Shown: piece after piece, positions 1 through 49,826 of the stretch
How the letters are laid out: each line of letters starts with the position of its first letter
Numbering within the stretch: the first letter of the stretch is position 1
NCBI GenBank assembly: GCA_944390395.1
Contig: CALXPY010000005.1
Location: 1 to 49,826 of the forward strand
DNA from: an uncultured Clostridia bacterium
Lineage (GTDB): Bacteria > Bacillota > Clostridia > TANB77 > CAG-508
Length of the DNA stretch: 49,826 nt
Direction: 5' to 3'
Program-made: the position numbers and the translations under genes
Notes under the pieces: model-generated
Told to the model about the DNA's origin: nothing
Databases searched by the model: none
What the model saw: only the letters and a program-made list of their open reading frames with translations

Positions 1-168
1 GTTATGCTTAAAATTTTTATAAAAATAATTTAAAAAAATTATAAAAAACTATTGACTTTTGTTAGCAAGTTTTTATGCAAAAATTTCATTTTTATATCAA
101 TTGTTTAAAAAATAAAAAAATGGTTATCATATATAATAAATGAACTTTTAAAAGGAATGATAATCATT

Positions 169-1368
169 ATGAAAATTTTTAAAAAAATATTTATTGTCTT
201 TCTTTTATTAATTATTTATGTATATATTTGTAATATAACATTACTGCCAAATAACATAATTATTATGCAAGGAGAAAATTTAAATATTAACCCTGTTTTA
301 GGTTTATACTTAAATTCTAATAATAACATTATGCAAGCTTCAAGTAATTTAAACAATCCTATTAATACTGTAGGAAAATTAGATTTTAAATTAGATCTTT
401 TTAACCTCTTCCCTGTTAAAGATATTTCTGTTAATGTAATTCCAAAAACTAAAGTAGTTCCAATTGGAGCTTCAATAGGAATGAAATTATATACTGATGG
501 TGTTTTAGTTGTTGGAATGTCAGAAATAGAAGGTGAAGAACCTTTTAAAAATAGTGGAATTAAAGAAGGAGATAGAATTTTAGAAATTAATGATAATAAA
601 ATAAGTAATACAAATGAGCTAATAAATGTTGTAAATGAAAGTGAGGGAAATAATTTAAATATAAAATATGTAAGAGGCGAAGAAGTTGAGACAACAAGCA
701 TAAAACCTGTAAAAAATAGTAATAATGAATATAAATTAGGTTTGTGGGTTCGAGATGCTGCTGCTGGAGTAGGAACACTTACATTTTATGAACCTGAATC
801 TGGTATGTTCGCAGCTTTAGGCCATGGCATAGTAGACATAGATACTTCTCAAATTATAAATATAGCAAATGGCGAATTAGTTACAACTAATATTCTTTCT
901 ATTACTAAAGGTGAAAAAGGTACTCCAGGTGAAATTAGAGGAACCATAGAAAATGGGTATACTTTAGGAAACATTTATAAAAATACAGGCTTTGGCGTTT
1001 TTGGAAGTTTAACCAACACCTCTCCTCTAGGAATAAATAGTAATGAAGCCATTGATGTTGCACTTAGAAATGAAATCCAATTAGGTAAAGCTGAAATAAT
1101 ATGTCAATTAGAAGATGTTAAAAAAGAAAAATATGAAATTGAAATTCAAAAAAAGTTTGTAAATAATAATGAAGATAATAAAAGTATGCTAATTAAAATT
1201 ACAGATGATAGACTTTTAGAAAAAACTGGCGGTATAATTCAAGGAATGAGTGGCGCTCCTATAATACAAAATGGTAAATTTGTAGGTGCAGTAACTCACG
1301 TTCTTGTAAATGATCCAACTGTTGGTTATGCAGTTTTTGGTGACATTATGATAAAACAATTACATTAA
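169..1368 (+). CDS. spoIVB: SpoIVB peptidase (stage IV sporulation protein B)
   Basis: Serine peptidase of the S55 family. It is made in the forespore, acts across the intermembrane space, and triggers processing of pro-sigma-K in the mother cell. One N-terminal membrane segment (about residues 5-25) is followed by a PDZ domain (about 95-185, with GIKEGDRILEIND) and the peptidase domain. GHGIVDIDT supplies the catalytic His, and IQGMSGAPIIQNG near the C-terminus supplies the catalytic Ser. The length of about 400 residues is normal. An earlier in-frame ATG at 157 abuts the AAAGGA ribosome site at 151-156, so the ATG at 169 (12-base spacing) is preferred. A strong terminator follows at once. 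Confidence is high. Confidence 0.95.
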   Translation: MKIFKKIFIVFLLLIIYVYICNITLLPNNIIIMQGENLNINPVLGLYLNSNNNIMQASSNLNNPINTVGKLDFKLDLFNLFPVKDISVNVIPKTKVVPIGASIGMKLYTDGVLVVGMSEIEGEEPFKNSGIKEGDRILEINDNKISNTNELINVVNESEGNNLNIKYVRGEEVETTSIKPVKNSNNEYKLGLWVRDAAAGVGTLTFYEPESGMFAALGHGIVDIDTSQIINIANGELVTTNILSITKGEKGTPGEIRGTIENGYTLGNIYKNTGFGVFGSLTNTSPLGINSNEAIDVALRNEIQLGKAEIICQLEDVKKEKYEIEIQKKFVNNNEDNKSMLIKITDDRLLEKTGGIIQGMSGAPIIQNGKFVGAVTHVLVNDPTVGYAVFGDIMIKQLH

Positions 1369-1376
1369 AATTATTT

Positions 1377-1401
1377 AATCCCCAGAAAAATTCTGGGGAT
1401 T
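1377..1401. terminator. Bidirectional intrinsic terminator between spoIVB and mrnC
   Basis: Perfect 11-bp stem (AATCCCCAGAA with TTCTGGGGATT) around a 3-base loop, sitting between two convergent genes. It probably ends spoIVB on the plus strand and mrnC on the minus strand. Confidence 0.85.
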
Positions 1402-1436
1402 TTCACAATCTTAAGAAATTATTTCATCTCATTTAT

Positions 1437-1835
1437 TTATATATCCATGCTCATATCTAAAATTTCTTTTAATCTTTCATCTTGTTTCGTTAAATATAAA
1501 TATCCTATTAATCCTTCAAAAGCTGTTGAATACATATATTCTTGCACAGTAGCATTTTTGGCTAGATGGTGGTTTTGTGTATTTCTTCCTCTTCTTACTA
1601 TTTCCATCTCTTCCTCTGTTAATTTATCTTTTAATTTTTCTAATATCTTTGCTTGTGCAGAAGCTTTTACATATTTTATTGCTTCTATATGTAATTTATG
1701 TGGTTTCAAATTTGTTTTATTTATTAACTCTGTCCTTACATATAACTCAAATACACTATCTCCAATATATGCCCATGTTAATGGTGATAGCATTTTTACT
1801 TCTGATTGATCTTTTTTTCTTTCTATAATTTCCAA
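1437..1835 (-). CDS. mrnC: Mini-ribonuclease 3 (23S rRNA maturation)
   Basis: Dimeric RNase III-like nuclease without a double-stranded RNA-binding domain; in Bacillus it trims 23S rRNA precursor ends. The protein of 132 residues is the usual length. The RNase III-type signature is visible: LSPLTWAYIGDSVFELYVR carries the acidic residue and RRGRNTQNHHLAKNAT lies mid-protein. The start is a TTG at 1835, preceded by GGAGG at good spacing; the ribosome site overlaps the end of rbgA. It is translationally close to rbgA, with which it shares a ribosome-assembly theme. Confidence is high. Confidence 0.93.
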   Translation of the reverse strand: MEIIERKKDQSEVKMLSPLTWAYIGDSVFELYVRTELINKTNLKPHKLHIEAIKYVKASAQAKILEKLKDKLTEEEMEIVRRGRNTQNHHLAKNATVQEYMYSTAFEGLIGYLYLTKQDERLKEILDMSMDI

Positions 1836-1847
1836 ATTATTCCTCCA

Positions 1848-2754
1848 TTACAATCTTTCTAATGTTATTCTACCTAATTTTCCACTTCTAAATTCATCTA
1901 TAATTATATTTGCTACTCTTTCTATGTCTATATTTCCTCCAGAAATAATAGCGCCTCTTTTTCTTCCTATCTCTTCCATAACATTTAATATGTTTTCGTT
2001 TTCTTCTCTATTATTGTCTTGTAGAATATCTTTTATTTGTTTTTCATCTAAATTATATCTATTTACTACATTTGAAAAATAATTTAATAATAAAAATTTT
2101 AATAAAGCAAACCCTATTTCTGTAATTTCCATTATATCATCATTTATCGTTCCAGTAAATGCTAAATTAAGTGCAACTTTTTCATCTTGAAACTTTGGCC
2201 ATAGTACTCCAGGAGTATCCAATAGTTCAATATCATTATTTACTTTCACCCATTGTTTTTGTCTTGTAACACCAGGTTTATTTCCAACCTTTGCTTGAGA
2301 TTTCTTTGATATTCTATTAATAAAAGAAGATTTTCCTACATTAGGAATTCCTACAATCATTATTCTTATTGATTTTCCTACTCTTCCTTTTTCTAAAAAT
2401 TTAGAATTATTTTTATTATATAATTCTTCTATAGTAGAAATAACTTTATTAATTCCCATTCCAGAATTCGAGTCAACAATAACTGCTTTTATTCCCTTAT
2501 TGTTAAAATAGTTAAGCCATTTTTTATTTTGCTCTTCATCAGCTAAATCTGATTTATTTAATATAATAATTCTAGTTTTTTCTTTTATATAATTACCTAT
2601 ATCAGGATTTTGACTTGAAATTGGAATACGAGCATCCAATATTTCTACTACTATATCTATAAGTTTTAAATCTTCTATTATCTGTCTTTTTGTCTTTACC
2701 ATGTGCCCGTGGGTACCAGTTAATATTTGTTTTTGTTGATTTTTCACTATTCAT
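1848..2754 (-). CDS. rbgA: Ribosome biogenesis GTPase RbgA/YlqF, frameshifted near its start
   Basis: Circularly permuted GTPase needed for late 50S assembly. Visible are NKSD (G4, about residue 65), GIPNVGKSSFINR (G1), the GVTRQKQWV switch region, DTPG (G3) and a C-terminal helical domain. The open frame can begin at a GTG at 2747, but that start lacks a ribosome site and gives an unusual N-terminus. The other frame, from ATG 2754 behind AAGGTAG, reads into NINWYP. One base later the main frame continues with GHMVKTKRQ. Together these rebuild the family hallmark WYPGHM. An extra base at about 2709 therefore breaks the gene. It may be a sequencing or assembly error, or a real mutation. The family assignment is certain. 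Confidence 0.88.
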
Positions 2755-2856
2755 TATTATCATCTACCTTCTGTATTGTTTATCTTTTCTTTCTCTACTA
2801 TATACGCTTGTCCATCTTGTGTCATCTTTCATAGTATACTTTACATTAAGAATTAC

Positions 2857-2902
2857 GCGGGCTTTTAAATCTTGCAAATATAAAGATTTAAAATAAGCCC
2901 GC
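2857..2902. repeat. GC-rich inverted repeat upstream of rbgA
   Basis: Arms GCGGGCTTTTAAATCTT and AAGATTTAA-AAT-AAGCCCGC can form a stem of about 16 bp with a small bulge. It lies between the 3' end of the membrane-protein gene at 2922 and rbgA. It has no clear U-tract on the minus strand, so it is either a weak terminator or a processing hairpin. Confidence 0.6.
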
Positions 2903-2921
2903 TACTGTTCCTTGACTTATA

Positions 2922-3395
2922 TTAATATAATCTATAGTTATTCTTATCTGCCCTTTCATCAAACTTTCTATCATACGCTTCGTTTTTGTAAAACCAATCT
3001 GTTTTCTTATCTTTTGGATTTAATTTTCTATTTTTATCCAACAATACATCAAATAAAGCTGCAACTGGTATTGCAATACCAACTAAAGCGACTAATAGTG
3101 ACATATAGTCTTCTAATGCTGCTTGTCCTTCAGCCATAGCTGTTAAATTGTTATACAAGTATATTCCATAATAAGCTCCATGTGCTAAAAGATATATAAT
3201 TGTTGGTAAAAGTTTTCTTTTTACAATAAAACAAATACATATAAATGTAATAAACAGTAATACTATTTCCATTGTCATATCAATTGGATCAACAACAAAT
3301 GTAGAACCTAATGATGAACAAATTGCTACTATTACTCTAAATCCCCAAAACATAAATGCAAATATTGCAATTAACCAACTAGACAAATTTGTCAT
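2922..3395 (-). CDS. Small multi-spanning membrane protein, unknown function
   Basis: I do not recognise a family. From the ATG at 3395 (AGGAAGGA ribosome site) the protein has about 157 residues and four likely membrane segments: an N-terminal one (SSWLIAIFAFMFWGFRVIVAI), one near VLLFITFICICFIV, one near LLPTIIYLLAHGAYYGIYLY, and one near LLVALVGIAIPVAALFDVLL. The C-terminus is charged and polar (KNRKLNPKDKK to the end) and probably cytoplasmic. The longer frame to 3449 adds a lysine-rich stretch without a ribosome site. It lies alone between two terminator-like hairpins, so it is probably a single-gene unit. Confidence 0.7.
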   Translation of the reverse strand: MTNLSSWLIAIFAFMFWGFRVIVAICSSLGSTFVVDPIDMTMEIVLLFITFICICFIVKRKLLPTIIYLLAHGAYYGIYLYNNLTAMAEGQAALEDYMSLLVALVGIAIPVAALFDVLLDKNRKLNPKDKKTDWFYKNEAYDRKFDERADKNNYRLY

Positions 3396-3489
3396 AATAA
3401 AATCATCCTTCCTTTTCTTCCGTTTTGTTACATATATATATTTTAACATATTTTTATAAATAGTGAAAGATTTTGTAGAAAAAAGTTTT

Positions 3490-3519
3490 AAGAGGAAATC
3501 TATATTTAGATTTCCTCTT
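3490..3519 (-). terminator. Terminator of the VirB2-like to DUF1292 operon
   Basis: Perfect 12-bp stem, AAGAGGAAATCT with AGATTTCCTCTT, loop of 6, followed on the minus strand by a T-rich tract. It lies 8 bases after the DUF1292 stop codon. Confidence 0.85.
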
Positions 3520-3526
3520 TATCATT

Positions 3527-3844
3527 TTAATCTACAAAATTAAATTCGTCTTTAAATTTGTCCTTAAATATTTCAAATACTTTATTTAATGTTTCTTCAT
3601 CATCAACACTAACATAAGATTCTTCGTCCTCTGAATCTGTGTCTTCTAGTTTTAATATAACAACTTCATCAGCTTCTTCTGATTCTTCTACAGGTAATAA
3701 TACAACGTATTCTTCTCCTTCATATTCTATTAAATCTAAGAATTCAAATTGTACTTCTTCACCATTCTCATCATTTAAAGTTATTATATTGTCGTTCTCT
3801 TCTCCTCCATTCATTTCTTCTATGTTATCATTTTCGTTATTCAT
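3527..3844 (-). CDS. DUF1292 family acidic protein (YrzB-like)
   Basis: A 105-residue, strongly acidic protein of the DUF1292 family. The central block, with ITLNDENGEEVQFEFLDLIEYEGEEYVVLLP and a following VVILKL strand, is the family core; the ends are Asp/Glu-rich tails. The biochemical function is unknown. In Bacillus and Clostridium it is nearly always encoded after ireB and ruvX, as here, although a gap of about 120 bases separates it from ruvX. A terminator follows directly. Family assignment is confident and function is not known. Confidence 0.9.
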   Translation of the reverse strand: MNNENDNIEEMNGGEENDNIITLNDENGEEVQFEFLDLIEYEGEEYVVLLPVEESEEADEVVILKLEDTDSEDEESYVSVDDEETLNKVFEIFKDKFKDEFNFVD

Positions 3845-3967
3845 ATAATTCTCCTTTCTTAATTATATTCTTATATTATATTTTACAATTTTAATATCTT
3901 TATGTATGTTATTTATTTAAACTTGTTTTACTCTTTTTTAGATTAATACATTGTAATCTTTCTAGTT

Positions 3968-4393
3968 TTACTGCATATTTTCAAGTTTTTTCATATACGT
4001 TTCTAAAATATATACAGCTGATATTGTATCTACAATGCTTCTTTTTTTATATTTATTTATATTTAGATAATTCATTGTTTTATGAGCTGCCACCGTAGTA
4101 AGTCTTTCGTCAATTTCTTCAATCTTTATATTGTTAAATTTACATTTTAATTTATGTATAAATTTTTCTGTTACTTCTACTCTTTCTGCTCTACTGCCAT
4201 CCATATTTATTGGCATTCCAACAACAAATGTATCTATTTTATACATTCCTAATAGTTCTTCTAATCTTTTTAGAACAATTTTATCATTTCCATTATGAGT
4301 TATTGTTTCAAGTCCCTGTGCTGTAATTCCTAATTCATCTGTTATTGCTATACCTACTCTAGTATCGCCATAATCTATTCCTAATTTTCGCAT
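3968..4393 (-). CDS. ruvX: Putative pre-16S rRNA nuclease / Holliday junction resolvase-like RuvX (YqgF)
   Basis: RNase H-fold protein of the YqgF/RuvX family, implicated in 16S rRNA 5'-end maturation and once named a resolvase. The 141 residues match the usual length. The N-terminal MRKLGIDYGDTRVGIAITDE carries the first catalytic Asp, VVGMPINMDGS is the central motif, and EIDERLTT followed by IVDTISAVYILETYM supplies the remaining acidic residues. It starts 3 bases after the end of ireB, so the two are surely co-transcribed. Confidence 0.95.
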   Translation of the reverse strand: MRKLGIDYGDTRVGIAITDELGITAQGLETITHNGNDKIVLKRLEELLGMYKIDTFVVGMPINMDGSRAERVEVTEKFIHKLKCKFNNIKIEEIDERLTTVAAHKTMNYLNINKYKKRSIVDTISAVYILETYMKKLENMQ

Positions 4394-4396
4394 TTA

Positions 4397-4654
4397 TTAA
4401 TCATCCAACCCTATATAATTCTTAACCATTTTTTCCAATAATTCGTCTCTTTCTACTTGTCTAATTAAATTTCTTGCATCATTGTGACTTGTTATATATG
4501 TAGGATCTCCAGATAGGATATAACCAACAATTTGATTTATTGGATTATAACCTTTTTCTTCCAAAGATTCATAAACTTTTTTTAGGATTTCTCTAGCTTT
4601 AATATTTTTGTCTCTTTCTACTTTAAAACTTACTGTTTCGTCCATTGATGACAT
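4397..4654 (-). CDS. ireB: IreB family regulatory phosphoprotein
   Basis: Small cytosolic protein of the IreB (formerly DUF965/YrzL) family, 85 residues. In Enterococcus faecalis IreB is phosphorylated near its N-terminus by the PASTA kinase IreK and tunes cephalosporin tolerance. The start [10 protein letters not shown] with an N-terminal Thr, and the core [29 protein letters not shown], are diagnostic. Good ribosome site (AGGAGG). A PASTA kinase with its phosphatase is encoded in this window at 36-39 kb, so the signalling partners are present. It is linked to ruvX and DUF1292, but here also sits behind the unusual VirB2-like/CpaE-like genes. Confidence 0.95.
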
Positions 4655-4666
4655 ATTAATCCCTCC

Positions 4667-5767
4667 TTATATAAAATTAATTTTATTTTCATCTGGATCA
4701 GCATTATCCAAATATTCTTCCATTACCTTTGTTAATTTTTCCAAAGCTGTTCCTTTATAATATGTAGAAATAACTGCATTTATTTTTGGAGTTGCATATA
4801 GTTCATCTTCTTCTACATCTTCTTCATCTAAATCAACTGCTGGTATTTTTAGCTCTTCTATATTTTCTTTAAGTATTTTCATAAAATCATTTACTGCATC
4901 TAATTCTATTCCAGAAAATACAATAGCAAACTTTGGTCCCATGTATCTTACGAAAATATATTCACTAGATAAACTTTCTTTGGTAACTTCTGCAACTTGT
5001 TTTATTATTTCATTTCCTGTTTCTCTATTTATTTCTTTATTAATATCCTCTAAGTTAGTAATTTTAAATAAACATACAGTTGATGTTGTATATCTATTTA
5101 TTATTTTCTTTCCTTCACCAAATAAATATTCTGCTGATTTTAGTTTTGAGAACTTATCATCTCTTACAGTATTTTCTATTACTTGTTGTGTTTCTAATGT
5201 TCTTAAAACTGAAACAATATTATTTTTTACTACTTCCAATATGGTTACATCTACATTGTCAAACTCATGTGGTTTATTTCCTTCTATAATCCAATATCCT
5301 ATATATACATTATCAATAAATAGTGGAAAGAACATTGCTGATTTTGCTCTACCAAATTCCATTTTTTGATATGGCAATCTCTCGTTTTCATTATCTATTG
5401 TTATATATTTAGGTATTGCTTTTTGTATACTTTCTTTAAAAATAGGTTCATTATGTAAGTTTCTTAATGTATCCCAATGTCTTTGGTCAACATTTGAAGC
5501 CTTAACAACATATTCAGCTCCATCATAAACAACAATTGTCGAATATTTAATTTCATATCTTTCTATTAATATATCATTTATTCTTTTTATTTTTTCATCA
5601 ACAGAAGTGATTTCACTAGTTGTATTCATAAAATCTTGCAAAATATTTAAATTTGCTATCTTTTGATTCAAATTCGTAAAATTTTGTATTTTATTGTGTA
5701 TTGATATATTATATACCATTAACAATACTATAATTACTACTAATATTAGTACTATTGCTATTATCAA
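4667..5767 (-). CDS. Membrane-anchored GAF protein with degenerate GGDEF domain
   Basis: One N-terminal membrane segment (about residues 1-20), a short coiled stretch, a GAF-like domain (about 45-190) and a GGDEF-fold domain (about 215-365). The active-site loop reads RYMGPKFAIVFSG where GGDEF is expected, so diguanylate cyclase activity is very unlikely. An acidic insertion (DLDEEDVEEDEL) interrupts the last part of the fold. It may bind a nucleotide or act as a scaffold. The start is taken as the TTG at 5767, well spaced from AGAGGTGA; a GTG at 5776 overlaps that site. It lies 12 bases before ireB and 18-27 bases after the CpaE-like gene, in one operon. Confidence 0.75.
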   Translation of the reverse strand: MIIAIVLILVVIIVLLMVYNISIHNKIQNFTNLNQKIANLNILQDFMNTTSEITSVDEKIKRINDILIERYEIKYSTIVVYDGAEYVVKASNVDQRHWDTLRNLHNEPIFKESIQKAIPKYITIDNENERLPYQKMEFGRAKSAMFFPLFIDNVYIGYWIIEGNKPHEFDNVDVTILEVVKNNIVSVLRTLETQQVIENTVRDDKFSKLKSAEYLFGEGKKIINRYTTSTVCLFKITNLEDINKEINRETGNEIIKQVAEVTKESLSSEYIFVRYMGPKFAIVFSGIELDAVNDFMKILKENIEELKIPAVDLDEEDVEEDELYATPKINAVISTYYKGTALEKLTKVMEEYLDNADPDENKINFI

Positions 5768-5794
5768 AAAAATCACCTCTTATTTTGTTTTTAA

Positions 5795-8008
5795 TTAATA
5801 ATTACCTTTCATTTTATTTAAAGTATTATTCATTGTAGCTGAAAATTTATTTGTTGGAATATTATTATTACCATAATAATTATTATAATTAGTATTACTA
5901 TTGTTGTTTTCCATTAAAGGATATACTATATTAGATAGTTTAGTAAGTGCAGTTAACAAATTTTTTGAATATCCATTTAATGAAATTTTGCAATTTACTA
6001 ATCCTTCTAAATATTTAGAATATGTTTGATCTTCAAATGGTATTGTACAATATTTTACTGTATCTTTATTAAACAATTCTGTCATAAATGACATTGCTGG
6101 ATCATTATAAAAAGAAATTCCTCCAATTATTGTTCTTTCTGTAATACTTCTTACTTTTAACATTTTATTTAAAACAATTCTAATTTTATCTTGTTCTAAT
6201 ATATTCTTTGCTTTTAAATTTCTTAAAAAAGCTGTTAATGGTTGAATTGTTAATATATCCATGCTTTGAACCAAATACAATTCTTGGGCTTCTTTAAAAT
6301 AACCTAAATTTGTTTCAAAATCACAATCCATTATAACTAAAGAATAGTTTTTTACCAATGTTTCTAATATATGTTTATAGTCTCCGATGCTTTCATTTGG
6401 CCCTGGTAGTGCTGTATAAACAGTCAAATTTTTATTTACTTGTATTCCTTCTGCATTTCCTCTTCTTAAATTATCAAAAGATGCAAAAGCTTTTTTTCTA
6501 AGTTCTTCTTCATTCTCTGTATAAATATAATAAGCATTTTTATTTTGTGTTAAATCTAGTATTGCTGTATTAATACCTTTCTTTGAAATCATCTCTGCCA
6601 AATTGTTAACTAGGAATGATGTTCCATTTTTTGAAGTTCCTACAAAAGCAACTACTTTTTTATCTTTACTTAGTAAACTACTTAATTCCTGATTATTATA
6701 ATTTATATTTTCCAAATCATTTCTGTTGTTAATATTATTATAATTATTTTCAACATAATTGTTTTGGTTTTGATAAAATTCATTATTATTGTTATTTACT
6801 GTATTGTACCCTGGTATAGGTTCTTCTTCAATATCATCAAGCCCTGGTAAAACCATATTTTGTTCATATTGTTCATTATTTCTTACATTAGTTTGTTCTG
6901 GTTCATCGTCACCTAATTCAAATAAGTTAACTACATCATGATCTTGTGATAATTGATTAGTCTGATTTGTTACAACTGGTTCTTGAACTTTTTTAGGTCT
7001 TCCCCTTCTCTTTGGCTCAGTTTTTACTTCTTCTAAAGGTTGTTCTACTACTTTTTTAGGTCTTCCTCTTCTTTTTGGTTCTGCTTCTATTATTGGTTCA
7101 ACAATTTTTTCTGTCACATTTTCAAATTTATTTTCTTTTTCCATAATAGTATCCTCTTCGTTCTCATCCATTCTATTTACTTTATGCATATTAACATTTG
7201 AAGGAATAACAATAGGTTTTGTAAGCTCCGCATTTCCTATACTTTTTTCTGTAATATTAGATTTTTTAGCTTCTTCTCTAGCTTTCTTTACATTCTTTGC
7301 TTTAACAGCACCAAAAGTAATTATTTCTTGATATTTCGGAGAATTAGCTTCAAGTACAGCTTTTACATTAAGTGGTAAAAATTTAGCAATTACTCTTAGT
7401 TGAGCATCTGTATATTGAACAGCAATATTTTCAAAACCTTCAACATATTTATCTTCATTTTTTCCTAACCTTTTGTAATAAGCTAAAATATTTTGAATTT
7501 CAACTTCACTAACTTCCCCTTCTGTTTCTGCTTTGTAATCAACATCATCAGCTTCTATTTTATAATATAGTTTCGCTTCTTTTTTAGTACGTGGTTTATT
7601 TATTAATTCACATACATTTGTAATACTTCTATCTTTGCCTAATAGTGCATTATATATTCCTATTCCAAATAATTTAACTAATAAGCTTTCTGATTTTACT
7701 CTTCTATCTGAACAAATTAATATTATTGGTATATCTAACCCTGATGCACTTGCAGCTTCATCACTTATATTATCTAATCTTTCGAAAATAAACTTATCTA
7801 TGACTTCATAATTATTTTTATTAGAAAACATCTCTAGATCTTCACTTATAACTATTCTGTCATAAGTTTTATCTTTTTGTAACTCTTTTATTATTGCATT
7901 AAAATAATATACATTTTTTGCAGAAATTATTTGTTTATATTCTTGTTGGTATTTTTTTATAATCGACTCAGATATATTCTCATTATTTACTGCAAATAAA
8001 ACTTTCAT
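5795..8008 (-). CDS. CpaE/TadZ-like MinD-family protein with AT-hook-like linker
   Basis: A protein of 737 residues. The N-terminal part (about 1-140) looks like a receiver-type fold. A low-complexity middle follows, with two copies of KRRGRPKK (about residues 310-345) and a long Asn-rich linker. The C-terminal part (about 450-700) resembles a MinD/CpaE ATPase: VVAFVGTSKNGTS stands at the P-loop and LVIMDCDFETN at the Walker B strand. The P-loop keeps a Lys at the signature position but lacks the usual GK[ST] lysine, so ATP hydrolysis is doubtful. KRRGRPKK has the GRP core of AT-hooks. It overlaps nothing and follows the VirB2-like gene by 3 bases. A role in placing a secretion or pilus machine is inference. 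Confidence 0.7.
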   Translation of the reverse strand: MKVLFAVNNENISESIIKKYQQEYKQIISAKNVYYFNAIIKELQKDKTYDRIVISEDLEMFSNKNNYEVIDKFIFERLDNISDEAASASGLDIPIILICSDRRVKSESLLVKLFGIGIYNALLGKDRSITNVCELINKPRTKKEAKLYYKIEADDVDYKAETEGEVSEVEIQNILAYYKRLGKNEDKYVEGFENIAVQYTDAQLRVIAKFLPLNVKAVLEANSPKYQEIITFGAVKAKNVKKAREEAKKSNITEKSIGNAELTKPIVIPSNVNMHKVNRMDENEEDTIMEKENKFENVTEKIVEPIIEAEPKRRGRPKKVVEQPLEEVKTEPKRRGRPKKVQEPVVTNQTNQLSQDHDVVNLFELGDDEPEQTNVRNNEQYEQNMVLPGLDDIEEEPIPGYNTVNNNNNEFYQNQNNYVENNYNNINNRNDLENINYNNQELSSLLSKDKKVVAFVGTSKNGTSFLVNNLAEMISKKGINTAILDLTQNKNAYYIYTENEEELRKKAFASFDNLRRGNAEGIQVNKNLTVYTALPGPNESIGDYKHILETLVKNYSLVIMDCDFETNLGYFKEAQELYLVQSMDILTIQPLTAFLRNLKAKNILEQDKIRIVLNKMLKVRSITERTIIGGISFYNDPAMSFMTELFNKDTVKYCTIPFEDQTYSKYLEGLVNCKISLNGYSKNLLTALTKLSNIVYPLMENNNSNTNYNNYYGNNNIPTNKFSATMNNTLNKMKGNY

Positions 8009-8011
8009 TTG

Positions 8012-8419
8012 TTAACCCCTCCAACCTTTTACAACTATCGCAAAAACTAATGGTAGCACTTGACAAATAACCATTACTGTAACTATTCCTACCATTACTC
8101 CAAAGCCTTTATCTCTTACATCCATTTTTCTAATTCCAATAACATAATTATATATACCCGCTATAACTATGCCTACAAATCCAAAAGGTATACTATATAT
8201 TCTTACTATATTTAACAAATATGCTGCTAATGCATACGTATCATTTCCATAAGCCGCTTTATAATCTTCTAATGATTTTAGTGCAGAGTCTTTTATATCT
8301 ACTAATGTAGTAGTTGATGATGATGGCTCTAATGTCTCTTGATTAGTGTCAGTTGCATATACAGTAACTGTAAAAAATAAACACATTATAATAGTTAAAG
8401 CCACAAATATTTTTTTCAT
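8012..8419 (-). CDS. VirB2/TrbC-like two-helix membrane protein with signal peptide
   Basis: A 135-residue protein with an N-terminal signal peptide (KKIFVALTIIMCLFFTVTVYA), a short polar Ser/Thr region, then two hydrophobic helices (about 70-95 and 103-130) joined by a short charged turn, IRKMDVRDKG. This layout is that of TrbC/VirB2 pilins of type IV secretion systems. No other secretion-system gene is seen nearby, so it could also be a generic small membrane protein. Good ribosome site (AAGGAG). It is the first gene of the operon that ends with DUF1292 and has a clear sigma-A promoter upstream. Confidence 0.6.
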   Translation of the reverse strand: MKKIFVALTIIMCLFFTVTVYATDTNQETLEPSSSTTTLVDIKDSALKSLEDYKAAYGNDTYALAAYLLNIVRIYSIPFGFVGIVIAGIYNYVIGIRKMDVRDKGFGVMVGIVTVMVICQVLPLVFAIVVKGWRG

Positions 8420-8473
8420 TTAAATATCTCCTTCCAATATTACATATCACTACCTCTTTTTTCCACTTCTTAT

Positions 8474-8502
8474 ATCATACAATAATATAGAAAAAATATC
8501 AA
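8474..8502 (-). promoter_or_regulatory. Sigma-A promoter of the VirB2-like operon
   Basis: On the minus strand TTGATA is followed, after exactly 17 bases, by TATGAT. It sits about 55 bases before the first start codon of the operon. Confidence 0.7.
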
Positions 8503-8563
8503 GAAAAAAAAGAGTTTTTTATAAAATTTCCTAACTCATTTTTTCTTAAAACTATATTTTTCA

Positions 8564-8592
8564 TTTACTTTTTTTCGTTTTAGTGTTATAAT
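8564..8592 (+). promoter_or_regulatory. Extended -10 promoter of the thioesterase pair
   Basis: TTTACT, 17 bases, TATAAT with an upstream TG one base before the -10 box. It lies about 27 bases before the ybgC-like start, divergent from the VirB2-like operon promoter. Confidence 0.75.
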
Positions 8593-8618
8593 TCTTGTCC
8601 GTAAAGGAGGCTTTATTT

Positions 8619-9041
8619 ATGATTTCTAAAAGTAAAGTTATAGTAAGATATGCGGAAACTGATCAGATGGGAATTGTTCACCATAGTGTATACCCTATTT
8701 GGTTTGAACTTGCAAGAACTGAACTTGCTAAAGAAGCAGGCTTTCCATACTCTGAAATGGAAAAATCAGGAGTTATGACACCACTTATAGAGCTTAATTG
8801 TAAATATATAAAACCTGCTCATTATGAAGATGAATTAATAGTTACCTCAAGAGTAAGTAAACTTTCTCCTGTTAGAGTTGAATTTTATTATGAAGTTTTT
8901 AATAATACAGACACTAAACCAATTTGTATTGGAACTACAACACATGCTTTAGTAAATAAGGATTTTAATATAATAAATACAAAAAAATTACACCCTGAAA
9001 TATATAGTATTTTAGAAAAAATGGTAGAAAAGGAGAATTAA
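8619..9041 (+). CDS. Acyl-CoA thioesterase, YbgC/FadM type (hotdog fold)
   Basis: Hotdog-fold thioesterase of about 140 residues, the usual length for the 4-hydroxybenzoyl-CoA thioesterase/YbgC group, hydrolysing acyl-CoA esters in the cytosol. The N-terminal RYAETDQMGIVHHSVYPIWFE contains the conserved Asp and the helix of the active site. The open frame extends to a TTG at 8595, but the ATG at 8619 is well placed behind AAAGGAGG and is chosen. It lies 5 bases before a FatA-type thioesterase gene, so the two form a small unit likely acting on fatty acyl chains. The exact substrate is unknown. Confidence 0.88.
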   Translation: MISKSKVIVRYAETDQMGIVHHSVYPIWFELARTELAKEAGFPYSEMEKSGVMTPLIELNCKYIKPAHYEDELIVTSRVSKLSPVRVEFYYEVFNNTDTKPICIGTTTHALVNKDFNIINTKKLHPEIYSILEKMVEKEN

Positions 9042-9046
9042 AATTT

Positions 9047-9778
9047 ATGGCTATTTTTGAGCATGAATATATGGTTAATATGGAAAAAATAGGTTCTAAA
9101 TCTAACCTTATTACTAATAAAGGGCTTTTAAATATCTTTCAAGATATTGGATGTTTACATTCTGATGTTGCTGGCTTAGGCATTAATGATATACCTAATA
9201 CTCATCTTTCATGGGTAGTTTTGCATTGGAAAGTTAAAGTTTTAAAAAGGGCAAAATATGGTGAAATATTAAAAGTAAAAACGTGGTCAAGATCTGCTAC
9301 TAAGGTTCATTGTTATAGAGATTTTGCAGTGTATAATCAAAATGACGAATTAATTTGCATGGCTACATCAAAATGGACTTTAACTAATATAGAGAAAAAA
9401 TCTCTGGAAAAAATTACTGATGACATTGTTGCTAGATACACACCGGAAGAAAAATATATATTTAATACTCCAGAAATTGAAAAACTAAAAGAACCAACTA
9501 ATAATCAAATTTTAACTTATACTTTTAAAGTTCCACGAAGAGATATAGATGTTAACAATCATGTACATAACTTATATTATTTAGATTATGCTTACGAAGC
9601 TCTTCCAGAAGAAATCTATAACCAACCTGAGTTTAATAATTTAGAAATAATGTATAAAACAGGCGCAAAATTAGGAAACATTGTTAATTGCTATTATTCA
9701 AATTATGATAATTCACATTTTATCACTTTAAAAAGTGAAGATAATAGTCATTTACACGCCATAATAAAATTAAGTTAG
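9047..9778 (+). CDS. Acyl-ACP thioesterase (FatA/FatB-like)
   Basis: Double-hotdog thioesterase of 243 residues, the normal bacterial length, that releases free fatty acids from acyl-ACP. The first hotdog contains LLNIFQDIGCLHSDVAG and WVVLHWKVKV. The second starts near VPRRDIDVNNHVHNLYYLDYA, where Asp, Asn and His are the catalytic-site residues. It directly follows the YbgC-like gene, and its stop codon lies inside the terminator stem. Family assignment is confident; chain-length preference cannot be read. Confidence 0.92.
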   Translation: MAIFEHEYMVNMEKIGSKSNLITNKGLLNIFQDIGCLHSDVAGLGINDIPNTHLSWVVLHWKVKVLKRAKYGEILKVKTWSRSATKVHCYRDFAVYNQNDELICMATSKWTLTNIEKKSLEKITDDIVARYTPEEKYIFNTPEIEKLKEPTNNQILTYTFKVPRRDIDVNNHVHNLYYLDYAYEALPEEIYNQPEFNNLEIMYKTGAKLGNIVNCYYSNYDNSHFITLKSEDNSHLHAIIKLS

Positions 9779-9801
9779 AGGAATTGTTTTATTCCCCTAA
9801 C
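9774..9801 (+). terminator. Terminator after the acyl-ACP thioesterase
   Basis: GTTAGAGGAAT pairs with ATTCCCCTAAC (one mismatch), followed by a T-rich tract. The stem includes the stop codon of the gene. Confidence 0.75.
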
Positions 9802-9861
9802 TTCTATTTTTTCGAACTTAATTAAATTTCTTTCTTATTTTACAAATCTGCTTAGAAAAAA

Positions 9862-10989
9862 TCAATTATTTTCTAAACTTACTATTCCTTTATCTTCTAC
9901 AAAAGTAGATACATTATACAAAAATAAAATATCTGTTATATTATTTTCTTCTATATAATCATTTAAATTCCCTGTATAATATCTAGGATCTATAAAATGC
10001 AATTCTTCAAAGTTCTGGCATAAAAATTGTGCCATTATATGTGAGTATGAATCTTTTATTAACAATAGTTTTTTTCCATTTTGTATATTGGTTTTTATAG
10101 CGACTTTCGAATTATTGCCATTTAGAAAATATGAATATTTATCTTTCTTGCTCAAATATTCTTCATTATAAATTTTGTTTGTTTCTTCGTTATCATAAAT
10201 TGCACTTTTTACAGTTCTATTATTATCATTCATATACACATATATCTTATCTTTTTCTTGATTTGGTATCTGTGCTTTTGAATCAAAAGTTCCTAAAAAT
10301 TCTTCTGAAATACATTTTCTTTCATAATTTTCCAAAGTTACTGGACTAATATTAGCTTTTTCACAGAACTTTAAATATACTAAATAAGCTCCATCACTTG
10401 TAAAATGGTGATCTGTTTTAAAATAAATATAATTTTCCTTATTTTCTTTTAATATATCTACAGTGTCTATATTTATAGTATTTTGCGTATTTTCATATAT
10501 TTTATCTATAATCTCTTCTTGATTATCAACCTCTACATTATCTGGTAATTTATCACTATTAATATAAATGGAATTTGGGACCAATGCAAAATATATTGGT
10601 ATATCAATTTTGTTTGTTAAGTTATTCATGGATTTTAGAGTGCTTTTTACATTTTTGAGTTCTTCTTCGCCGAACTCAAACTTTTCAAATAAAAATCCAT
10701 TTTTTCCTATATATACCCCATTATTTTCTTTTTTACCTAAGGCTAATTCTGTAAATGATTTTGTTTTTAACCATGCATTTCTAAACACAAAATGATCATT
10801 AATGTAATCATTTAATTCCTCTGAATATTTTCCACTTACTAAGTTTTCAAAAGTAAATTTTGGAAACTTAGCCATATATCTATTTTCTTGTTCAGAAAAA
10901 GATTTTGTTGGAATTATAAAATTTAAAACCACAAGTAAAATCCACACTGTCATGAATATTATAAAAAAACTCTTATTTTCTTTTTTCAT
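9862..10989 (-). CDS. DHHW family protein (AlgJ/AlgX-like SGNH acetyltransferase partner)
   Basis: A 375-residue protein with one N-terminal membrane anchor (about 8-28) and an extracytoplasmic SGNH-like domain. NDHFVFRNAWLK near residue 70 and FKTDHHFTSDGAYLVY near 205 are the family signatures, and LLIKDSYSH near 310 provides the likely Ser block. Proteins of this kind finish O-acetylation of secreted polysaccharides using acetyl groups passed by an MBOAT partner. That partner is encoded 60 bases upstream in the same direction. The polymer acted on (exopolysaccharide or wall polymer) is not known. Confidence 0.85.
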   Translation of the reverse strand: MKKENKSFFIIFMTVWILLVVLNFIIPTKSFSEQENRYMAKFPKFTFENLVSGKYSEELNDYINDHFVFRNAWLKTKSFTELALGKKENNGVYIGKNGFLFEKFEFGEEELKNVKSTLKSMNNLTNKIDIPIYFALVPNSIYINSDKLPDNVEVDNQEEIIDKIYENTQNTINIDTVDILKENKENYIYFKTDHHFTSDGAYLVYLKFCEKANISPVTLENYERKCISEEFLGTFDSKAQIPNQEKDKIYVYMNDNNRTVKSAIYDNEETNKIYNEEYLSKKDKYSYFLNGNNSKVAIKTNIQNGKKLLLIKDSYSHIMAQFLCQNFEELHFIDPRYYTGNLNDYIEENNITDILFLYNVSTFVEDKGIVSLENN

Positions 10990-11049
10990 ATTTACTAAAA
11001 AATTCCTTTCCTAAGGTACAAAAATTCTTTTTCAATCATAAATCCTTTT

Positions 11050-12444
11050 TTAAAATCTAAAGTATAAAAATGGATTAAATGAATCACTAACTAAGCTAGC
11101 TGTACATAGTAAAAATATTACTAAATATACTATTGAAGTTAAAGCATGTATCTTCTTTATTTTTAATTTATTTAACAACTTAGAAATTGGAACTGAACAT
11201 ATTATTCCTATTAATATTATTATAAAAAAGTTTTTTAACAAATAAATAGATTCATTATTATATAATGCAACATTTCCTATACCAAACATAGACTTTAAAT
11301 ATTCTCCTATTTTTCCTAAATCTTCGAAAGCAAATATTACCCAACTTACTAAAATCAAGAATATAGAATATAAATGTCTAAATACTGATGGTAACTTGTC
11401 CAATAATTTTAATAAAAATACTTTTTCTAATATTAATATTACTCCAAAATATAATCCCCATAAAATAAAGTTCCATGAGGCTCCATGCCATGCGCCAGTT
11501 AGAAACCATACAATTAAAATATTTCTTATTTGCTTAGGTAATCCTTTTCTATTTCCACCAAGTGGTATATATATATAATCTCTAAACCAGCTGCTCAATG
11601 TTATATGCCATCTTCTCCAAAATTCTGTTATACTTTTTGATATGTATGGATAATTAAAATTCTCATCAAATTTCATGCCAAATATTTTAGCTAGTCCTAT
11701 TGCCATATCTGAATATCCACTAAAATCAAAGTATATTTGAAGAGCAAAAGCTATAATTCCTACCCATGATAATAATGTTGTAAGCTCTCCATAATTTCCT
11801 GTTTCTATGGTATTCCATAACATTCCGACATTATTTGCAATAAGTACTTTTTTAGCAAGACCAACTATAAACCTTTTCATTCCTTCAGAGAAATTATCTG
11901 CACTTATATTTTTTGTTTCTAATTCCTCATCTACTGTTTCATATCTTACTATAGGTCCAGCTATTATTTGTGGAAATAATGTTGTATATGTTAAATAGTT
12001 ATAAAAACTTTTTTCGCATTTTACTGTTCCTCTATATACATCAATTATATATGATAATGATTGAAATGTATTAAAAGATACTCCTATTGGTAATGGTATA
12101 TTAAGTAATGGAATTTCAAAACCAGTAATAGCATTTATATTTGTTATAATAAAGTCCGCATATTTAAAGAAAAATAAAATAAGTAAGTTTACGCCAACAT
12201 CTATAAATAAATATAATCTTTTTTTCTTTTTATTTTCCCAATATTTATTTATTTTGTTACCACACCAAAAGTCCATTATTGCTAATAATAGCATAATAAA
12301 AATATACCTTATTTCTCCCCATGCAAAAAAAATAAGGCTGGCTAAAATCATTACAGCATTTTTAAATTTACTTGGTACTATAAAATATAGTAGTAACATT
12401 ATAGGTAAGAATATATATAAAAAGACCACACTGCTAAATACCAT
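11050..12444 (-). CDS. MBOAT family O-acyltransferase (AlgI/DltB-like)
   Basis: Polytopic membrane O-acyltransferase of 464 residues with about 10-11 membrane segments, the usual AlgI size. Family signatures are FNTFQSLSYIIDVYRG (about 105-120), EFWRRWHITLSSWFRDY (about 265-285) and GAWHGASWNFILWGLY (about 315-330), the last containing the invariant catalytic His. It moves acetyl groups across the membrane for polysaccharide O-acetylation and is paired with the DHHW protein downstream. AGGAG ribosome site before the ATG at 12444. Confidence is high for the family and moderate for the polymer target. Confidence 0.93.
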   Translation of the reverse strand: MVFSSVVFLYIFLPIMLLLYFIVPSKFKNAVMILASLIFFAWGEIRYIFIMLLLAIMDFWCGNKINKYWENKKKKRLYLFIDVGVNLLILFFFKYADFIITNINAITGFEIPLLNIPLPIGVSFNTFQSLSYIIDVYRGTVKCEKSFYNYLTYTTLFPQIIAGPIVRYETVDEELETKNISADNFSEGMKRFIVGLAKKVLIANNVGMLWNTIETGNYGELTTLLSWVGIIAFALQIYFDFSGYSDMAIGLAKIFGMKFDENFNYPYISKSITEFWRRWHITLSSWFRDYIYIPLGGNRKGLPKQIRNILIVWFLTGAWHGASWNFILWGLYFGVILILEKVFLLKLLDKLPSVFRHLYSIFLILVSWVIFAFEDLGKIGEYLKSMFGIGNVALYNNESIYLLKNFFIIILIGIICSVPISKLLNKLKIKKIHALTSIVYLVIFLLCTASLVSDSFNPFLYFRF

Positions 12445-12559
12445 TTTTAAACTCCTAAATATTATATTTTTTTAAATTTTACTTTTATTTTTTTATAATG
12501 TCAATAATTCATACAATATATTTGATTATATTAATCTCCAAAAAGTTTATTTTTATTTC

Positions 12560-12595
12560 AAAAAGTGTAGTTTTTATTACAAAACTACACTTTTT
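12560..12595. terminator. Bidirectional terminator upstream of MBOAT gene
   Basis: Perfect 15-bp stem AAAAAGTGTAGTTTT with AAAACTACACTTTTT and a 6-base loop, with T-tracts on both strands. It ends transcription of the pilin-like gene at 12695. The surrounding 12445-12694 holds no convincing gene; a 58-codon frame from 12685 reads through the hairpin and has no ribosome site. Confidence 0.85.
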
Positions 12596-12694
12596 TCTAC
12601 TATTATTGGCAAAGATTTTTACACATTTGCTGTCTATCTCCTTGCGAATTTCTTTTTTGTCCTTTTGATTTTTGTTTTTCTCCATTACAATTTT

Positions 12695-14383
12695 TTAATA
12701 CTTTATATACAAAGCTGCTCTATATCCAATATCATCAGAAATATTTCCTTCTCCGACTAATTGTCTTTTTGCCATATAGTCGTCAGCTCCTTTTTGATAA
12801 AATTTTCCTCCTCTTACTACATTGCTATTATTACTCTTTTCCATTGTATATTCTGAAACATTTCCTGCTATATCATATATACTATTTATTCTCCATTTGT
12901 CACTATATCCTGTTTCTTCTTTAGTATTTGGTAGACATGTATAGTCAATATGGTGTTCATTTCTCTTTGTGTAATATGCTAAATAAAATTCTTCATCCAT
13001 CTTTAAATCAGCTACTTTTTTTAATAATGAATTATTATTTTTTGCATAACCATCAAAGAAGCTATCATCAAAAACTATCTCATCTTCATATCCTTCCCAT
13101 GGATTATCTTTTGAAAAATCTGGTTGAACATTGGCTGCTTGCAAAGCATCGACTGCAATTAAAATTTCTGATTTCAAATCATCCAATGTACAATTTACAT
13201 TGTTTTTTATTTTTAAATTAAAATTTAATTCTTCATCTGTATCTAGTACTTTTGTATAGTAATAATATCTACCTTTTTTAATAAGGTCATTTCCTTCTAA
13301 TGTTATATCATTTATAATATCATCATTATCTTTTCTTCCTAATCCCACTCTTATATATGCTTTTACACTACTTTCACTCACCTTTACATTTAATTTTAAA
13401 TTCAATGTTTCTTCATAAGATGGTACTGTTTTTATTAGATTTTCTTCGGAAGAGTTATCTATTGTACTAATAATATCTATATCTCCCCCAAGAAATGCTT
13501 TTTCTATTGGATAGTTATAACTTACCCTATTTATATCTGCAAGATATTTATTTATATTATTATAATTCTGTGCAATACTTATTCCTGCTGTATTTCTATT
13601 AAAATCACTATAGTTTCCATAGTTTGTACTATTTTTTACATCTGTAGTTTTTTCTATATATTTCATTGCACTATCCCATTGTCTTCCATATACCATTGTT
13701 GATGTCGCTCCATAGTTTTGATTATCTTCTGTGTACATGCTTCTAGCATTATTCATTGCATTTTCCATTGTTATATTTGTTTCCGGTTCATAACCTTGCT
13801 TTGATACTGCTTTTCCTCCATCATTTCCTACTTCATATCTACCTATGAAAAATCCACCATAAGTTAATATACTTTCTTCTATCTTTTTTATTTCTTCTTT
13901 TGATTTTTCATCTATTTCTTCTGTATAACTATTACTACTTCCTTCATAATCTTCTCTTTCATAATTATCTACTGGTATCCATACAAATTGATCTCTTGTT
14001 TTTCTTGCTTCTTCCACATTTGCATCTGTTATTTCGTCTAAACCTTCATATATTACCCAACCTTCTGAAACTCTATCTTCTCCCGTAGCTTTTGATGGCG
14101 TAAAACCAAAAGGTATTGGTACTTTCTCTCCATCTGGATCTTCTTCTATATGTACATAATCATTATCTTCTTCTCCAAACATATCATCTAACAAATTTTC
14201 TAATTTATTGTAATCATCATCTAAAGAATTATTCATTACATTTGCTGCCTCTTGTGCTTTCCCTATTATCCCATTATCACTTAATACTACTGATATTGTT
14301 ATTGCTGCTAATATTAATAATACTACTATAGTTATTGCCAATGCAATTAGCGTTATTCCTCTTTTTTCTTTTATTTCCTTCAT
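12695..14383 (-). CDS. Pilin-like N-terminus fused to SUMF1/FGE-like domain (copy A)
   Basis: A 562-residue protein. Residues 1-45 form a type IV prepilin-like signal: short basic leader, then GITLIALAITIVVLLILAA, with cleavage expected after the Gly. The Glu usually at position 5 of mature pilins is absent. The middle holds EDPDGEKVPIPFGF and QFVWIPVDNYER, and a beta-rich insert (about 290-420). The C-terminal part has YDIAGNVSEYTME, VVRGGKFY and IGYRAALYI, typical of SUMF1/FGE-sulfatase (C-type-lectin-like) folds. It is probably a surface protein. GAGGAGAG ribosome site. It is paralogous to the gene at 22922 and carries the same leader. Function is unknown. Confidence 0.8.
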   Translation of the reverse strand: MKEIKEKRGITLIALAITIVVLLILAAITISVVLSDNGIIGKAQEAANVMNNSLDDDYNKLENLLDDMFGEEDNDYVHIEEDPDGEKVPIPFGFTPSKATGEDRVSEGWVIYEGLDEITDANVEEARKTRDQFVWIPVDNYEREDYEGSSNSYTEEIDEKSKEEIKKIEESILTYGGFFIGRYEVGNDGGKAVSKQGYEPETNITMENAMNNARSMYTEDNQNYGATSTMVYGRQWDSAMKYIEKTTDVKNSTNYGNYSDFNRNTAGISIAQNYNNINKYLADINRVSYNYPIEKAFLGGDIDIISTIDNSSEENLIKTVPSYEETLNLKLNVKVSESSVKAYIRVGLGRKDNDDIINDITLEGNDLIKKGRYYYYTKVLDTDEELNFNLKIKNNVNCTLDDLKSEILIAVDALQAANVQPDFSKDNPWEGYEDEIVFDDSFFDGYAKNNNSLLKKVADLKMDEEFYLAYYTKRNEHHIDYTCLPNTKEETGYSDKWRINSIYDIAGNVSEYTMEKSNNSNVVRGGKFYQKGADDYMAKRQLVGEGNISDDIGYRAALYIKY

Positions 14384-14499
14384 AAGTTGAATCTCTCCTC
14401 TTTCTTATTAATTTTAAATTTATTCCCACAATATGTAATAATATCTTTTTTCTTTCAAATATATCCACTAGTAAAATGTTTTGAAAAAAGCGCACAAAA

Positions 14500-14529
14500 A
14501 GAACGTCTCCTATTTATAAGAAACGTTCT
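14500..14529 (-). terminator. Leader terminator hairpin, copy A
   Basis: On the minus strand AGAACGUUUC pairs with GAGACGUUCU: 10 bp including one G-U pair, possible only for minus-strand RNA. A UUUUUGUGCG tract follows. It lies 49 bases after the leader ORF stop and 117 bases before the pilin-like start codon. Confidence 0.75.
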
Positions 14530-14578
14530 ATATTTTACATAATACATTTGAAATTTAGGTACAAAAACTAAACCTGTT

Positions 14579-14644
14579 TTATTCTCTAAAACATAGCTCT
14601 CTCTCTCTCTCTCTCTCTACAACGGCAACGCTTTCAGCTCTCAT
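14579..14644 (-). CDS. Leader peptide with Glu-Arg repeat encoded by (AG)11, copy A
   Basis: A 21-residue ORF: MRAESVAVV, then ERERERE, then LCFRE and a TAA stop. It starts at ATG 14644 behind AAAAGGAGAT with about 9 bases of spacing, inside a leader whose promoter is at 14677-14705. The repeat is a pure AG dinucleotide run, so replication slippage would change the frame. With one more AG unit (or two fewer) the frame stays open through the terminator hairpin and stops at 14455-14457. Whether the peptide itself matters is unknown. It is conserved in position and length in copy B. Confidence 0.6.
   Translation of the reverse strand: MRAESVAVVERERERELCFRE
14597..14618 (-). repeat. (AG)11 dinucleotide microsatellite, copy A
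   Basis: Eleven perfect AG units on the minus strand (CT on plus) inside the leader ORF. Copy B also has exactly eleven. No other simple dinucleotide run of this length was seen in the window. Confidence 0.95.
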
Positions 14645-14676
14645 CTTTATGTTATCTCCTTTTCATTTCTAACAAG

Positions 14677-14705
14677 ATAATACTATATTTTTATATTTTA
14701 AGCAA
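14677..14705 (-). promoter_or_regulatory. Promoter of leader copy A
   Basis: On the minus strand TTGCTT, 17 bases, TATTAT, placed about 33 bases before the leader ORF start and 55 bases after the EAL gene stop codon. Confidence 0.6.
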
Positions 14706-14763
14706 TATTTACTTATAACTGTAACATACTTTTAATGTATTTATAACAAAATTGTAATATATC

Positions 14764-16956
14764 CTATTTTACATATTTGTTTTCAAATTCTTCTTTTGGA
14801 ATTGGTTTTGAAAAATAGTATCCTTGTATATAATCACAATTTATACTCTTTAAATACTCTAACTGTTCTTTTGTTTCTACCCCCTCTGCAATTGTTTTTA
14901 ATTTCATTTTTTTAGCAATGTAAATTATATATTGAACTACATTTTCTTTTCTGTTAGTCTGAATTTGATCAATAAAACTCTTATCTATTTTTAGTACATC
15001 TAAAGGCATATTTTGTAACATATTAAATGAAGAATATCCTGTTCCAAAGTCATCTAAAGAAATATTAAATCCTTTTTCTTTTATATTTCTCATAATTTCT
15101 ACTATATCTATATTTTCTTTTAGTGTTGCACTTTCTGTTATTTCCAATTCTATATCTTTTGCACTTAAATTATATTTTTTTAATATATTCATATATTGTT
15201 CAATAAAATTGTATGAATCAAAATGTTCTTTTGAAACATTTATTGAAATTAATGGCATTCTTTTATATTTTTCTTTCCACTCTGTTAAATCTTTGCATAC
15301 TTTATCGAAAATGTATAAATCAAGTTTTATAATAAATCTATTTTTTTCGAAGATTGGTATAAACTCATTTGGAAATATATATTTTCCATTATGTTTCCAT
15401 CTAACTAGTGCTTCTGCTCCAATTACCATTTCATTCACTGCTTCAATCTTTGGTTGATAATATATTTCAAATTCATTTTTTTCAATTCCTTCTTCCATTA
15501 TACTTTCTATATAATGTTCTCTATTTAATTTTTCCTCAATTTTTTCATCATACATAGCAAATAATCTGCTATAATCTTCTTTTGACATCCTATTAGCAAT
15601 TAATGTTTTATCCAATATTTCTTTTATGCTACTTTCTTTTCCTGTTATTTTATAAATTCCCATTGATATTTTTATTAAAAACTCAAAATTATCAAATTGA
15701 ATTTTTGATAAACTACTATTTATTCTTTCTGCTGTTTTTTCTATGCTATCTTTCTCCATTAATATACAGGCAAAAACATCATTAGAAATTCTACATACTA
15801 TTTGATTATTATTAATTTCCTTTTTTAGCCTACTCCCAATTTCATATAATAATTTATCCCCAACATTATGTCCATATTGCTTATTAAATGATTTAAACTT
15901 ATCTATATCTAAAATAATAATATAATTAATTAAATTCTGCTTTAATAGTTTTTCCCCATTTTCTATAAAGAAATAATGATTTCCAAGCTTTGTTATTGGG
16001 TCTATATACGCTAAATTATATAACTGTTCCTTTTTTTCTAAATATGATAATATTACATACAATGAAATTATGAATGTTATTATTAATATAAATCCTGAAG
16101 CAATAAGTGTAGCCTCTAAAATTTTATTTAATTCTTCTGCTACTGTACTTCCTGATGTTACTATTGCCAAATACCAGTCATTTATATTAAGCTTTTGATA
16201 TATTAAAAAATAACTATGATCTTCTTTTTTAAATACTTCTTGCCCATTTGATATGTTTTGTATATTTTCTTTTATATTCATAACTTTTGTTTCAACATTT
16301 TTATCATCATAAAAGAATTTTTTTAATTCCTTATAAATATCATTACCGTTTGGTTCATTTCCTGAATTTGCTATAATTTCTCCATTTGAACTTATTATAT
16401 ATTCATAACCATTACCACTATAAATGGACTGAATAAATCTTTTTTCATATTCAGAAGTATCAACTACCAATAATATTGCAACTTTCTTTTCTCCAATCTT
16501 ACTCATTTTGGAATAAATATTTATTTCTTCATTATTAACTTTGCTTTGTCTACTTTTTGAAACTTTAACTTCTTGGCCGGATAAAAACTCATCCTTATCT
16601 TCTAATAAATCTACTACTTTTCCATCACTTGTAACTGTTTTTCCATCTTCATACATAATTGCCATTCTAGAAAATTGCTCATTTCCTGGAATATTATTAT
16701 ATATGCTAAATATCTTTTCCGCTGATATATTATTTTCTTCTTCTATTTGTTTTACTATAGAATTTAATATTCGTATATGCTCATTTATTATATTTTCTAA
16801 TCTTGCAACATCTTGTTTAGTTATTTCTTCTAAACTTCTGAATGTGTTTTTATTTATAAGAGTTCCTATATTGTTTATAAATATAAAAATAATTACAGAC
16901 ATTGCAATTAATATGGAAATACTTATTAAAAATGAAATAATGTATTTTCTTTTCAT
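14764..16956 (-). CDS. Membrane c-di-GMP phosphodiesterase: Cache-like sensor, degenerate GGDEF, EAL
   Basis: About 730 residues from ATG 16956, which follows AGGTGAA; the longer frame to 17100 lacks a ribosome site. Order: membrane segment (about 5-28), extracytoplasmic Cache-like sensor (about 40-285), second membrane segment (about 290-315), GGDEF fold, EAL domain. The GGDEF loop reads SNDVF, so cyclase activity is unlikely. The EAL domain keeps GAEALVRW, the Asn and Glu residues around INVSKEHF and LEITES, DDFGTGYSS, KIDKSF and QGYYFSKP, so it should hydrolyse c-di-GMP. It lies directly upstream of the leader and pilin-like gene, in the same direction but with a separate promoter in between. 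Confidence 0.9.
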   Translation of the reverse strand: MKRKYIISFLISISILIAMSVIIFIFINNIGTLINKNTFRSLEEITKQDVARLENIINEHIRILNSIVKQIEEENNISAEKIFSIYNNIPGNEQFSRMAIMYEDGKTVTSDGKVVDLLEDKDEFLSGQEVKVSKSRQSKVNNEEINIYSKMSKIGEKKVAILLVVDTSEYEKRFIQSIYSGNGYEYIISSNGEIIANSGNEPNGNDIYKELKKFFYDDKNVETKVMNIKENIQNISNGQEVFKKEDHSYFLIYQKLNINDWYLAIVTSGSTVAEELNKILEATLIASGFILIITFIISLYVILSYLEKKEQLYNLAYIDPITKLGNHYFFIENGEKLLKQNLINYIIILDIDKFKSFNKQYGHNVGDKLLYEIGSRLKKEINNNQIVCRISNDVFACILMEKDSIEKTAERINSSLSKIQFDNFEFLIKISMGIYKITGKESSIKEILDKTLIANRMSKEDYSRLFAMYDEKIEEKLNREHYIESIMEEGIEKNEFEIYYQPKIEAVNEMVIGAEALVRWKHNGKYIFPNEFIPIFEKNRFIIKLDLYIFDKVCKDLTEWKEKYKRMPLISINVSKEHFDSYNFIEQYMNILKKYNLSAKDIELEITESATLKENIDIVEIMRNIKEKGFNISLDDFGTGYSSFNMLQNMPLDVLKIDKSFIDQIQTNRKENVVQYIIYIAKKMKLKTIAEGVETKEQLEYLKSINCDYIQGYYFSKPIPKEEFENKYVK

Positions 16957-17165
16957 GTAAAATTCACCTAATATTAGTTTTCCATATTTTTGCCATATTA
17001 TAACTATTTTATTTTTCAAACTCATCTTTATATTTACTTTGAATATATTGTAAAGAGGTAATTTTGATTTGTTTGTTTTTATTTCTGCAAAATGTGACAA
17101 ATCTATTTATTTTTTTTTGAATATATTGTATAATATATATGTATGGAAAAGGAGAGTGAAATTTT

Positions 17166-17624
17166 ATGTGGGCTATTTGGTTAATAGCTGCTGGAGTATT
17201 TTTTATAGCTGAAATCGCTACAACTGGATTTCTTATATTTTGGTTAGGTTTAGGCGCACTTTTAGCAATGGTTACAAGCTTTATAACAGATAGTGTTTTT
17301 ATTCAAACAATAGTATTTGTTATTTCTTCTACCTTGTTAATTTTATTAACTAAACCATTACTAAAGAAAATTACAAAAAAAGATAAGACCGTTGTAACAA
17401 ATGCTTTTTCTATAGTAGGTAAAGATGCTATAGTAACTACTACCATTGATCCAAAACAAGGAATTGGTCAAATAAAAGTAGATGGTGAAACATGGTCTGC
17501 TAAATGTAGTGATGATATTGTAATAGAAAAAGGTACTGAAGTTAAAATATTAGCAATTGATGGTGTAAAAGCTGTTGTTAGTATTTCGAAAAAATCTTCT
17601 AAAAAAGTGGAAGAGACAGTTTAA
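17166..17624 (+). CDS. NfeD family membrane protein
   Basis: A short NfeD-type protein of 152 residues: two to three membrane helices at the N-terminus (about 1-65, with IAEIATTGFLIFWLGLGALLAM) and a C-terminal OB-fold domain (about 85-145, with VGKDAIVTTTIDPKQGIGQIKVDGETWSA split over two strands). Such proteins partner SPFH/flotillin-like proteins in membrane microdomains, and the next gene, 48 bases on, is exactly that. A TATAAT box lies at 17129-17134, and AAAAGGAG precedes the ATG. Family confident; the physiological role is not clear. Confidence 0.9.
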   Translation: MWAIWLIAAGVFFIAEIATTGFLIFWLGLGALLAMVTSFITDSVFIQTIVFVISSTLLILLTKPLLKKITKKDKTVVTNAFSIVGKDAIVTTTIDPKQGIGQIKVDGETWSAKCSDDIVIEKGTEVKILAIDGVKAVVSISKKSSKKVEETV

Positions 17625-17672
17625 TTTAGTTATTAATATTTAAAATAATAAATAATTTAGGGAGGAAAATTT

Positions 17673-18578
17673 ATGTGGGTATTAATTATACTATTAATTA
17701 TCATTTTAATTATTGCATTCAAATCAATTAAAATTGTAAAACAATCTGAAGTGTACATTATTGAAAGACTTGGTAAATTTCATAAAATTGCAGACGCTGG
17801 TCTTACAATAATAATCCCATTTATTGATCACGTTCGTAGCGTTGTAAGTTTAAAACAACAAACAATGGATATACCACCTCAAGGAGTTATTACTCAAGAT
17901 AACGTTACAATTACAATTGATACAGTTGTATTCTACAGAATCACAGATCCAGCTAAAGCTGTATACGAAATTCAAAACTTAAAGAAAGGTATTGAATACT
18001 TAGCTATTACAACAATTCGTGATATTGTTGGTAAAATGGACTTAGATGCAACATTTAGTTCACGTGATACAATAAACGATAAATTAAGAGTTATACTTGA
18101 TGAAGCAACAGATCAATGGGGTTGTAAAGTTGATAGAGTTGAAATTAAAGATATTACACCACCTGCTGATATTCGTGACGCAATGGAAAAACAAATGAAT
18201 GCAGAAAGAAATAAAAGAGCATTAATTCTTCAAGCTGAAGGTGAAAGACAATCTGCTATTACACTTGCAGAAGGTAAAAAAGAAGCTGCTATTCTAGAAG
18301 CTGAAGCTGATAGAGAAGCAAAAATAAGAAGAGCTGCCGGTGAAGCAGATGCTATTAAAAAAGTTGCTGAAGCTAAAGCAGAAGAAATTCAAATGGTATA
18401 TGATGCTATAATGAAAGCTAACCCTGATGATAAATTAGTTCAACTTAAATCATTAGAAGCTTTAAAAGAAGTTGCAAATGGAAATGCTAACAAAGTATTC
18501 ATTCCATTTGAAGCTACAAATGCATTAAGTAGTTTAGGTGCTGCAGCAGAAATGTTTAAGGACGAAAAAAAGAAATAG
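17673..18578 (+). CDS. SPFH/band 7 (stomatin-like, QmcA-type) membrane protein
   Basis: 301 residues: one N-terminal membrane segment, the SPFH domain (about 20-190, with QSEVYIIERLGKFHKIADAGL and SLKQQTMDIPPQGVITQDNV), then an Ala/Glu-rich coiled coil (about 175-250) and a short C-terminal region. It forms membrane-bound oligomeric cages or scaffolds. Strong AGGGAGG ribosome site. It is clearly an operon with nfeD. The codon mix in this gene includes more GC-containing codons than its neighbours, consistent with high expression. Confidence 0.93.
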   Translation: MWVLIILLIIILIIAFKSIKIVKQSEVYIIERLGKFHKIADAGLTIIIPFIDHVRSVVSLKQQTMDIPPQGVITQDNVTITIDTVVFYRITDPAKAVYEIQNLKKGIEYLAITTIRDIVGKMDLDATFSSRDTINDKLRVILDEATDQWGCKVDRVEIKDITPPADIRDAMEKQMNAERNKRALILQAEGERQSAITLAEGKKEAAILEAEADREAKIRRAAGEADAIKKVAEAKAEEIQMVYDAIMKANPDDKLVQLKSLEALKEVANGNANKVFIPFEATNALSSLGAAAEMFKDEKKK

Positions 18579-18587
18579 AAAAATTAT

Positions 18588-18616
18588 AAAGCAGAGAATT
18601 TTAATTTCTCTGCTTT
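18588..18616. terminator. Bidirectional terminator between SPFH gene and rarA
   Basis: AAAGCAGAGAA pairs with TTCTCTGCTTT, with T-rich tracts on both sides, between convergent genes. Confidence 0.85.
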
Positions 18617-18622
18617 TCTTTT

Positions 18623-19864
18623 TTAATCTACTGTATCATCTTTTATATAATATTTTGTTCCTAACATTTTATCCGGTAAATATTGTTGCTCTACCCAATG
18701 TCCTGGATAATCATGTGGATATTTATATCCTACCCCATATCCAAATTTGCTCATTCCTTCTGCTGGTGCGTTTCTTATATGTAATGGTATTGTTCCTGTA
18801 TCTTTATGTGCAACATCTTCTAAAGCTTTATTTATTCCTAAATATGCTGCATTAGATTTTTTTGAAGTAGCTATATATACTGTAGCTTCTGCTAATATTA
18901 TTCTAGCCTCTGGCATTCCAACCATTGTTACTGCTTGCATTGCATTTGTTGCTATAACTAAAGCCTGTGGATTTGCCATTCCTACATCTTCTGCTGCAGA
19001 TATAACTAGTCTTCTTGCCATAAATACAGGATCCTCTCCAGCATTTAATGCTCTAGCTAAATAGAAAAGCGCTGCATCTGTATCACTACCTCTTAATGAT
19101 TTTATAAATGCACTTATATTATCATAATGACTATCTCCGTTTTTATCAAATACAGCTTTTCTTGTTTGAACACATTCTTTCATTATTTCATCAGTTATAG
19201 TAATATATCCATCTTGATCCATATTAGTCGTTAGCACTGCTACTTCTAATCCATTTAAAGCAGTTCTTACATCTCCATTAGAGGCCATTGCTATTTTTTG
19301 TAATGTACTATCTTCAATCCTTATTTTATAACTGCCTAGTCCTTCTTCTGATGTTAATGAATTTTTTAAGACTTTATATATATCTTTTTCTGTAAGTGGT
19401 TCTAATTTAAAAACCATTGATCTTGAAATTAAAGCTTTGTTTACTTCAAAATATGGATTTTCTGTTGTTGCCCCTATTAATATTACTGTTCCATTTTCTA
19501 CATAAGGTAAAAGTGCATCTTGTTGTAGTTTATTAAATCTATGTATCTCATCTATGAACAAAATACATCTTCCAGAAGGATTTAAAAAACTATTCTTTGC
19601 CTCTTCTATTGCATTTTTTATATCAGCAATTCCTGATGTTACTGCATTTAATTTAGTAAATTTATATTTTGTTGTATTACTTATTACTCTTGCCAAAGAT
19701 GTTTTTCCACAACCAGGAGGTCCCCATAATATAATACTAGATAATCTATCTGCTTTTATTGTTCTATATAATATTTTATCTTTGCCTAATATATGCTCTT
19801 GTCCGACATAATCATCCAATGTTTTTGGACTCATTCTATATGCTAATGGTTTGCTTAAATCCAT
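18623..19864 (-). CDS. rarA: Replication-associated recombination protein A (RarA/MgsA) AAA+ ATPase
   Basis: Clamp-loader-like AAA+ ATPase acting at stalled forks, 413 residues as usual. It opens with LAYRMSPKTLDDYVGQEHILG. Walker A is GPPGCGKTSLA, Walker B is LFIDEIHRFNK, sensor 1 is GATTENPYFEVN and the Arg finger region is ALISRSMVF. The C-terminal tetramerisation domain contains LARALNAGEDPVFMARRLVI and ends near YKYPHDYPGHWVEQQYLP. It lies 15 bases after ruvA, so the two genes form a recombination/repair operon. Confidence 0.95.
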   Translation of the reverse strand: MDLSKPLAYRMSPKTLDDYVGQEHILGKDKILYRTIKADRLSSIILWGPPGCGKTSLARVISNTTKYKFTKLNAVTSGIADIKNAIEEAKNSFLNPSGRCILFIDEIHRFNKLQQDALLPYVENGTVILIGATTENPYFEVNKALISRSMVFKLEPLTEKDIYKVLKNSLTSEEGLGSYKIRIEDSTLQKIAMASNGDVRTALNGLEVAVLTTNMDQDGYITITDEIMKECVQTRKAVFDKNGDSHYDNISAFIKSLRGSDTDAALFYLARALNAGEDPVFMARRLVISAAEDVGMANPQALVIATNAMQAVTMVGMPEARIILAEATVYIATSKKSNAAYLGINKALEDVAHKDTGTIPLHIRNAPAEGMSKFGYGVGYKYPHDYPGHWVEQQYLPDKMLGTKYYIKDDTVD

Positions 19865-19879
19865 ATTAACCCTCTTCTC

Positions 19880-20479
19880 TTATTTTGATAATTTTTTTAA
19901 ACCTTGTCTAATTATTTCTTCTATTGATAAGCTGTTTTTATCTATATTTTCTAAAGCTACATCTATTTCTCTTCTGCTATATCCTAAAACTTGTAAAGCA
20001 CTAATTGCTTCTGATACTTTGTCATTTTCTATAATAGCTTCTTTTATTTCTTCTACATTATCTTCTACTGCTTCTTCTGTTTTTAACTTATCTTTTAGCT
20101 CTAAAATAATTCTTTGCGCTGTTTTTGGTCCAATCCCTGGTAACTTTTTTAATTTACCTATATCATTTGAAATTACTGCTAAAGCAAAACTAGATGGAGA
20201 AATATTTGATAAAATAGTTAAAGATGATTTTGCACCTATTCCACTTACTGATAGTAGTAATTCAAACATTCTTAGCTCTTCATTTGAGTTAAATCCAAAA
20301 ATACTAATATCATCTTCTCTTACTCTTACATAAGTATGAATTTTTACTTCTTTCCCACTCTCTCCTAATTTTTCTATAGCATTTTGAGACATAAAAATTT
20401 TATATCCAATACCTCCAACATCTACTACAACATATCCATTTGTTTTTATCTCCAAATTTCCTTTTATATATGCAAACAT
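19880..20479 (-). CDS. ruvA: Holliday junction branch migration protein RuvA
   Basis: Tetrameric Holliday-junction-binding subunit, 199 residues. Domain I is an OB fold starting MFAYIKGNLEIKTNGYVVVDVGGIGYKI. Domain II carries two helix-hairpin-helix motifs (LLSVSGIGAKSSLTIL and KLPGIGPKTAQRII), and the C-terminal domain III contacts RuvB. An acidic linker separates II and III. Unusually, ruvB is not the next gene; rarA takes that place, so ruvB must be elsewhere in the genome. Confidence 0.96.
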   Translation of the reverse strand: MFAYIKGNLEIKTNGYVVVDVGGIGYKIFMSQNAIEKLGESGKEVKIHTYVRVREDDISIFGFNSNEELRMFELLLSVSGIGAKSSLTILSNISPSSFALAVISNDIGKLKKLPGIGPKTAQRIILELKDKLKTEEAVEDNVEEIKEAIIENDKVSEAISALQVLGYSRREIDVALENIDKNSLSIEEIIRQGLKKLSK

Positions 20480-20568
20480 ATAATTTCTCCTTTATAATTT
20501 AATATAAACATTTTATCACATTTTTTTCAAAATGCAATAATATATTTGTGAAATTTTGTTTGTATTAT

Positions 20569-20597
20569 TTGCTATAACTTTATAAAAATGTTATAAT
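20569..20597 (+). promoter_or_regulatory. Extended -10 promoter of tcdA
   Basis: TTGCTA, 17 bases, TATAAT with TG one base upstream of the -10 box. The ATG follows 31 bases later behind AAAGAGAGG. Confidence 0.7.
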
Positions 20598-20628
20598 ATT
20601 CAAGTAATTAGATTAAAGAGAGGTTTTT

Positions 20629-21312
20629 ATGGATAATTGGCTTTCAAGAACAGAAATGTTAATAGGTAAAGAAAATTTAGATAAATTAGCGAACTCAACT
20701 GTTGCGGTTTTTGGCTGTGGCGGTGTTGGCTCTTATGTTGCCGAAGGAATAGTTCGTGCTGGTATTGGTAATATTGTTTTAATAGATAATGATGTTGTTG
20801 ATATAACAAATATTAATAGACAATTAATTGCAGATACAACAACTATCAATATGCCTAAAGTTGAAGTAGAAAAAGAAAGATTGTTAAAAATAAATCCTAA
20901 TTTAAACATACAAATTTATAAAGAGTTTTATAACTCTACTAATTCTAATCTATTGAATAATAATTATACTTATATAGTTGATGCAATTGATACTGTTAGT
21001 TCTAAAATTTCACTGATTGAAGAAGCTTTTAATAGAAATATTAAAATAATCTCATCTATGGGAACGGGAAACAAATTAGATCCTACAAAATTTGAAGTGA
21101 CTGATATATACAAAACTTCAGTATGTCCTTTAGCTAAAGTTATGAGAAAAGAACTTAAAAAAAGAAATATTCCACATTTAAAAGTGGTTTATTCAAAAGA
21201 AGAACCTATAGCTACAAATACCAGAACTCCTGCAAGTATTAGTTTTGTTCCATCAGTAGCAGGTTTAATTATTGCTGGAGAGGTTATTAAAGATATTATA
21301 AATACTAACTAA
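20629..21312 (+). CDS. tcdA: tRNA threonylcarbamoyladenosine dehydratase (TcdA/CsdL, ThiF family)
   Basis: E1-like adenylating enzyme of 227 residues that cyclises t6A to ct6A at position 37 of ANN-decoding tRNAs. VAVFGCGGVGSYVAEGIVRAG is the nucleotide-binding loop, LIDNDVVDITNINRQL contains the Asp/Asn/Arg of the ThiF signature, and SSMGTGNKLDP and PASISFVPSVAGLIIAGEVI are typical of this subgroup. It is slightly shorter than the E. coli protein. A single gene with its own promoter, divergent from ruvA. Confidence 0.9.
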   Translation: MDNWLSRTEMLIGKENLDKLANSTVAVFGCGGVGSYVAEGIVRAGIGNIVLIDNDVVDITNINRQLIADTTTINMPKVEVEKERLLKINPNLNIQIYKEFYNSTNSNLLNNNYTYIVDAIDTVSSKISLIEEAFNRNIKIISSMGTGNKLDPTKFEVTDIYKTSVCPLAKVMRKELKKRNIPHLKVVYSKEEPIATNTRTPASISFVPSVAGLIIAGEVIKDIINTN

Positions 21313-21356
21313 AACTATTAATTTAAATGCTAAATTGAAAACTTTACCATAAACTC

Positions 21357-21385
21357 TTGTATTTTTTATTAATTTATGATAAACT
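21357..21385 (+). promoter_or_regulatory. Extended -10 promoter of rpmB
   Basis: TTGTAT, 17 bases, TAAACT with TG one base upstream of the -10 box, 44 bases before the rpmB start. It is flanked by TGCTAAATTGA (21328-21338) and, downstream, TCAATTTAATTTAGCA, which form imperfect inverted arms around the promoter. Confidence 0.55.
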
Positions 21386-21429
21386 TATAAATAGTCAATT
21401 TAATTTAGCATATAGGAGGTGCAAAACTC

Positions 21430-21627
21430 ATGGCAAGATGCGAAATTTGTAACAAATCAATATCTTATGGAAATAAATTAAGTATAGCTCGTTCACATAT
21501 AAGCAGAAGAACTTCAAGAACATTTAAACCAAATTTAAGAAGAGTTAAAGCTTTAATAAATGGTCAACCAAAAACTATACATGTATGTGCAAAATGTTTA
21601 CGTTCTGGAAAAGTTGTAAGAGCATAA
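21430..21627 (+). CDS. rpmB: 50S ribosomal protein bL28
   Basis: 65 residues, complete. It starts MARCEICNKS and contains SISYGNKLSIARSHISRRTSR-type RNA-binding residues, then LRRVKALINGQPKTIHVCAKC. The four cysteines (CEIC and CAKC) make this the zinc-binding C+ form. Strong TAGGAGG ribosome site and a terminator downstream. Single-gene unit. Confidence 0.97.
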   Translation: MARCEICNKSISYGNKLSIARSHISRRTSRTFKPNLRRVKALINGQPKTIHVCAKCLRSGKVVRA

Positions 21628-21660
21628 CAAAAGTATTTTTAAAATAATATATTATTTTAA

Positions 21661-21690
21661 AAAAGAGACTGTTATAAAATAGTCTCTTTT
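21661..21690. terminator. Terminator after rpmB
   Basis: Perfect 10-bp stem AAAAGAGACT with AGTCTCTTTT, 10-base loop, T-tract. It may also serve the convergent spoVM gene. Confidence 0.88.
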
Positions 21691-21708
21691 TGTAGTAGCC
21701 TTTATGTA

Positions 21709-21786
21709 CTACTTTTCTTTTATTCCAAAAATAAATTTAACAAAACCTCTTAAAAATTTTGGAACTTTTTTTACAACAATTGTCAT
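21709..21786 (-). CDS. spoVM: Stage V sporulation protein SpoVM
   Basis: A 25-codon gene. The peptide begins MTIVVKK and contains KVPKFLRGFVKFIFG, matching the amphipathic helix of SpoVM with its conserved Pro-Lys-Phe-Leu. SpoVM senses the curvature of the forespore membrane and anchors SpoIVA, starting coat and cortex assembly. AAGGAGG lies at good spacing. It is encoded 25 bases after a small membrane protein gene. The 25 residues agree with the usual 24-26. Confidence rests on motif and length. Confidence 0.85.
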   Translation of the reverse strand: MTIVVKKVPKFLRGFVKFIFGIKEK

Positions 21787-21811
21787 ATTGCACACACTCC
21801 TCCTTTATTCA

Positions 21812-21961
21812 TTAACATGATAACCACATTAGACCTACTGCAACTATAGTTACGCCTAGAGCAAATAACCAACCTGAAAGTGGAAGTAATAATACAAGCA
21901 AAATTCCAAGTCCTAAGCCAATTAAACAAACTCCAATTGTTTTCTTTAATGCACACAACAT
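21812..21961 (-). CDS. Small membrane protein (49 residues) upstream of spoVM
   Basis: MLCALKKTIGVCLIGLGLGI starts a 49-residue protein made of two hydrophobic segments, with a PLSGW turn in the middle and a Cys at the C-terminus. I do not recognise a named family. AAGGAAGGTGG precedes the ATG. It is in the same direction as spoVM and probably co-transcribed, so a sporulation-time membrane role is possible but unproven. Confidence 0.65.
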   Translation of the reverse strand: MLCALKKTIGVCLIGLGLGILLVLLLPLSGWLFALGVTIVAVGLMWLSC

Positions 21962-22034
21962 AATATATTACCACCTTCCTTTATATATTATATTAATTAT
22001 TCTACAAAATGTGATTAGAAAGGATTTTTTATAT

Positions 22035-22670
22035 ATGAAAAAAAATGATGTAATTGATGTTATAGAAATATTAAAAAATACATATCCTGATGCTAAGTGT
22101 AGTTTGGATTTCAAAACCCCTTTTGAGTTAATGATAGCAGTTATGCTTTCTGCACAATGTACAGATGAAAGAGTTAATAAAACTACACCAGCCATATTTG
22201 CTAGATGTTCTACTCCAGAAGAATTTATAGAAATACCTATTGAGGAATTAGAAGAATTAGTTCATCCTTGTGGCTTTTATAAAAATAAATCTAAAAATAT
22301 TAAATTAGCATCACAAAAAATATTAAATGATTTTAATGGGAAAGTTCCTGAAACAATGGAAGAATTAATTACCATTCCTGGTGTAGGTAGAAAAAGTGCA
22401 AATGTAATTATGCTAGAAGCTTTTAATAATCCTCAAGGAATTGCTGTAGATACACATGCAAAAAGAATCTCCAATAGAATAGGTCTTTCATCAGAATCTG
22501 AACCAGAAAAAATCGAACAAGGTCTTTTAAAACAAATTCCCAAAAAATATATTGGAGATGTAAACCATATTCTTATTTGGCATGGCAGAAATATTTGCAC
22601 AGCTAGAAATCCAAAATGTGATCTATGCCCCATAAAGCATTTATGCAATTATTTTACAAAAAATGCATAA
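22035..22670 (+). CDS. nth: Endonuclease III (DNA glycosylase/AP lyase)
   Basis: Base-excision repair glycosylase for oxidised pyrimidines. About 211 residues from ATG 22035, which follows AGAAAGGA; the GTG at 22011 has no ribosome site. The helix-hairpin-helix reads ITIPGVGRKSANVIM with the catalytic Lys, and the catalytic Asp is in IAVDTHAKRISNR. The C-terminal CTARNPKCDLCPIKHLC matches the C-X6-C-X2-C-X5-C ligands of the [4Fe-4S] cluster. Complete and intact. Confidence 0.96.
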   Translation: MKKNDVIDVIEILKNTYPDAKCSLDFKTPFELMIAVMLSAQCTDERVNKTTPAIFARCSTPEEFIEIPIEELEELVHPCGFYKNKSKNIKLASQKILNDFNGKVPETMEELITIPGVGRKSANVIMLEAFNNPQGIAVDTHAKRISNRIGLSSESEPEKIEQGLLKQIPKKYIGDVNHILIWHGRNICTARNPKCDLCPIKHLCNYFTKNA

Positions 22671-22715
22671 TTTTTGTATTTATTTATATAATATATGCTA
22701 AAGAGGTGTTTTGAT

Positions 22716-22853
22716 TTGACAAATATAAACTGTTCTGAAAAATGTATTTATCAAAAAGATGGCAAATGTTGCTTTGAAAATATAGGTACTCAGTCTTCAA
22801 TTTCTAATACAGATTGTATTTATTTTGTACCTATAAAACACTCTTATAATTAA
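22716..22853 (+). CDS. Small Cys-rich protein, 45 residues, unknown function
   Basis: Starts at a TTG (22716) behind AAGAGGTG. The peptide contains CSEKCIYQKDGKCCFENIG and, later, SNTDCIYFVP; the five to six Cys suggest metal binding or disulfides. Short proteins with this CxxxCxYxxxGKC look recur in Clostridia, but I know of no function. It lies 43 bases after nth and ends in a terminator whose stem starts within the stop codon. Confidence 0.65.
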   Translation: MTNINCSEKCIYQKDGKCCFENIGTQSSISNTDCIYFVPIKHSYN

Positions 22854-22880
22854 AAAGGCAAATTTTAAATTTGCCTTTTT
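22852..22880. terminator. Terminator after the Cys-rich gene
   Basis: Near-perfect palindrome AAAAAGGCAAATTT / AAATTTGCCTTTTT with T-tracts on both strands, between convergent genes. Confidence 0.85.
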
Positions 22881-22921
22881 AATTTATAATCCATGCATTT
22901 TTTTGTTAAATTTCTATATTT

Positions 22922-24112
22922 TCACAAATATAATGCTATTCTGAATCCAATGTTTCCTACTTTTTCATATCTTGTTTGTCCTGAATCGACAATTCTTTCA
23001 ATTCCTGTTACGGGTATTACACAATCTCGTGCCGAAGATGTAAATTGTACTCCTCTATAAAATCTACAATTTGTCATTCCGAATCCTGTTCTTGTTTCCA
23101 TTGTCCATTCCATTACATTTCCTCCTAAATCATATATATTTTTTATTGAATAATTAGAATTTGAACCAGTTACTGCTAGCTTGCCTGTAAAATTTCCTTT
23201 TCCTCTTGAAGTTGCAACAAAACTTGTACTACTACATGTACTAGTTTTGTATTTTGGGTCTATAAATGCCATTATAGCATCCCATTGTACACCATATACC
23301 AAACAACTTTTTACATTATATCCTTTTTTTCCAGTATACATTTCTCGAGATTTTTGCACTGCACCGCCTAATTGATTAGTTGTTTCTTCTGTATCAGCCC
23401 AACCTATATAATTATAAACATAAGCACCTTGTTTTATTACAACTTCTTCATCTACTCCATACGATTGTTCTGTCCTTTCCATATTTGATTTTATTCCAGC
23501 CTCATATCTTCCTATGTAAAATCCCTTATTATTATATACACTTTGTATCATATCTGAATATTCTCTTCTTTCTTCCTCTGTTGCATAACTGCTAGGTTCT
23601 TCTGAAATTGTAAGAACATCAAAAGAATTTAAACTTCCATCAAAATAATTATTATATCTCTTAAACTCACTTTTATTTTCTACTGGTATCCATACAAACT
23701 GATTTCCTAATAAAATTTTTGCTATTTCATGATTAATCCCTTTATTTTTATCTTCTACATTATCAGATATTACAACACCTTCACTTTTTGTTCCACCAAC
23801 ATAATAAAATCCAGCTGGTATTGGAACTCCATCTTCTGTATATGTTAAATCCAAATTTTCTTCTGGTATCTCTATATTACTATTCCAATTTGAATCCATT
23901 GTTTCATTTAACTCATTCAAGAGTTCATTTAATTCTGTTTCATCTTCTTTTACTAAATTATTCATTCTATCTGCTGCCTCTTTTGATTTATTCAATATTC
24001 CATTTTCTCCTAAGGTTACATCTAACGTTACTCCTGCCAATATTAAAATCACTACTATTGTTACTGCTAAAGTTATTAGTGTTATTCCTCTATTTTCTTT
24101 TTTACTATTCAT
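22922..24112 (-). CDS. Pilin-like N-terminus fused to SUMF1/FGE-like domain (copy B)
   Basis: 396 residues. N-terminal basic leader, then GITLITLAVTIVVILILAGV, a prepilin-like signal; after a charged helix the SUMF1/FGE-like domain begins near EDGVPIPAGFYYVGG. Recognisable blocks are QFVWIPVENKSEF, GFYIGRYEAG, CLVYGVQWDAIMAFI, YDLGGNVMEWTMETR, FYRGVQF and IGFRIALYL at the end. It is shorter than copy A because it lacks the beta-rich insert. GGGAGAAAT ribosome site. It is separated from its leader by two unusual inverted repeats. Likely surface-exposed; ligand unknown. Confidence 0.8.
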   Translation of the reverse strand: MNSKKENRGITLITLAVTIVVILILAGVTLDVTLGENGILNKSKEAADRMNNLVKEDETELNELLNELNETMDSNWNSNIEIPEENLDLTYTEDGVPIPAGFYYVGGTKSEGVVISDNVEDKNKGINHEIAKILLGNQFVWIPVENKSEFKRYNNYFDGSLNSFDVLTISEEPSSYATEEERREYSDMIQSVYNNKGFYIGRYEAGIKSNMERTEQSYGVDEEVVIKQGAYVYNYIGWADTEETTNQLGGAVQKSREMYTGKKGYNVKSCLVYGVQWDAIMAFIDPKYKTSTCSSTSFVATSRGKGNFTGKLAVTGSNSNYSIKNIYDLGGNVMEWTMETRTGFGMTNCRFYRGVQFTSSARDCVIPVTGIERIVDSGQTRYEKVGNIGFRIALYL

Positions 24113-24146
24113 AACTTCTATTTCTCCCTCTATATTAATTTATTTT

Positions 24147-24217
24147 GAACTTTCCTCAATAGTGATAATATGTTTTTTCTCGCTTAGAAAAAAATATTAT
24201 CACTATTGTGGAAGTTC
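24147..24217. repeat. Long near-perfect hairpin upstream of pilin-like copy B
   Basis: Arms of 32-34 bases sharing CAATAGTGATAATAT with ATATTATCACTATTG at the core, extended by GAACTT/AAGTTC outside and a T/A run inside, around a 5-base loop (CGCTT). It lies 35 bases before the start codon. There is no clear T-tract on the minus strand, so it is not a typical terminator. It is absent from copy A. Confidence 0.85.
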
Positions 24218-24297
24218 TAGTTTCTGCCTTTCTCAAAATACATTAATTCACAAAATGAAATAAATATCTTTATTTAAATTTTTAAATTGCTAATTGA

Positions 24298-24413
24298 GAA
24301 GCGTGTTATATATATTATTTGAAAAATCATGAGTCGACAGCCCTTTGAGGCGGGGGTGTGACCCGTGAGCTTGGAGACCGTGTTTTTGAAAATAATATAT
24401 ATAACTTAGCTTC
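24298..24413. repeat. GC-rich structured island with paired AT-rich arms
   Basis: Outer arms GAAGC/GCTTC, then GTTATATATATTATTT paired perfectly with AAATAATATATATAAC, then AAAAA/TTTTT and CATG/CGTG (a U-G pair on plus-strand RNA). They enclose about 50 bases of high GC, including GGGTGTGACCC. The interior of 69 bases is about 54% G+C in otherwise very AT-rich DNA. It sits in the extra DNA that copy B has between leader and gene. It may be a small structured RNA or a miniature mobile element; I cannot assign it. Confidence 0.7.
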
Positions 24414-24483
24414 TATAGTACTTAGAAAGTAAAAAACTTCATATATATCCACTAGTAAAATCTTTTGAAAAAAGCGCACAAAA

Positions 24484-24513
24484 AGAACGCATCCAAAAAA
24501 TGCGATACGTTCT
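24484..24513 (-). terminator. Leader terminator hairpin, copy B
   Basis: On the minus strand AGAACGUAUC pairs with GAUGCGUUCU (10 bp, one G-U), followed by UUUUUGUGCG. Compared with copy A, base pair 8 is A-U here and U-G there, and pair 7 is U-G here and U-A there. Confidence 0.75.
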
Positions 24514-24562
24514 GAATTTTACATAATATATTTTAGATTTAGGTACGAAAAATAAACCTGTT

Positions 24563-24628
24563 TTATTCTCTAAAACATAGCTCTCTCTCTCTCTCTCTCT
24601 CTACAACGGCAACGGTTTTAGCTTTCAT
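24563..24628 (-). CDS. Leader peptide with Glu-Arg repeat encoded by (AG)11, copy B
   Basis: A 21-residue ORF: MKAKTVAVV, ERERERE, LCFRE, stop. It is the same length and repeat as copy A; the three amino-acid differences all lie in the first five residues. The ATG at 24628 has only a weak ribosome site (GAAAG), though an in-frame GTG further up follows AAAGGAT. One extra AG would open the frame through the terminator to a stop just past it, as in copy A. Confidence 0.55.
   Translation of the reverse strand: MKAKTVAVVERERERELCFRE
24581..24602 (-). repeat. (AG)11 dinucleotide microsatellite, copy B
   Basis: Eleven perfect AG units on the minus strand, the same count as copy A, within the leader ORF. 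Confidence 0.95.
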
Positions 24629-24751
24629 CTTTCTATTTCTCACAAATATTATATCCTTTCACTTGTTCTTCTTTTACAAGTATAACATAGTTTATAATAT
24701 TTTACTAGTTTTTTTTATTTTTAATTTGTTACATTTAATTATTCACGTATA

Positions 24752-24780
24752 TTGACAAATATTTTATTAAGATATATATT
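24752..24780 (+). promoter_or_regulatory. Sigma-A promoter of the bactofilin-like gene
   Basis: TTGACA, 17 bases, TATATT, 30 bases before the ATG, which has an AAGGAGGAG ribosome site. Confidence 0.75.
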
Positions 24781-24810
24781 TAAATACATAAAATTTAAGG
24801 AGGAGATTAT

Positions 24811-25971
24811 ATGTTAAAAACAAGAGTTAAAGTTCTATTATTAAGCATCTGTTTTTTATTAGTTTTTTCTACATTCTGTTTTGCTACTAATGAAACAAAT
24901 ACCACTGAAAGCACTGAAAATTCACAAACTACAGAAAATACAGAAGAAACTACAATGCCAGAAATTCTTACTTATGATAGATTTCTTATTTCTACTGGAG
25001 ATGTTGTAGTTAATGGATTAATTGATGGAAATGTTATTGCTATAGGTAAAAATGTTAAAGTTGAGGCTGCTACAGAGATTAATGGAGATCTTGCTGTTAT
25101 AGCAACTGAAAGCCTTACTGTAGAAGAAAGTGCTAGAGTATATTCTAACCTATTTGCTTTTTCACCTAATTTTACAATGAATGGTATGGCTTCAAATGTA
25201 TATACAATTGCTACTCAATTTACTTTAGGAGAGACTGGATTTATTTATAGAGATTTAAGGATTCTTTGTGATTATATTAATATTAACGGAATTATAAATA
25301 GAGATGCTCATATATTTGCTACAAATATAACTTTGCCTCAAGATCCTGGAAATCTAATAGGTAGAGATTTTAACTATACATCTAATGAAGAAATACAAAT
25401 ACCAGAAGGATTCGCTAATGGAGAAATTAATTTTTCACAAATTAATGAAGCAACTACAGGGCAAATAATTTTAAATTATTTATATGATTTTGGTTTAGTT
25501 ATTGCTTACGCAATAATTGTTATTTTATTAACTGTATGGTTAGCACCTAAATTTATAGAAAAAACAACCTACATGATGACTAAAAAACCACTTATATCTG
25601 CTGGTGTTGGTATTTTAGCAATAATACTTACACCTATAATTGCACTATTAATAGCACTTATAAGTATTTTTGTATACATATCATTTGGAATTTTAGCTGT
25701 ATATGCATTAGCCCTTTCTATCACACTTCCAATTCTAAGTATGGCTATTGCAGAGCCATTATCTAATAAGTTAAAAAATAAAACTAAAGTAAAATTTGTT
25801 TTAATTGCAATTGGAGTTGCTATAGTATTATACTTATTACAATTAATTCCATTTGTAGGAAGTTACATTCCACTATTTATTTATGTATTTGGTTTAGGAA
25901 TATTTGTAATGGCATTATTTAGAAGAAAAGAACTTCCTAAAGAGGAAGCATCAGAAGAGTCTAAAAAATAG
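24811..25971 (+). CDS. Secreted bactofilin-like beta-repeat protein with C-terminal membrane domain
   Basis: 386 residues: signal peptide (about 1-27), Thr/Glu-rich spacer, a polymer-forming (bactofilin-like) beta-repeat region (about 60-200) with strand repeats such as GDVVVNGLIDGNVIAIGKNV and INGDLAVIATESLTV, then four to five membrane helices (about 225-370) and a charged tail. Such proteins are common and uncharacterised in Clostridia; the beta region would lie outside the membrane. Own promoter and terminator, so a single-gene unit. Function unknown. Confidence 0.75.
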   Translation: MLKTRVKVLLLSICFLLVFSTFCFATNETNTTESTENSQTTENTEETTMPEILTYDRFLISTGDVVVNGLIDGNVIAIGKNVKVEAATEINGDLAVIATESLTVEESARVYSNLFAFSPNFTMNGMASNVYTIATQFTLGETGFIYRDLRILCDYININGIINRDAHIFATNITLPQDPGNLIGRDFNYTSNEEIQIPEGFANGEINFSQINEATTGQIILNYLYDFGLVIAYAIIVILLTVWLAPKFIEKTTYMMTKKPLISAGVGILAIILTPIIALLIALISIFVYISFGILAVYALALSITLPILSMAIAEPLSNKLKNKTKVKFVLIAIGVAIVLYLLQLIPFVGSYIPLFIYVFGLGIFVMALFRRKELPKEEASEESKK

Positions 25972-25982
25972 ATAGATTAAAG

Positions 25983-26013
25983 AACTCTCAGAATAATTTA
26001 CATTCTGAGAGTT
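25983..26013. terminator. Bidirectional terminator
   Basis: AACTCTCAGAAT pairs perfectly with ATTCTGAGAGTT, followed by a T-tract, between the convergent bactofilin-like gene and the FtsX permease gene. Confidence 0.88.
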
Positions 26014-26022
26014 TTTTATAAA

Positions 26023-28503
26023 CTAATTTAAATTATTTTCAATGTGTTTCATGGAATTTTTCATTATTATCCATACTATTAAAAATACAAGTACAATTAC
26101 ACAAACTATAGGTATTATAGGGAAATAGTATGATATAGCGTAATGTTCATATATTAATAATAAATATATTAGATGTGATAATATTAAACCTAAAATTATT
26201 CCAATTATTAACGATTTTATACTGTATAATATGCTTTCATAATTTATCATTTTATTAAATTGCTTCTTAGTAGCCCCAACAGCTCTTAAAGTTTTAAATT
26301 CATTAATTCTTAAATTCATACTAGTAGTAATTGTATTGTATATATTAGAAATTCCTATTACTGTTAGTACTGTCAACAATCCATACAAAAATACTGAAAG
26401 AATAATTGTAATCTTTTTGCTTTCTTCCGCCTGTCTATCATAGTTTGTTAAAGTCATATTCTTCATATCTAGAATCTTAAATATTTTCTTTTCTAATGCA
26501 TTAGCATCATTAGACTCTATCACTATTTTTGAATTGTTAATATCTGCATTATTAATATTTTTTCCACACAATGATTCTATAGGAATAATTAACACTGCAG
26601 ATGTATTAATCGTTTTTGTTTCATAATCTAACGACATCATAGCCAAAATAGGATCAATATCTGTTACTTTTTTAATATTAAATTCGTACTCTTTTCCTGC
26701 TATATTTACTTCTATATTATCTCCATCTTTTAGCTTTGTTAAATCATACTTTTTTTCTTCTTCATAATAGTTATTATTAAACTTATTAACTAAAATACCT
26801 TGATTTTCTTCTAATTTTGTTATTCCAAATTTATTTAAATAGTTTTGGTAAACATTGCCTTCGCATGCTAGAACTATAATATTAATATTTTTATTTAAAT
26901 TATAAGCATAATCTGATAATACTTCTTTATTTCTTTTTATTATTCCATTTAAATATATATAAGTAGAATATTGTTCTATATTATCTAATTCTTTTATTTG
27001 TTTAAAATAATTCACCTGCTCATCATAATTTATTTCGTCTATTCCACCTATAAATCCCACTGCAATATTATAATTTTCTGGATACATATCAGCTATAATT
27101 TGATAAATATAATTAATTGTACTGCTAGCTATAATAAGTAATAGTATACAAATACAAATTGATATTAATGTTGTTCTATACCTTTTTTTGTTCCTTTTTA
27201 TATTTTTAGAAGCTATAACTCCTTCTGTTCCCCATATTTTCTTTATTATTTTACTTGTTTTTATTTTCTTTTCTAATACAATATCATTGTTTTGTCTTAT
27301 TGCTTCCATTGGTGAAATTTGAGATGCTATTTTTGCTGGCTTTCTACTTGATAAATATATAATAAATATTGCAAGTAAAGCAGAAATTATTATAACTGGT
27401 ATGGATAGATCAAATTCTAAATTAAGGTGATATCCTAATGTAGTATCAATTAATACATCGTTTACTAATAAAATTCCAAAATATACTATTGCCACTCCTA
27501 TAAAAATTCCTATAGGTATACCAATTAATGCATATATTACACCTTCAAATTTTACACTTTTCTTCAATTGTTTTTTTGAAGCTCCTATACTTGCGAGCAT
27601 ACCAAATTCTTTTGTTCTTTCTGATACAGATATTTGAAAACTATTTCTAATTAATAATGCTGAAACTATAACTATTATTGCAATTAATAAAACTGCCAAA
27701 ATTTCCATTTGTATTTTATTACTAATATTATTTGTTTCATTAAATCCTTGCCACATTAATAAATCTTCATTTATATCTATATTATCAAATTTATTGTATA
27801 AAGTATCATAAAGTGTATAAGCATAATTAGGTTCTTTAAGAAGAAAACTAATCTCTGTTGGTCTCTTTTGAGTAAAGTTTTCTAATTTACAAATTGCAAT
27901 ATATGCTCTAGTATCATATACTTCTTTTCTAGTTTGCTTCGATATACCTACAACAGTATAAGTTATTTTTTCTGTTCCGTCATAATCTTGAAATCTATAA
28001 CCGTCATTGTCGCCTAATTTAACTTTTTCTACATTCAATTCTATTTTAGAGCCTAATCCTATTTTTTCTTGTGCATTATTAACTAAATACTCCGAAATCA
28101 CAATTTCTTTGTCGTTTTCTGGTAGTCTACCTTCTATTAACTGAATTTCTCTATTATCTAAGGCTATATCATTATAACCTTCTACCATAATTCCTAATTT
28201 TGAAGGATTTTTTGTTTCGAAATTTCCTGCTCCTATTATTTGAGAAATTCCTACGGTATCTATTTTTCCACTTAAATTTTCTTCAATTACTTGAGCTTCT
28301 GCCATTGATAACTCGCCTATATCAATATGATAATTTCCTATCGTTTCCTTTATAGTATTTATCATCGACGTTTGCAAACTCAATAACAATGTAGACACAA
28401 AACAAATAAGAGTAACTGAAAATATAATTCCAATAATTGTTGAAATAGTCCTTTTTTTATTCTTTTTTAAATTTTTTATTGCAATTGAATGTACTATATT
28501 CAT
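26023..28503 (-). CDS. FtsX-type ABC transporter permease
   Basis: 826 residues with two FtsX-like permease units: a first membrane helix near the N-terminus (about 18-38), a large extracytoplasmic region, then helices around 265-400; a further helix (about 440-465), a second extracytoplasmic region and a final group of helices (about 700-810). The GASKKQLKK and GATKKQFNK motifs before membrane segments are typical of MacB/LolE/BceB-like permeases. It is paired with the ATPase 21 bases upstream. A role in antimicrobial-peptide export, defence or sensing is likely from family context but not shown. Confidence 0.88.
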   Translation of the reverse strand: MNIVHSIAIKNLKKNKKRTISTIIGIIFSVTLICFVSTLLLSLQTSMINTIKETIGNYHIDIGELSMAEAQVIEENLSGKIDTVGISQIIGAGNFETKNPSKLGIMVEGYNDIALDNREIQLIEGRLPENDKEIVISEYLVNNAQEKIGLGSKIELNVEKVKLGDNDGYRFQDYDGTEKITYTVVGISKQTRKEVYDTRAYIAICKLENFTQKRPTEISFLLKEPNYAYTLYDTLYNKFDNIDINEDLLMWQGFNETNNISNKIQMEILAVLLIAIIVIVSALLIRNSFQISVSERTKEFGMLASIGASKKQLKKSVKFEGVIYALIGIPIGIFIGVAIVYFGILLVNDVLIDTTLGYHLNLEFDLSIPVIIISALLAIFIIYLSSRKPAKIASQISPMEAIRQNNDIVLEKKIKTSKIIKKIWGTEGVIASKNIKRNKKRYRTTLISICICILLLIIASSTINYIYQIIADMYPENYNIAVGFIGGIDEINYDEQVNYFKQIKELDNIEQYSTYIYLNGIIKRNKEVLSDYAYNLNKNINIIVLACEGNVYQNYLNKFGITKLEENQGILVNKFNNNYYEEEKKYDLTKLKDGDNIEVNIAGKEYEFNIKKVTDIDPILAMMSLDYETKTINTSAVLIIPIESLCGKNINNADINNSKIVIESNDANALEKKIFKILDMKNMTLTNYDRQAEESKKITIILSVFLYGLLTVLTVIGISNIYNTITTSMNLRINEFKTLRAVGATKKQFNKMINYESILYSIKSLIIGIILGLILSHLIYLLLIYEHYAISYYFPIIPIVCVIVLVFLIVWIIMKNSMKHIENNLN

Positions 28504-28524
28504 TTTTTCCCCTTATCCTTAAAC

Positions 28525-29217
28525 TTATTTTCTTTTATCACTAATTATCTTACCATCACTTATTTCTATTATTCGATCTGCTTCTTCTGCTATTTTTTCA
28601 TCATGTGTAACTAATAATATTGTTTGATTGTATTTTTTATTAGAAAATTTTAATAAATCTATTATTTCACTTGATGCTTTACTATCCAAATTTCCTGTTG
28701 GTTCATCTGCTAATATAATAGCTGGATTATTAACTAATGCTCTACCTATTGCAACTCTTTGCTGTTGTCCTCCTGATAATTGGTTTGGCAAATGATTTAT
28801 TCTTTCCTTTAACCCTAATGTTTCTATTAATTCGTTAACTTTTTTATCATCAACTTTTACTCCGTCTAAATCACAAGGAAGTGTTATATTTTCTTTTACA
28901 TTTAAGATTGAAAGTAAATTATAAAATTGATAAATCAATCCAATATTTTTTCTTCTAAATATTGCCATTTCATTATTGTTTAACTTAGTAATATCCGTAT
29001 CTTTTATAACTACTTTTCCACTAGTAGCTTTGTCTACTCCTGCAAGTAAATGTAATAGTGTAGATTTTCCACTTCCTGAAGCTCCAATAATAGCTACAAA
29101 TTCTCCCTCTTTTACAGAAAAAGAAACATCATTTAAGGCTACTACTTCTGTTTCTTTTCCAACATCACCATATTTCTTTGTTAAATTCTCACAACTTAAT
29201 ATTACTTTTTCTTCCAT
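28525..29217 (-). CDS. ABC transporter ATP-binding protein (MacB/LolD type)
   Basis: 230-residue ATPase: Walker A GASGSGKSTLLHLLAG, Q-loop YQFYNLL, signature LSGGQQQRVAIGRAL, Walker B IILADEPTGNLD and H-loop VTHD. The ending ADEPTGNLDSK marks the MacB/LolD/BceA class that works with FtsX-type permeases, here the next gene. Upstream and divergent lies the gene for a small secreted protein (29391). Confidence 0.95.
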   Translation of the reverse strand: MEEKVILSCENLTKKYGDVGKETEVVALNDVSFSVKEGEFVAIIGASGSGKSTLLHLLAGVDKATSGKVVIKDTDITKLNNNEMAIFRRKNIGLIYQFYNLLSILNVKENITLPCDLDGVKVDDKKVNELIETLGLKERINHLPNQLSGGQQQRVAIGRALVNNPAIILADEPTGNLDSKASSEIIDLLKFSNKKYNQTILLVTHDEKIAEEADRIIEISDGKIISDKRK

Positions 29218-29293
29218 AAAATTACCCCTATCTACATTTTTTTAAATTATATATTTAGTGGATTTTTTTGTCAAGTGAATTTATAAATAAAGT

Positions 29294-29322
29294 TTGACAT
29301 TATAGTAAAATTATGCTATTAT
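29294..29322 (+). promoter_or_regulatory. Strong extended -10 promoter of the secreted-protein gene
   Basis: TTGACA, 17 bases, TATTAT with TG one base upstream of the -10 box. A leader of about 60 bases follows, ending in ACTAGGAGG before the ATG. The leader is noticeably less AT-rich than the surrounding DNA. Confidence 0.75.
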
Positions 29323-29390
29323 ATTTTTAGCTCATTAGAGCGTCATTGTAGGCAAAGTGCAATTACTTGATCAACTAGGAGGTATTTTTT

Positions 29391-29813
29391 ATGAAAAAAA
29401 TTATTGCATTAGCTCTCAGTGTTTGTATGTTGTTCTCTTTGACTTGTGTGTCTGCTTTTGCTACACCAACTGGAGAAAAACATGCTGAACCTATTCAGGA
29501 AGTCAAACAGGCTCGTGCAGGAAACTTATTAACGATTGAGCCAACTTTACTTTCTGGAAGTAAGTCTTACACGGTAACACCTGCTAAAGGCGAAAAATTA
29601 ATGATTGGTGTAAGTGTTATTAGTGGAAGCTATCCTTTAAACATTAAAGTTTATAAAAATGGAGGTTGGTGGGCTTCTGAAAATGTAGATGTTCCCGTAG
29701 ATAAAAACACATACATTTATCCTTTAATTGATAACTGTAATGGTGAACCTTATACCATTGTTTTTTCATCTAAAGTGGAATGTACATTTACAGCAATAGT
29801 TTATTCTGCATAA
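29391..29813 (+). CDS. Small secreted protein next to ABC genes, unknown function
   Basis: 140 residues with a clear signal peptide (MKKIIALALSVCMLFSLTCV, cleavage near AFA-TP). The mature part is about 115 residues of predicted beta strands, with Trp-Trp (NGGWWASE) and two Cys (about 116 and 132). No family is recognised. Base and codon use (for example CTCAGT, GAGCC, CGTGCAGG, CCCGTA) is richer in G+C than its neighbours, suggesting acquisition from elsewhere. It is divergent from the FtsX-type ABC genes and convergent with the ABC-2 cassette, whose first gene also encodes a secreted protein of similar build. Confidence 0.7.
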   Translation: MKKIIALALSVCMLFSLTCVSAFATPTGEKHAEPIQEVKQARAGNLLTIEPTLLSGSKSYTVTPAKGEKLMIGVSVISGSYPLNIKVYKNGGWWASENVDVPVDKNTYIYPLIDNCNGEPYTIVFSSKVECTFTAIVYSA

Positions 29814-29841
29814 AATAAACTTTTTTCGCACTTTTGTCTAC

Positions 29842-29872
29842 AAAGGGGGTAAGCTATCTGCTTACCTCCTTT
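29842..29872. terminator. Terminator between the secreted-protein gene and the ABC-2 cassette
   Basis: AAAGGGGGTAAGC pairs with GCTTACCTCCTTT (one mismatch), 5-base loop, between convergent genes. Confidence 0.8.
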
Positions 29873-29886
29873 ATAATTTATATTTT

Positions 29887-31368
29887 CTATACATTAACTA
29901 TATCTTTATTCTTAAATTTATGAATTGTAATATATAATAACAATATTCCATACAACAAGCATATTACACCTGATAGAATTGGAGTTAAACCTTTAATCGG
30001 TGAAATTTGTCCAAATAAATATTGGCTAAAATCCCAATTATTTGTTATTAATATTCTGCTAATAAATAAAATACCTTCAAATTTTGACCATTCTGCAATT
30101 GCTGTATCAGATATAATAAATATAATTAAAGTTAAAATCATATTCATTGATGTATGATTATTTATTACTCCCATAAATGTACAAAATAGAACGATTATTG
30201 TATACATTGGTAATTTTGTTACTCCTGCCAATATTATATAACTAAATAAGTTCATTGTAAATATTTGATCTGTATTATAATTAAATGAAATGTATGGCAA
30301 GTCATAACTCTCAAATCCAAATATAATTCCTCCTGCTATATATTGTACTATTATTATAAATACCATAAAAATTAAAATTGTAATAATATTAGCCAATATT
30401 TTTGCTATTAAAACACTTGTCCTTTTATGTGGCTTAATTAATAAGCTTTTTATTGTACCCTTATTAATTTCTTCTGTTATGCTAATACAAGATACATAAA
30501 TTGCAACTATTATTATTATTAAGTTTAAATTTTCAAATGTCCTTATAAACGAAATTCTTGCATCTATTTTTTCGTAACCTGATATATACTGATTTATATC
30601 ATTTTCTACAGCAAATTTTGCTATATTCATATTCGATTTTGAATTTTGAATACTTAGTTTATTCATATAATTATCTTCATTCTGTTTCATATTACTAATT
30701 AAGCTATAATAATTACTTCTAAACATATTAATATATTCATTTTTAATATCATTTCCAAAATTTACATTATTATCAAATCTTAATTTATATGTTTCTATAT
30801 CTACATAAATACCCTTTTTATCTTCTTCAGTTATATTAGTTGAATTTATTAAATCTTGTAGATTATTTATTTTTAACTCTACATATTTTCTCCAATCGTT
30901 TTCGTTTAAAGCTTCCTTATACTCATTAAATTTTTTCTTATTCTTATTATACTCTTCTTGTGTAATAGCCGTATTTTCGTTGTTTTCAAAATCATTTATA
31001 ATCTCTAAAGTTGGTATAATATCATGATCCATATCTGTTATTACATTCCCTACAGTTGTAAAAACTTTTTCATTACGTAATGCATATCTTTGCCATGAAT
31101 TTTCTTCAAAACTATTATATAAATTAACAAAATCATATTGTGCTTTTGTTTTTACATATTCTTCTATATCTTTTTCCTCTTTTAAATCTTTTTCTATGGA
31201 AACAACACTCATATCCCTTGTATTTGTTAAATTTATAACTCCATTTTCCGTTGGATTTATATAATTATATATTACAATTATTACTAACGATAAAAAAAGT
31301 AGTATATAAATGCTTTTTCTTTTAAATATTTTTATTAATTCATTTTGTATTAATTTAATCAATTTCAT
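29887..31368 (-). CDS. ABC-2 type permease with large extracytoplasmic domain
   Basis: About 493 residues. An N-terminal helix (about 15-33) is followed by a hydrophilic extracytoplasmic region of about 240 residues and then five or six helices. GTIKSLLIKPHKRTSVLIAKI is the conserved cytoplasmic stretch also present in the permease at 32106 (GTIKNLLTKPHKR). Such permeases occur in lantibiotic or bacitracin immunity transporters. The start is set at ATG 31368 behind GTGGGTG, overlapping the ATPase gene by 14 bases, which suggests translational coupling. A deleted copy of its 3' end is found at 36131-36239. Confidence 0.82.
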   Translation of the reverse strand: MKLIKLIQNELIKIFKRKSIYILLFLSLVIIVIYNYINPTENGVINLTNTRDMSVVSIEKDLKEEKDIEEYVKTKAQYDFVNLYNSFEENSWQRYALRNEKVFTTVGNVITDMDHDIIPTLEIINDFENNENTAITQEEYNKNKKKFNEYKEALNENDWRKYVELKINNLQDLINSTNITEEDKKGIYVDIETYKLRFDNNVNFGNDIKNEYINMFRSNYYSLISNMKQNEDNYMNKLSIQNSKSNMNIAKFAVENDINQYISGYEKIDARISFIRTFENLNLIIIIVAIYVSCISITEEINKGTIKSLLIKPHKRTSVLIAKILANIITILIFMVFIIIVQYIAGGIIFGFESYDLPYISFNYNTDQIFTMNLFSYIILAGVTKLPMYTIIVLFCTFMGVINNHTSMNMILTLIIFIISDTAIAEWSKFEGILFISRILITNNWDFSQYLFGQISPIKGLTPILSGVICLLYGILLLYITIHKFKNKDIVNV

Positions 31369-32089
31369 TTTCACCCACTTTTTTTATAAATGCTTCTTCT
31401 ATACTATCTAATTTTTCTCCATTTGAAATTTGTTTAAATTCTTCTATTGTCTCATTTACTATTATTTTTCCATTTTTTATAGCAATAATCCTATTGCATA
31501 AATTGTCTATTTCTGTTAAGTTATGGCTAGAAATTAAGATTGCTATACCCTTAGAAGACAATTCTTTTATTAGCTCTCTTATTTCTATTATTCCTTCTAC
31601 ATCTAAGCCATTTGTTGGTTCGTCTAAAATTAGTAGTTCTGGATTATTTATAATTGCTTCTGCTATTCCTAATCTTTGTCTCATCCCTAATGAATATGTA
31701 GAAACTTTATCTTTAATTCGTTGTTCTAATCCTACTATTTTTATAACTTCATTTATTCGTTCTTTAGTTATATTTCTATAATTATTTGCTGTTAATTTTA
31801 AATTATCATATCCAGATAAATACATATATAAGTCTGGATTTTCTACAATTGCCCCTACTTTATTAATCGCATTAACAAAATCATTTTGTATATCATATCC
31901 ATTAATAAGTACTTTTCCTTCTGTTAATTTTATTAATCCTAAAATCAATTTAATTATTGTTGTTTTTCCTGCTCCATTAGGACCAACTAATCCTATTATA
32001 TCCCCCTTATTAGCTGAAAAAGAAATATTTTCTACTAATGTTTTATTTTTTATTATTTTCTTTAAATTTTCACATTTAAGTATTTCCAT
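31355..32089 (-). CDS. ABC transporter ATP-binding protein (BcrA/CcmA type)
   Basis: 244 residues: Walker A GPNGAGKTTIIKLILG, signature YSLGMRQRLGIAEAI, Walker B LLILDEPTNGLD, H-loop SSHNLTE. The class is that of BcrA-like ATPases in peptide-antibiotic resistance and immunity. It is flanked by its two permease genes, 16 bases from the first and overlapping the second. Confidence 0.95.
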   Translation of the reverse strand: MEILKCENLKKIIKNKTLVENISFSANKGDIIGLVGPNGAGKTTIIKLILGLIKLTEGKVLINGYDIQNDFVNAINKVGAIVENPDLYMYLSGYDNLKLTANNYRNITKERINEVIKIVGLEQRIKDKVSTYSLGMRQRLGIAEAIINNPELLILDEPTNGLDVEGIIEIRELIKELSSKGIAILISSHNLTEIDNLCNRIIAIKNGKIIVNETIEEFKQISNGEKLDSIEEAFIKKVGENEID

Positions 32090-32105
32090 AAAATCCCCTA
32101 CTTTA

Positions 32106-32987
32106 CTATGTATTTTTTATATCTTTTTTAGAAAAGATTATAAATGTTAATAAAAATATTACAATACCACAAATAGTTGTCACTACAATAGGCTGTATAG
32201 TTACTTCCATCATTTTAGATGCAACATATATTCCCAGTAAAATTAAAATATTAATTGATATATTATTTGTAATAGTACTTATTAATACTCCTATTAAAGT
32301 AATTATTATATACATTTGAATTTTATCAATAGATATTAATAGCATGTATTTATATAAATTCATTGTCTCTATCTCCTTTGTTTCTTGATTAATTCTTATA
32401 GCCTCTAATGAATAACTATCAAATCCAAATATAGCTCCACCAATTAAATATTGAAAAATTATAATTAAAATGGTTATAATTAATACTATTAATATACATG
32501 TTATAATTTTAGAAAAAATAATAGATACTCTTTTATGTGGTTTAGTTAATAAGTTTTTTATTGTTCCCTTATTATATTCTTCTGATAATATAGTTGTTGC
32601 CACATATATAACTATAAAAATTATAATTATATCAAAATTATTAAAAAATCTCATTAATGCTATTCTTGCATCTACTGGCAAATTAGTATTATTTGAATTT
32701 AACAATATGTTATATTTTATATTGTTCTCAAGTGCATACTTCTCTAGCTTTACTCTCTCTTCAATATCAGAATAATTTTCCTTTTTCAATAAATTATCGT
32801 ATTGTTCTAATTTTAATAAATCCTGTTTATATGCTTGTTCATATAAATATATTATGTCATAATCACTATTTAGTAATTTACAGTAAATATTTTGGCATAA
32901 AATTATAACCAATCCTATTATTAACAATATATAAATATTTTTTCTTTTAAATATTTTTATTAATTCATTTTCAATTAATTTAAACAT
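32106..32987 (-). CDS. ABC-2 type permease, shorter paralogue
   Basis: 293 residues with an N-terminal helix, a short extracytoplasmic stretch (about 40-105) and five helices. The start MFKLIENELIKIFKRKNIYILL is nearly the same as that of the permease at 29887 (LIQNELIKIFKRKSIYILL), and both share GTIK-LL-KPHKR, so the two arose by duplication and probably form a heterodimer with the ATPase. It lies between the ATPase gene and the secreted-protein gene at 33095. Confidence 0.82.
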   Translation of the reverse strand: MFKLIENELIKIFKRKNIYILLIIGLVIILCQNIYCKLLNSDYDIIYLYEQAYKQDLLKLEQYDNLLKKENYSDIEERVKLEKYALENNIKYNILLNSNNTNLPVDARIALMRFFNNFDIIIIFIVIYVATTILSEEYNKGTIKNLLTKPHKRVSIIFSKIITCILIVLIITILIIIFQYLIGGAIFGFDSYSLEAIRINQETKEIETMNLYKYMLLISIDKIQMYIIITLIGVLISTITNNISINILILLGIYVASKMMEVTIQPIVVTTICGIVIFLLTFIIFSKKDIKNT

Positions 32988-33022
32988 AAAATTTAATCCT
33001 TTGAGTATTTAATATTAATAAA

Positions 33023-33048
33023 CATGGTGCATATTTCTATGCTCCATG
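33023..33048 (-). terminator. Inverted repeat after the 33095 gene
   Basis: CATGGTGCATA pairs with TATGCTCCATG (one mismatch). It is placed 47 bases after the stop codon of the secreted-protein gene and just before the first permease gene. The T-tract is weak, so partial termination within the cassette is likely. Confidence 0.5.
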
Positions 33049-33094
33049 CCATAGGGGATAGTAGGATTGCTTCTTACTTAAGTAAAGTTAATCA

Positions 33095-33562
33095 CTATAA
33101 CCAGCAGGTTTTTACTCTTACATCATCAGTAGTTCCATTCGAACTAACTGTAACTGTATATTCTCCAGATGTTGGAAGTGTAAATTTCCATGTTTTACTA
33201 TCATTAGGAGAAACATACCAGTCATTTGATAAAACCTTCCCATCAGATTTTCTAATGAGTTGAACAATAAGAATTCCATCATTCGAACTACAAGTTGTTC
33301 CTACATAGAATTCCTTTGTAAATCCAATATATGAATCTAATATGAGAGTACAAGTATTAGATGCTCCAAACTTGCCTACTGTCATATAGCATATATTGTT
33401 TCTTGGCATTATTTGTTGCTCAGAGCTTTGACTCTCTATAACATTTGCTTCAGACTGAGACTTTGCTATGCTATCTGATGCAAATGCACTTGTAGACAAT
33501 GCAAGCAACAAAGTAAATACCATTGATAGACTAAATAACCGATGTAAAAAATGTACTTTCAT
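33095..33562 (-). CDS. Small secreted protein heading the ABC-2 cassette, unknown function
   Basis: About 155 residues from ATG 33562 (GGAGGT ribosome site). Signal peptide through SMVFTLLLALSTSAFA, then a Ser/Gln-rich linker and a beta-rich domain (about 50-155) ending in GEYTVTVSSNGTTDDVRVKTCWL. This resembles pre-peptidase or carbohydrate-binding beta sandwiches. Four Cys are present in the mature part. Its composition is less AT-rich than that of the ABC genes. A link with the transporter is suggested by position, and by a second such pairing at 29391. Confidence 0.7.
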   Translation of the reverse strand: MKVHFLHRLFSLSMVFTLLLALSTSAFASDSIAKSQSEANVIESQSSEQQIMPRNNICYMTVGKFGASNTCTLILDSYIGFTKEFYVGTTCSSNDGILIVQLIRKSDGKVLSNDWYVSPNDSKTWKFTLPTSGEYTVTVSSNGTTDDVRVKTCWL

Positions 33563-33666
33563 ATTGTTTACCTCCATTTGCATTGATTATTCCCCTATGA
33601 CTAACTAATAGGTATATTCTCTACCTATCATATTTAGTTTAACATATATTTTTAAAGAAATAACAC

Positions 33667-33686
33667 AAAGTTACAAAAAGTTACAT
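33667..33686. promoter_or_regulatory. Tandem 10-bp direct repeats, probable regulator site
   Basis: AAAGTTACAA and AAAGTTACAT adjoin (on the minus strand TGTAACTTTT and TGTAACTTTG), about 105 bases before the secreted-protein start and upstream of a plausible -10 region. The exact 10-bp phasing puts both on one face of the helix, as for response-regulator dimers. Confidence 0.5.
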
Positions 33687-33703
33687 TTTTTATATAGATT
33701 AAT

Positions 33704-34366
33704 TTATATTTTTTTTAATTCCTCTACTATTTTTTTATAATCTTCAGCTCTAGTTATAGCTGTACCAGCTACCAAAATATTTGCTCCCGCTTTTTTTGCT
33801 TCTATTGCAGTCTTTTCATTAATTCCGCCATCTACTTCTATGTCTATATCTATATTTTCTTTTTTTATAAATTCGTTTAATGCTTCTACTTTTTCTAATG
33901 TTTGTGGAATTAAACTTTGTCCACCTTTCCCTGGTTCTACTGTCATTATTAATACTTGATGTATGTATTTCAAAATTTCAAATATTTCGCCTATTTTTGT
34001 ATCTGGTTTTATAGATATACCCACTCTTGTATTGTTTTCCTTAATATATTTTATAATCTCTTTTAACTCGTTTTTATTACTAAATGCTTCTAAGTGGACA
34101 GTTATGATATTAGGTTTAAAAACTAAAAATTCATTTACATATTCTTTAACATTTGTAACCATTAAATGTACATCAATCGGTAAATTAGATATATTATTTA
34201 AATACTCACAATATTTCTTCATTTTTTGAACAGTATTATTTTTTACAAATATACCATCCATTACATCTATATGAAAATAATCAATTTTCGCCGCTTCTAA
34301 GTCATATAATTTTTTTATAACATTATCTTCTTCTAGATTTAAAATTGATGCTGAAATTTCTACCAT
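33704..34366 (-). CDS. rpe: Ribulose-phosphate 3-epimerase
   Basis: TIM-barrel epimerase of the pentose phosphate pathway, 220 residues. It starts MVEISASILNLEED. Metal ligands and catalytic residues appear in IDYFHIDVMDGIFV, PIDVHLMV, ITVHLEA, VEPGKGGQ and IEVDGGINEKT. It overlaps the end of rsgA by 7 bases; rsgA-rpe is the usual order. Confidence 0.96.
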   Translation of the reverse strand: MVEISASILNLEEDNVIKKLYDLEAAKIDYFHIDVMDGIFVKNNTVQKMKKYCEYLNNISNLPIDVHLMVTNVKEYVNEFLVFKPNIITVHLEAFSNKNELKEIIKYIKENNTRVGISIKPDTKIGEIFEILKYIHQVLIMTVEPGKGGQSLIPQTLEKVEALNEFIKKENIDIDIEVDGGINEKTAIEAKKAGANILVAGTAITRAEDYKKIVEELKKI

Positions 34367-35244
34367 CTATGATCCTCCTTTTCTTTTATTTGATTATATA
34401 TTTTACAATAATTATTATATCTATTTAAATTAATCTTTTCGTCTTCTACCGCTTCTTTTATTCCACATTTTTCTTCTTTAATATGATTGCATCCAATATA
34501 TTCACACTTAGTTAAATAGTTATTAAATTCTTTAAAATATCTATCTAAATTGTTACTTTCTATTTCATTTATTTCAAAAGTTGAAAATCCAGGGGTGTCT
34601 GCTACATAAGTATCTTTATCAATTTTATATAATGTTATATTTGTTGTTGTATTTTTTCCTTTTTTATTTTTTATACTTATTAAGCCTTCTTCTGTAATAT
34701 TACTTGCAAATATAGAGTTAATTAATGTAGATTTTCCCACACCAGAATTACCAGCAAAAGCTGTTATATTTCCTTTTAATTTTTCTTTTATGAATTCTAT
34801 TTTCCCTGCTTTAGCTTCTGTTTTTATAACATCATATCCTATATTACTATAAATTTTTTCTATTTCTTCAATTTCTTCTTGTTTAACTAAATCTATTTTA
34901 TTAAGACATATTACTGGTTTTATTTTTAGAAATTCTAAAAAAGCTAACTGTTTATCTAATAGTAGCAAATCTGGCTTTGGCATTTTCATTGATAACACTA
35001 ATATTATTTGAGTTAAATTTGCCATTTTAGGTCTTTTTATATAATTTTTTCTTTCTAATACTTTTTCTATACTTCCAGTCTTTTTTTCTTCACTATCAAT
35101 CTCAATTTCTACATAATCTCCCACAACTGGAATTAAACCCTCTTGTTTTAATTTTCCTCTTGGTATACATGTATATATAGTATTATTTTCTAATTCGACT
35201 TTATATAAATTTGAAATACAGTTTATTATTATTCCTTGTAGCAT
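34360..35244 (-). CDS. rsgA: Small ribosomal subunit biogenesis GTPase RsgA
   Basis: 294 residues: N-terminal OB domain (about 1-65), circularly permuted GTPase (NKIDLV as G4, AGNSGVGKSTLIN as G1, TTTNITLY and DTPGFSTFE as G2/G3) and a C-terminal zinc site (CEYIGCNHIKEEKCGI). It checks maturation of the 30S decoding centre. In many Firmicutes it directly follows the PASTA kinase gene. Here a response regulator gene and a deleted ABC cassette separate them. Confidence 0.96.
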   Translation of the reverse strand: MLQGIIINCISNLYKVELENNTIYTCIPRGKLKQEGLIPVVGDYVEIEIDSEEKKTGSIEKVLERKNYIKRPKMANLTQIILVLSMKMPKPDLLLLDKQLAFLEFLKIKPVICLNKIDLVKQEEIEEIEKIYSNIGYDVIKTEAKAGKIEFIKEKLKGNITAFAGNSGVGKSTLINSIFASNITEEGLISIKNKKGKNTTTNITLYKIDKDTYVADTPGFSTFEINEIESNNLDRYFKEFNNYLTKCEYIGCNHIKEEKCGIKEAVEDEKINLNRYNNYCKIYNQIKEKEDHRW

Positions 35245-35290
35245 GTATGTTACCTCCCTAATTTCTTAACATTATATCATAACCAACTTC

Positions 35291-35317
35291 AAAAAGGTAG
35301 AATAAACCTACCTTTTT
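35291..35317 (-). terminator. Terminator after the Spo0A-like gene
   Basis: AAAAAGGTAG pairs perfectly with CTACCTTTTT, T-tract on both strands; 13 bases after the stop codon. Confidence 0.85.
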
Positions 35318-35329
35318 ATTTATCATTCT

Positions 35330-36076
35330 TTATACCGTTTCTTTTTCTCTTATTTCTTTCAATCTTAATCTTGATACAATAGTGCTTACAACTATTTTTA
35401 TTGTTGGCTTTTTTATGTCAAAAAATCTAAAATATTCTTTAAACTTTTTTTCTTCGCAATTATAGTACATAGCTTCAGTTGCTCTTATTACATTACTTTT
35501 TATATTATTAATAGATTGATTATATTTTTTAGCAATGACTGGATATATTTCTTTGGTAAGATTTTCTACTATTCCCTTTTCATAGCTAGTATATATAATA
35601 TCAATTAAATAAATAGTTCCCTTATGTGAAATTTCATAACCTAAATTTGTAAGCTCATTTATAATTCTTAGTTTTAAACTATTTAATTCCTTTTCCTTTA
35701 CTTTTTCCTCTACTAATTTTTCTATTTCACTACAAATTTCTTGCATGCTAAGTATTTTAGGCAACACCTTGTAAACTACATCATTATTTACAATTTCATC
35801 ATTAAAAATAAAATCTTCTCCTGAAATTATAATAAAAGATTTATTATATTTTTCTCTCTGCTTAACTGACAATTTTTCCAATACTTCTATTCCAGAGCAA
35901 TTTGGCATATTTAAATCTAATAAAACTATATCTATAGTATCATTAAGAAAATTTAAAACTTCATTCCCATCTATTGCAATATTACATACTCTTATTTCTT
36001 TTGAAGTTTCATTAATATAAGTCATTAAATTCTTAGCATAATAAATGTTATCATCTGCAATAAGTATATTTACCAC
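35330..36076 (-). CDS. Spo0A-like response regulator
   Basis: 248 residues: receiver domain (about 1-120) with acidic pair IADDN, phospho-acceptor Asp in VLLDLNMPNCSG, Ser of IIISGEDF and Lys of YKVLPK, then a DNA-binding domain resembling Spo0A (about 135-245). IINELTNLGYEISHKGTIYL and EIYPVIAKKYNQSINNIKSNVIRATEA match the Spo0A recognition region. It is more divergent than a true Spo0A (the last 60 residues are not typical), so I take it as a paralogue. No sensor kinase gene is adjacent. It sits between the PASTA kinase and rsgA, downstream of an ABC-operon remnant. Confidence 0.8.
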   Translation of the reverse strand: MVNILIADDNIYYAKNLMTYINETSKEIRVCNIAIDGNEVLNFLNDTIDIVLLDLNMPNCSGIEVLEKLSVKQREKYNKSFIIISGEDFIFNDEIVNNDVVYKVLPKILSMQEICSEIEKLVEEKVKEKELNSLKLRIINELTNLGYEISHKGTIYLIDIIYTSYEKGIVENLTKEIYPVIAKKYNQSINNIKSNVIRATEAMYYNCEEKKFKEYFRFFDIKKPTIKIVVSTIVSRLRLKEIREKETV

Positions 36077-36130
36077 TATAATTCACTCCTACCAATATTG
36101 CTTTATTCTATAAGTTCAATAAAATTTACA

Positions 36131-36306
36131 TTCTATACATTAACTATATCTTTATTCTTATTAGAACAATTATTGTATACATTGGTAATTTTGTTACTCC
36201 TGCCAATATTATATAACTAAATAAGTTTATTGTAAATATAGGGTTTATTGATTGTAACATATATTTCCTATATTTTATCATAAAGTTACTAAAAGTTACA
36301 TTTTTC
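36131..36306 (-). pseudogene. Deleted remnant of the ABC-2 operon
   Basis: 36131-36160 is identical over 30 bases to 29885-29914, the very end of the ABC-2 permease gene. 36162-36239 is about 95% identical to 30187-30264, further into that gene. 36282-36306 resembles 33667-33692, the direct-repeat promoter region of the operon's first gene. The remnant thus keeps both ends of the 3.8-kb cassette and lacks the middle. The 65-codon frame over it (36144-36341) is not a gene; it carries the permease stretch LAGVTKLPMYTIIVL. Confidence 0.75.
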
Positions 36307-36317
36307 TTAAAAAAATA

Positions 36318-36345
36318 GACGTTGAAATTTTTAGTTTTCAACGTC
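36318..36345 (-). terminator. Terminator after prkC
   Basis: GACGTTGAAA pairs with TTTCAACGTC, followed on the minus strand by a run of Ts; 10 bases after the prkC stop codon. It cuts rsgA and rpe off from the kinase operon. Confidence 0.85.
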
Positions 36346-36355
36346 CTGTTATTTT

Positions 36356-38326
36356 TTAATCTATATTTAATGTTGTTGTTGTATTTAAATCCATTTGAAC
36401 TTGCGCTTCCCTTACATCATTTACAAATACTTTTATTGTAATAGTTCCTTTTCCTGAAACAGGAACTACTATATTTGTTTCATCTTTTTTATGATTTTCT
36501 TTATATACACTTTCCTCATTTACTCTTACATCTAATACTACTTCTGGATCTATTTCATTTCCATTTTCGTCCTTTTCTATTGGTTTATTTATAAGAGATT
36601 TTAGATTTATATTTACAGTTCCCTGTTTGATTTTTTCTATTTTATTTACTACTATCGTAATTTTTGTTCCTTCATCAACTGTATCTCCAGAGTCTATACT
36701 TTGTTCTAATACTGTTCCATCAGATTTTGAGGTATCTTCCCTATATTCAGCTGTTACTTCCAATCCTGCTTCAGTAAGCTTTTTCTTAGCATCTTCTTCA
36801 GTATCTCCTATTGTATATGGTACTACTACTTGTTTTATTCCTGTTCCAATACTTACATAAAGTTTTACTGTGTCTCCTGCTTTTAATTCTGTACCTTCTT
36901 CTGGATCTTGTCTAGTAACTATTCCGGCTTCAACTGTTTGGCTTGTTTCTTCTATTTTTTCAACATTTAAACCTAATGCTTTTATTTTATTTTCCGCTTC
37001 TTCGAATGTTTCGCCTACTACTTTTATTACTTCTGCAATTTCTGGTCCTTTACTTACAACAACTTTTATTTCTGCATTTTCTTTTATTGTGTAACCTTCT
37101 TTATATTCTGGATCTTGTGAAATAATTTTACCAGCTTCTACCTCATCATCGTTTCTTTCTTCAGTAGTCAATACAATTTCTGTATCTTTTATTAGATCTT
37201 GTGCTTCTTCTAATGTTTTTCCTACTAATCCAGGTACTTGTATATCGTCTGGCACTCCTGCTGATAATATCCATTTAGCTCCAAAATATCCTAAAACTGG
37301 TACTAATATTATTGCTAAAATTATAATTAAAGGAACTAACACTTTCTTTGCTTTAGGATGTTTTGCAAAATATCCTTTTTTCTTTTCTGGTTCTTTATTT
37401 TCTATATCCTTATCTTCTTTATTTAACTGTTCTTCGCCAATAGTTGGTATTCTTTGTGTATATGCTATTTTATCTGGATCATATTCTACAAAATGTCCTT
37501 CTGGATTTTTTAACGCCATACTTAAATCTTTTAGCATTTCTGTGGCACTTTGATATCTTAGGCTCACATCTTTTTCCATTGCTTTCATTATTATTTTATT
37601 TACTGAATATGGAATAGATGGATTTAATTTTATTGGTTCAACAGGTTTTTCTTGCATGTGCTTTAAAGCAATAGATACTGGTGTATCTGCATCAAATGGT
37701 ACTCTTCCTGTCACCATCTCGTATATTACTACACCTAATGAGTATAAGTCAGATTTAGCATCTGTATAACCTCCTTTGGCATGTTCTGGTGAAAAGTAAT
37801 GTACTGATCCAATAGTGGTTCCAAATGCTGTTATTGTAGAATTAGATACAGCCTTAGCTATTCCAAAGTCTGTAACTTTAGCTATACCATCTTCTGTAAT
37901 TATTATATTATGAGGTTTTATATCTCTATGTACAATATTGTTTCTATGTGCAGTTTCTAATGCAGAAGCTATTTGCATAGCGATATTTACAGACCATTTC
38001 CATGGTAAAACTCCATCTTCATTTATTATATCTTTTAATGTTTTACCTTTAATAAGTTCCATAACTATATAATAAATATTATCTTCCTGACCTACATCAT
38101 AAATAGAAACAATATTAGGATGTGTTAAACTAGCAGCTGATTGAGCTTCTGTATTAAATCTTTTTATAAATTCTTCATCTGTTGTAAACTCATCCCTTAA
38201 TATCTTAATAGCAACATATCTTTTTAGTATATTATCTTTTGCCTTGTATACTGTTGCCATTCCTCCCATTCCAATTTTCTCTAGTATTTCATATCTACTT
38301 CCTATTACTTTACCTTCTAAATTCAT
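36356..38326 (-). CDS. prkC: PASTA domain Ser/Thr protein kinase (PrkC/IreK/Stk)
   Basis: 656 residues. Cytoplasmic kinase domain (about 10-270): glycine loop IGMGGMATVYKA, VAIKIL lysine, HRDIKPHNI catalytic loop, DFGIAKA. Juxtamembrane linker, one membrane helix (about 330-352), then three PASTA domains (about 356-560, starting DIQVPGLVGKTLEEAQ, IAEVIKVVGETFEEAE and KQVVVPYTIGDTEEDAK) and a further beta domain. It senses muropeptides or lipid II and controls wall synthesis and germination. It lies 12 bases after its phosphatase gene, and its known target IreB is also encoded in this window. Confidence 0.96.
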   Translation of the reverse strand: MNLEGKVIGSRYEILEKIGMGGMATVYKAKDNILKRYVAIKILRDEFTTDEEFIKRFNTEAQSAASLTHPNIVSIYDVGQEDNIYYIVMELIKGKTLKDIINEDGVLPWKWSVNIAMQIASALETAHRNNIVHRDIKPHNIIITEDGIAKVTDFGIAKAVSNSTITAFGTTIGSVHYFSPEHAKGGYTDAKSDLYSLGVVIYEMVTGRVPFDADTPVSIALKHMQEKPVEPIKLNPSIPYSVNKIIMKAMEKDVSLRYQSATEMLKDLSMALKNPEGHFVEYDPDKIAYTQRIPTIGEEQLNKEDKDIENKEPEKKKGYFAKHPKAKKVLVPLIIILAIILVPVLGYFGAKWILSAGVPDDIQVPGLVGKTLEEAQDLIKDTEIVLTTEERNDDEVEAGKIISQDPEYKEGYTIKENAEIKVVVSKGPEIAEVIKVVGETFEEAENKIKALGLNVEKIEETSQTVEAGIVTRQDPEEGTELKAGDTVKLYVSIGTGIKQVVVPYTIGDTEEDAKKKLTEAGLEVTAEYREDTSKSDGTVLEQSIDSGDTVDEGTKITIVVNKIEKIKQGTVNINLKSLINKPIEKDENGNEIDPEVVLDVRVNEESVYKENHKKDETNIVVPVSGKGTITIKVFVNDVREAQVQMDLNTTTTLNID

Positions 38327-38338
38327 CTTATTCTCTCC

Positions 38339-39064
38339 TTACATTATAGTTACTACAGTAATATTATCATACCCTCCGGCATTATTTGCTTTTTGTACTA
38401 AAACTTCAGGTGCTTTTTCTGCATTTTCTTTTACTGCTTCAAATATTTCTTGTTCAGTAACCATATTAGTCAAACCATCAGAACACATTATAATAATATC
38501 ACCTTTTTCTACATTTCTTGCTCTAATATCTGGCTCTACATAAGGTGTACATCCTAGTGCTTTAGTAAGCATGTTCTTTTTAGGATGATTAGTAGCTTCT
38601 TCTCTTGTAATTTTTCCATCTTCTACTAATTGTTGTACATAACTATGATCTTTTGTTAATTTTCTTATTACTTCTTTTCTAATTCTATATATTCTGCTAT
38701 CTCCTACATGTCCTAAATACACCTTATTATTATATATTAAACAAACTTCTAAAGTAGTACCCATTCCTTCTAATTCTTTTTCTTCTTTTGACTTTTCATA
38801 TACTACCATGTTTGCATATTCCATTGCATTTCCTATTAATTCTAATATTTTTTCTTTACCTTTTTCTATATTTTCAAAATTATTTTGTATATATTTTTTT
38901 AATGATTCTGTAGCCAATTTGCTAGCTACTTCTCCTCCATTATATCCACCCATTCCATCAGCTAATATAAATAATTGTAAATCATCTTGAGAAGATGGTA
39001 TATAATAATAATCTTGATTTTTTTCTCTAGCTTTACCTATATCTGTTTTTGCGTATCCTTTCAT
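38339..39064 (-). CDS. prpC: PP2C-type Ser/Thr phosphatase (PrpC/Stp)
   Basis: 241 residues. PP2C motifs: KTDIGKAREKNQD, LFILADGMGGYNGGEVAS, VGDSRIYRI, KDHSYVQQLV, DIIIMCSDGLTNMV and DNITVV. The metal-binding Asp residues are all present. It removes phosphate from PASTA-kinase substrates. It lies between rlmN (9 bases) and prkC (12 bases) in one operon. Confidence 0.96.
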   Translation of the reverse strand: MKGYAKTDIGKAREKNQDYYYIPSSQDDLQLFILADGMGGYNGGEVASKLATESLKKYIQNNFENIEKGKEKILELIGNAMEYANMVVYEKSKEEKELEGMGTTLEVCLIYNNKVYLGHVGDSRIYRIRKEVIRKLTKDHSYVQQLVEDGKITREEATNHPKKNMLTKALGCTPYVEPDIRARNVEKGDIIIMCSDGLTNMVTEQEIFEAVKENAEKAPEVLVQKANNAGGYDNITVVTIM

Positions 39065-39073
39065 TCATTCCTC

Positions 39074-40099
39074 CTAATTATTTAGGTTTTTCCTTCTAAG
39101 TTGTCCACAAGCTGCATCTATATCTGATCCCAGTTCTCTTCTTATTGTTGCTACAATTCCATGGTCATTTAAATAATCTCTAAATTTAATTATATTCTCA
39201 TTTGTACTTTTAGTAAATTTACCATTTTCAATTTTATTAATAGGTATTAAATTAACATGACATATCATACCTTTTAATAATTTTACCAATTCTTTTGCAT
39301 CTTCTAAATTATCATTATTATCTTTTGCTAATGCATATTCAAAAGAAATTCTTTTATTTGTTTTCTTAATATAATCTTTACATGCTTTTATTAATTCTTC
39401 TATTGGATATGCATTATTTACTGGCATCATTTCACTTCTTTTTTTATTATTAGTGGCATGAAGTGATATTGATAATGTACATTGCATATTTTCATTTGCC
39501 AAATCATATATTTTTGGTACTATTCCAGATGTAGATATGCTAATATGTCTTGCTCCAATATTCAAACCTTTTGGATTATTTATAATTTTTATAGCTTTCA
39601 TTACATTTTCATAATTGTCTAATGGTTCACCTATTCCCATAAAAACTATATTTGAAATATTATCTAATATATCCTGTTCTACTGCAATTACTTGTTCAAC
39701 AATTTCTCCAGCACTTAAATTTCTTACAAAAGGAATTCCTGTTGAAGCACAAAATTTACATCCCATCTTACAACCTATTTGTGAAGAAACACATATAGTT
39801 TTTCCATGATGATATTGCATTAAAACTGTTTCTATGGCATTACCATCTAATACATCAAATAAATATTTTTTTGTTCCATCTGAAGATTCCTGTTTTCTTA
39901 TAATCTTAAAATTGCAAATATCATACTCTGCTTTTAGTTTTTCTCTTAACTCTAAAGAAAGATTAGTCATTTCATCAAATTCTTTTACTTTTTCTCTATA
40001 TAACCATGAAAATATTTGCTCTGCTCTAAATGGCTTTTCTCCAATAGAAATCATTTCATTTTTTAACTCATCTAAATTATATTGTTTAATATTTTTCAT
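39074..40099 (-). CDS. rlmN: 23S rRNA (adenine-2503-C2)/tRNA-A37 methyltransferase RlmN
   Basis: Radical SAM enzyme, about 341 residues from ATG 40099 (MKNIKQYNLDEL); an upstream ATG at 40132 is less likely. The radical SAM cluster is CKMGCKFCAST, the GEPLDNYENV block binds SAM, and the catalytic Cys pair is the one near the C-terminus (DAACGQL) together with SSQIGC. First gene of the rlmN-prpC-prkC operon, the usual order. Confidence 0.96.
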   Translation of the reverse strand: MKNIKQYNLDELKNEMISIGEKPFRAEQIFSWLYREKVKEFDEMTNLSLELREKLKAEYDICNFKIIRKQESSDGTKKYLFDVLDGNAIETVLMQYHHGKTICVSSQIGCKMGCKFCASTGIPFVRNLSAGEIVEQVIAVEQDILDNISNIVFMGIGEPLDNYENVMKAIKIINNPKGLNIGARHISISTSGIVPKIYDLANENMQCTLSISLHATNNKKRSEMMPVNNAYPIEELIKACKDYIKKTNKRISFEYALAKDNNDNLEDAKELVKLLKGMICHVNLIPINKIENGKFTKSTNENIIKFRDYLNDHGIVATIRRELGSDIDAACGQLRRKNLNN

Positions 40100-40170
40100 A
40101 AAATCTCTTTCTTTTCTATCATTTTTACACAATATTTATATCACATAATACTATATTTTTCAAGTATCTA

Positions 40171-40884
40171 TTATTCTTCACTGCTATTTAATTTTTTAAA
40201 CTTTTCTAATCTAACATTATAAGCCTTAATTATATCATCATTAAATGCAATTTTTGGTTCTTCTTCTCCCATAATCTTTAATAGTTTTAATGTAAATAAT
40301 GGGTTTAGTATTAAAAATGGCCCTATTAAATAAGTAGCAAAAAAGTTATTCTTTTTAATGCCTTCTAATTTTGAATTTTTATTAATTCCAATTCCATTTT
40401 TTACTTTTATAAAATAGTCCTCTTCATTATTACCATACATCATTGTAAATTGACTTTTAAATCCTAGTATTTCTATATCTTCATATTCGCCTAAAAAGAA
40501 ACTATTATGTCTATGCAGCATATCTCTTTTAGCATATACATCAAATATTCCTAAACACTCTATTTTTGTTTTATCTTCATTTTCTATGTACTTTCCAAAA
40601 ATCTCTATAGCATTTCCTGTTACCAAAAAAGGTTGATTATTTTTTATTAATTCTTCTAATCTACTTTTATATTTTTTTAGTTTACTAACAACTATTTCTT
40701 GTCCTTTTTCAGTCATTGTTCCTAAGTAAATTAAATTTATATCATCATTTTCTACAAAGGCTGGCTTTTCTTCTATTGCTGTTTCTATAATTTCCGCTTC
40801 TGGCATACATTTTTGTAAATATTTTATATTACTTATATCTCCATTCAAATTACAAAGTTCTGGAAATAAAACTTCTATTTTCAT
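40171..40884 (-). CDS. gatD: GatD-like subunit of MurT/GatD, catalytic Cys and His missing
   Basis: GATase1-like protein of about 237 residues from ATG 40884, which follows AAAGGAGA; the ATG at 40902 lacks a site. GatD normally releases ammonia from Gln so that MurT can amidate D-Glu of lipid II. The overall fold matches (VLFPELCNLNGDISNIKYL start, LGTMTEKGQE). At the nucleophile elbow, where CGGYQ-like residues are expected, it reads PFLVTGNAIEIFG, and the catalytic-His block TYLHGP reads TYLIGP. It should not hydrolyse Gln. It follows murT by 14 bases. Confidence 0.85.
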   Translation of the reverse strand: MKIEVLFPELCNLNGDISNIKYLQKCMPEAEIIETAIEEKPAFVENDDINLIYLGTMTEKGQEIVVSKLKKYKSRLEELIKNNQPFLVTGNAIEIFGKYIENEDKTKIECLGIFDVYAKRDMLHRHNSFFLGEYEDIEILGFKSQFTMMYGNNEEDYFIKVKNGIGINKNSKLEGIKKNNFFATYLIGPFLILNPLFTLKLLKIMGEEEPKIAFNDDIIKAYNVRLEKFKKLNSSEE

Positions 40885-40898
40885 ACCAAATCTCCTTT

Positions 40899-42272
40899 TC
40901 ATTTATTATCAATTATTTCTTTAACTTTAGCTTTTATTCTTTTTGTTTCTTCTATAGAATATAAGTCATGTAAAATAAATACTTTATCTATTCCTTCGAT
41001 TTTTAAATGACTAGTAGCCTCTATTTCATCTTTTTCATGGATTATTTTTTCTTTATCTATTCCTGCCATAAGTAGTCTTATATATGAGTCTAAATAACGT
41101 GGACCTGCCACTATTATTTGTTTTATACTTTCATCATTTAAATATTCATAATCTGTGTCATATTGCCATGCTGTATTTTCTGAACCTGCCGCTTCTTCAT
41201 GCAAGTCATCTAAAATAACAATTACAGCTTTATTGCCTTTTTCTTTTTTTACATAATTAAATGCTCTTGAACATGCTATTGGATTCATTCCTTTTGCTAA
41301 ATGAGTCACTATTTTTATATCTTTGTACATTTCTTCACTAAATCTTGTTTCAACAATTTTCATGTCTTTAAAGCCAGTATTAATCTGTTCCTGGCTTAGT
41401 CCAAATTCTCTAAGAACACTTATAACTGCAATCATATTATATATATTTATAATGTTATCTGTAATTAAATTATATATTTCTTCTTTTCCTTTAGCTTTAA
41501 CACATAATTCTTTATTTTCTATATCTATATTGTTTACTAAGTAGTCTGCATCAGGAGTTCTAAAATCACAATTAGGGCAATAAGCTTTTCCTATATGATG
41601 ATATCTTACATAATCATATTGTAATTTAGAGTAACATTTTGGGCATATAATAATATCTCTTGTAATACTATTGCTTTCGTTGCTATCTGTTTCCAATCTT
41701 TCTATTCCGAAATAAACTTTTGGATTTTGTTCTGCTATATGAGAACAAATTATATCATCTGCATTTTCCACCATTATTGTTTTTTTTGGAATATATTTAC
41801 TTAAAAATTCAGAAATAAACTCTGTATGTGCATTTCTCATTAACGAATCTCTAAATATATTTGTACATATTAAATATGTTGGTGTTAAATATGGATAAAT
41901 TTTATTTGCACTTCTTTCATCTATTTCTAAAACACCTAAATCATATTTTGCCTTTCCCATAATGCTTGCACCTTGAATAAGTGTAGTAGCTATTCCACCA
42001 TCTATATTCGAACCATATTTATTATTTATAAATTTATATCCATTTTTACTTAATATATCATTAATCATATTAGAAACTGTAGTTTTTCCATTTGTACCTG
42101 TTACACCTATAATTGTTTTTGGTTTTTCTATCATTCCAATAAAATCTGGACATAACTTTAGAGCAATTTTACCTGGAAAATATGTAGCATTTCTTCTTAA
42201 TACCTTTAATGCCAATGATGCCATTTTGGCTATCCAAAGTGTTATATAAAACTTAAATGTTTTCTTTTTCAT
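40899..42272 (-). CDS. murT: Lipid II isoglutaminyl synthase, MurT subunit
   Basis: 457 residues. Mur-ligase central domain with GVTGTNGKTTVSNMI, a four-Cys zinc ribbon (CPKCYSKL and YCPNCDFR), and the C-terminal MurT domain (DUF1727) from about 320, with LAKGMNPIACSRAF and VILDDLHEEAAGSENTAW. It amidates the second stem residue of peptidoglycan using ammonia from GatD. Intact and of usual length, in contrast to its partner gene downstream. Confidence 0.94.
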   Translation of the reverse strand: MKKKTFKFYITLWIAKMASLALKVLRRNATYFPGKIALKLCPDFIGMIEKPKTIIGVTGTNGKTTVSNMINDILSKNGYKFINNKYGSNIDGGIATTLIQGASIMGKAKYDLGVLEIDERSANKIYPYLTPTYLICTNIFRDSLMRNAHTEFISEFLSKYIPKKTIMVENADDIICSHIAEQNPKVYFGIERLETDSNESNSITRDIIICPKCYSKLQYDYVRYHHIGKAYCPNCDFRTPDADYLVNNIDIENKELCVKAKGKEEIYNLITDNIINIYNMIAVISVLREFGLSQEQINTGFKDMKIVETRFSEEMYKDIKIVTHLAKGMNPIACSRAFNYVKKEKGNKAVIVILDDLHEEAAGSENTAWQYDTDYEYLNDESIKQIIVAGPRYLDSYIRLLMAGIDKEKIIHEKDEIEATSHLKIEGIDKVFILHDLYSIEETKRIKAKVKEIIDNK

Positions 42273-42390
42273 ATTTTAACTCATTCCTTTCGAGTGGCAC
42301 AAATTTTCTTAATCTATTTTATATTTAAATGCTTATTTTATCAAGTATATATTAGAATTTTTATCATATATTTATATATGAGGGATATTA

Positions 42391-43179
42391 ATGAAATTTT
42401 TTGTTATAAATAAAAAAGAAATTCTTTTTATTATTTTTATTATTTTTTTATTCATATTACTTGCTATATTGTTTTTAATTTCTGGAAAAGTACTAAATGT
42501 TTCTACTGATTCTATAGAACCTAATATTGAAAAAATTAAAAATATTTATGACAGTAACGAAAAAATAGCATATTTAACTTTTGATGATGGTCCTACTAAA
42601 AAGGTAACTCCTAAAATTTTGGATATTTTGAAACAAAATAATATTAATGCCACTTTTTTTGTTATTGGTAAGAGAGTAGATGAAAACCCTGAAATTATTA
42701 AAAGAGCATACAATGAAGGCAATTTTATTGCAAATCATACTTATTCACATAACAATAATAAAATATATATAAATAAAGAAACTTTTCTTACAGAAATACA
42801 AAAAACAGACGAATCTATTTCTAATGCAATTGGCATTGATAATTATCATTCTGGTGTATTTCGATTCCCCAATGGATCTACTGCAAAAGATCACTATTTA
42901 CAAAAACAAAATAGTATAAAATATTTAGAAGAAATAAACTATGGTTATTTAGATTGGAATGCTCTTAATAATGATTCTATGCAAAAATTGTCTAAGAAAC
43001 AATTGTTAGAAAACTTAAAGAATACTAGCAAAGGTAAAGATGTATTAGTAATTTTAATGCATGACTCTGGTGATGTTAATAATACTTATGATGTCTTGCA
43101 AGATTCCATTAATTATTTAAAATCTCAAGGTTATATTTTTAAAACTCTTTATGATGTCTTATATGATTGTAAAATATGA
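42391..43179 (+). CDS. Polysaccharide deacetylase (NodB homology), membrane-anchored
   Basis: 262 residues: N-terminal membrane anchor (about 8-32), then a NodB domain (about 58-255). Motif 1 is TFDDGPT with the catalytic Asp and metal Asp, motif 2 is NHTYSHNN with the two metal His, then FRFPNGS, DWNALNND, and the final His in ILMHDSG. It probably removes N-acetyl groups from peptidoglycan, like the PdaA/PgdA group. Short spacing after GAGGG. Monocistronic, with a terminator at 43234. Confidence 0.93.
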   Translation: MKFFVINKKEILFIIFIIFLFILLAILFLISGKVLNVSTDSIEPNIEKIKNIYDSNEKIAYLTFDDGPTKKVTPKILDILKQNNINATFFVIGKRVDENPEIIKRAYNEGNFIANHTYSHNNNKIYINKETFLTEIQKTDESISNAIGIDNYHSGVFRFPNGSTAKDHYLQKQNSIKYLEEINYGYLDWNALNNDSMQKLSKKQLLENLKNTSKGKDVLVILMHDSGDVNNTYDVLQDSINYLKSQGYIFKTLYDVLYDCKI

Positions 43180-43233
43180 TGTTTATTTTTGTTAGAGAAG
43201 TTAGCAATTTCTCAGAAAATTCTTATTAGCTAA

Positions 43234-43262
43234 AAAGGGAGCATTATAGATTTGCCCCCTTT
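43234..43262. terminator. Terminator between deacetylase and 43270 gene
   Basis: AAAGGGAGC pairs with GCCCCCTTT (one mismatch), between convergent genes. Confidence 0.75.
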
Positions 43263-43269
43263 AATTACT

Positions 43270-43500
43270 CTATTTTTCAAATACGTCATATAATAGTTTC
43301 TCAATTTTAGAAATTCTTTTTTCTGAAGTTCTATTAATAACATCTGCTACTTTGCAAAATTCAATTATTTTATCAACTTTATCTGCATTTGCTTTATAAT
43401 ATAATGGAATATCTTCTACTACATTTTTTTGTTCATTTTTTATTTCAATTAAGAGTTCTTTTACTTCTTTTAGCAAATTTTCTAGTTCAAAATCTTTCAA
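43270..43500 (-). CDS. Short coiled-coil protein, unknown function
   Basis: 76 residues, no family recognised. It looks almost wholly helical and charged: FELENLLKEVKELLIEIKNEQ at the N-terminus and ISKIEKLLYDVFEK at the end have heptad-like patterns. A run of AAGGGGTGA precedes the ATG. It lies between the deacetylase and YcaO genes with about 85 bases on the YcaO side. Its small size leaves some doubt about function but not about coding. Confidence 0.6.
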   Translation of the reverse strand: MKDFELENLLKEVKELLIEIKNEQKNVVEDIPLYYKANADKVDKIIEFCKVADVINRTSEKRISKIEKLLYDVFEK

Positions 43501-43586
43501 ACTATCACCCCTTAATAAAAACTATATATTTATTATAGAACTTTTGTTCTCTTATGTCAATATATTCTTTCTATTTTTTATAAAAA

Positions 43587-45398
43587 TTAACAAAATATTT
43601 CTTTATTTTTTAATTGATCTATTACATTATCTCTTTGTTTTAAACGTAGTGTTTTTATATAAGGTAAATAGAAATCATCATCATTATCTACATAGTCTTC
43701 CTCTGATATACCATAATGATTTATTAAAATTTTTTCTCTATCCTTAAAACTTTCATTAATGCATACAGTTATATTATCGTCAAACAATAAATTTATATAA
43801 TGCATTGCTTTATCGTGATTTTTTAATTTTTCCATTGCTGCCGCATAATAATATACTGCTTTTACCATTATTTTTTCTACATCATTTTCTCCCAAATTTT
43901 CAATGAAGAAAGTTAAATCTTCCAAAATCTCAGATGCTTTTTTATATTCCTCATTCATTATATAACAAATTGCCAAAAAATATTTAGCTCCCATTCCTAT
44001 TTTTTCACAAGGTAAAACTTCCATATTTCTTAAGCTTAATAATATACTAATTTTTTCATATCCCACTTCTTTTACTATTGTTTCCATTATCTTTGTTACT
44101 TCATCTATATTACTTAAGTTTATATTGTTAAAATCCATTAATAGTTTCTGCATTGTAGAGAATTTATTAAATCTACTTGCATCTGGATCAAATGTTACTT
44201 CACTCATACCAGGTATTATAATGCTATATGATGGAAAACCAAATACTGAAACATCTCTTATTAAAATATCAAAACCATCATTTATTATACTATTAACTAA
44301 TCTCTTTAAAATTTGTTTATTATTTAATTCTGAAATATCTTCTATAGAAGTAAAGTCATATTTTGGCTTTTCTCCTATAAGTTGATAAGGCATCGTAGAT
44401 AAATCAGAAAATAAAAAGTCTATCATGTTAGAATTTTTGTCTACCTTTTCGTCATCAAAGTCAAACATACATGTTTGTGAATATTCATAAATATCACGGC
44501 CTTGAGCTGCTTCTGTAAAGCATCTTTCCATTGCTATGCCATAATCTGGATGAGCTCCTAATTTAAATCCAAATTTCCCTGTATTTTTTTGAATTATATA
44601 TAAACCTGCGACAGGATATTTGCCTCCAAAAGTACAATCTATTAATTTGAAAATATATTCTTCATCATTTGCAAATTTATCCATCATTTTCTTTACTTTT
44701 GGATATTTTTCTAAATATGAATTTGGTATTTCTGGTAGAGTTACTTTTTCCTTAAATATTTTTAAAGCTACATACCTTTCTAAAATTTCTGATAACCCTT
44801 CAATCAATGCTTCTTCTGGTGAATTACCTGCACACATTCCATTTGTATCATATAAATAGCTATTAAGTTTATAAGGTATGTGAACCAATTTCTTTGATTT
44901 TACACTATAATATGGTAACACTAAATGTTCCTTTTCCGGTTCTATTATATTAGAGGTTTCATTAAGTATTTTTTGTAATAATTTTACTTTTTCATTATCT
45001 GTTGCATTTGCAATATTGTTTCTAGCTATTATATTATTAAAAAAGGCATTATCTTCTTTTTCTAATTCTTCTGCATTCATATTTTTTTCGTCTGGTGCTG
45101 CCATAAAAGGTATTTTTTTAGTAGGCTTCTCTATTCTAAATTTTAATATTCCATTTTGATATCTTTCAAAGAATTCCGAGTATGCACTTGCTGCTGCAAA
45201 CTCCTTTGTCATTCCCTTTCCATTTTGCCCTATATTTGTCCCCTTAATACATAATCTTAAAGAATAAGTTCCTGCACTACTTTTTTCTCTCCATTGTTCT
45301 TCAACTTCGATATTATTTTCTTCTAATATTCTTTTCAATCTTGCTACAGTTTCTTCTGGTTTAACTTCTTTATATCTCATTTCTTGTAATTTACTCAT
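43587..45398 (-). CDS. YcaO family protein (E. coli YcaO-like) with C-terminal helical repeats
   Basis: About 603 residues from ATG 45398 behind GTAGGAGGG; the frame runs further upstream without support. The YcaO domain (about 45-410) has TNIGQNGKGMTKEFAAASAYSEF split over the first ATP-binding stretch, GNSPEEALIEGLSEILERYV and GAHPDYGIAMERCFTEAAQGR. A TPR-like helical region (about 440-600) follows. The type is that of E. coli YcaO, which helps RimO methylthiolate ribosomal protein S12, rather than azoline-forming RiPP enzymes. No precursor peptide or partner is next to it. Confidence 0.82.
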   Translation of the reverse strand: MSKLQEMRYKEVKPEETVARLKRILEENNIEVEEQWREKSSAGTYSLRLCIKGTNIGQNGKGMTKEFAAASAYSEFFERYQNGILKFRIEKPTKKIPFMAAPDEKNMNAEELEKEDNAFFNNIIARNNIANATDNEKVKLLQKILNETSNIIEPEKEHLVLPYYSVKSKKLVHIPYKLNSYLYDTNGMCAGNSPEEALIEGLSEILERYVALKIFKEKVTLPEIPNSYLEKYPKVKKMMDKFANDEEYIFKLIDCTFGGKYPVAGLYIIQKNTGKFGFKLGAHPDYGIAMERCFTEAAQGRDIYEYSQTCMFDFDDEKVDKNSNMIDFLFSDLSTMPYQLIGEKPKYDFTSIEDISELNNKQILKRLVNSIINDGFDILIRDVSVFGFPSYSIIIPGMSEVTFDPDASRFNKFSTMQKLLMDFNNINLSNIDEVTKIMETIVKEVGYEKISILLSLRNMEVLPCEKIGMGAKYFLAICYIMNEEYKKASEILEDLTFFIENLGENDVEKIMVKAVYYYAAAMEKLKNHDKAMHYINLLFDDNITVCINESFKDREKILINHYGISEEDYVDNDDDFYLPYIKTLRLKQRDNVIDQLKNKEIFC

Positions 45399-45487
45399 AT
45401 AATTCCCTCCTACATTTTTCGACAAAATTATATCATTTTCTACTTTATTTTTTTGTTTTTTATATGAAAAGCTTATTTTATTATACG

Positions 45488-45516
45488 AAAAAAGAAGAGT
45501 GCCCCCCTTCTTTTTT
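45488..45516 (-). terminator. Terminator after mutL
   Basis: AAAAAAGAAG pairs with CTTCTTTTTT around a small loop with a C run, followed by T residues on the minus strand; 17 bases after the mutL stop codon. Confidence 0.8.
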
Positions 45517-45532
45517 ATGTCATGAATATCCA

Positions 45533-47227
45533 TTATGTCTTTAGCTCTTCTTTGGTAAATTTTATAGTTGTGGGTCTCCCGTGTGGGCATGTAAATGGAT
45601 TATTTAGTATCAACAAATTTTGTATTAAATAATCTACTTCTTGTATACTTAAATCCATATTTGCTTTAACTGCAGCCTTACATGCCACTGTTGCTAGAAA
45701 CCTTTCTTCTATATCCTTATTAAATCCTCTTTCTCCTGTCATCATTTCATCTAAGATATCTAAAAAAATTCTTTTAGTACTTGTTTTATAATCTAACTCT
45801 GGTATTCCATTTATCTTTATAGAATTATCTCCAAATATTTCTAGATCAAATCCTATTTTTTGAAATACTTGCATATATTTTTGAGTAAATTCCATTTCTT
45901 TATGAGATAAGTTTACTACTTCTGGGATTAACAATAATTGTGAATTATTTTTTACATTATTTTTATAATTTTCTTTTATTTGCTCATATAATATTCTTTC
46001 ATGAGCTGCATGTTGATCTATAAAATAAAGTTCATCCCCTATTTCTATAATTATATAAGTTCTAAATAATATTCCAATATATTTATATTCTATTTTTCTT
46101 TTTTCTGCTCTTTCTATTGTATTCTTTTGGATTTGTTGATTTTCTTCTTGGTTATTTACAAAATGGTTTGTTAAAAAGTTTAACTCTTTATCAACATACG
46201 GGGTTAAAGAAGTTCCTTTTTCTTCGTTTCCTAAAAATTTATTATTTAGCATAGAGTTTTTTATTGCATGATATATTATTCTATACATATTAACATCTTC
46301 TTTAAATCTTACTTCCATTTTAGTTGGATGTACATTAACATCATATAACTCTGGAGACATTTCTATATTTAATATAAAAAATCCATATTTTCCTATTCCA
46401 GTTGCTCCTTTGAATGCTTGATCTGCACTATTAGATATTACCTTATTTTTTATAAATCTTTTATTTAGAAATATTATTTGATTTCTTCTATCTTCTCTAG
46501 CAATTAATGTATTTCCAATTACTCCTGTTATTTTTATATTGTCTTCCACATAATCTATATTTACAATATTCTCTTCAATTTCTTTTCCATATAGTAAATA
46601 TATTATATCTTCAATTTTTCCATTTCCATTAGTTTTGTATATTACCTTATCATCGTTTACTAATTGGATAGAAATTTTTTCATTAGCCAATGAAATCTTT
46701 TCAACAATATCCTTAATGTACCTAAATTCAGTTCCGTCTTGTTTTAAGAATTTAAATCTAACAGGGATATTAAAAAAAAGATTTTCTACAATAATTGTAG
46801 TTCCCGTTTTAGTCCCACTTTCTTCTACTTCTATAATCTTTCCTGCTTCATTAACTAATTTCCTTCCAATCATCTCTTCATCAGTTTTTGAAATCATTGT
46901 CACTTTAGATATAGAAGCTATACTAGCTAAAGCTTCTCCTCTAAAACCCATTGAGTATATTTTATTTAAATCTTCAATTTTTCTTATTTTACTAGTTGCA
47001 TGTCTTTCAAAAGCCAATTCCATATCATCATTAGAAATTCCTTTTCCATTATCAGTTACTCTTATATATGTTTTTCCTCCATTTTTTATTTCTATAATTA
47101 TTTTATCAGCTCCTGCATCTATTGAATTTTCCACTAATTCTTTTACAACATTTGCTGGTCTCTCAATAACTTCTCCTGCTGCTATTTGATTTATTGTTAA
47201 TTCGTCTAATAATACTATTTTTCCCAT
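45533..47227 (-). CDS. mutL: DNA mismatch repair protein MutL (endonuclease-type)
   Basis: 564 residues. GHKL ATPase domain with LTINQIAAGEVIERPANVVKEL split over its first helices, VTDNGKGI, GFRGEALASI and a transducer with DVNVHPTKMEVRF. The C-terminal endonuclease domain keeps DQHAAHERILYE (the DQHA-X2-E-X4-E metal site), ACKAAVKA and CPHGRPT, so it should nick DNA like other MutL proteins without MutH. mutS is not adjacent. Its promoter is shared back-to-back with a tetR gene and carries a matching operator at the expected transcription start. Confidence 0.95.
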   Translation of the reverse strand: MGKIVLLDELTINQIAAGEVIERPANVVKELVENSIDAGADKIIIEIKNGGKTYIRVTDNGKGISNDDMELAFERHATSKIRKIEDLNKIYSMGFRGEALASIASISKVTMISKTDEEMIGRKLVNEAGKIIEVEESGTKTGTTIIVENLFFNIPVRFKFLKQDGTEFRYIKDIVEKISLANEKISIQLVNDDKVIYKTNGNGKIEDIIYLLYGKEIEENIVNIDYVEDNIKITGVIGNTLIAREDRRNQIIFLNKRFIKNKVISNSADQAFKGATGIGKYGFFILNIEMSPELYDVNVHPTKMEVRFKEDVNMYRIIYHAIKNSMLNNKFLGNEEKGTSLTPYVDKELNFLTNHFVNNQEENQQIQKNTIERAEKRKIEYKYIGILFRTYIIIEIGDELYFIDQHAAHERILYEQIKENYKNNVKNNSQLLLIPEVVNLSHKEMEFTQKYMQVFQKIGFDLEIFGDNSIKINGIPELDYKTSTKRIFLDILDEMMTGERGFNKDIEERFLATVACKAAVKANMDLSIQEVDYLIQNLLILNNPFTCPHGRPTTIKFTKEELKT

Positions 47228-47257
47228 TTATAATCCACCTCTATAGGTACTCGTTAT

Positions 47258-47279
47258 AATATGAAATTTATTTCATATT
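47258..47279. promoter_or_regulatory. Operator 1 (TetR-type palindrome) at the mutL transcription start
   Basis: AATATGAAA, 4 bases, TTTCATATT; the palindrome extends one more base on each side. It lies just downstream of the mutL -10 box on the minus strand, where a bound repressor would block initiation. Confidence 0.75.
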
Positions 47280-47284
47280 ACCAA

Positions 47285-47313
47285 ATTATATAATTACCTA
47301 AAATAAAAGTCAA
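47285..47313 (-). promoter_or_regulatory. Sigma-A promoter of mutL
   Basis: On the minus strand TTGACT, 17 bases, TATAAT, a near-consensus promoter. The expected start falls inside operator 1. Confidence 0.8.
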
Positions 47314-47316
47314 CAA

Positions 47317-47338
47317 AATATGAAAGTTTTTTCATATT
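47317..47338. promoter_or_regulatory. Operator 2 (TetR-type palindrome) between the divergent promoters
   Basis: AATATGAAA, 4 bases, TTTCATATT, the same arms as operator 1, centres 59 bp apart. It ends 2 bases before the tetR -35 box and begins 3 bases past the mutL -35 box. Confidence 0.75.
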
Positions 47339-47340
47339 GT

Positions 47341-47369
47341 TTGACTTCTTAAAAATATTAAATTATAAT
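47341..47369 (+). promoter_or_regulatory. Sigma-A promoter of the tetR gene
   Basis: TTGACT, 17 bases, TATAAT, followed by AAGGAG and the ATG at 47400. Confidence 0.8.
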
Positions 47370-47399
47370 AAACTAATAATAATATAAGGAGTTATTAAA

Positions 47400-47996
47400 A
47401 TGGGAAATATTGAAGTACGAGAACCTATTCAAAAACGTTCTATCGAGAAAAAAGAAAAAATAATATCAGCTGGTTTTGGATTAATCTGCAAAAAAGGCTA
47501 CTATAATACAAATACTGCTGAAATTGCCAAAGCTGCAAATGTTTCAACTGGAATAATTTATCAATATTTTAAGGATAAACATGACATTTTAATTGCAGGA
47601 CTAAAAAAATATACTTATAATATTTTCTTTCCAAATATTAATGCGGTAGAATTTAAAAATAATAATTTTGAAGATTTTTTAAAAGGAACCATATATAAAT
47701 TTATAGAAAATCATAAATTATCTAAAATAGCACATGAAGAAATAACATCTATGATTCACACTGATATAGAAGTCTCTAGTATTTATTATGATGCCGAATT
47801 AAGTATAACAAATATTATGACACAACTATTATTGACAAATAATTTTAATCCTGATAATTTAAAAGAAAAGGTTCATATTTCTATTCATTTAATAGATGAT
47901 CTTTGTCATGAGATAATATATCATAAGCATAAAAATATGAACTATGATAAAATGATTGAAATTGTTGTACATTCCATTAATTATATTCTTAAATAA
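47400..47996 (+). CDS. TetR/AcrR family transcriptional regulator
   Basis: 198 residues. N-terminal helix-turn-helix (about 15-60): KIISAGFGLICKKGYYNTNTAEIAKAANVSTGIIYQYFKDK is the family pattern, with YQYFKDK ending the recognition helix. The C-terminal ligand domain is not recognised. Two 22-bp operators of one sequence lie in the 170-base gap to mutL, so it probably represses itself and mutL, releasing both when a ligand binds. What the ligand is cannot be read. Confidence 0.92.
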   Translation: MGNIEVREPIQKRSIEKKEKIISAGFGLICKKGYYNTNTAEIAKAANVSTGIIYQYFKDKHDILIAGLKKYTYNIFFPNINAVEFKNNNFEDFLKGTIYKFIENHKLSKIAHEEITSMIHTDIEVSSIYYDAELSITNIMTQLLLTNNFNPDNLKEKVHISIHLIDDLCHEIIYHKHKNMNYDKMIEIVVHSINYILK

Positions 47997-48036
47997 CTAA
48001 TGGAATGTAAAGCATTTTTATATTAAAAATTAAAAT

Positions 48037-48629
48037 CTAAGTATAAATATGGTTTTGTTTTAAATTTTTTCGTGACATTTTTTCCATTATATCAGCTAAA
48101 AATTGCATTGAAAAATTTGTTTTAGCGTCTCTATAAACTGGAGATAAAATACCTATAATATGTACAAATTCCTCTGCTATTTCTTTGTTTTTAAATCCAA
48201 GCTCTTCTATTCCATCTTCATTTTTTTGTATTTCTATATTTTTATAAATTTTTTCAACTTGTTTTAAATCCCATAATTTTTTTCTTACACCTAATCCATT
48301 TGATAAAGTATATTCTAGTCTATCAGCAGATAATTGTGGTGTGTCATTATCTGCAATCGGATATATATGGTAGTTACACACTTCATCAATTGATATATTG
48401 TCTCTTTTTAATAAGCCCATTATCTCTTTTGATTCACTTATAATCTTTCTTGTTAATTCTTCTGTAGATTCTTGTTTATCATAATCTTTATTCATATAAT
48501 CAATGCAATGTTTAAATACAGGTGTAGAAATATCATGAAATAATCCAGCTAAAGTTTGTTTTTTATCCTTTGTAAAATTCCAAAATATTTCTTAATTGTT
48601 TCATCTAAATTTTTAAAATAATTATTCAT
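48037..48629 (-). pseudogene. HD-domain phosphohydrolase-like gene with internal out-of-frame deletion
   Basis: The open frame 48037-48495 encodes only the C-terminal part (NKDYDKQESTEELT onward). Upstream the same frame reads NFTKDKKQTLAGLFHDISTPVFKH with the HD doublet. A proper start (ATG 48629, GAGGT site) reads MNNYFKNLDETIKKYFGIL in a different frame and soon stops. The two pieces meet near 48575-48580. From memory of the family, a stretch of tens of codons carrying the first metal His is missing between them. The gene is dead as read, although an internal start could make the C-terminal fragment. Confidence 0.75.
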
Positions 48630-48759
48630 ATTTTACCTCATTTCTATGTATTCACACATTTCACTGTAAAACATTTTTAACTTTTTGTAACTCTTTCCTA
48701 AGATTATATACAAATAATAACTTTTATACAAGAGATTTTTTATTTTTTAATTACTTAAA

Positions 48760-48792
48760 GAGTAAATTATATTTTCAAAATATAATTTACTC
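48760..48792. terminator. Bidirectional hairpin terminator after the cotJC remnant
   Basis: GAGTAAATTATATTTT pairs perfectly with AAAATATAATTTACTC across a single base. The rest of 48630-48804 holds no gene, but 48677-48691 carries TTAAC and GTAAC 10 bp apart, like the repeats at 33667. Confidence 0.75.
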
Positions 48793-48804
48793 CTTTTATC
48801 TTAA

Positions 48805-49140
48805 TTAACAATTACAATTGTTATTCATGTTCATACAATTCATATTATTATTCATATAAAATTTCTTTTCTGCTAATTTATCTTGTATTCCTCTTAATGC
48901 TTCTCCAAATCTTTGGAAGTGCACTATTTCTCTTTGTCTTAAGAAACGCAATGGATCTACTACATCTGGATCATCTTTACATAAATCTATTAATTTTTCA
49001 TAAGTAGCTCTTGCTTTTTGCTCTGCTGCTAAATCTTCTTGTAAGTTTGCAATTGGATCTCCTTTACATGCTAATACTGATGCTGAAAATGGAACTCCTG
49101 CTGCTGATTGTGGGTATACATCTACACCATGTGGTGTGTG
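48805..49140 (-). pseudogene. cotJC: CotJC / manganese-catalase-like spore coat protein, 5'-truncated
   Basis: The frame encodes 111 C-terminal residues: HTPHGVDVYPQSAAGVPFSA, KGDPIANLQEDLAAEQKARA, DPLRFLRQREIVHFQRFGEA with iron/manganese-ligand Glu and His, and an Asn/Cys-rich tail. The family is normally about 190-230 residues. Upstream of 49140 similarity ceases, an in-frame stop lies at 49177-49179, and no start or ribosome site is present. The 5' half has been lost, apparently where a non-coding, hairpin-rich segment begins. Confidence 0.8.
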
Positions 49141-49297
49141 TTTGTTATCTATCCTAAAATGGAAGTATATATGTAACTACTTATTTTGTACAAGAAATTT
49201 TGTGCCTACACTTTTTGTAGGTATTATTTATTACCTTACGATTTTATTCTGCTTAAAATTGATTGTAAGGGCAAATATAATTGAATATTTAATAGAG

Positions 49298-49331
49298 AAG
49301 ACATTTGTAATCTAAAAATTACAGATGTCTT
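49298..49331 (+). terminator. Hairpin with T-tract before the structured region
   Basis: AAGACATTTGTAAT pairs with ATTACAGATGTCTT (one mismatch) and is followed by a T run. It could be a terminator or the first stem of the structured region. Between 49141 and 49297 only two further small hairpins are seen (CCTACA/TGTAGG near 49206 and CCTTAC/GTAAGG near 49235-49270). Confidence 0.7.
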
Positions 49332-49378
49332 TTTTCTATGCAAGAGATATGCAGAACCTCTATAAAAGTTCTTGGTTT

Positions 49379-49811
49379 AGCAAGCCGATGCTATAAAGTT
49401 TGCTCGTATTCGTATAAACGGTCTATTTATACAAAATGCGTGAGTGAGATTTTAGAACACAAACTCACAATAATAAGAAAAGCTTCATTATGTGCAAGTT
49501 GCTTCGCAACTGCACGAATTAAGGAAGCTTAACCTTGTTACTACGGAATTTTTATCAAAATTCCTTCGTAATAAAAGAGTATTTGGTGGCAAAACTTGAA
49601 ATGGATTTGTAATTGTAAGAAAAACTCCAAATAAATTTTAACGGATGTTTTTCTTGTTACTTTTGAAATGCTATTGCATTTCAACGTAATAAAAAGTTTG
49701 GGCAAGTATGAACAAAGATACAAAGTAGTATCAGCAATTATAGTAGCATAGCTACTTACTAGACTACCTATGAAACGAGGCGAACGACCGACGGTTTCAA
49801 CATATATAGGT
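49379..49811 (+). ncRNA. Candidate large structured non-coding RNA (extends to or past window end)
   Basis: At least eight stems follow each other in about 430 bases without a gene. They are: 49379-49404 (7 bp, one G-U); 49405-49440 (6+7 bp, one G-U); 49441-49467; 49480-49530 (AAGCTTC/GAAGCTT enclosing GTGCA/TGCAC and GTTGC/GCAAC); 49537-49572; 49617-49655 (AAGAAAAAC/GTTTTTCTT); 49656-49690; 49742-49756; and 49766-49811 (ACCTAT/ATAGGT plus GAAAC/GTTTC). The G-U pairs favour the plus strand. Two stems are versions of one module with different inner helices. The class is unknown to me. Confidence 0.6.
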
Positions 49812-49826
49812 GTAATAATTCTATTT

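Follow-up and report, generated by a model that had tools for sequence, protein, structure and literature searches.

The window, by which we mean the whole 49,826-nt stretch of DNA analyzed here from an uncultured Clostridia bacterium, carries on its minus strand a short leader ORF containing an AG dinucleotide run, an intrinsic terminator, and a pilin-like gene. The whole arrangement is duplicated at 24628-22922, and the features of both copies are as follows.

14656..14659, minus strand: GGAG, a Shine-Dalgarno-like motif 11 nt upstream of the leader ATG
14579..14644, minus strand: short (putative OFF) leader ORF of copy 1, having 21 codons and a stop codon when n = 11 (in silico repeat simulation)
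14597..14618, minus strand: (AG)11 dinucleotide run of copy 1, inside the leader ORF
14455..14644, minus strand: long (putative ON) leader frame of copy 1 with n = 9, 12 or 15, crossing the terminator and stopping at 14457-14455
14496..14529, minus strand: intrinsic terminator of copy 1, with a 13-bp stem, a loop of 4 and a T tract (terminator scan and fold)
12695..14383, minus strand: pilin-like gene, 562 aa, with its own RBS and a prepilin-like N-terminus, GITLIALAITIVVLLILA
24563..24628, minus strand: short (putative OFF) leader ORF of copy 2 (repeat simulation)
24581..24602, minus strand: (AG)11 run of copy 2, near-identical to copy 1
24439..24628, minus strand: long (putative ON) leader frame of copy 2 (repeat simulation)
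24480..24513, minus strand: terminator of copy 2 (fold -14.2 kcal/mol, z = -5.4)
22922..24112, minus strand: pilin-like gene following copy 2, 396 aa

Most of what a preliminary description of copy 1 had listed was recovered, and every number it gave proved accurate. The 21-codon leader ORF, with its ATG at 14644, is exactly as described, as is the (AG)11 run that it holds, and the proposed ribosome site corresponds to the GGAG motif. The stem lies at 14529-14500 and is followed by the T tract, the distance between the 11-unit stop codon and the stem was again measured as 49 nt, and this strong terminator is followed by the pilin-like ORF beginning at 14383. The weakest point of the description is its promoter, as a scan of the region upstream of the 14644 leader yielded no consensus promoter match. 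Weak promoter-like matches were found by a scan of the window between the terminator and the pilin gene. A terminator scan identified one terminator compared to 0.0 +/- 0.1 in shuffled sequences, and its fold has an energy of -15 kcal/mol (z = -6.8). The stem begins about 115 nt after the leader ATG. Even (AG)6 would be expected only 0.01 times in the window and is present only within the two near-identical (AG)11 runs. An Rfam search of the window found no cis-regulatory RNA family at gathering score, and the sister species orthologues of the neighboring GGDEF-EAL gene have no leader alongside.

We simulated the leader in silico with n = 8 to 15 repeat units. With n = 8, 11 or 14, translation would stop at 14581-14579, and with n = 10 or 13 at 14588-14586, whereas n = 9, 12 or 15 creates an ORF of 61-65 aa that continues past both the stem and the T tract. 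The simulation therefore agrees with the earlier claim that 9 or 12 units open the frame through the stem and that 10 or 13 stop it at once; only when n is divisible by 3 can the leader be read without a stop up to the terminator and across it. The pilin ATG is located at 14383, by which point the long leader frame has already ended, and so the run lies outside of the pilin coding sequence.

The Pfam family assignment of the 562-aa pilin-like protein is weak (N_methyl, E = 0.087) and a structure prediction for the pilin-like protein was poor, with a mean pLDDT of 44.9 and only the N-terminal helices usable. The C-terminal parts of the proteins encoded at 12695-14383 and 22922-24112 contain the pattern GNV.EWT ... 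RGG ... R..LY, which looks like a formylglycine-enzyme/C-type-lectin-like fold, and a Pfam search of both C-terminal parts gave no match. Two palindromes were also observed near copy 2. A 99-bp palindromic repeat with a GC-rich core, TTATATATATTATTT ... AAATAATATATATAA, is found at 24306-24405 on the minus strand and sits between the leader and the pilin gene in many copies of this genome. Its core is reversed in the leader copy L041, suggesting an element that is MITE-like or can invert. Another palindrome, CAATAGTGATAATATTTTTTTC ... ATATTATCACTATTG, lies at 24155-24210 and has relatives in both orientations ahead of other pilin-like genes of the genome.

When the leader was used as a query against the window's own genome (1.44 Mb in 72 contigs), a total of 41 matching places were identified, among which 33 leaders have readable runs and 31 have an uninterrupted, countable run. 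Several copies are either truncated at contig ends or decayed. Contigs C4, C9, C13, C27, C43, C44, C45, and C48 of this genome (G000) all end inside leaders or within about 100 nt of them; thus, the assembly breaks at these sequences, and there are probably more copies than were counted. A promoter-like motif (TTGACN-N15-19-TANNNW) precedes 19 of 32 leaders and a Shine-Dalgarno-like motif precedes 29 of the 32. Nearly all leaders with a readable downstream gene (19/21) are followed by genes encoding a prepilin-like N-terminus (GITLIALAVTIVVILILAG), while L042 and L048 precede other membrane-anchored proteins. Two pairs of leaders appear to be mosaics: L041 and L054 are identical upstream of the run but not downstream, and L047 and L053 are identical downstream but not upstream. 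This suggests that the leader may serve as a recombination joint at which genes and promoters are exchanged.

The 31 countable runs contain 8 (2 runs), 11 (23), 12 (1), 13 (3), 14 (1), or 15 (1) units, such that n = 2 mod 3 in 26/31 copies. The run of 12 units is at C16:19575 of G000. Lengths of the putative OFF class account for 29 of the 31 runs, compared to an expectation of two thirds (P = 5e-4). Several closely matched pairs differ in repeat number. L041 and L054 have 13 and 8 units despite 100 nt of identical upstream sequence, L047 and L053 have 11 and 13 units despite 250 nt of identical downstream sequence, and near-identical loci of two sister species (98% in both flanks) have 11 units, out of frame, versus 13, in the pilin frame. 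From these near-identical flanks, we conclude that the tract changes faster than its surroundings. Among relatives, repeat number ranges from 7 to 27, which counters the possibility, raised in the preliminary description as grounds for its rejection, that length is fixed. It is possible that the excess of n = 11 reflects homogenization by recombination between leaders, basal read-through via -2 slippage, or a tract equilibrium.

The features conserved between leader copies are the openness of the long frame and the hairpin. Each of the 26 unique full-length copies has a through-frame that can be read without interruption from the run, across the hairpin, as far as a conserved stop, encoding about 63 aa and ending in FTSGYI or FTSGYV. 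Within the variable half of these copies, there are no stop codons in the through-frame, as compared to 51 and 42 in the other two frames and 45 +/- 6 in shuffled sequences (minimum 25). Even the hypervariable hairpin loop contains no through-frame stops versus 10.4 expected. The leaders differ in length only by whole codons (141 or 144 nt). Purifying selection upon the long-frame peptide was tested for and not found, as the frequencies of synonymous and non-synonymous changes are close to those of an unconstrained sequence. The whole-codon length differences together with near-neutral amino acid changes argue that openness is maintained rather than the peptide sequence, which is what one would expect if translation of the frame matters and its product does not. 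The terminator stem is paired in 94.6% of cells across the copies, and compensatory changes are in excess, with 28 double-change cells versus 14.9 in shuffles (0/500). One stem position, for example, is A-U in 16 copies, U-A in 7, U-G in 2, and G-U in 1.

Of 30 genomes from the genus, 16 contain AG runs of at least seven units followed by two pyrimidines, while the reversed control gave zero matches everywhere. A stricter pattern applied across the order was found in 7 of 33 genera, all belonging to the window's family, and was absent from four other families. The named carriers of the DNA pattern (the run and the bases following it) are uncultured gut Clostridia, and judging by the isolate prefix Lapin, many derive from rabbit samples. 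A tblastn-type scan of named genomes with the leader peptide of the window's genome found no relative, whereas the DNA pattern did, and the leaders of relatives encode unrelated peptides of 15-99 aa. Two architectures were observed. In one, which is found in sister species, the run falls within the opening codons of the pilin-like gene, which is ordinary in-gene phase variation, and these runs are a mixture of in-frame and out-of-frame lengths. In the other architecture, the run is located in a separate short ORF ahead of a terminator, as it is in the window. Thus, the earlier proposal that the repeat lies outside of its target gene is borne out for this genome but is not a strict rule, as the run is also found within the pilin gene in sister species.

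The leader-terminator geometry is also preserved in other gut Clostridia, in dozens of leaders whose sequences have diverged. We surveyed 90 loci with a detected hairpin, representing 17 leader clusters from different genomes. Their long frame ends in the late 5' arm, the loop, or the 3' arm of the hairpin at 52 of the 90 loci and beyond the hairpin at 37, whereas the putative OFF frames stop a median of 50 nt ahead of it. A small number of loci seemed to deviate, but in these either the script had chosen the wrong hairpin or the stop fell within the 5' arm, and loci first scored as lacking a hairpin have longer or interrupted hairpins with matching geometry, as judged by eye. The combined probability that long-frame openness arose by chance is 2.5e-4 for the 17 clusters and 4e-6 for nine hand-picked representatives; both values allow for choosing the longest of three frames, as the shuffle test repeats this choice. 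In two of the leaders (L192 and L217), a second short repeat, (AC)6-7, is present downstream of the AG run and is possibly a second slippage site. Leaders L119, L120, L122, and L123 (G019) have a long frame whose end overlaps what appears to be a TTG start codon of the pilin-like gene (AGTTGA), so that antitermination could be supplemented by translational coupling. Elsewhere, for L130 and L135 (G014) as well as L114 and L115 (G015), the gene following the leader-attenuator layout encodes a membrane-anchored protein that is not a pilin and that weakly matches the Listeria-Bacteroides repeat (Flg_new, E = 0.015), which shows that the module is not restricted to pilins.

Taken together, we consider it very probable that this locus is a phase-variable, translation-coupled transcription attenuator. 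Ribosome-mediated antitermination set by repeat number, as had been proposed for copy 1, is strongly supported by the comparative anatomy of both this genome and its relatives. Slippage within the AG run would alter n and therefore the frame of the leader. If n is not divisible by 3, the ribosome would leave 49-56 nt before the hairpin, RNA polymerase would terminate, and the gene would be off; if n is divisible by 3, the trailing ribosome would cover the 5' arm, the hairpin would be blocked, and the pilin-like gene would be transcribed. With each locus switching independently, the result would be combinatorial surface variation. Some observations do speak against the attenuator reading: the two OFF classes should be equivalent, yet n = 2 mod 3 dominates; weak promoter-like matches follow the terminator; and in E. 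coli, a terminator lying less than 100 bp into a coding region may still function (PMC4824070), to be set against the approximately 115 nt between ATG and stem here. We would propose a broader scenario only tentatively and regard it as possible but rather doubtful, namely a whole repertoire of about thirty surface genes, each governed by its own frame-switched attenuator, with in-gene phase variation as the evolutionary source (or the outcome) of these attenuators and with the leader also serving as a joint for exchanging promoter halves and gene halves, thereby combining ON/OFF switching with cassette shuffling.

The predominance of n = 11 (23/31) might instead be a product of decoding slippage rather than DNA change, in which case n = 11 would be the working form and a -2 ribosomal shift (or transcript slippage) on (AG)11 would set a basal level of read-through. 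Reasoning from the sequence, a -2 shift on an AG repeat would re-pair both tRNAs and enter the open frame, and this would also accommodate the conservation of the long frame even though most copies have n = 11. We nevertheless find this improbable, because lengths vary widely between loci and species, ON-class lengths included, and because the in-gene runs of the sister species mix in-frame and out-of-frame lengths. The same long frame, being an ORF of about 63 aa with a shared ending in 26 unique copies, could also be taken to encode a small phase-variable protein as the actual product, with the hairpin merely its transcript end. However, a terminator inside of the ORF would yield terminated mRNAs without a stop codon, the amino acid changes look near neutral, and the unrelated peptides of the relatives also count against this explanation, which makes it very unlikely. 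For want of purifying selection on the peptide, we abandoned it in favor of frame openness.

It is similarly hard to credit that repeat length acts through promoter spacing, mRNA stability, or Rho-dependent polarity rather than an intrinsic hairpin. Early stops can cause polarity, but the run is inside an ORF downstream of the promoter, and conservation is seen in the hairpin and in where it lies with respect to the long-frame stop. The least credible explanation, to which we assign almost no weight, is that the leader is simply a dispersed repeat (a decayed element) with no regulatory role. The leader does exist in many copies, several of which are truncated at contig ends or decayed, but the open frame, the compensating stem changes, the location ahead of pilin-like genes in 19 of 21 copies examined, and a geometry shared with unrelated leaders all speak against this.

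The E. coli pyrBI attenuator senses UTP, and as envisioned for our attenuator reading, a ribosome translating into its terminator prevents termination, except that the control input here would be a mutable repeat. The C. difficile cwpV gene likewise has a phase-variable terminator in its leader region, but it is switched by DNA inversion, not repeat slippage. Out-of-frame repeats near the 5' end are shared with both Neisseria opa and the in-gene AG form of the sister species, the latter of which also has a pilin-like product; unlike such in-gene phase variation, the repeat here is in a separate leader ORF that ends before the pilin gene. M. gallisepticum vlhA is also a large surface gene family with a repeat run for each member, but its GAA repeats are in the promoter region (PMC6258824), whereas the AG run is inside a translated-type ORF, with promoter-like sites upstream of 19/32 leaders. 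In E. coli, terminators exhibit full termination when the stop codon is >27 nt upstream and strong repression of termination when only a few nt separate the two; insertion of one G, which shifted the stop from 28 to 5 bp upstream, reduced termination from about 90% to under 10% (PMC4824070). These distance effects agree with the attenuator reading.

The preliminary description knew of no system that works in this way, but S. gallolyticus pil1 and pil3 do, as these exhibit leader-peptide phase variation by attenuation using GCAGA repeats (Danne et al. 2014, PMC3894217). The low-expression stop in S. gallolyticus is reported to precede the terminator by 49 bp (39 bp in the model figure), while longer leader peptides that end in or past the terminator result in high expression (PMC3894217). 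The design was tested with mutants and chloramphenicol, deletion of one hairpin arm resulted in constitutive expression, and the plasmid-borne module was still functional in L. lactis (PMC3894217). Therefore, coupling sufficient for such attenuation exists in Bacillota. The window's leaders share with pil1/pil3 short repeats in a leader ORF having its own start and RBS, an OFF stop well upstream (at least 28 nt; 49 nt in the window) of an intrinsic terminator, an alternative frame ending within or beyond the hairpin (here only one of the two alternatives), and a downstream surface or pilus gene with its own start, with ribosome-mediated antitermination proposed for both. They differ in unit (AG rather than GCAGA), in having one ON frame of three rather than two, in having about 30 dispersed loci rather than 2, in their host (gut Clostridia rather than Streptococcus), and in preceding single pilin-like genes rather than LPXTG-sortase pilus operons. 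The AG leaders would thus work like pil1, with no sign of homology. We found no clostridial or dinucleotide example of such an attenuator in the open-access literature. Relative to pil1/pil3, what is new is the dinucleotide unit, the single ON frame, the scale of the family, the group of hosts, and the fact that leader and in-gene forms coexist.

If this reading is correct, a mechanism described for two pilus operons in one Streptococcus would become a strategy in wide use among uncultured gut Clostridia, each small genome having dozens of switches that act independently. The leaders vary naturally in stop position, hairpin, and repeat length and could thus be used to measure transcription-translation coupling in Clostridia, and the leader and in-gene forms are visible side by side. 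Furthermore, a class of genes that looks silent in assemblies may in fact be on in a minority of cells.

Follow-up and report, generated by a model that had tools for sequence, protein, structure and literature searches.

The right edge of the window (the whole stretch of 49,826 nucleotides that we analysed, from an uncultured Clostridia bacterium) carries one copy of a predicted RNA of ~400 to 560 bases that is intricately folded and previously uncatalogued. Our main reading, to which we assign a probability of roughly 0.55, is that this copy belongs to an undescribed family of large pseudoknotted noncoding RNAs that reside on mobile elements. The earlier note had described a candidate large, ornate plus-strand RNA at this edge, and homologues, compensatory changes and G-U asymmetry all support it. 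Alignment of the homologues shows that the family has retained its shape while its sequence diverged. The copy in the window spans positions 49342–49826 of the plus strand, where it was matched by nhmmer and a covariance model and placed in alignments. Since the window is a whole contig whose sequence stops at base 49826, inside the 3′ hairpin of the RNA, the segment cannot be extended in this genome. The 3′ end lies beyond the window, as the earlier note had anticipated: relatives have the complete 3′ hairpin and continue through it to a GGTTTC strand. Few new bacterial RNA families are this large and complex, and the majority of those already known have no assigned function.

Both the many hairpins seen at the right edge and the lack of a plausible gene there held up. 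Positions 49320–49826 folded with a minimum energy of −127.5 kcal/mol, far below the −99.1 ± 5.9 kcal/mol of dinucleotide shuffles (z = −4.8; 0 of 100 shuffles as low). As the minus strand of the segment folded nearly equally well (z = −4.9), energy alone cannot assign the strand and comparative evidence is needed. The only open reading frames (ORFs) of at least 60 amino acids in the segment were one at 49338–49532 (plus strand, 64 aa) and an open minus-strand frame of 94 aa, neither of them a plausible gene. ORFs of at least 70 aa overlapping the RNA were absent in most relatives and, where present, were scattered and unrelated; relatives with complete 3′ ends had no protein-coding gene over the segment. 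These ORF checks of the window and its relatives rule out protein coding on either strand. ARAGORN detected no tRNA or tmRNA in the window.

When 30 genomes of the genus were searched at the DNA level, 20 gave matches, many of them merely copies of a repeat that is inserted in the window's RNA. The window RNA appeared as pieces separated by gaps, with relatives lacking ~92 and ~68 bases, and an insert-free relative (L032) was used as the query for a family-wide search. With this query, the RNA was found in 79 of 292 genomes of the taxonomic family, about a quarter. An exact pattern recovered 72 stretches in genomes of named species, all uncultured gut Clostridia and relatives. Of 287 genomes sampled across the order, 60 had the RNA by the covariance model, including three from other families, and the class sample outside the order yielded no copy. 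Two weak matches of this model (46.6 bits), on contigs L205 and L206, constitute class 3. The family offers ~60 distinct copies in three sequence classes; many, like the window's, are truncated where a contig ends, as repeated sequences often are. Phage and plasmid records yielded nothing but a weak 38-base phage match, and viral contigs contained no match by pattern.

We aligned 67 full-length copies and, by combining a covariation ranking with reading by eye, derived twelve helices. All 12, two of which are long-range pseudoknots, are supported in an alignment of 32 relatives. In pseudoknot A, the helix 3 loop AGTCTA pairs with TAGACT, 170 bases further on; in pseudoknot B, ACTTG pairs with CAAGT in the loop of hairpin 5a. 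Standard pairs filled 94.2% of cells in the 32 relatives. Changes on both sides were found in 27 pairs, compared to 15.1 in shuffles and 6–9 with the partners slid, and in 131 cells, compared to 33 in shuffles, all of these statistics ignoring phylogeny. G-T cells (249) far outnumbered A-C cells (25), indicating that it is the plus strand that folds and ruling out a minus-strand RNA. RNAalifold gave −91.7 for the plus strand and −74.1 for the minus strand. Comparative folding of homologues, which had been suggested as a check, thus revealed stems that covary across relatives.

As these pair statistics are blind to phylogeny and were counted on the same sequences from which the structure was drawn by eye, we used the distant class 3 as a check. 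Class 3 has different sequences yet keeps helices 2–6, the three-way junction and both pseudoknots: GTTAGTA in the helix 3 loop pairs with TACTAAC, and AAGTTAA pairs with TTAACTT. For these pairs, which were searched by eye, the chance of such 7-base matches in search stretches of that size is ~0.002 and ~0.004, respectively.

The elements of this fold can be followed along the plus strand of the window copy. A hairpin and T run resembling an intrinsic terminator (49297–49336) lie directly 5′ of the RNA, which begins with a candidate 5′ pseudoknot (49344–49372) consisting of a GAG/CTC stem and a loop, AGAAC, complementary to GTTCT; the second strand pair is well kept in class 1 only. Helix 2 (49380–49403) is GCAA/TTGC here and ATGA/TCAT in most relatives, a compensatory change. 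The helix 3 hairpin (49405–49440) has the loop GGTCTA, which pairs with TAGACT at 49760–49765; this strand is paired in all 32 sequences, through A-U, G-U and G-C types. Helix 4 (49444–49468), GTGAG/CTCAC, is invariant in the 32 sequences and is GCAGG/CCTGC in class 3. The 5′ strand of pseudoknot B (ACTTG, 49594–49598) pairs with CAAGT at 49703–49707, within the helix 5 three-way junction (49606–49743) that encloses hairpins 5a and 5b. Helix 6 (49744–49754) follows. Helix 7 (CCTAT/ATAGG and GAAAC/GTTTC, 49767–49810) overlaps the start of the 3′ hairpin. That hairpin, homologous and complete in relatives, is represented here by its 5′ arm, AGGTGTAATAAT... (49808–49826), which the contig end cuts.

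Candidates for the mutually exclusive 3′ helices that a riboswitch or attenuator would have are helix 7 and the 3′ hairpin, which have bases in common in classes 1 and 2. The GGTTTC strand occurs twice per RNA, the second time past the 3′ hairpin, and in several lineages both copies change together: AGTTTC is present twice in L128, GGGTTC twice in L129 and GGGTTTA twice in L122. The repeated 3′ strand of class 3 is GTATTGTT, again present twice, and L083 has GGTTCC at the second GGTTTC position. The RNA also contains very conserved unpaired stretches, and similarity among copies stops near AAGAG on the 5′ side and near GGTTTC on the 3′ side. In three loci (L104, L032 and L138), a hairpin 3′ of the RNA, TGAAACCGAGCAAGGTTTCA, holds a third occurrence of the GGTTTC/GAAAC motif.

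The earlier note had singled out two modules with shared flanks and with inner stems that differ yet pair, and the sequences are exactly as it claimed: the inner stems GGAATTTT/AAAATTCC and GAAATGC/GCATTTC each lie between CTTGTTAC and CGTAATAAAA. Both modules also fold better than shuffles (z = −5.6 and −3.5). Its explanation, covariation within one molecule, was mistaken, as the modules are two inserts that are missing in relatives and the true covariation is that between homologues. Insert 1 (49477–49571, plus strand, after helix 4) and insert 2 (49619–49689, plus strand, within helix 5) interrupt A-rich linkers, with TAA on each side. The first is a two-hairpin member of a dispersed genus repeat with ~20 copies in genome G014. 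The second is an optional two-hairpin subdomain that other genera also have, in copies of both class 1 and class 2; its site is occupied alike in L090, L117, L240, L241, L242 and L243. The likeness of the two modules is that of a shared insert architecture. A third insert site, in the loop of hairpin 5b, holds a different two-hairpin insert in L110, L238 and L239, and L244 has another, different insert at site 1. The distinct copies, three classes and natural insertions provide ready-made structural controls. A dispersed repeat related to insert 1, with two or three hairpins, roughly 100–130 bases and the form TAA-GAAAAG...TACAA-TAA, occurs in L011, L013, L015, L016, L018, L019, L024, L028, L030 and other contigs.

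In gut Clostridia, the RNA copies reside on integrative mobilizable elements, conjugative elements and small plasmids. On integrative mobilizable elements, the usual place is just upstream of oriT and the Mob_Pre relaxase. Downstream of the RNA in class 1 come hairpins, a stretch that is oriT-like by its resemblance to MobV nick sites, and the Mob_Pre relaxase; the mob side is inherited along with the RNA. A complete element (L155) has a tyrosine integrase beside tRNA-Leu, other genes, Mob_Pre, the RNA and cargo. Variant loci have TnpV, MobC/NikA and a MobA-type relaxase downstream of the RNA. Class 2 copies lie away from oriT on conjugative elements with TraG/VirB4-like and coupling proteins; some close a transfer operon, opposite a convergent HTH gene. 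The class 3 plasmids L206 and L205 are circular (~4967 bp and ~4.5 kb, respectively) and encode Mob_Pre, the RNA and an HTH-like protein of 161–162 aa; neither of the two has a recognizable Rep. L206 has no exact terminal repeat, and its ~4967 bp circle is given by an internal exact repeat of 1419 bases. The RNA is common across an order of uncultured gut Clostridia. Its tie to DNA transfer modules makes its role directly testable by transfer, read-through and probing assays.

Genes on both sides of the RNA vary widely. The first ORF 3′ of the RNA belongs to the Mob_Pre cluster in 31 of 54 loci, with Mob_Pre further down in three more. As the neighbours vary between Mob_Pre, TnpV-MobC-relaxase and transfer genes, we rejected a fixed partner gene. 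A riboswitch or attenuator is expected to have a same-strand gene downstream in all copies; here, the RNA and the first ORF after it share a strand in 49 of 54 loci and lie on opposite strands in five, one of which has a truncated RNA. The four complete RNAs with an opposite-strand next gene are all in conjugative-element (class 2) loci. On the 5′ side, a terminator hairpin was found upstream in 62 of 63 copies, compared to 3.3% of control positions, with the T run ending a median of 8 nt before the RNA start. No conserved promoter was found between terminator and RNA. Cargo genes, among them AbiZ, AbiEi/AbiEii and a CBASS-type HNH effector, frequently occupy the position just upstream. Anti-phage defence genes lie directly 5′ of the RNA in L145 (10000–12154), L080 and L148 (10510–12123).

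A cmscan of all of Rfam 15 found no family at the gathering score on the window or on full-length relatives. Permissive Rfam searches of the window end and a full-length relative (E ≤ 10) and of class 3 (E ≤ 5) gave only chance-level matches, with ROOL, GOLLD and OLE absent among them. 6S-Flavo was rejected, as it scored 30.7 bits at 49457–49551, compared to a required 85 bits, mostly on insert 1, which is missing in relatives. ROOL and GOLLD are large ornate bacterial RNAs (PMC12286853). The resemblance to them that the earlier note had perceived is one of style only: like our family, both are large, intricate, noncoding and without known function. Membership in either class is not supported, as no Rfam 15 family reached threshold on the window, full-length relatives or class 3, and the Rfam large-RNA models, whose use had been proposed as a check, gave no ROOL, GOLLD or OLE match in the window or relatives. 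Our family also differs in its smaller core (~400 nt), its mobilizable, conjugative and plasmid carriers, and the lack of a meaningful match in phage or viral collections.

OLE, a large ornate RNA of low-GC Gram-positive bacteria, is similar in kind and hosts but has an Rfam model that our family does not match. ARRPOF RNA, from the replication region of a Fusobacterium plasmid, is likewise a plasmid-borne structured RNA near a possible replication region, but it had no Rfam match to the window, class 1 or class 3 at permissive thresholds. Group IIC introns lie directly behind intrinsic terminators, as our RNA does; unlike them, it has no domain V or Rfam match, and the loci that we read have no reverse transcriptase. 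A group II intron was rejected, as no Rfam model of domain V/VI or D1-D4 matched. Tn4451-type mobilizable transposons (tnpV and the Mob_Pre gene tnpZ) contain the same kinds of genes as surround the RNA (TnpV, Mob_Pre and oriT), although the L155 integrase, by comparison, is a tyrosine recombinase beside tRNA-Leu. We know of no RNA described in Tn4451-type transposons, and a search of open papers with a few terms found no description of the RNA family in such elements. From these sequence comparisons, the RNA appears to be a new family among large structured bacterial RNAs, one whose association with conjugative and mobilizable elements is unusual.

As to what the predicted RNA does, we tentatively favour control of read-through transcription into the transfer module as its most likely function. 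The module would act in cis as a transcription-control RNA. It would arise solely from polymerase that passes the terminator in front, and its fold would decide whether transcription proceeds into the module that follows, in most cases oriT with the relaxase gene. The decision may involve the 3′ region of the fold: helix 7 overlaps the 3′ hairpin there, and the single GAAAC strand could be contested by two identical GGTTTC strands. Several observations disfavour this model. A leader would not have the next gene on the opposite strand, as the four complete class 2 copies do. The Mob_Pre gene, where present, is separated from the RNA by oriT and additional hairpins, and it may be transcribed from a promoter of its own. 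Lying past the 3′ hairpin, the second GGTTTC can come into play only once that hairpin has formed, and it reads GGTTCC in one copy (L083).

An RNA that acts in trans or as an oligomer comes close to read-through control in likelihood, though it is doubtful in itself. Made by read-through of upstream operons, a stand-alone RNA would function in trans or as a scaffold or oligomer like GOLLD and ROOL, and its position on mobile elements would reflect its carrier, with no cis control. The widely varying neighbours on both sides are consistent with this, as are those class 2 copies that stand last in a transfer operon and face a convergent HTH gene, the very conserved unpaired stretches, and the repeated GGTTTC strand, which could serve intermolecular pairing. 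Against it are the lack of a promoter of its own and the same-strand downstream ORF in 49 of 54 loci. A broader proposal, which we consider rather unlikely, is that the RNA works as a large machine of a new class, devoted to conjugative and mobilizable elements: a module with optional plug-in subdomains that is exchanged among unrelated elements at the border of cargo and transfer genes. Cargo at this border has several times consisted of anti-phage defence genes. Such a machine may form multimers through its repeated 3′ strands, or may substitute for Rep in small plasmids.

Roles in single-stranded DNA, replication or intron-like mobility are less likely than the control and trans-acting or oligomeric readings. 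It is improbable that the fold is one of single-stranded DNA, taken up by the plus strand during transfer, for example as a single-strand origin or promoter near oriT. Most copies adjoin oriT and mob, G-T pairs are also tolerated in DNA, and the terminator in front could exclude transcription; however, in L206 the RNA-sense strand is opposite the mob-sense strand (presumably the transferred strand, given MobV biology), class 2 copies lie away from oriT, and two compensating long-range pseudoknots would be unusual for such origins. A Rep-less replicon, in which the RNA would serve as primer or regulator for copying the excised element or plasmid, in the manner of RNA II in ColE1, is still less probable. 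The two circular class 3 plasmids with Mob_Pre, RNA, HTH-like protein and no recognizable Rep fit this idea, but in L250, where the RNA is absent, a similar gene of the 88 aa type adjoins one for a distant HTH-protein homologue, integrated copies need no replicon, and the relaxase could drive rolling-circle replication. Finally, the constant 8-base spacing behind terminators in 62 of 63 copies and the similarity limits near AAGAG and GGTTTC would suit an intron-like mobile ribozyme that, in the manner of group IIC introns, targets sites behind terminators, but this is very improbable given no group I or II model match in Rfam, no linked reverse transcriptase or homing gene, and the joint inheritance of RNA and mob side in class 1.

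In the window, the RNA starts ~170 bases inside the end of an integrated mobile element (49174–49826, plus strand), immediately after the terminator, and the element runs off the contig. The element interrupts cotJC, whose C-terminal part (48803–49173, minus strand; in-frame translation ...NKHTPHGVDVYPQSAAGVPFSAS...) remains with its 5′ side cut off. The gene is named cotJC (spore-coat catalase-like) from its likeness to the CotJC sequence, rather than from a profile search. Many relatives have an intact cotJC of about 221–234 aa, with homology starting at query residues 10–12, and the identical junction beside cotJC was found in G009, G010 and, in another genus, G178. cotJC is a recurrent integration target in the genus: in addition to the cuts in the window, G009, G010 and G178, it is split by about 12 kb in G014 (contig 15) and by 7 kb in G007 (contig 45). 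This splitting recalls skin-like elements that are excised during sporulation. Elsewhere in the window, the minus-strand ORF 48037–48495 seems to be prolonged upstream (~48496–48640) in another frame with an HD-like motif, which suggests a frameshift, and a 667 aa ORF (43587–45590) that is YcaO-like by eye overlaps the end of a mutL-like gene (45533–47227).
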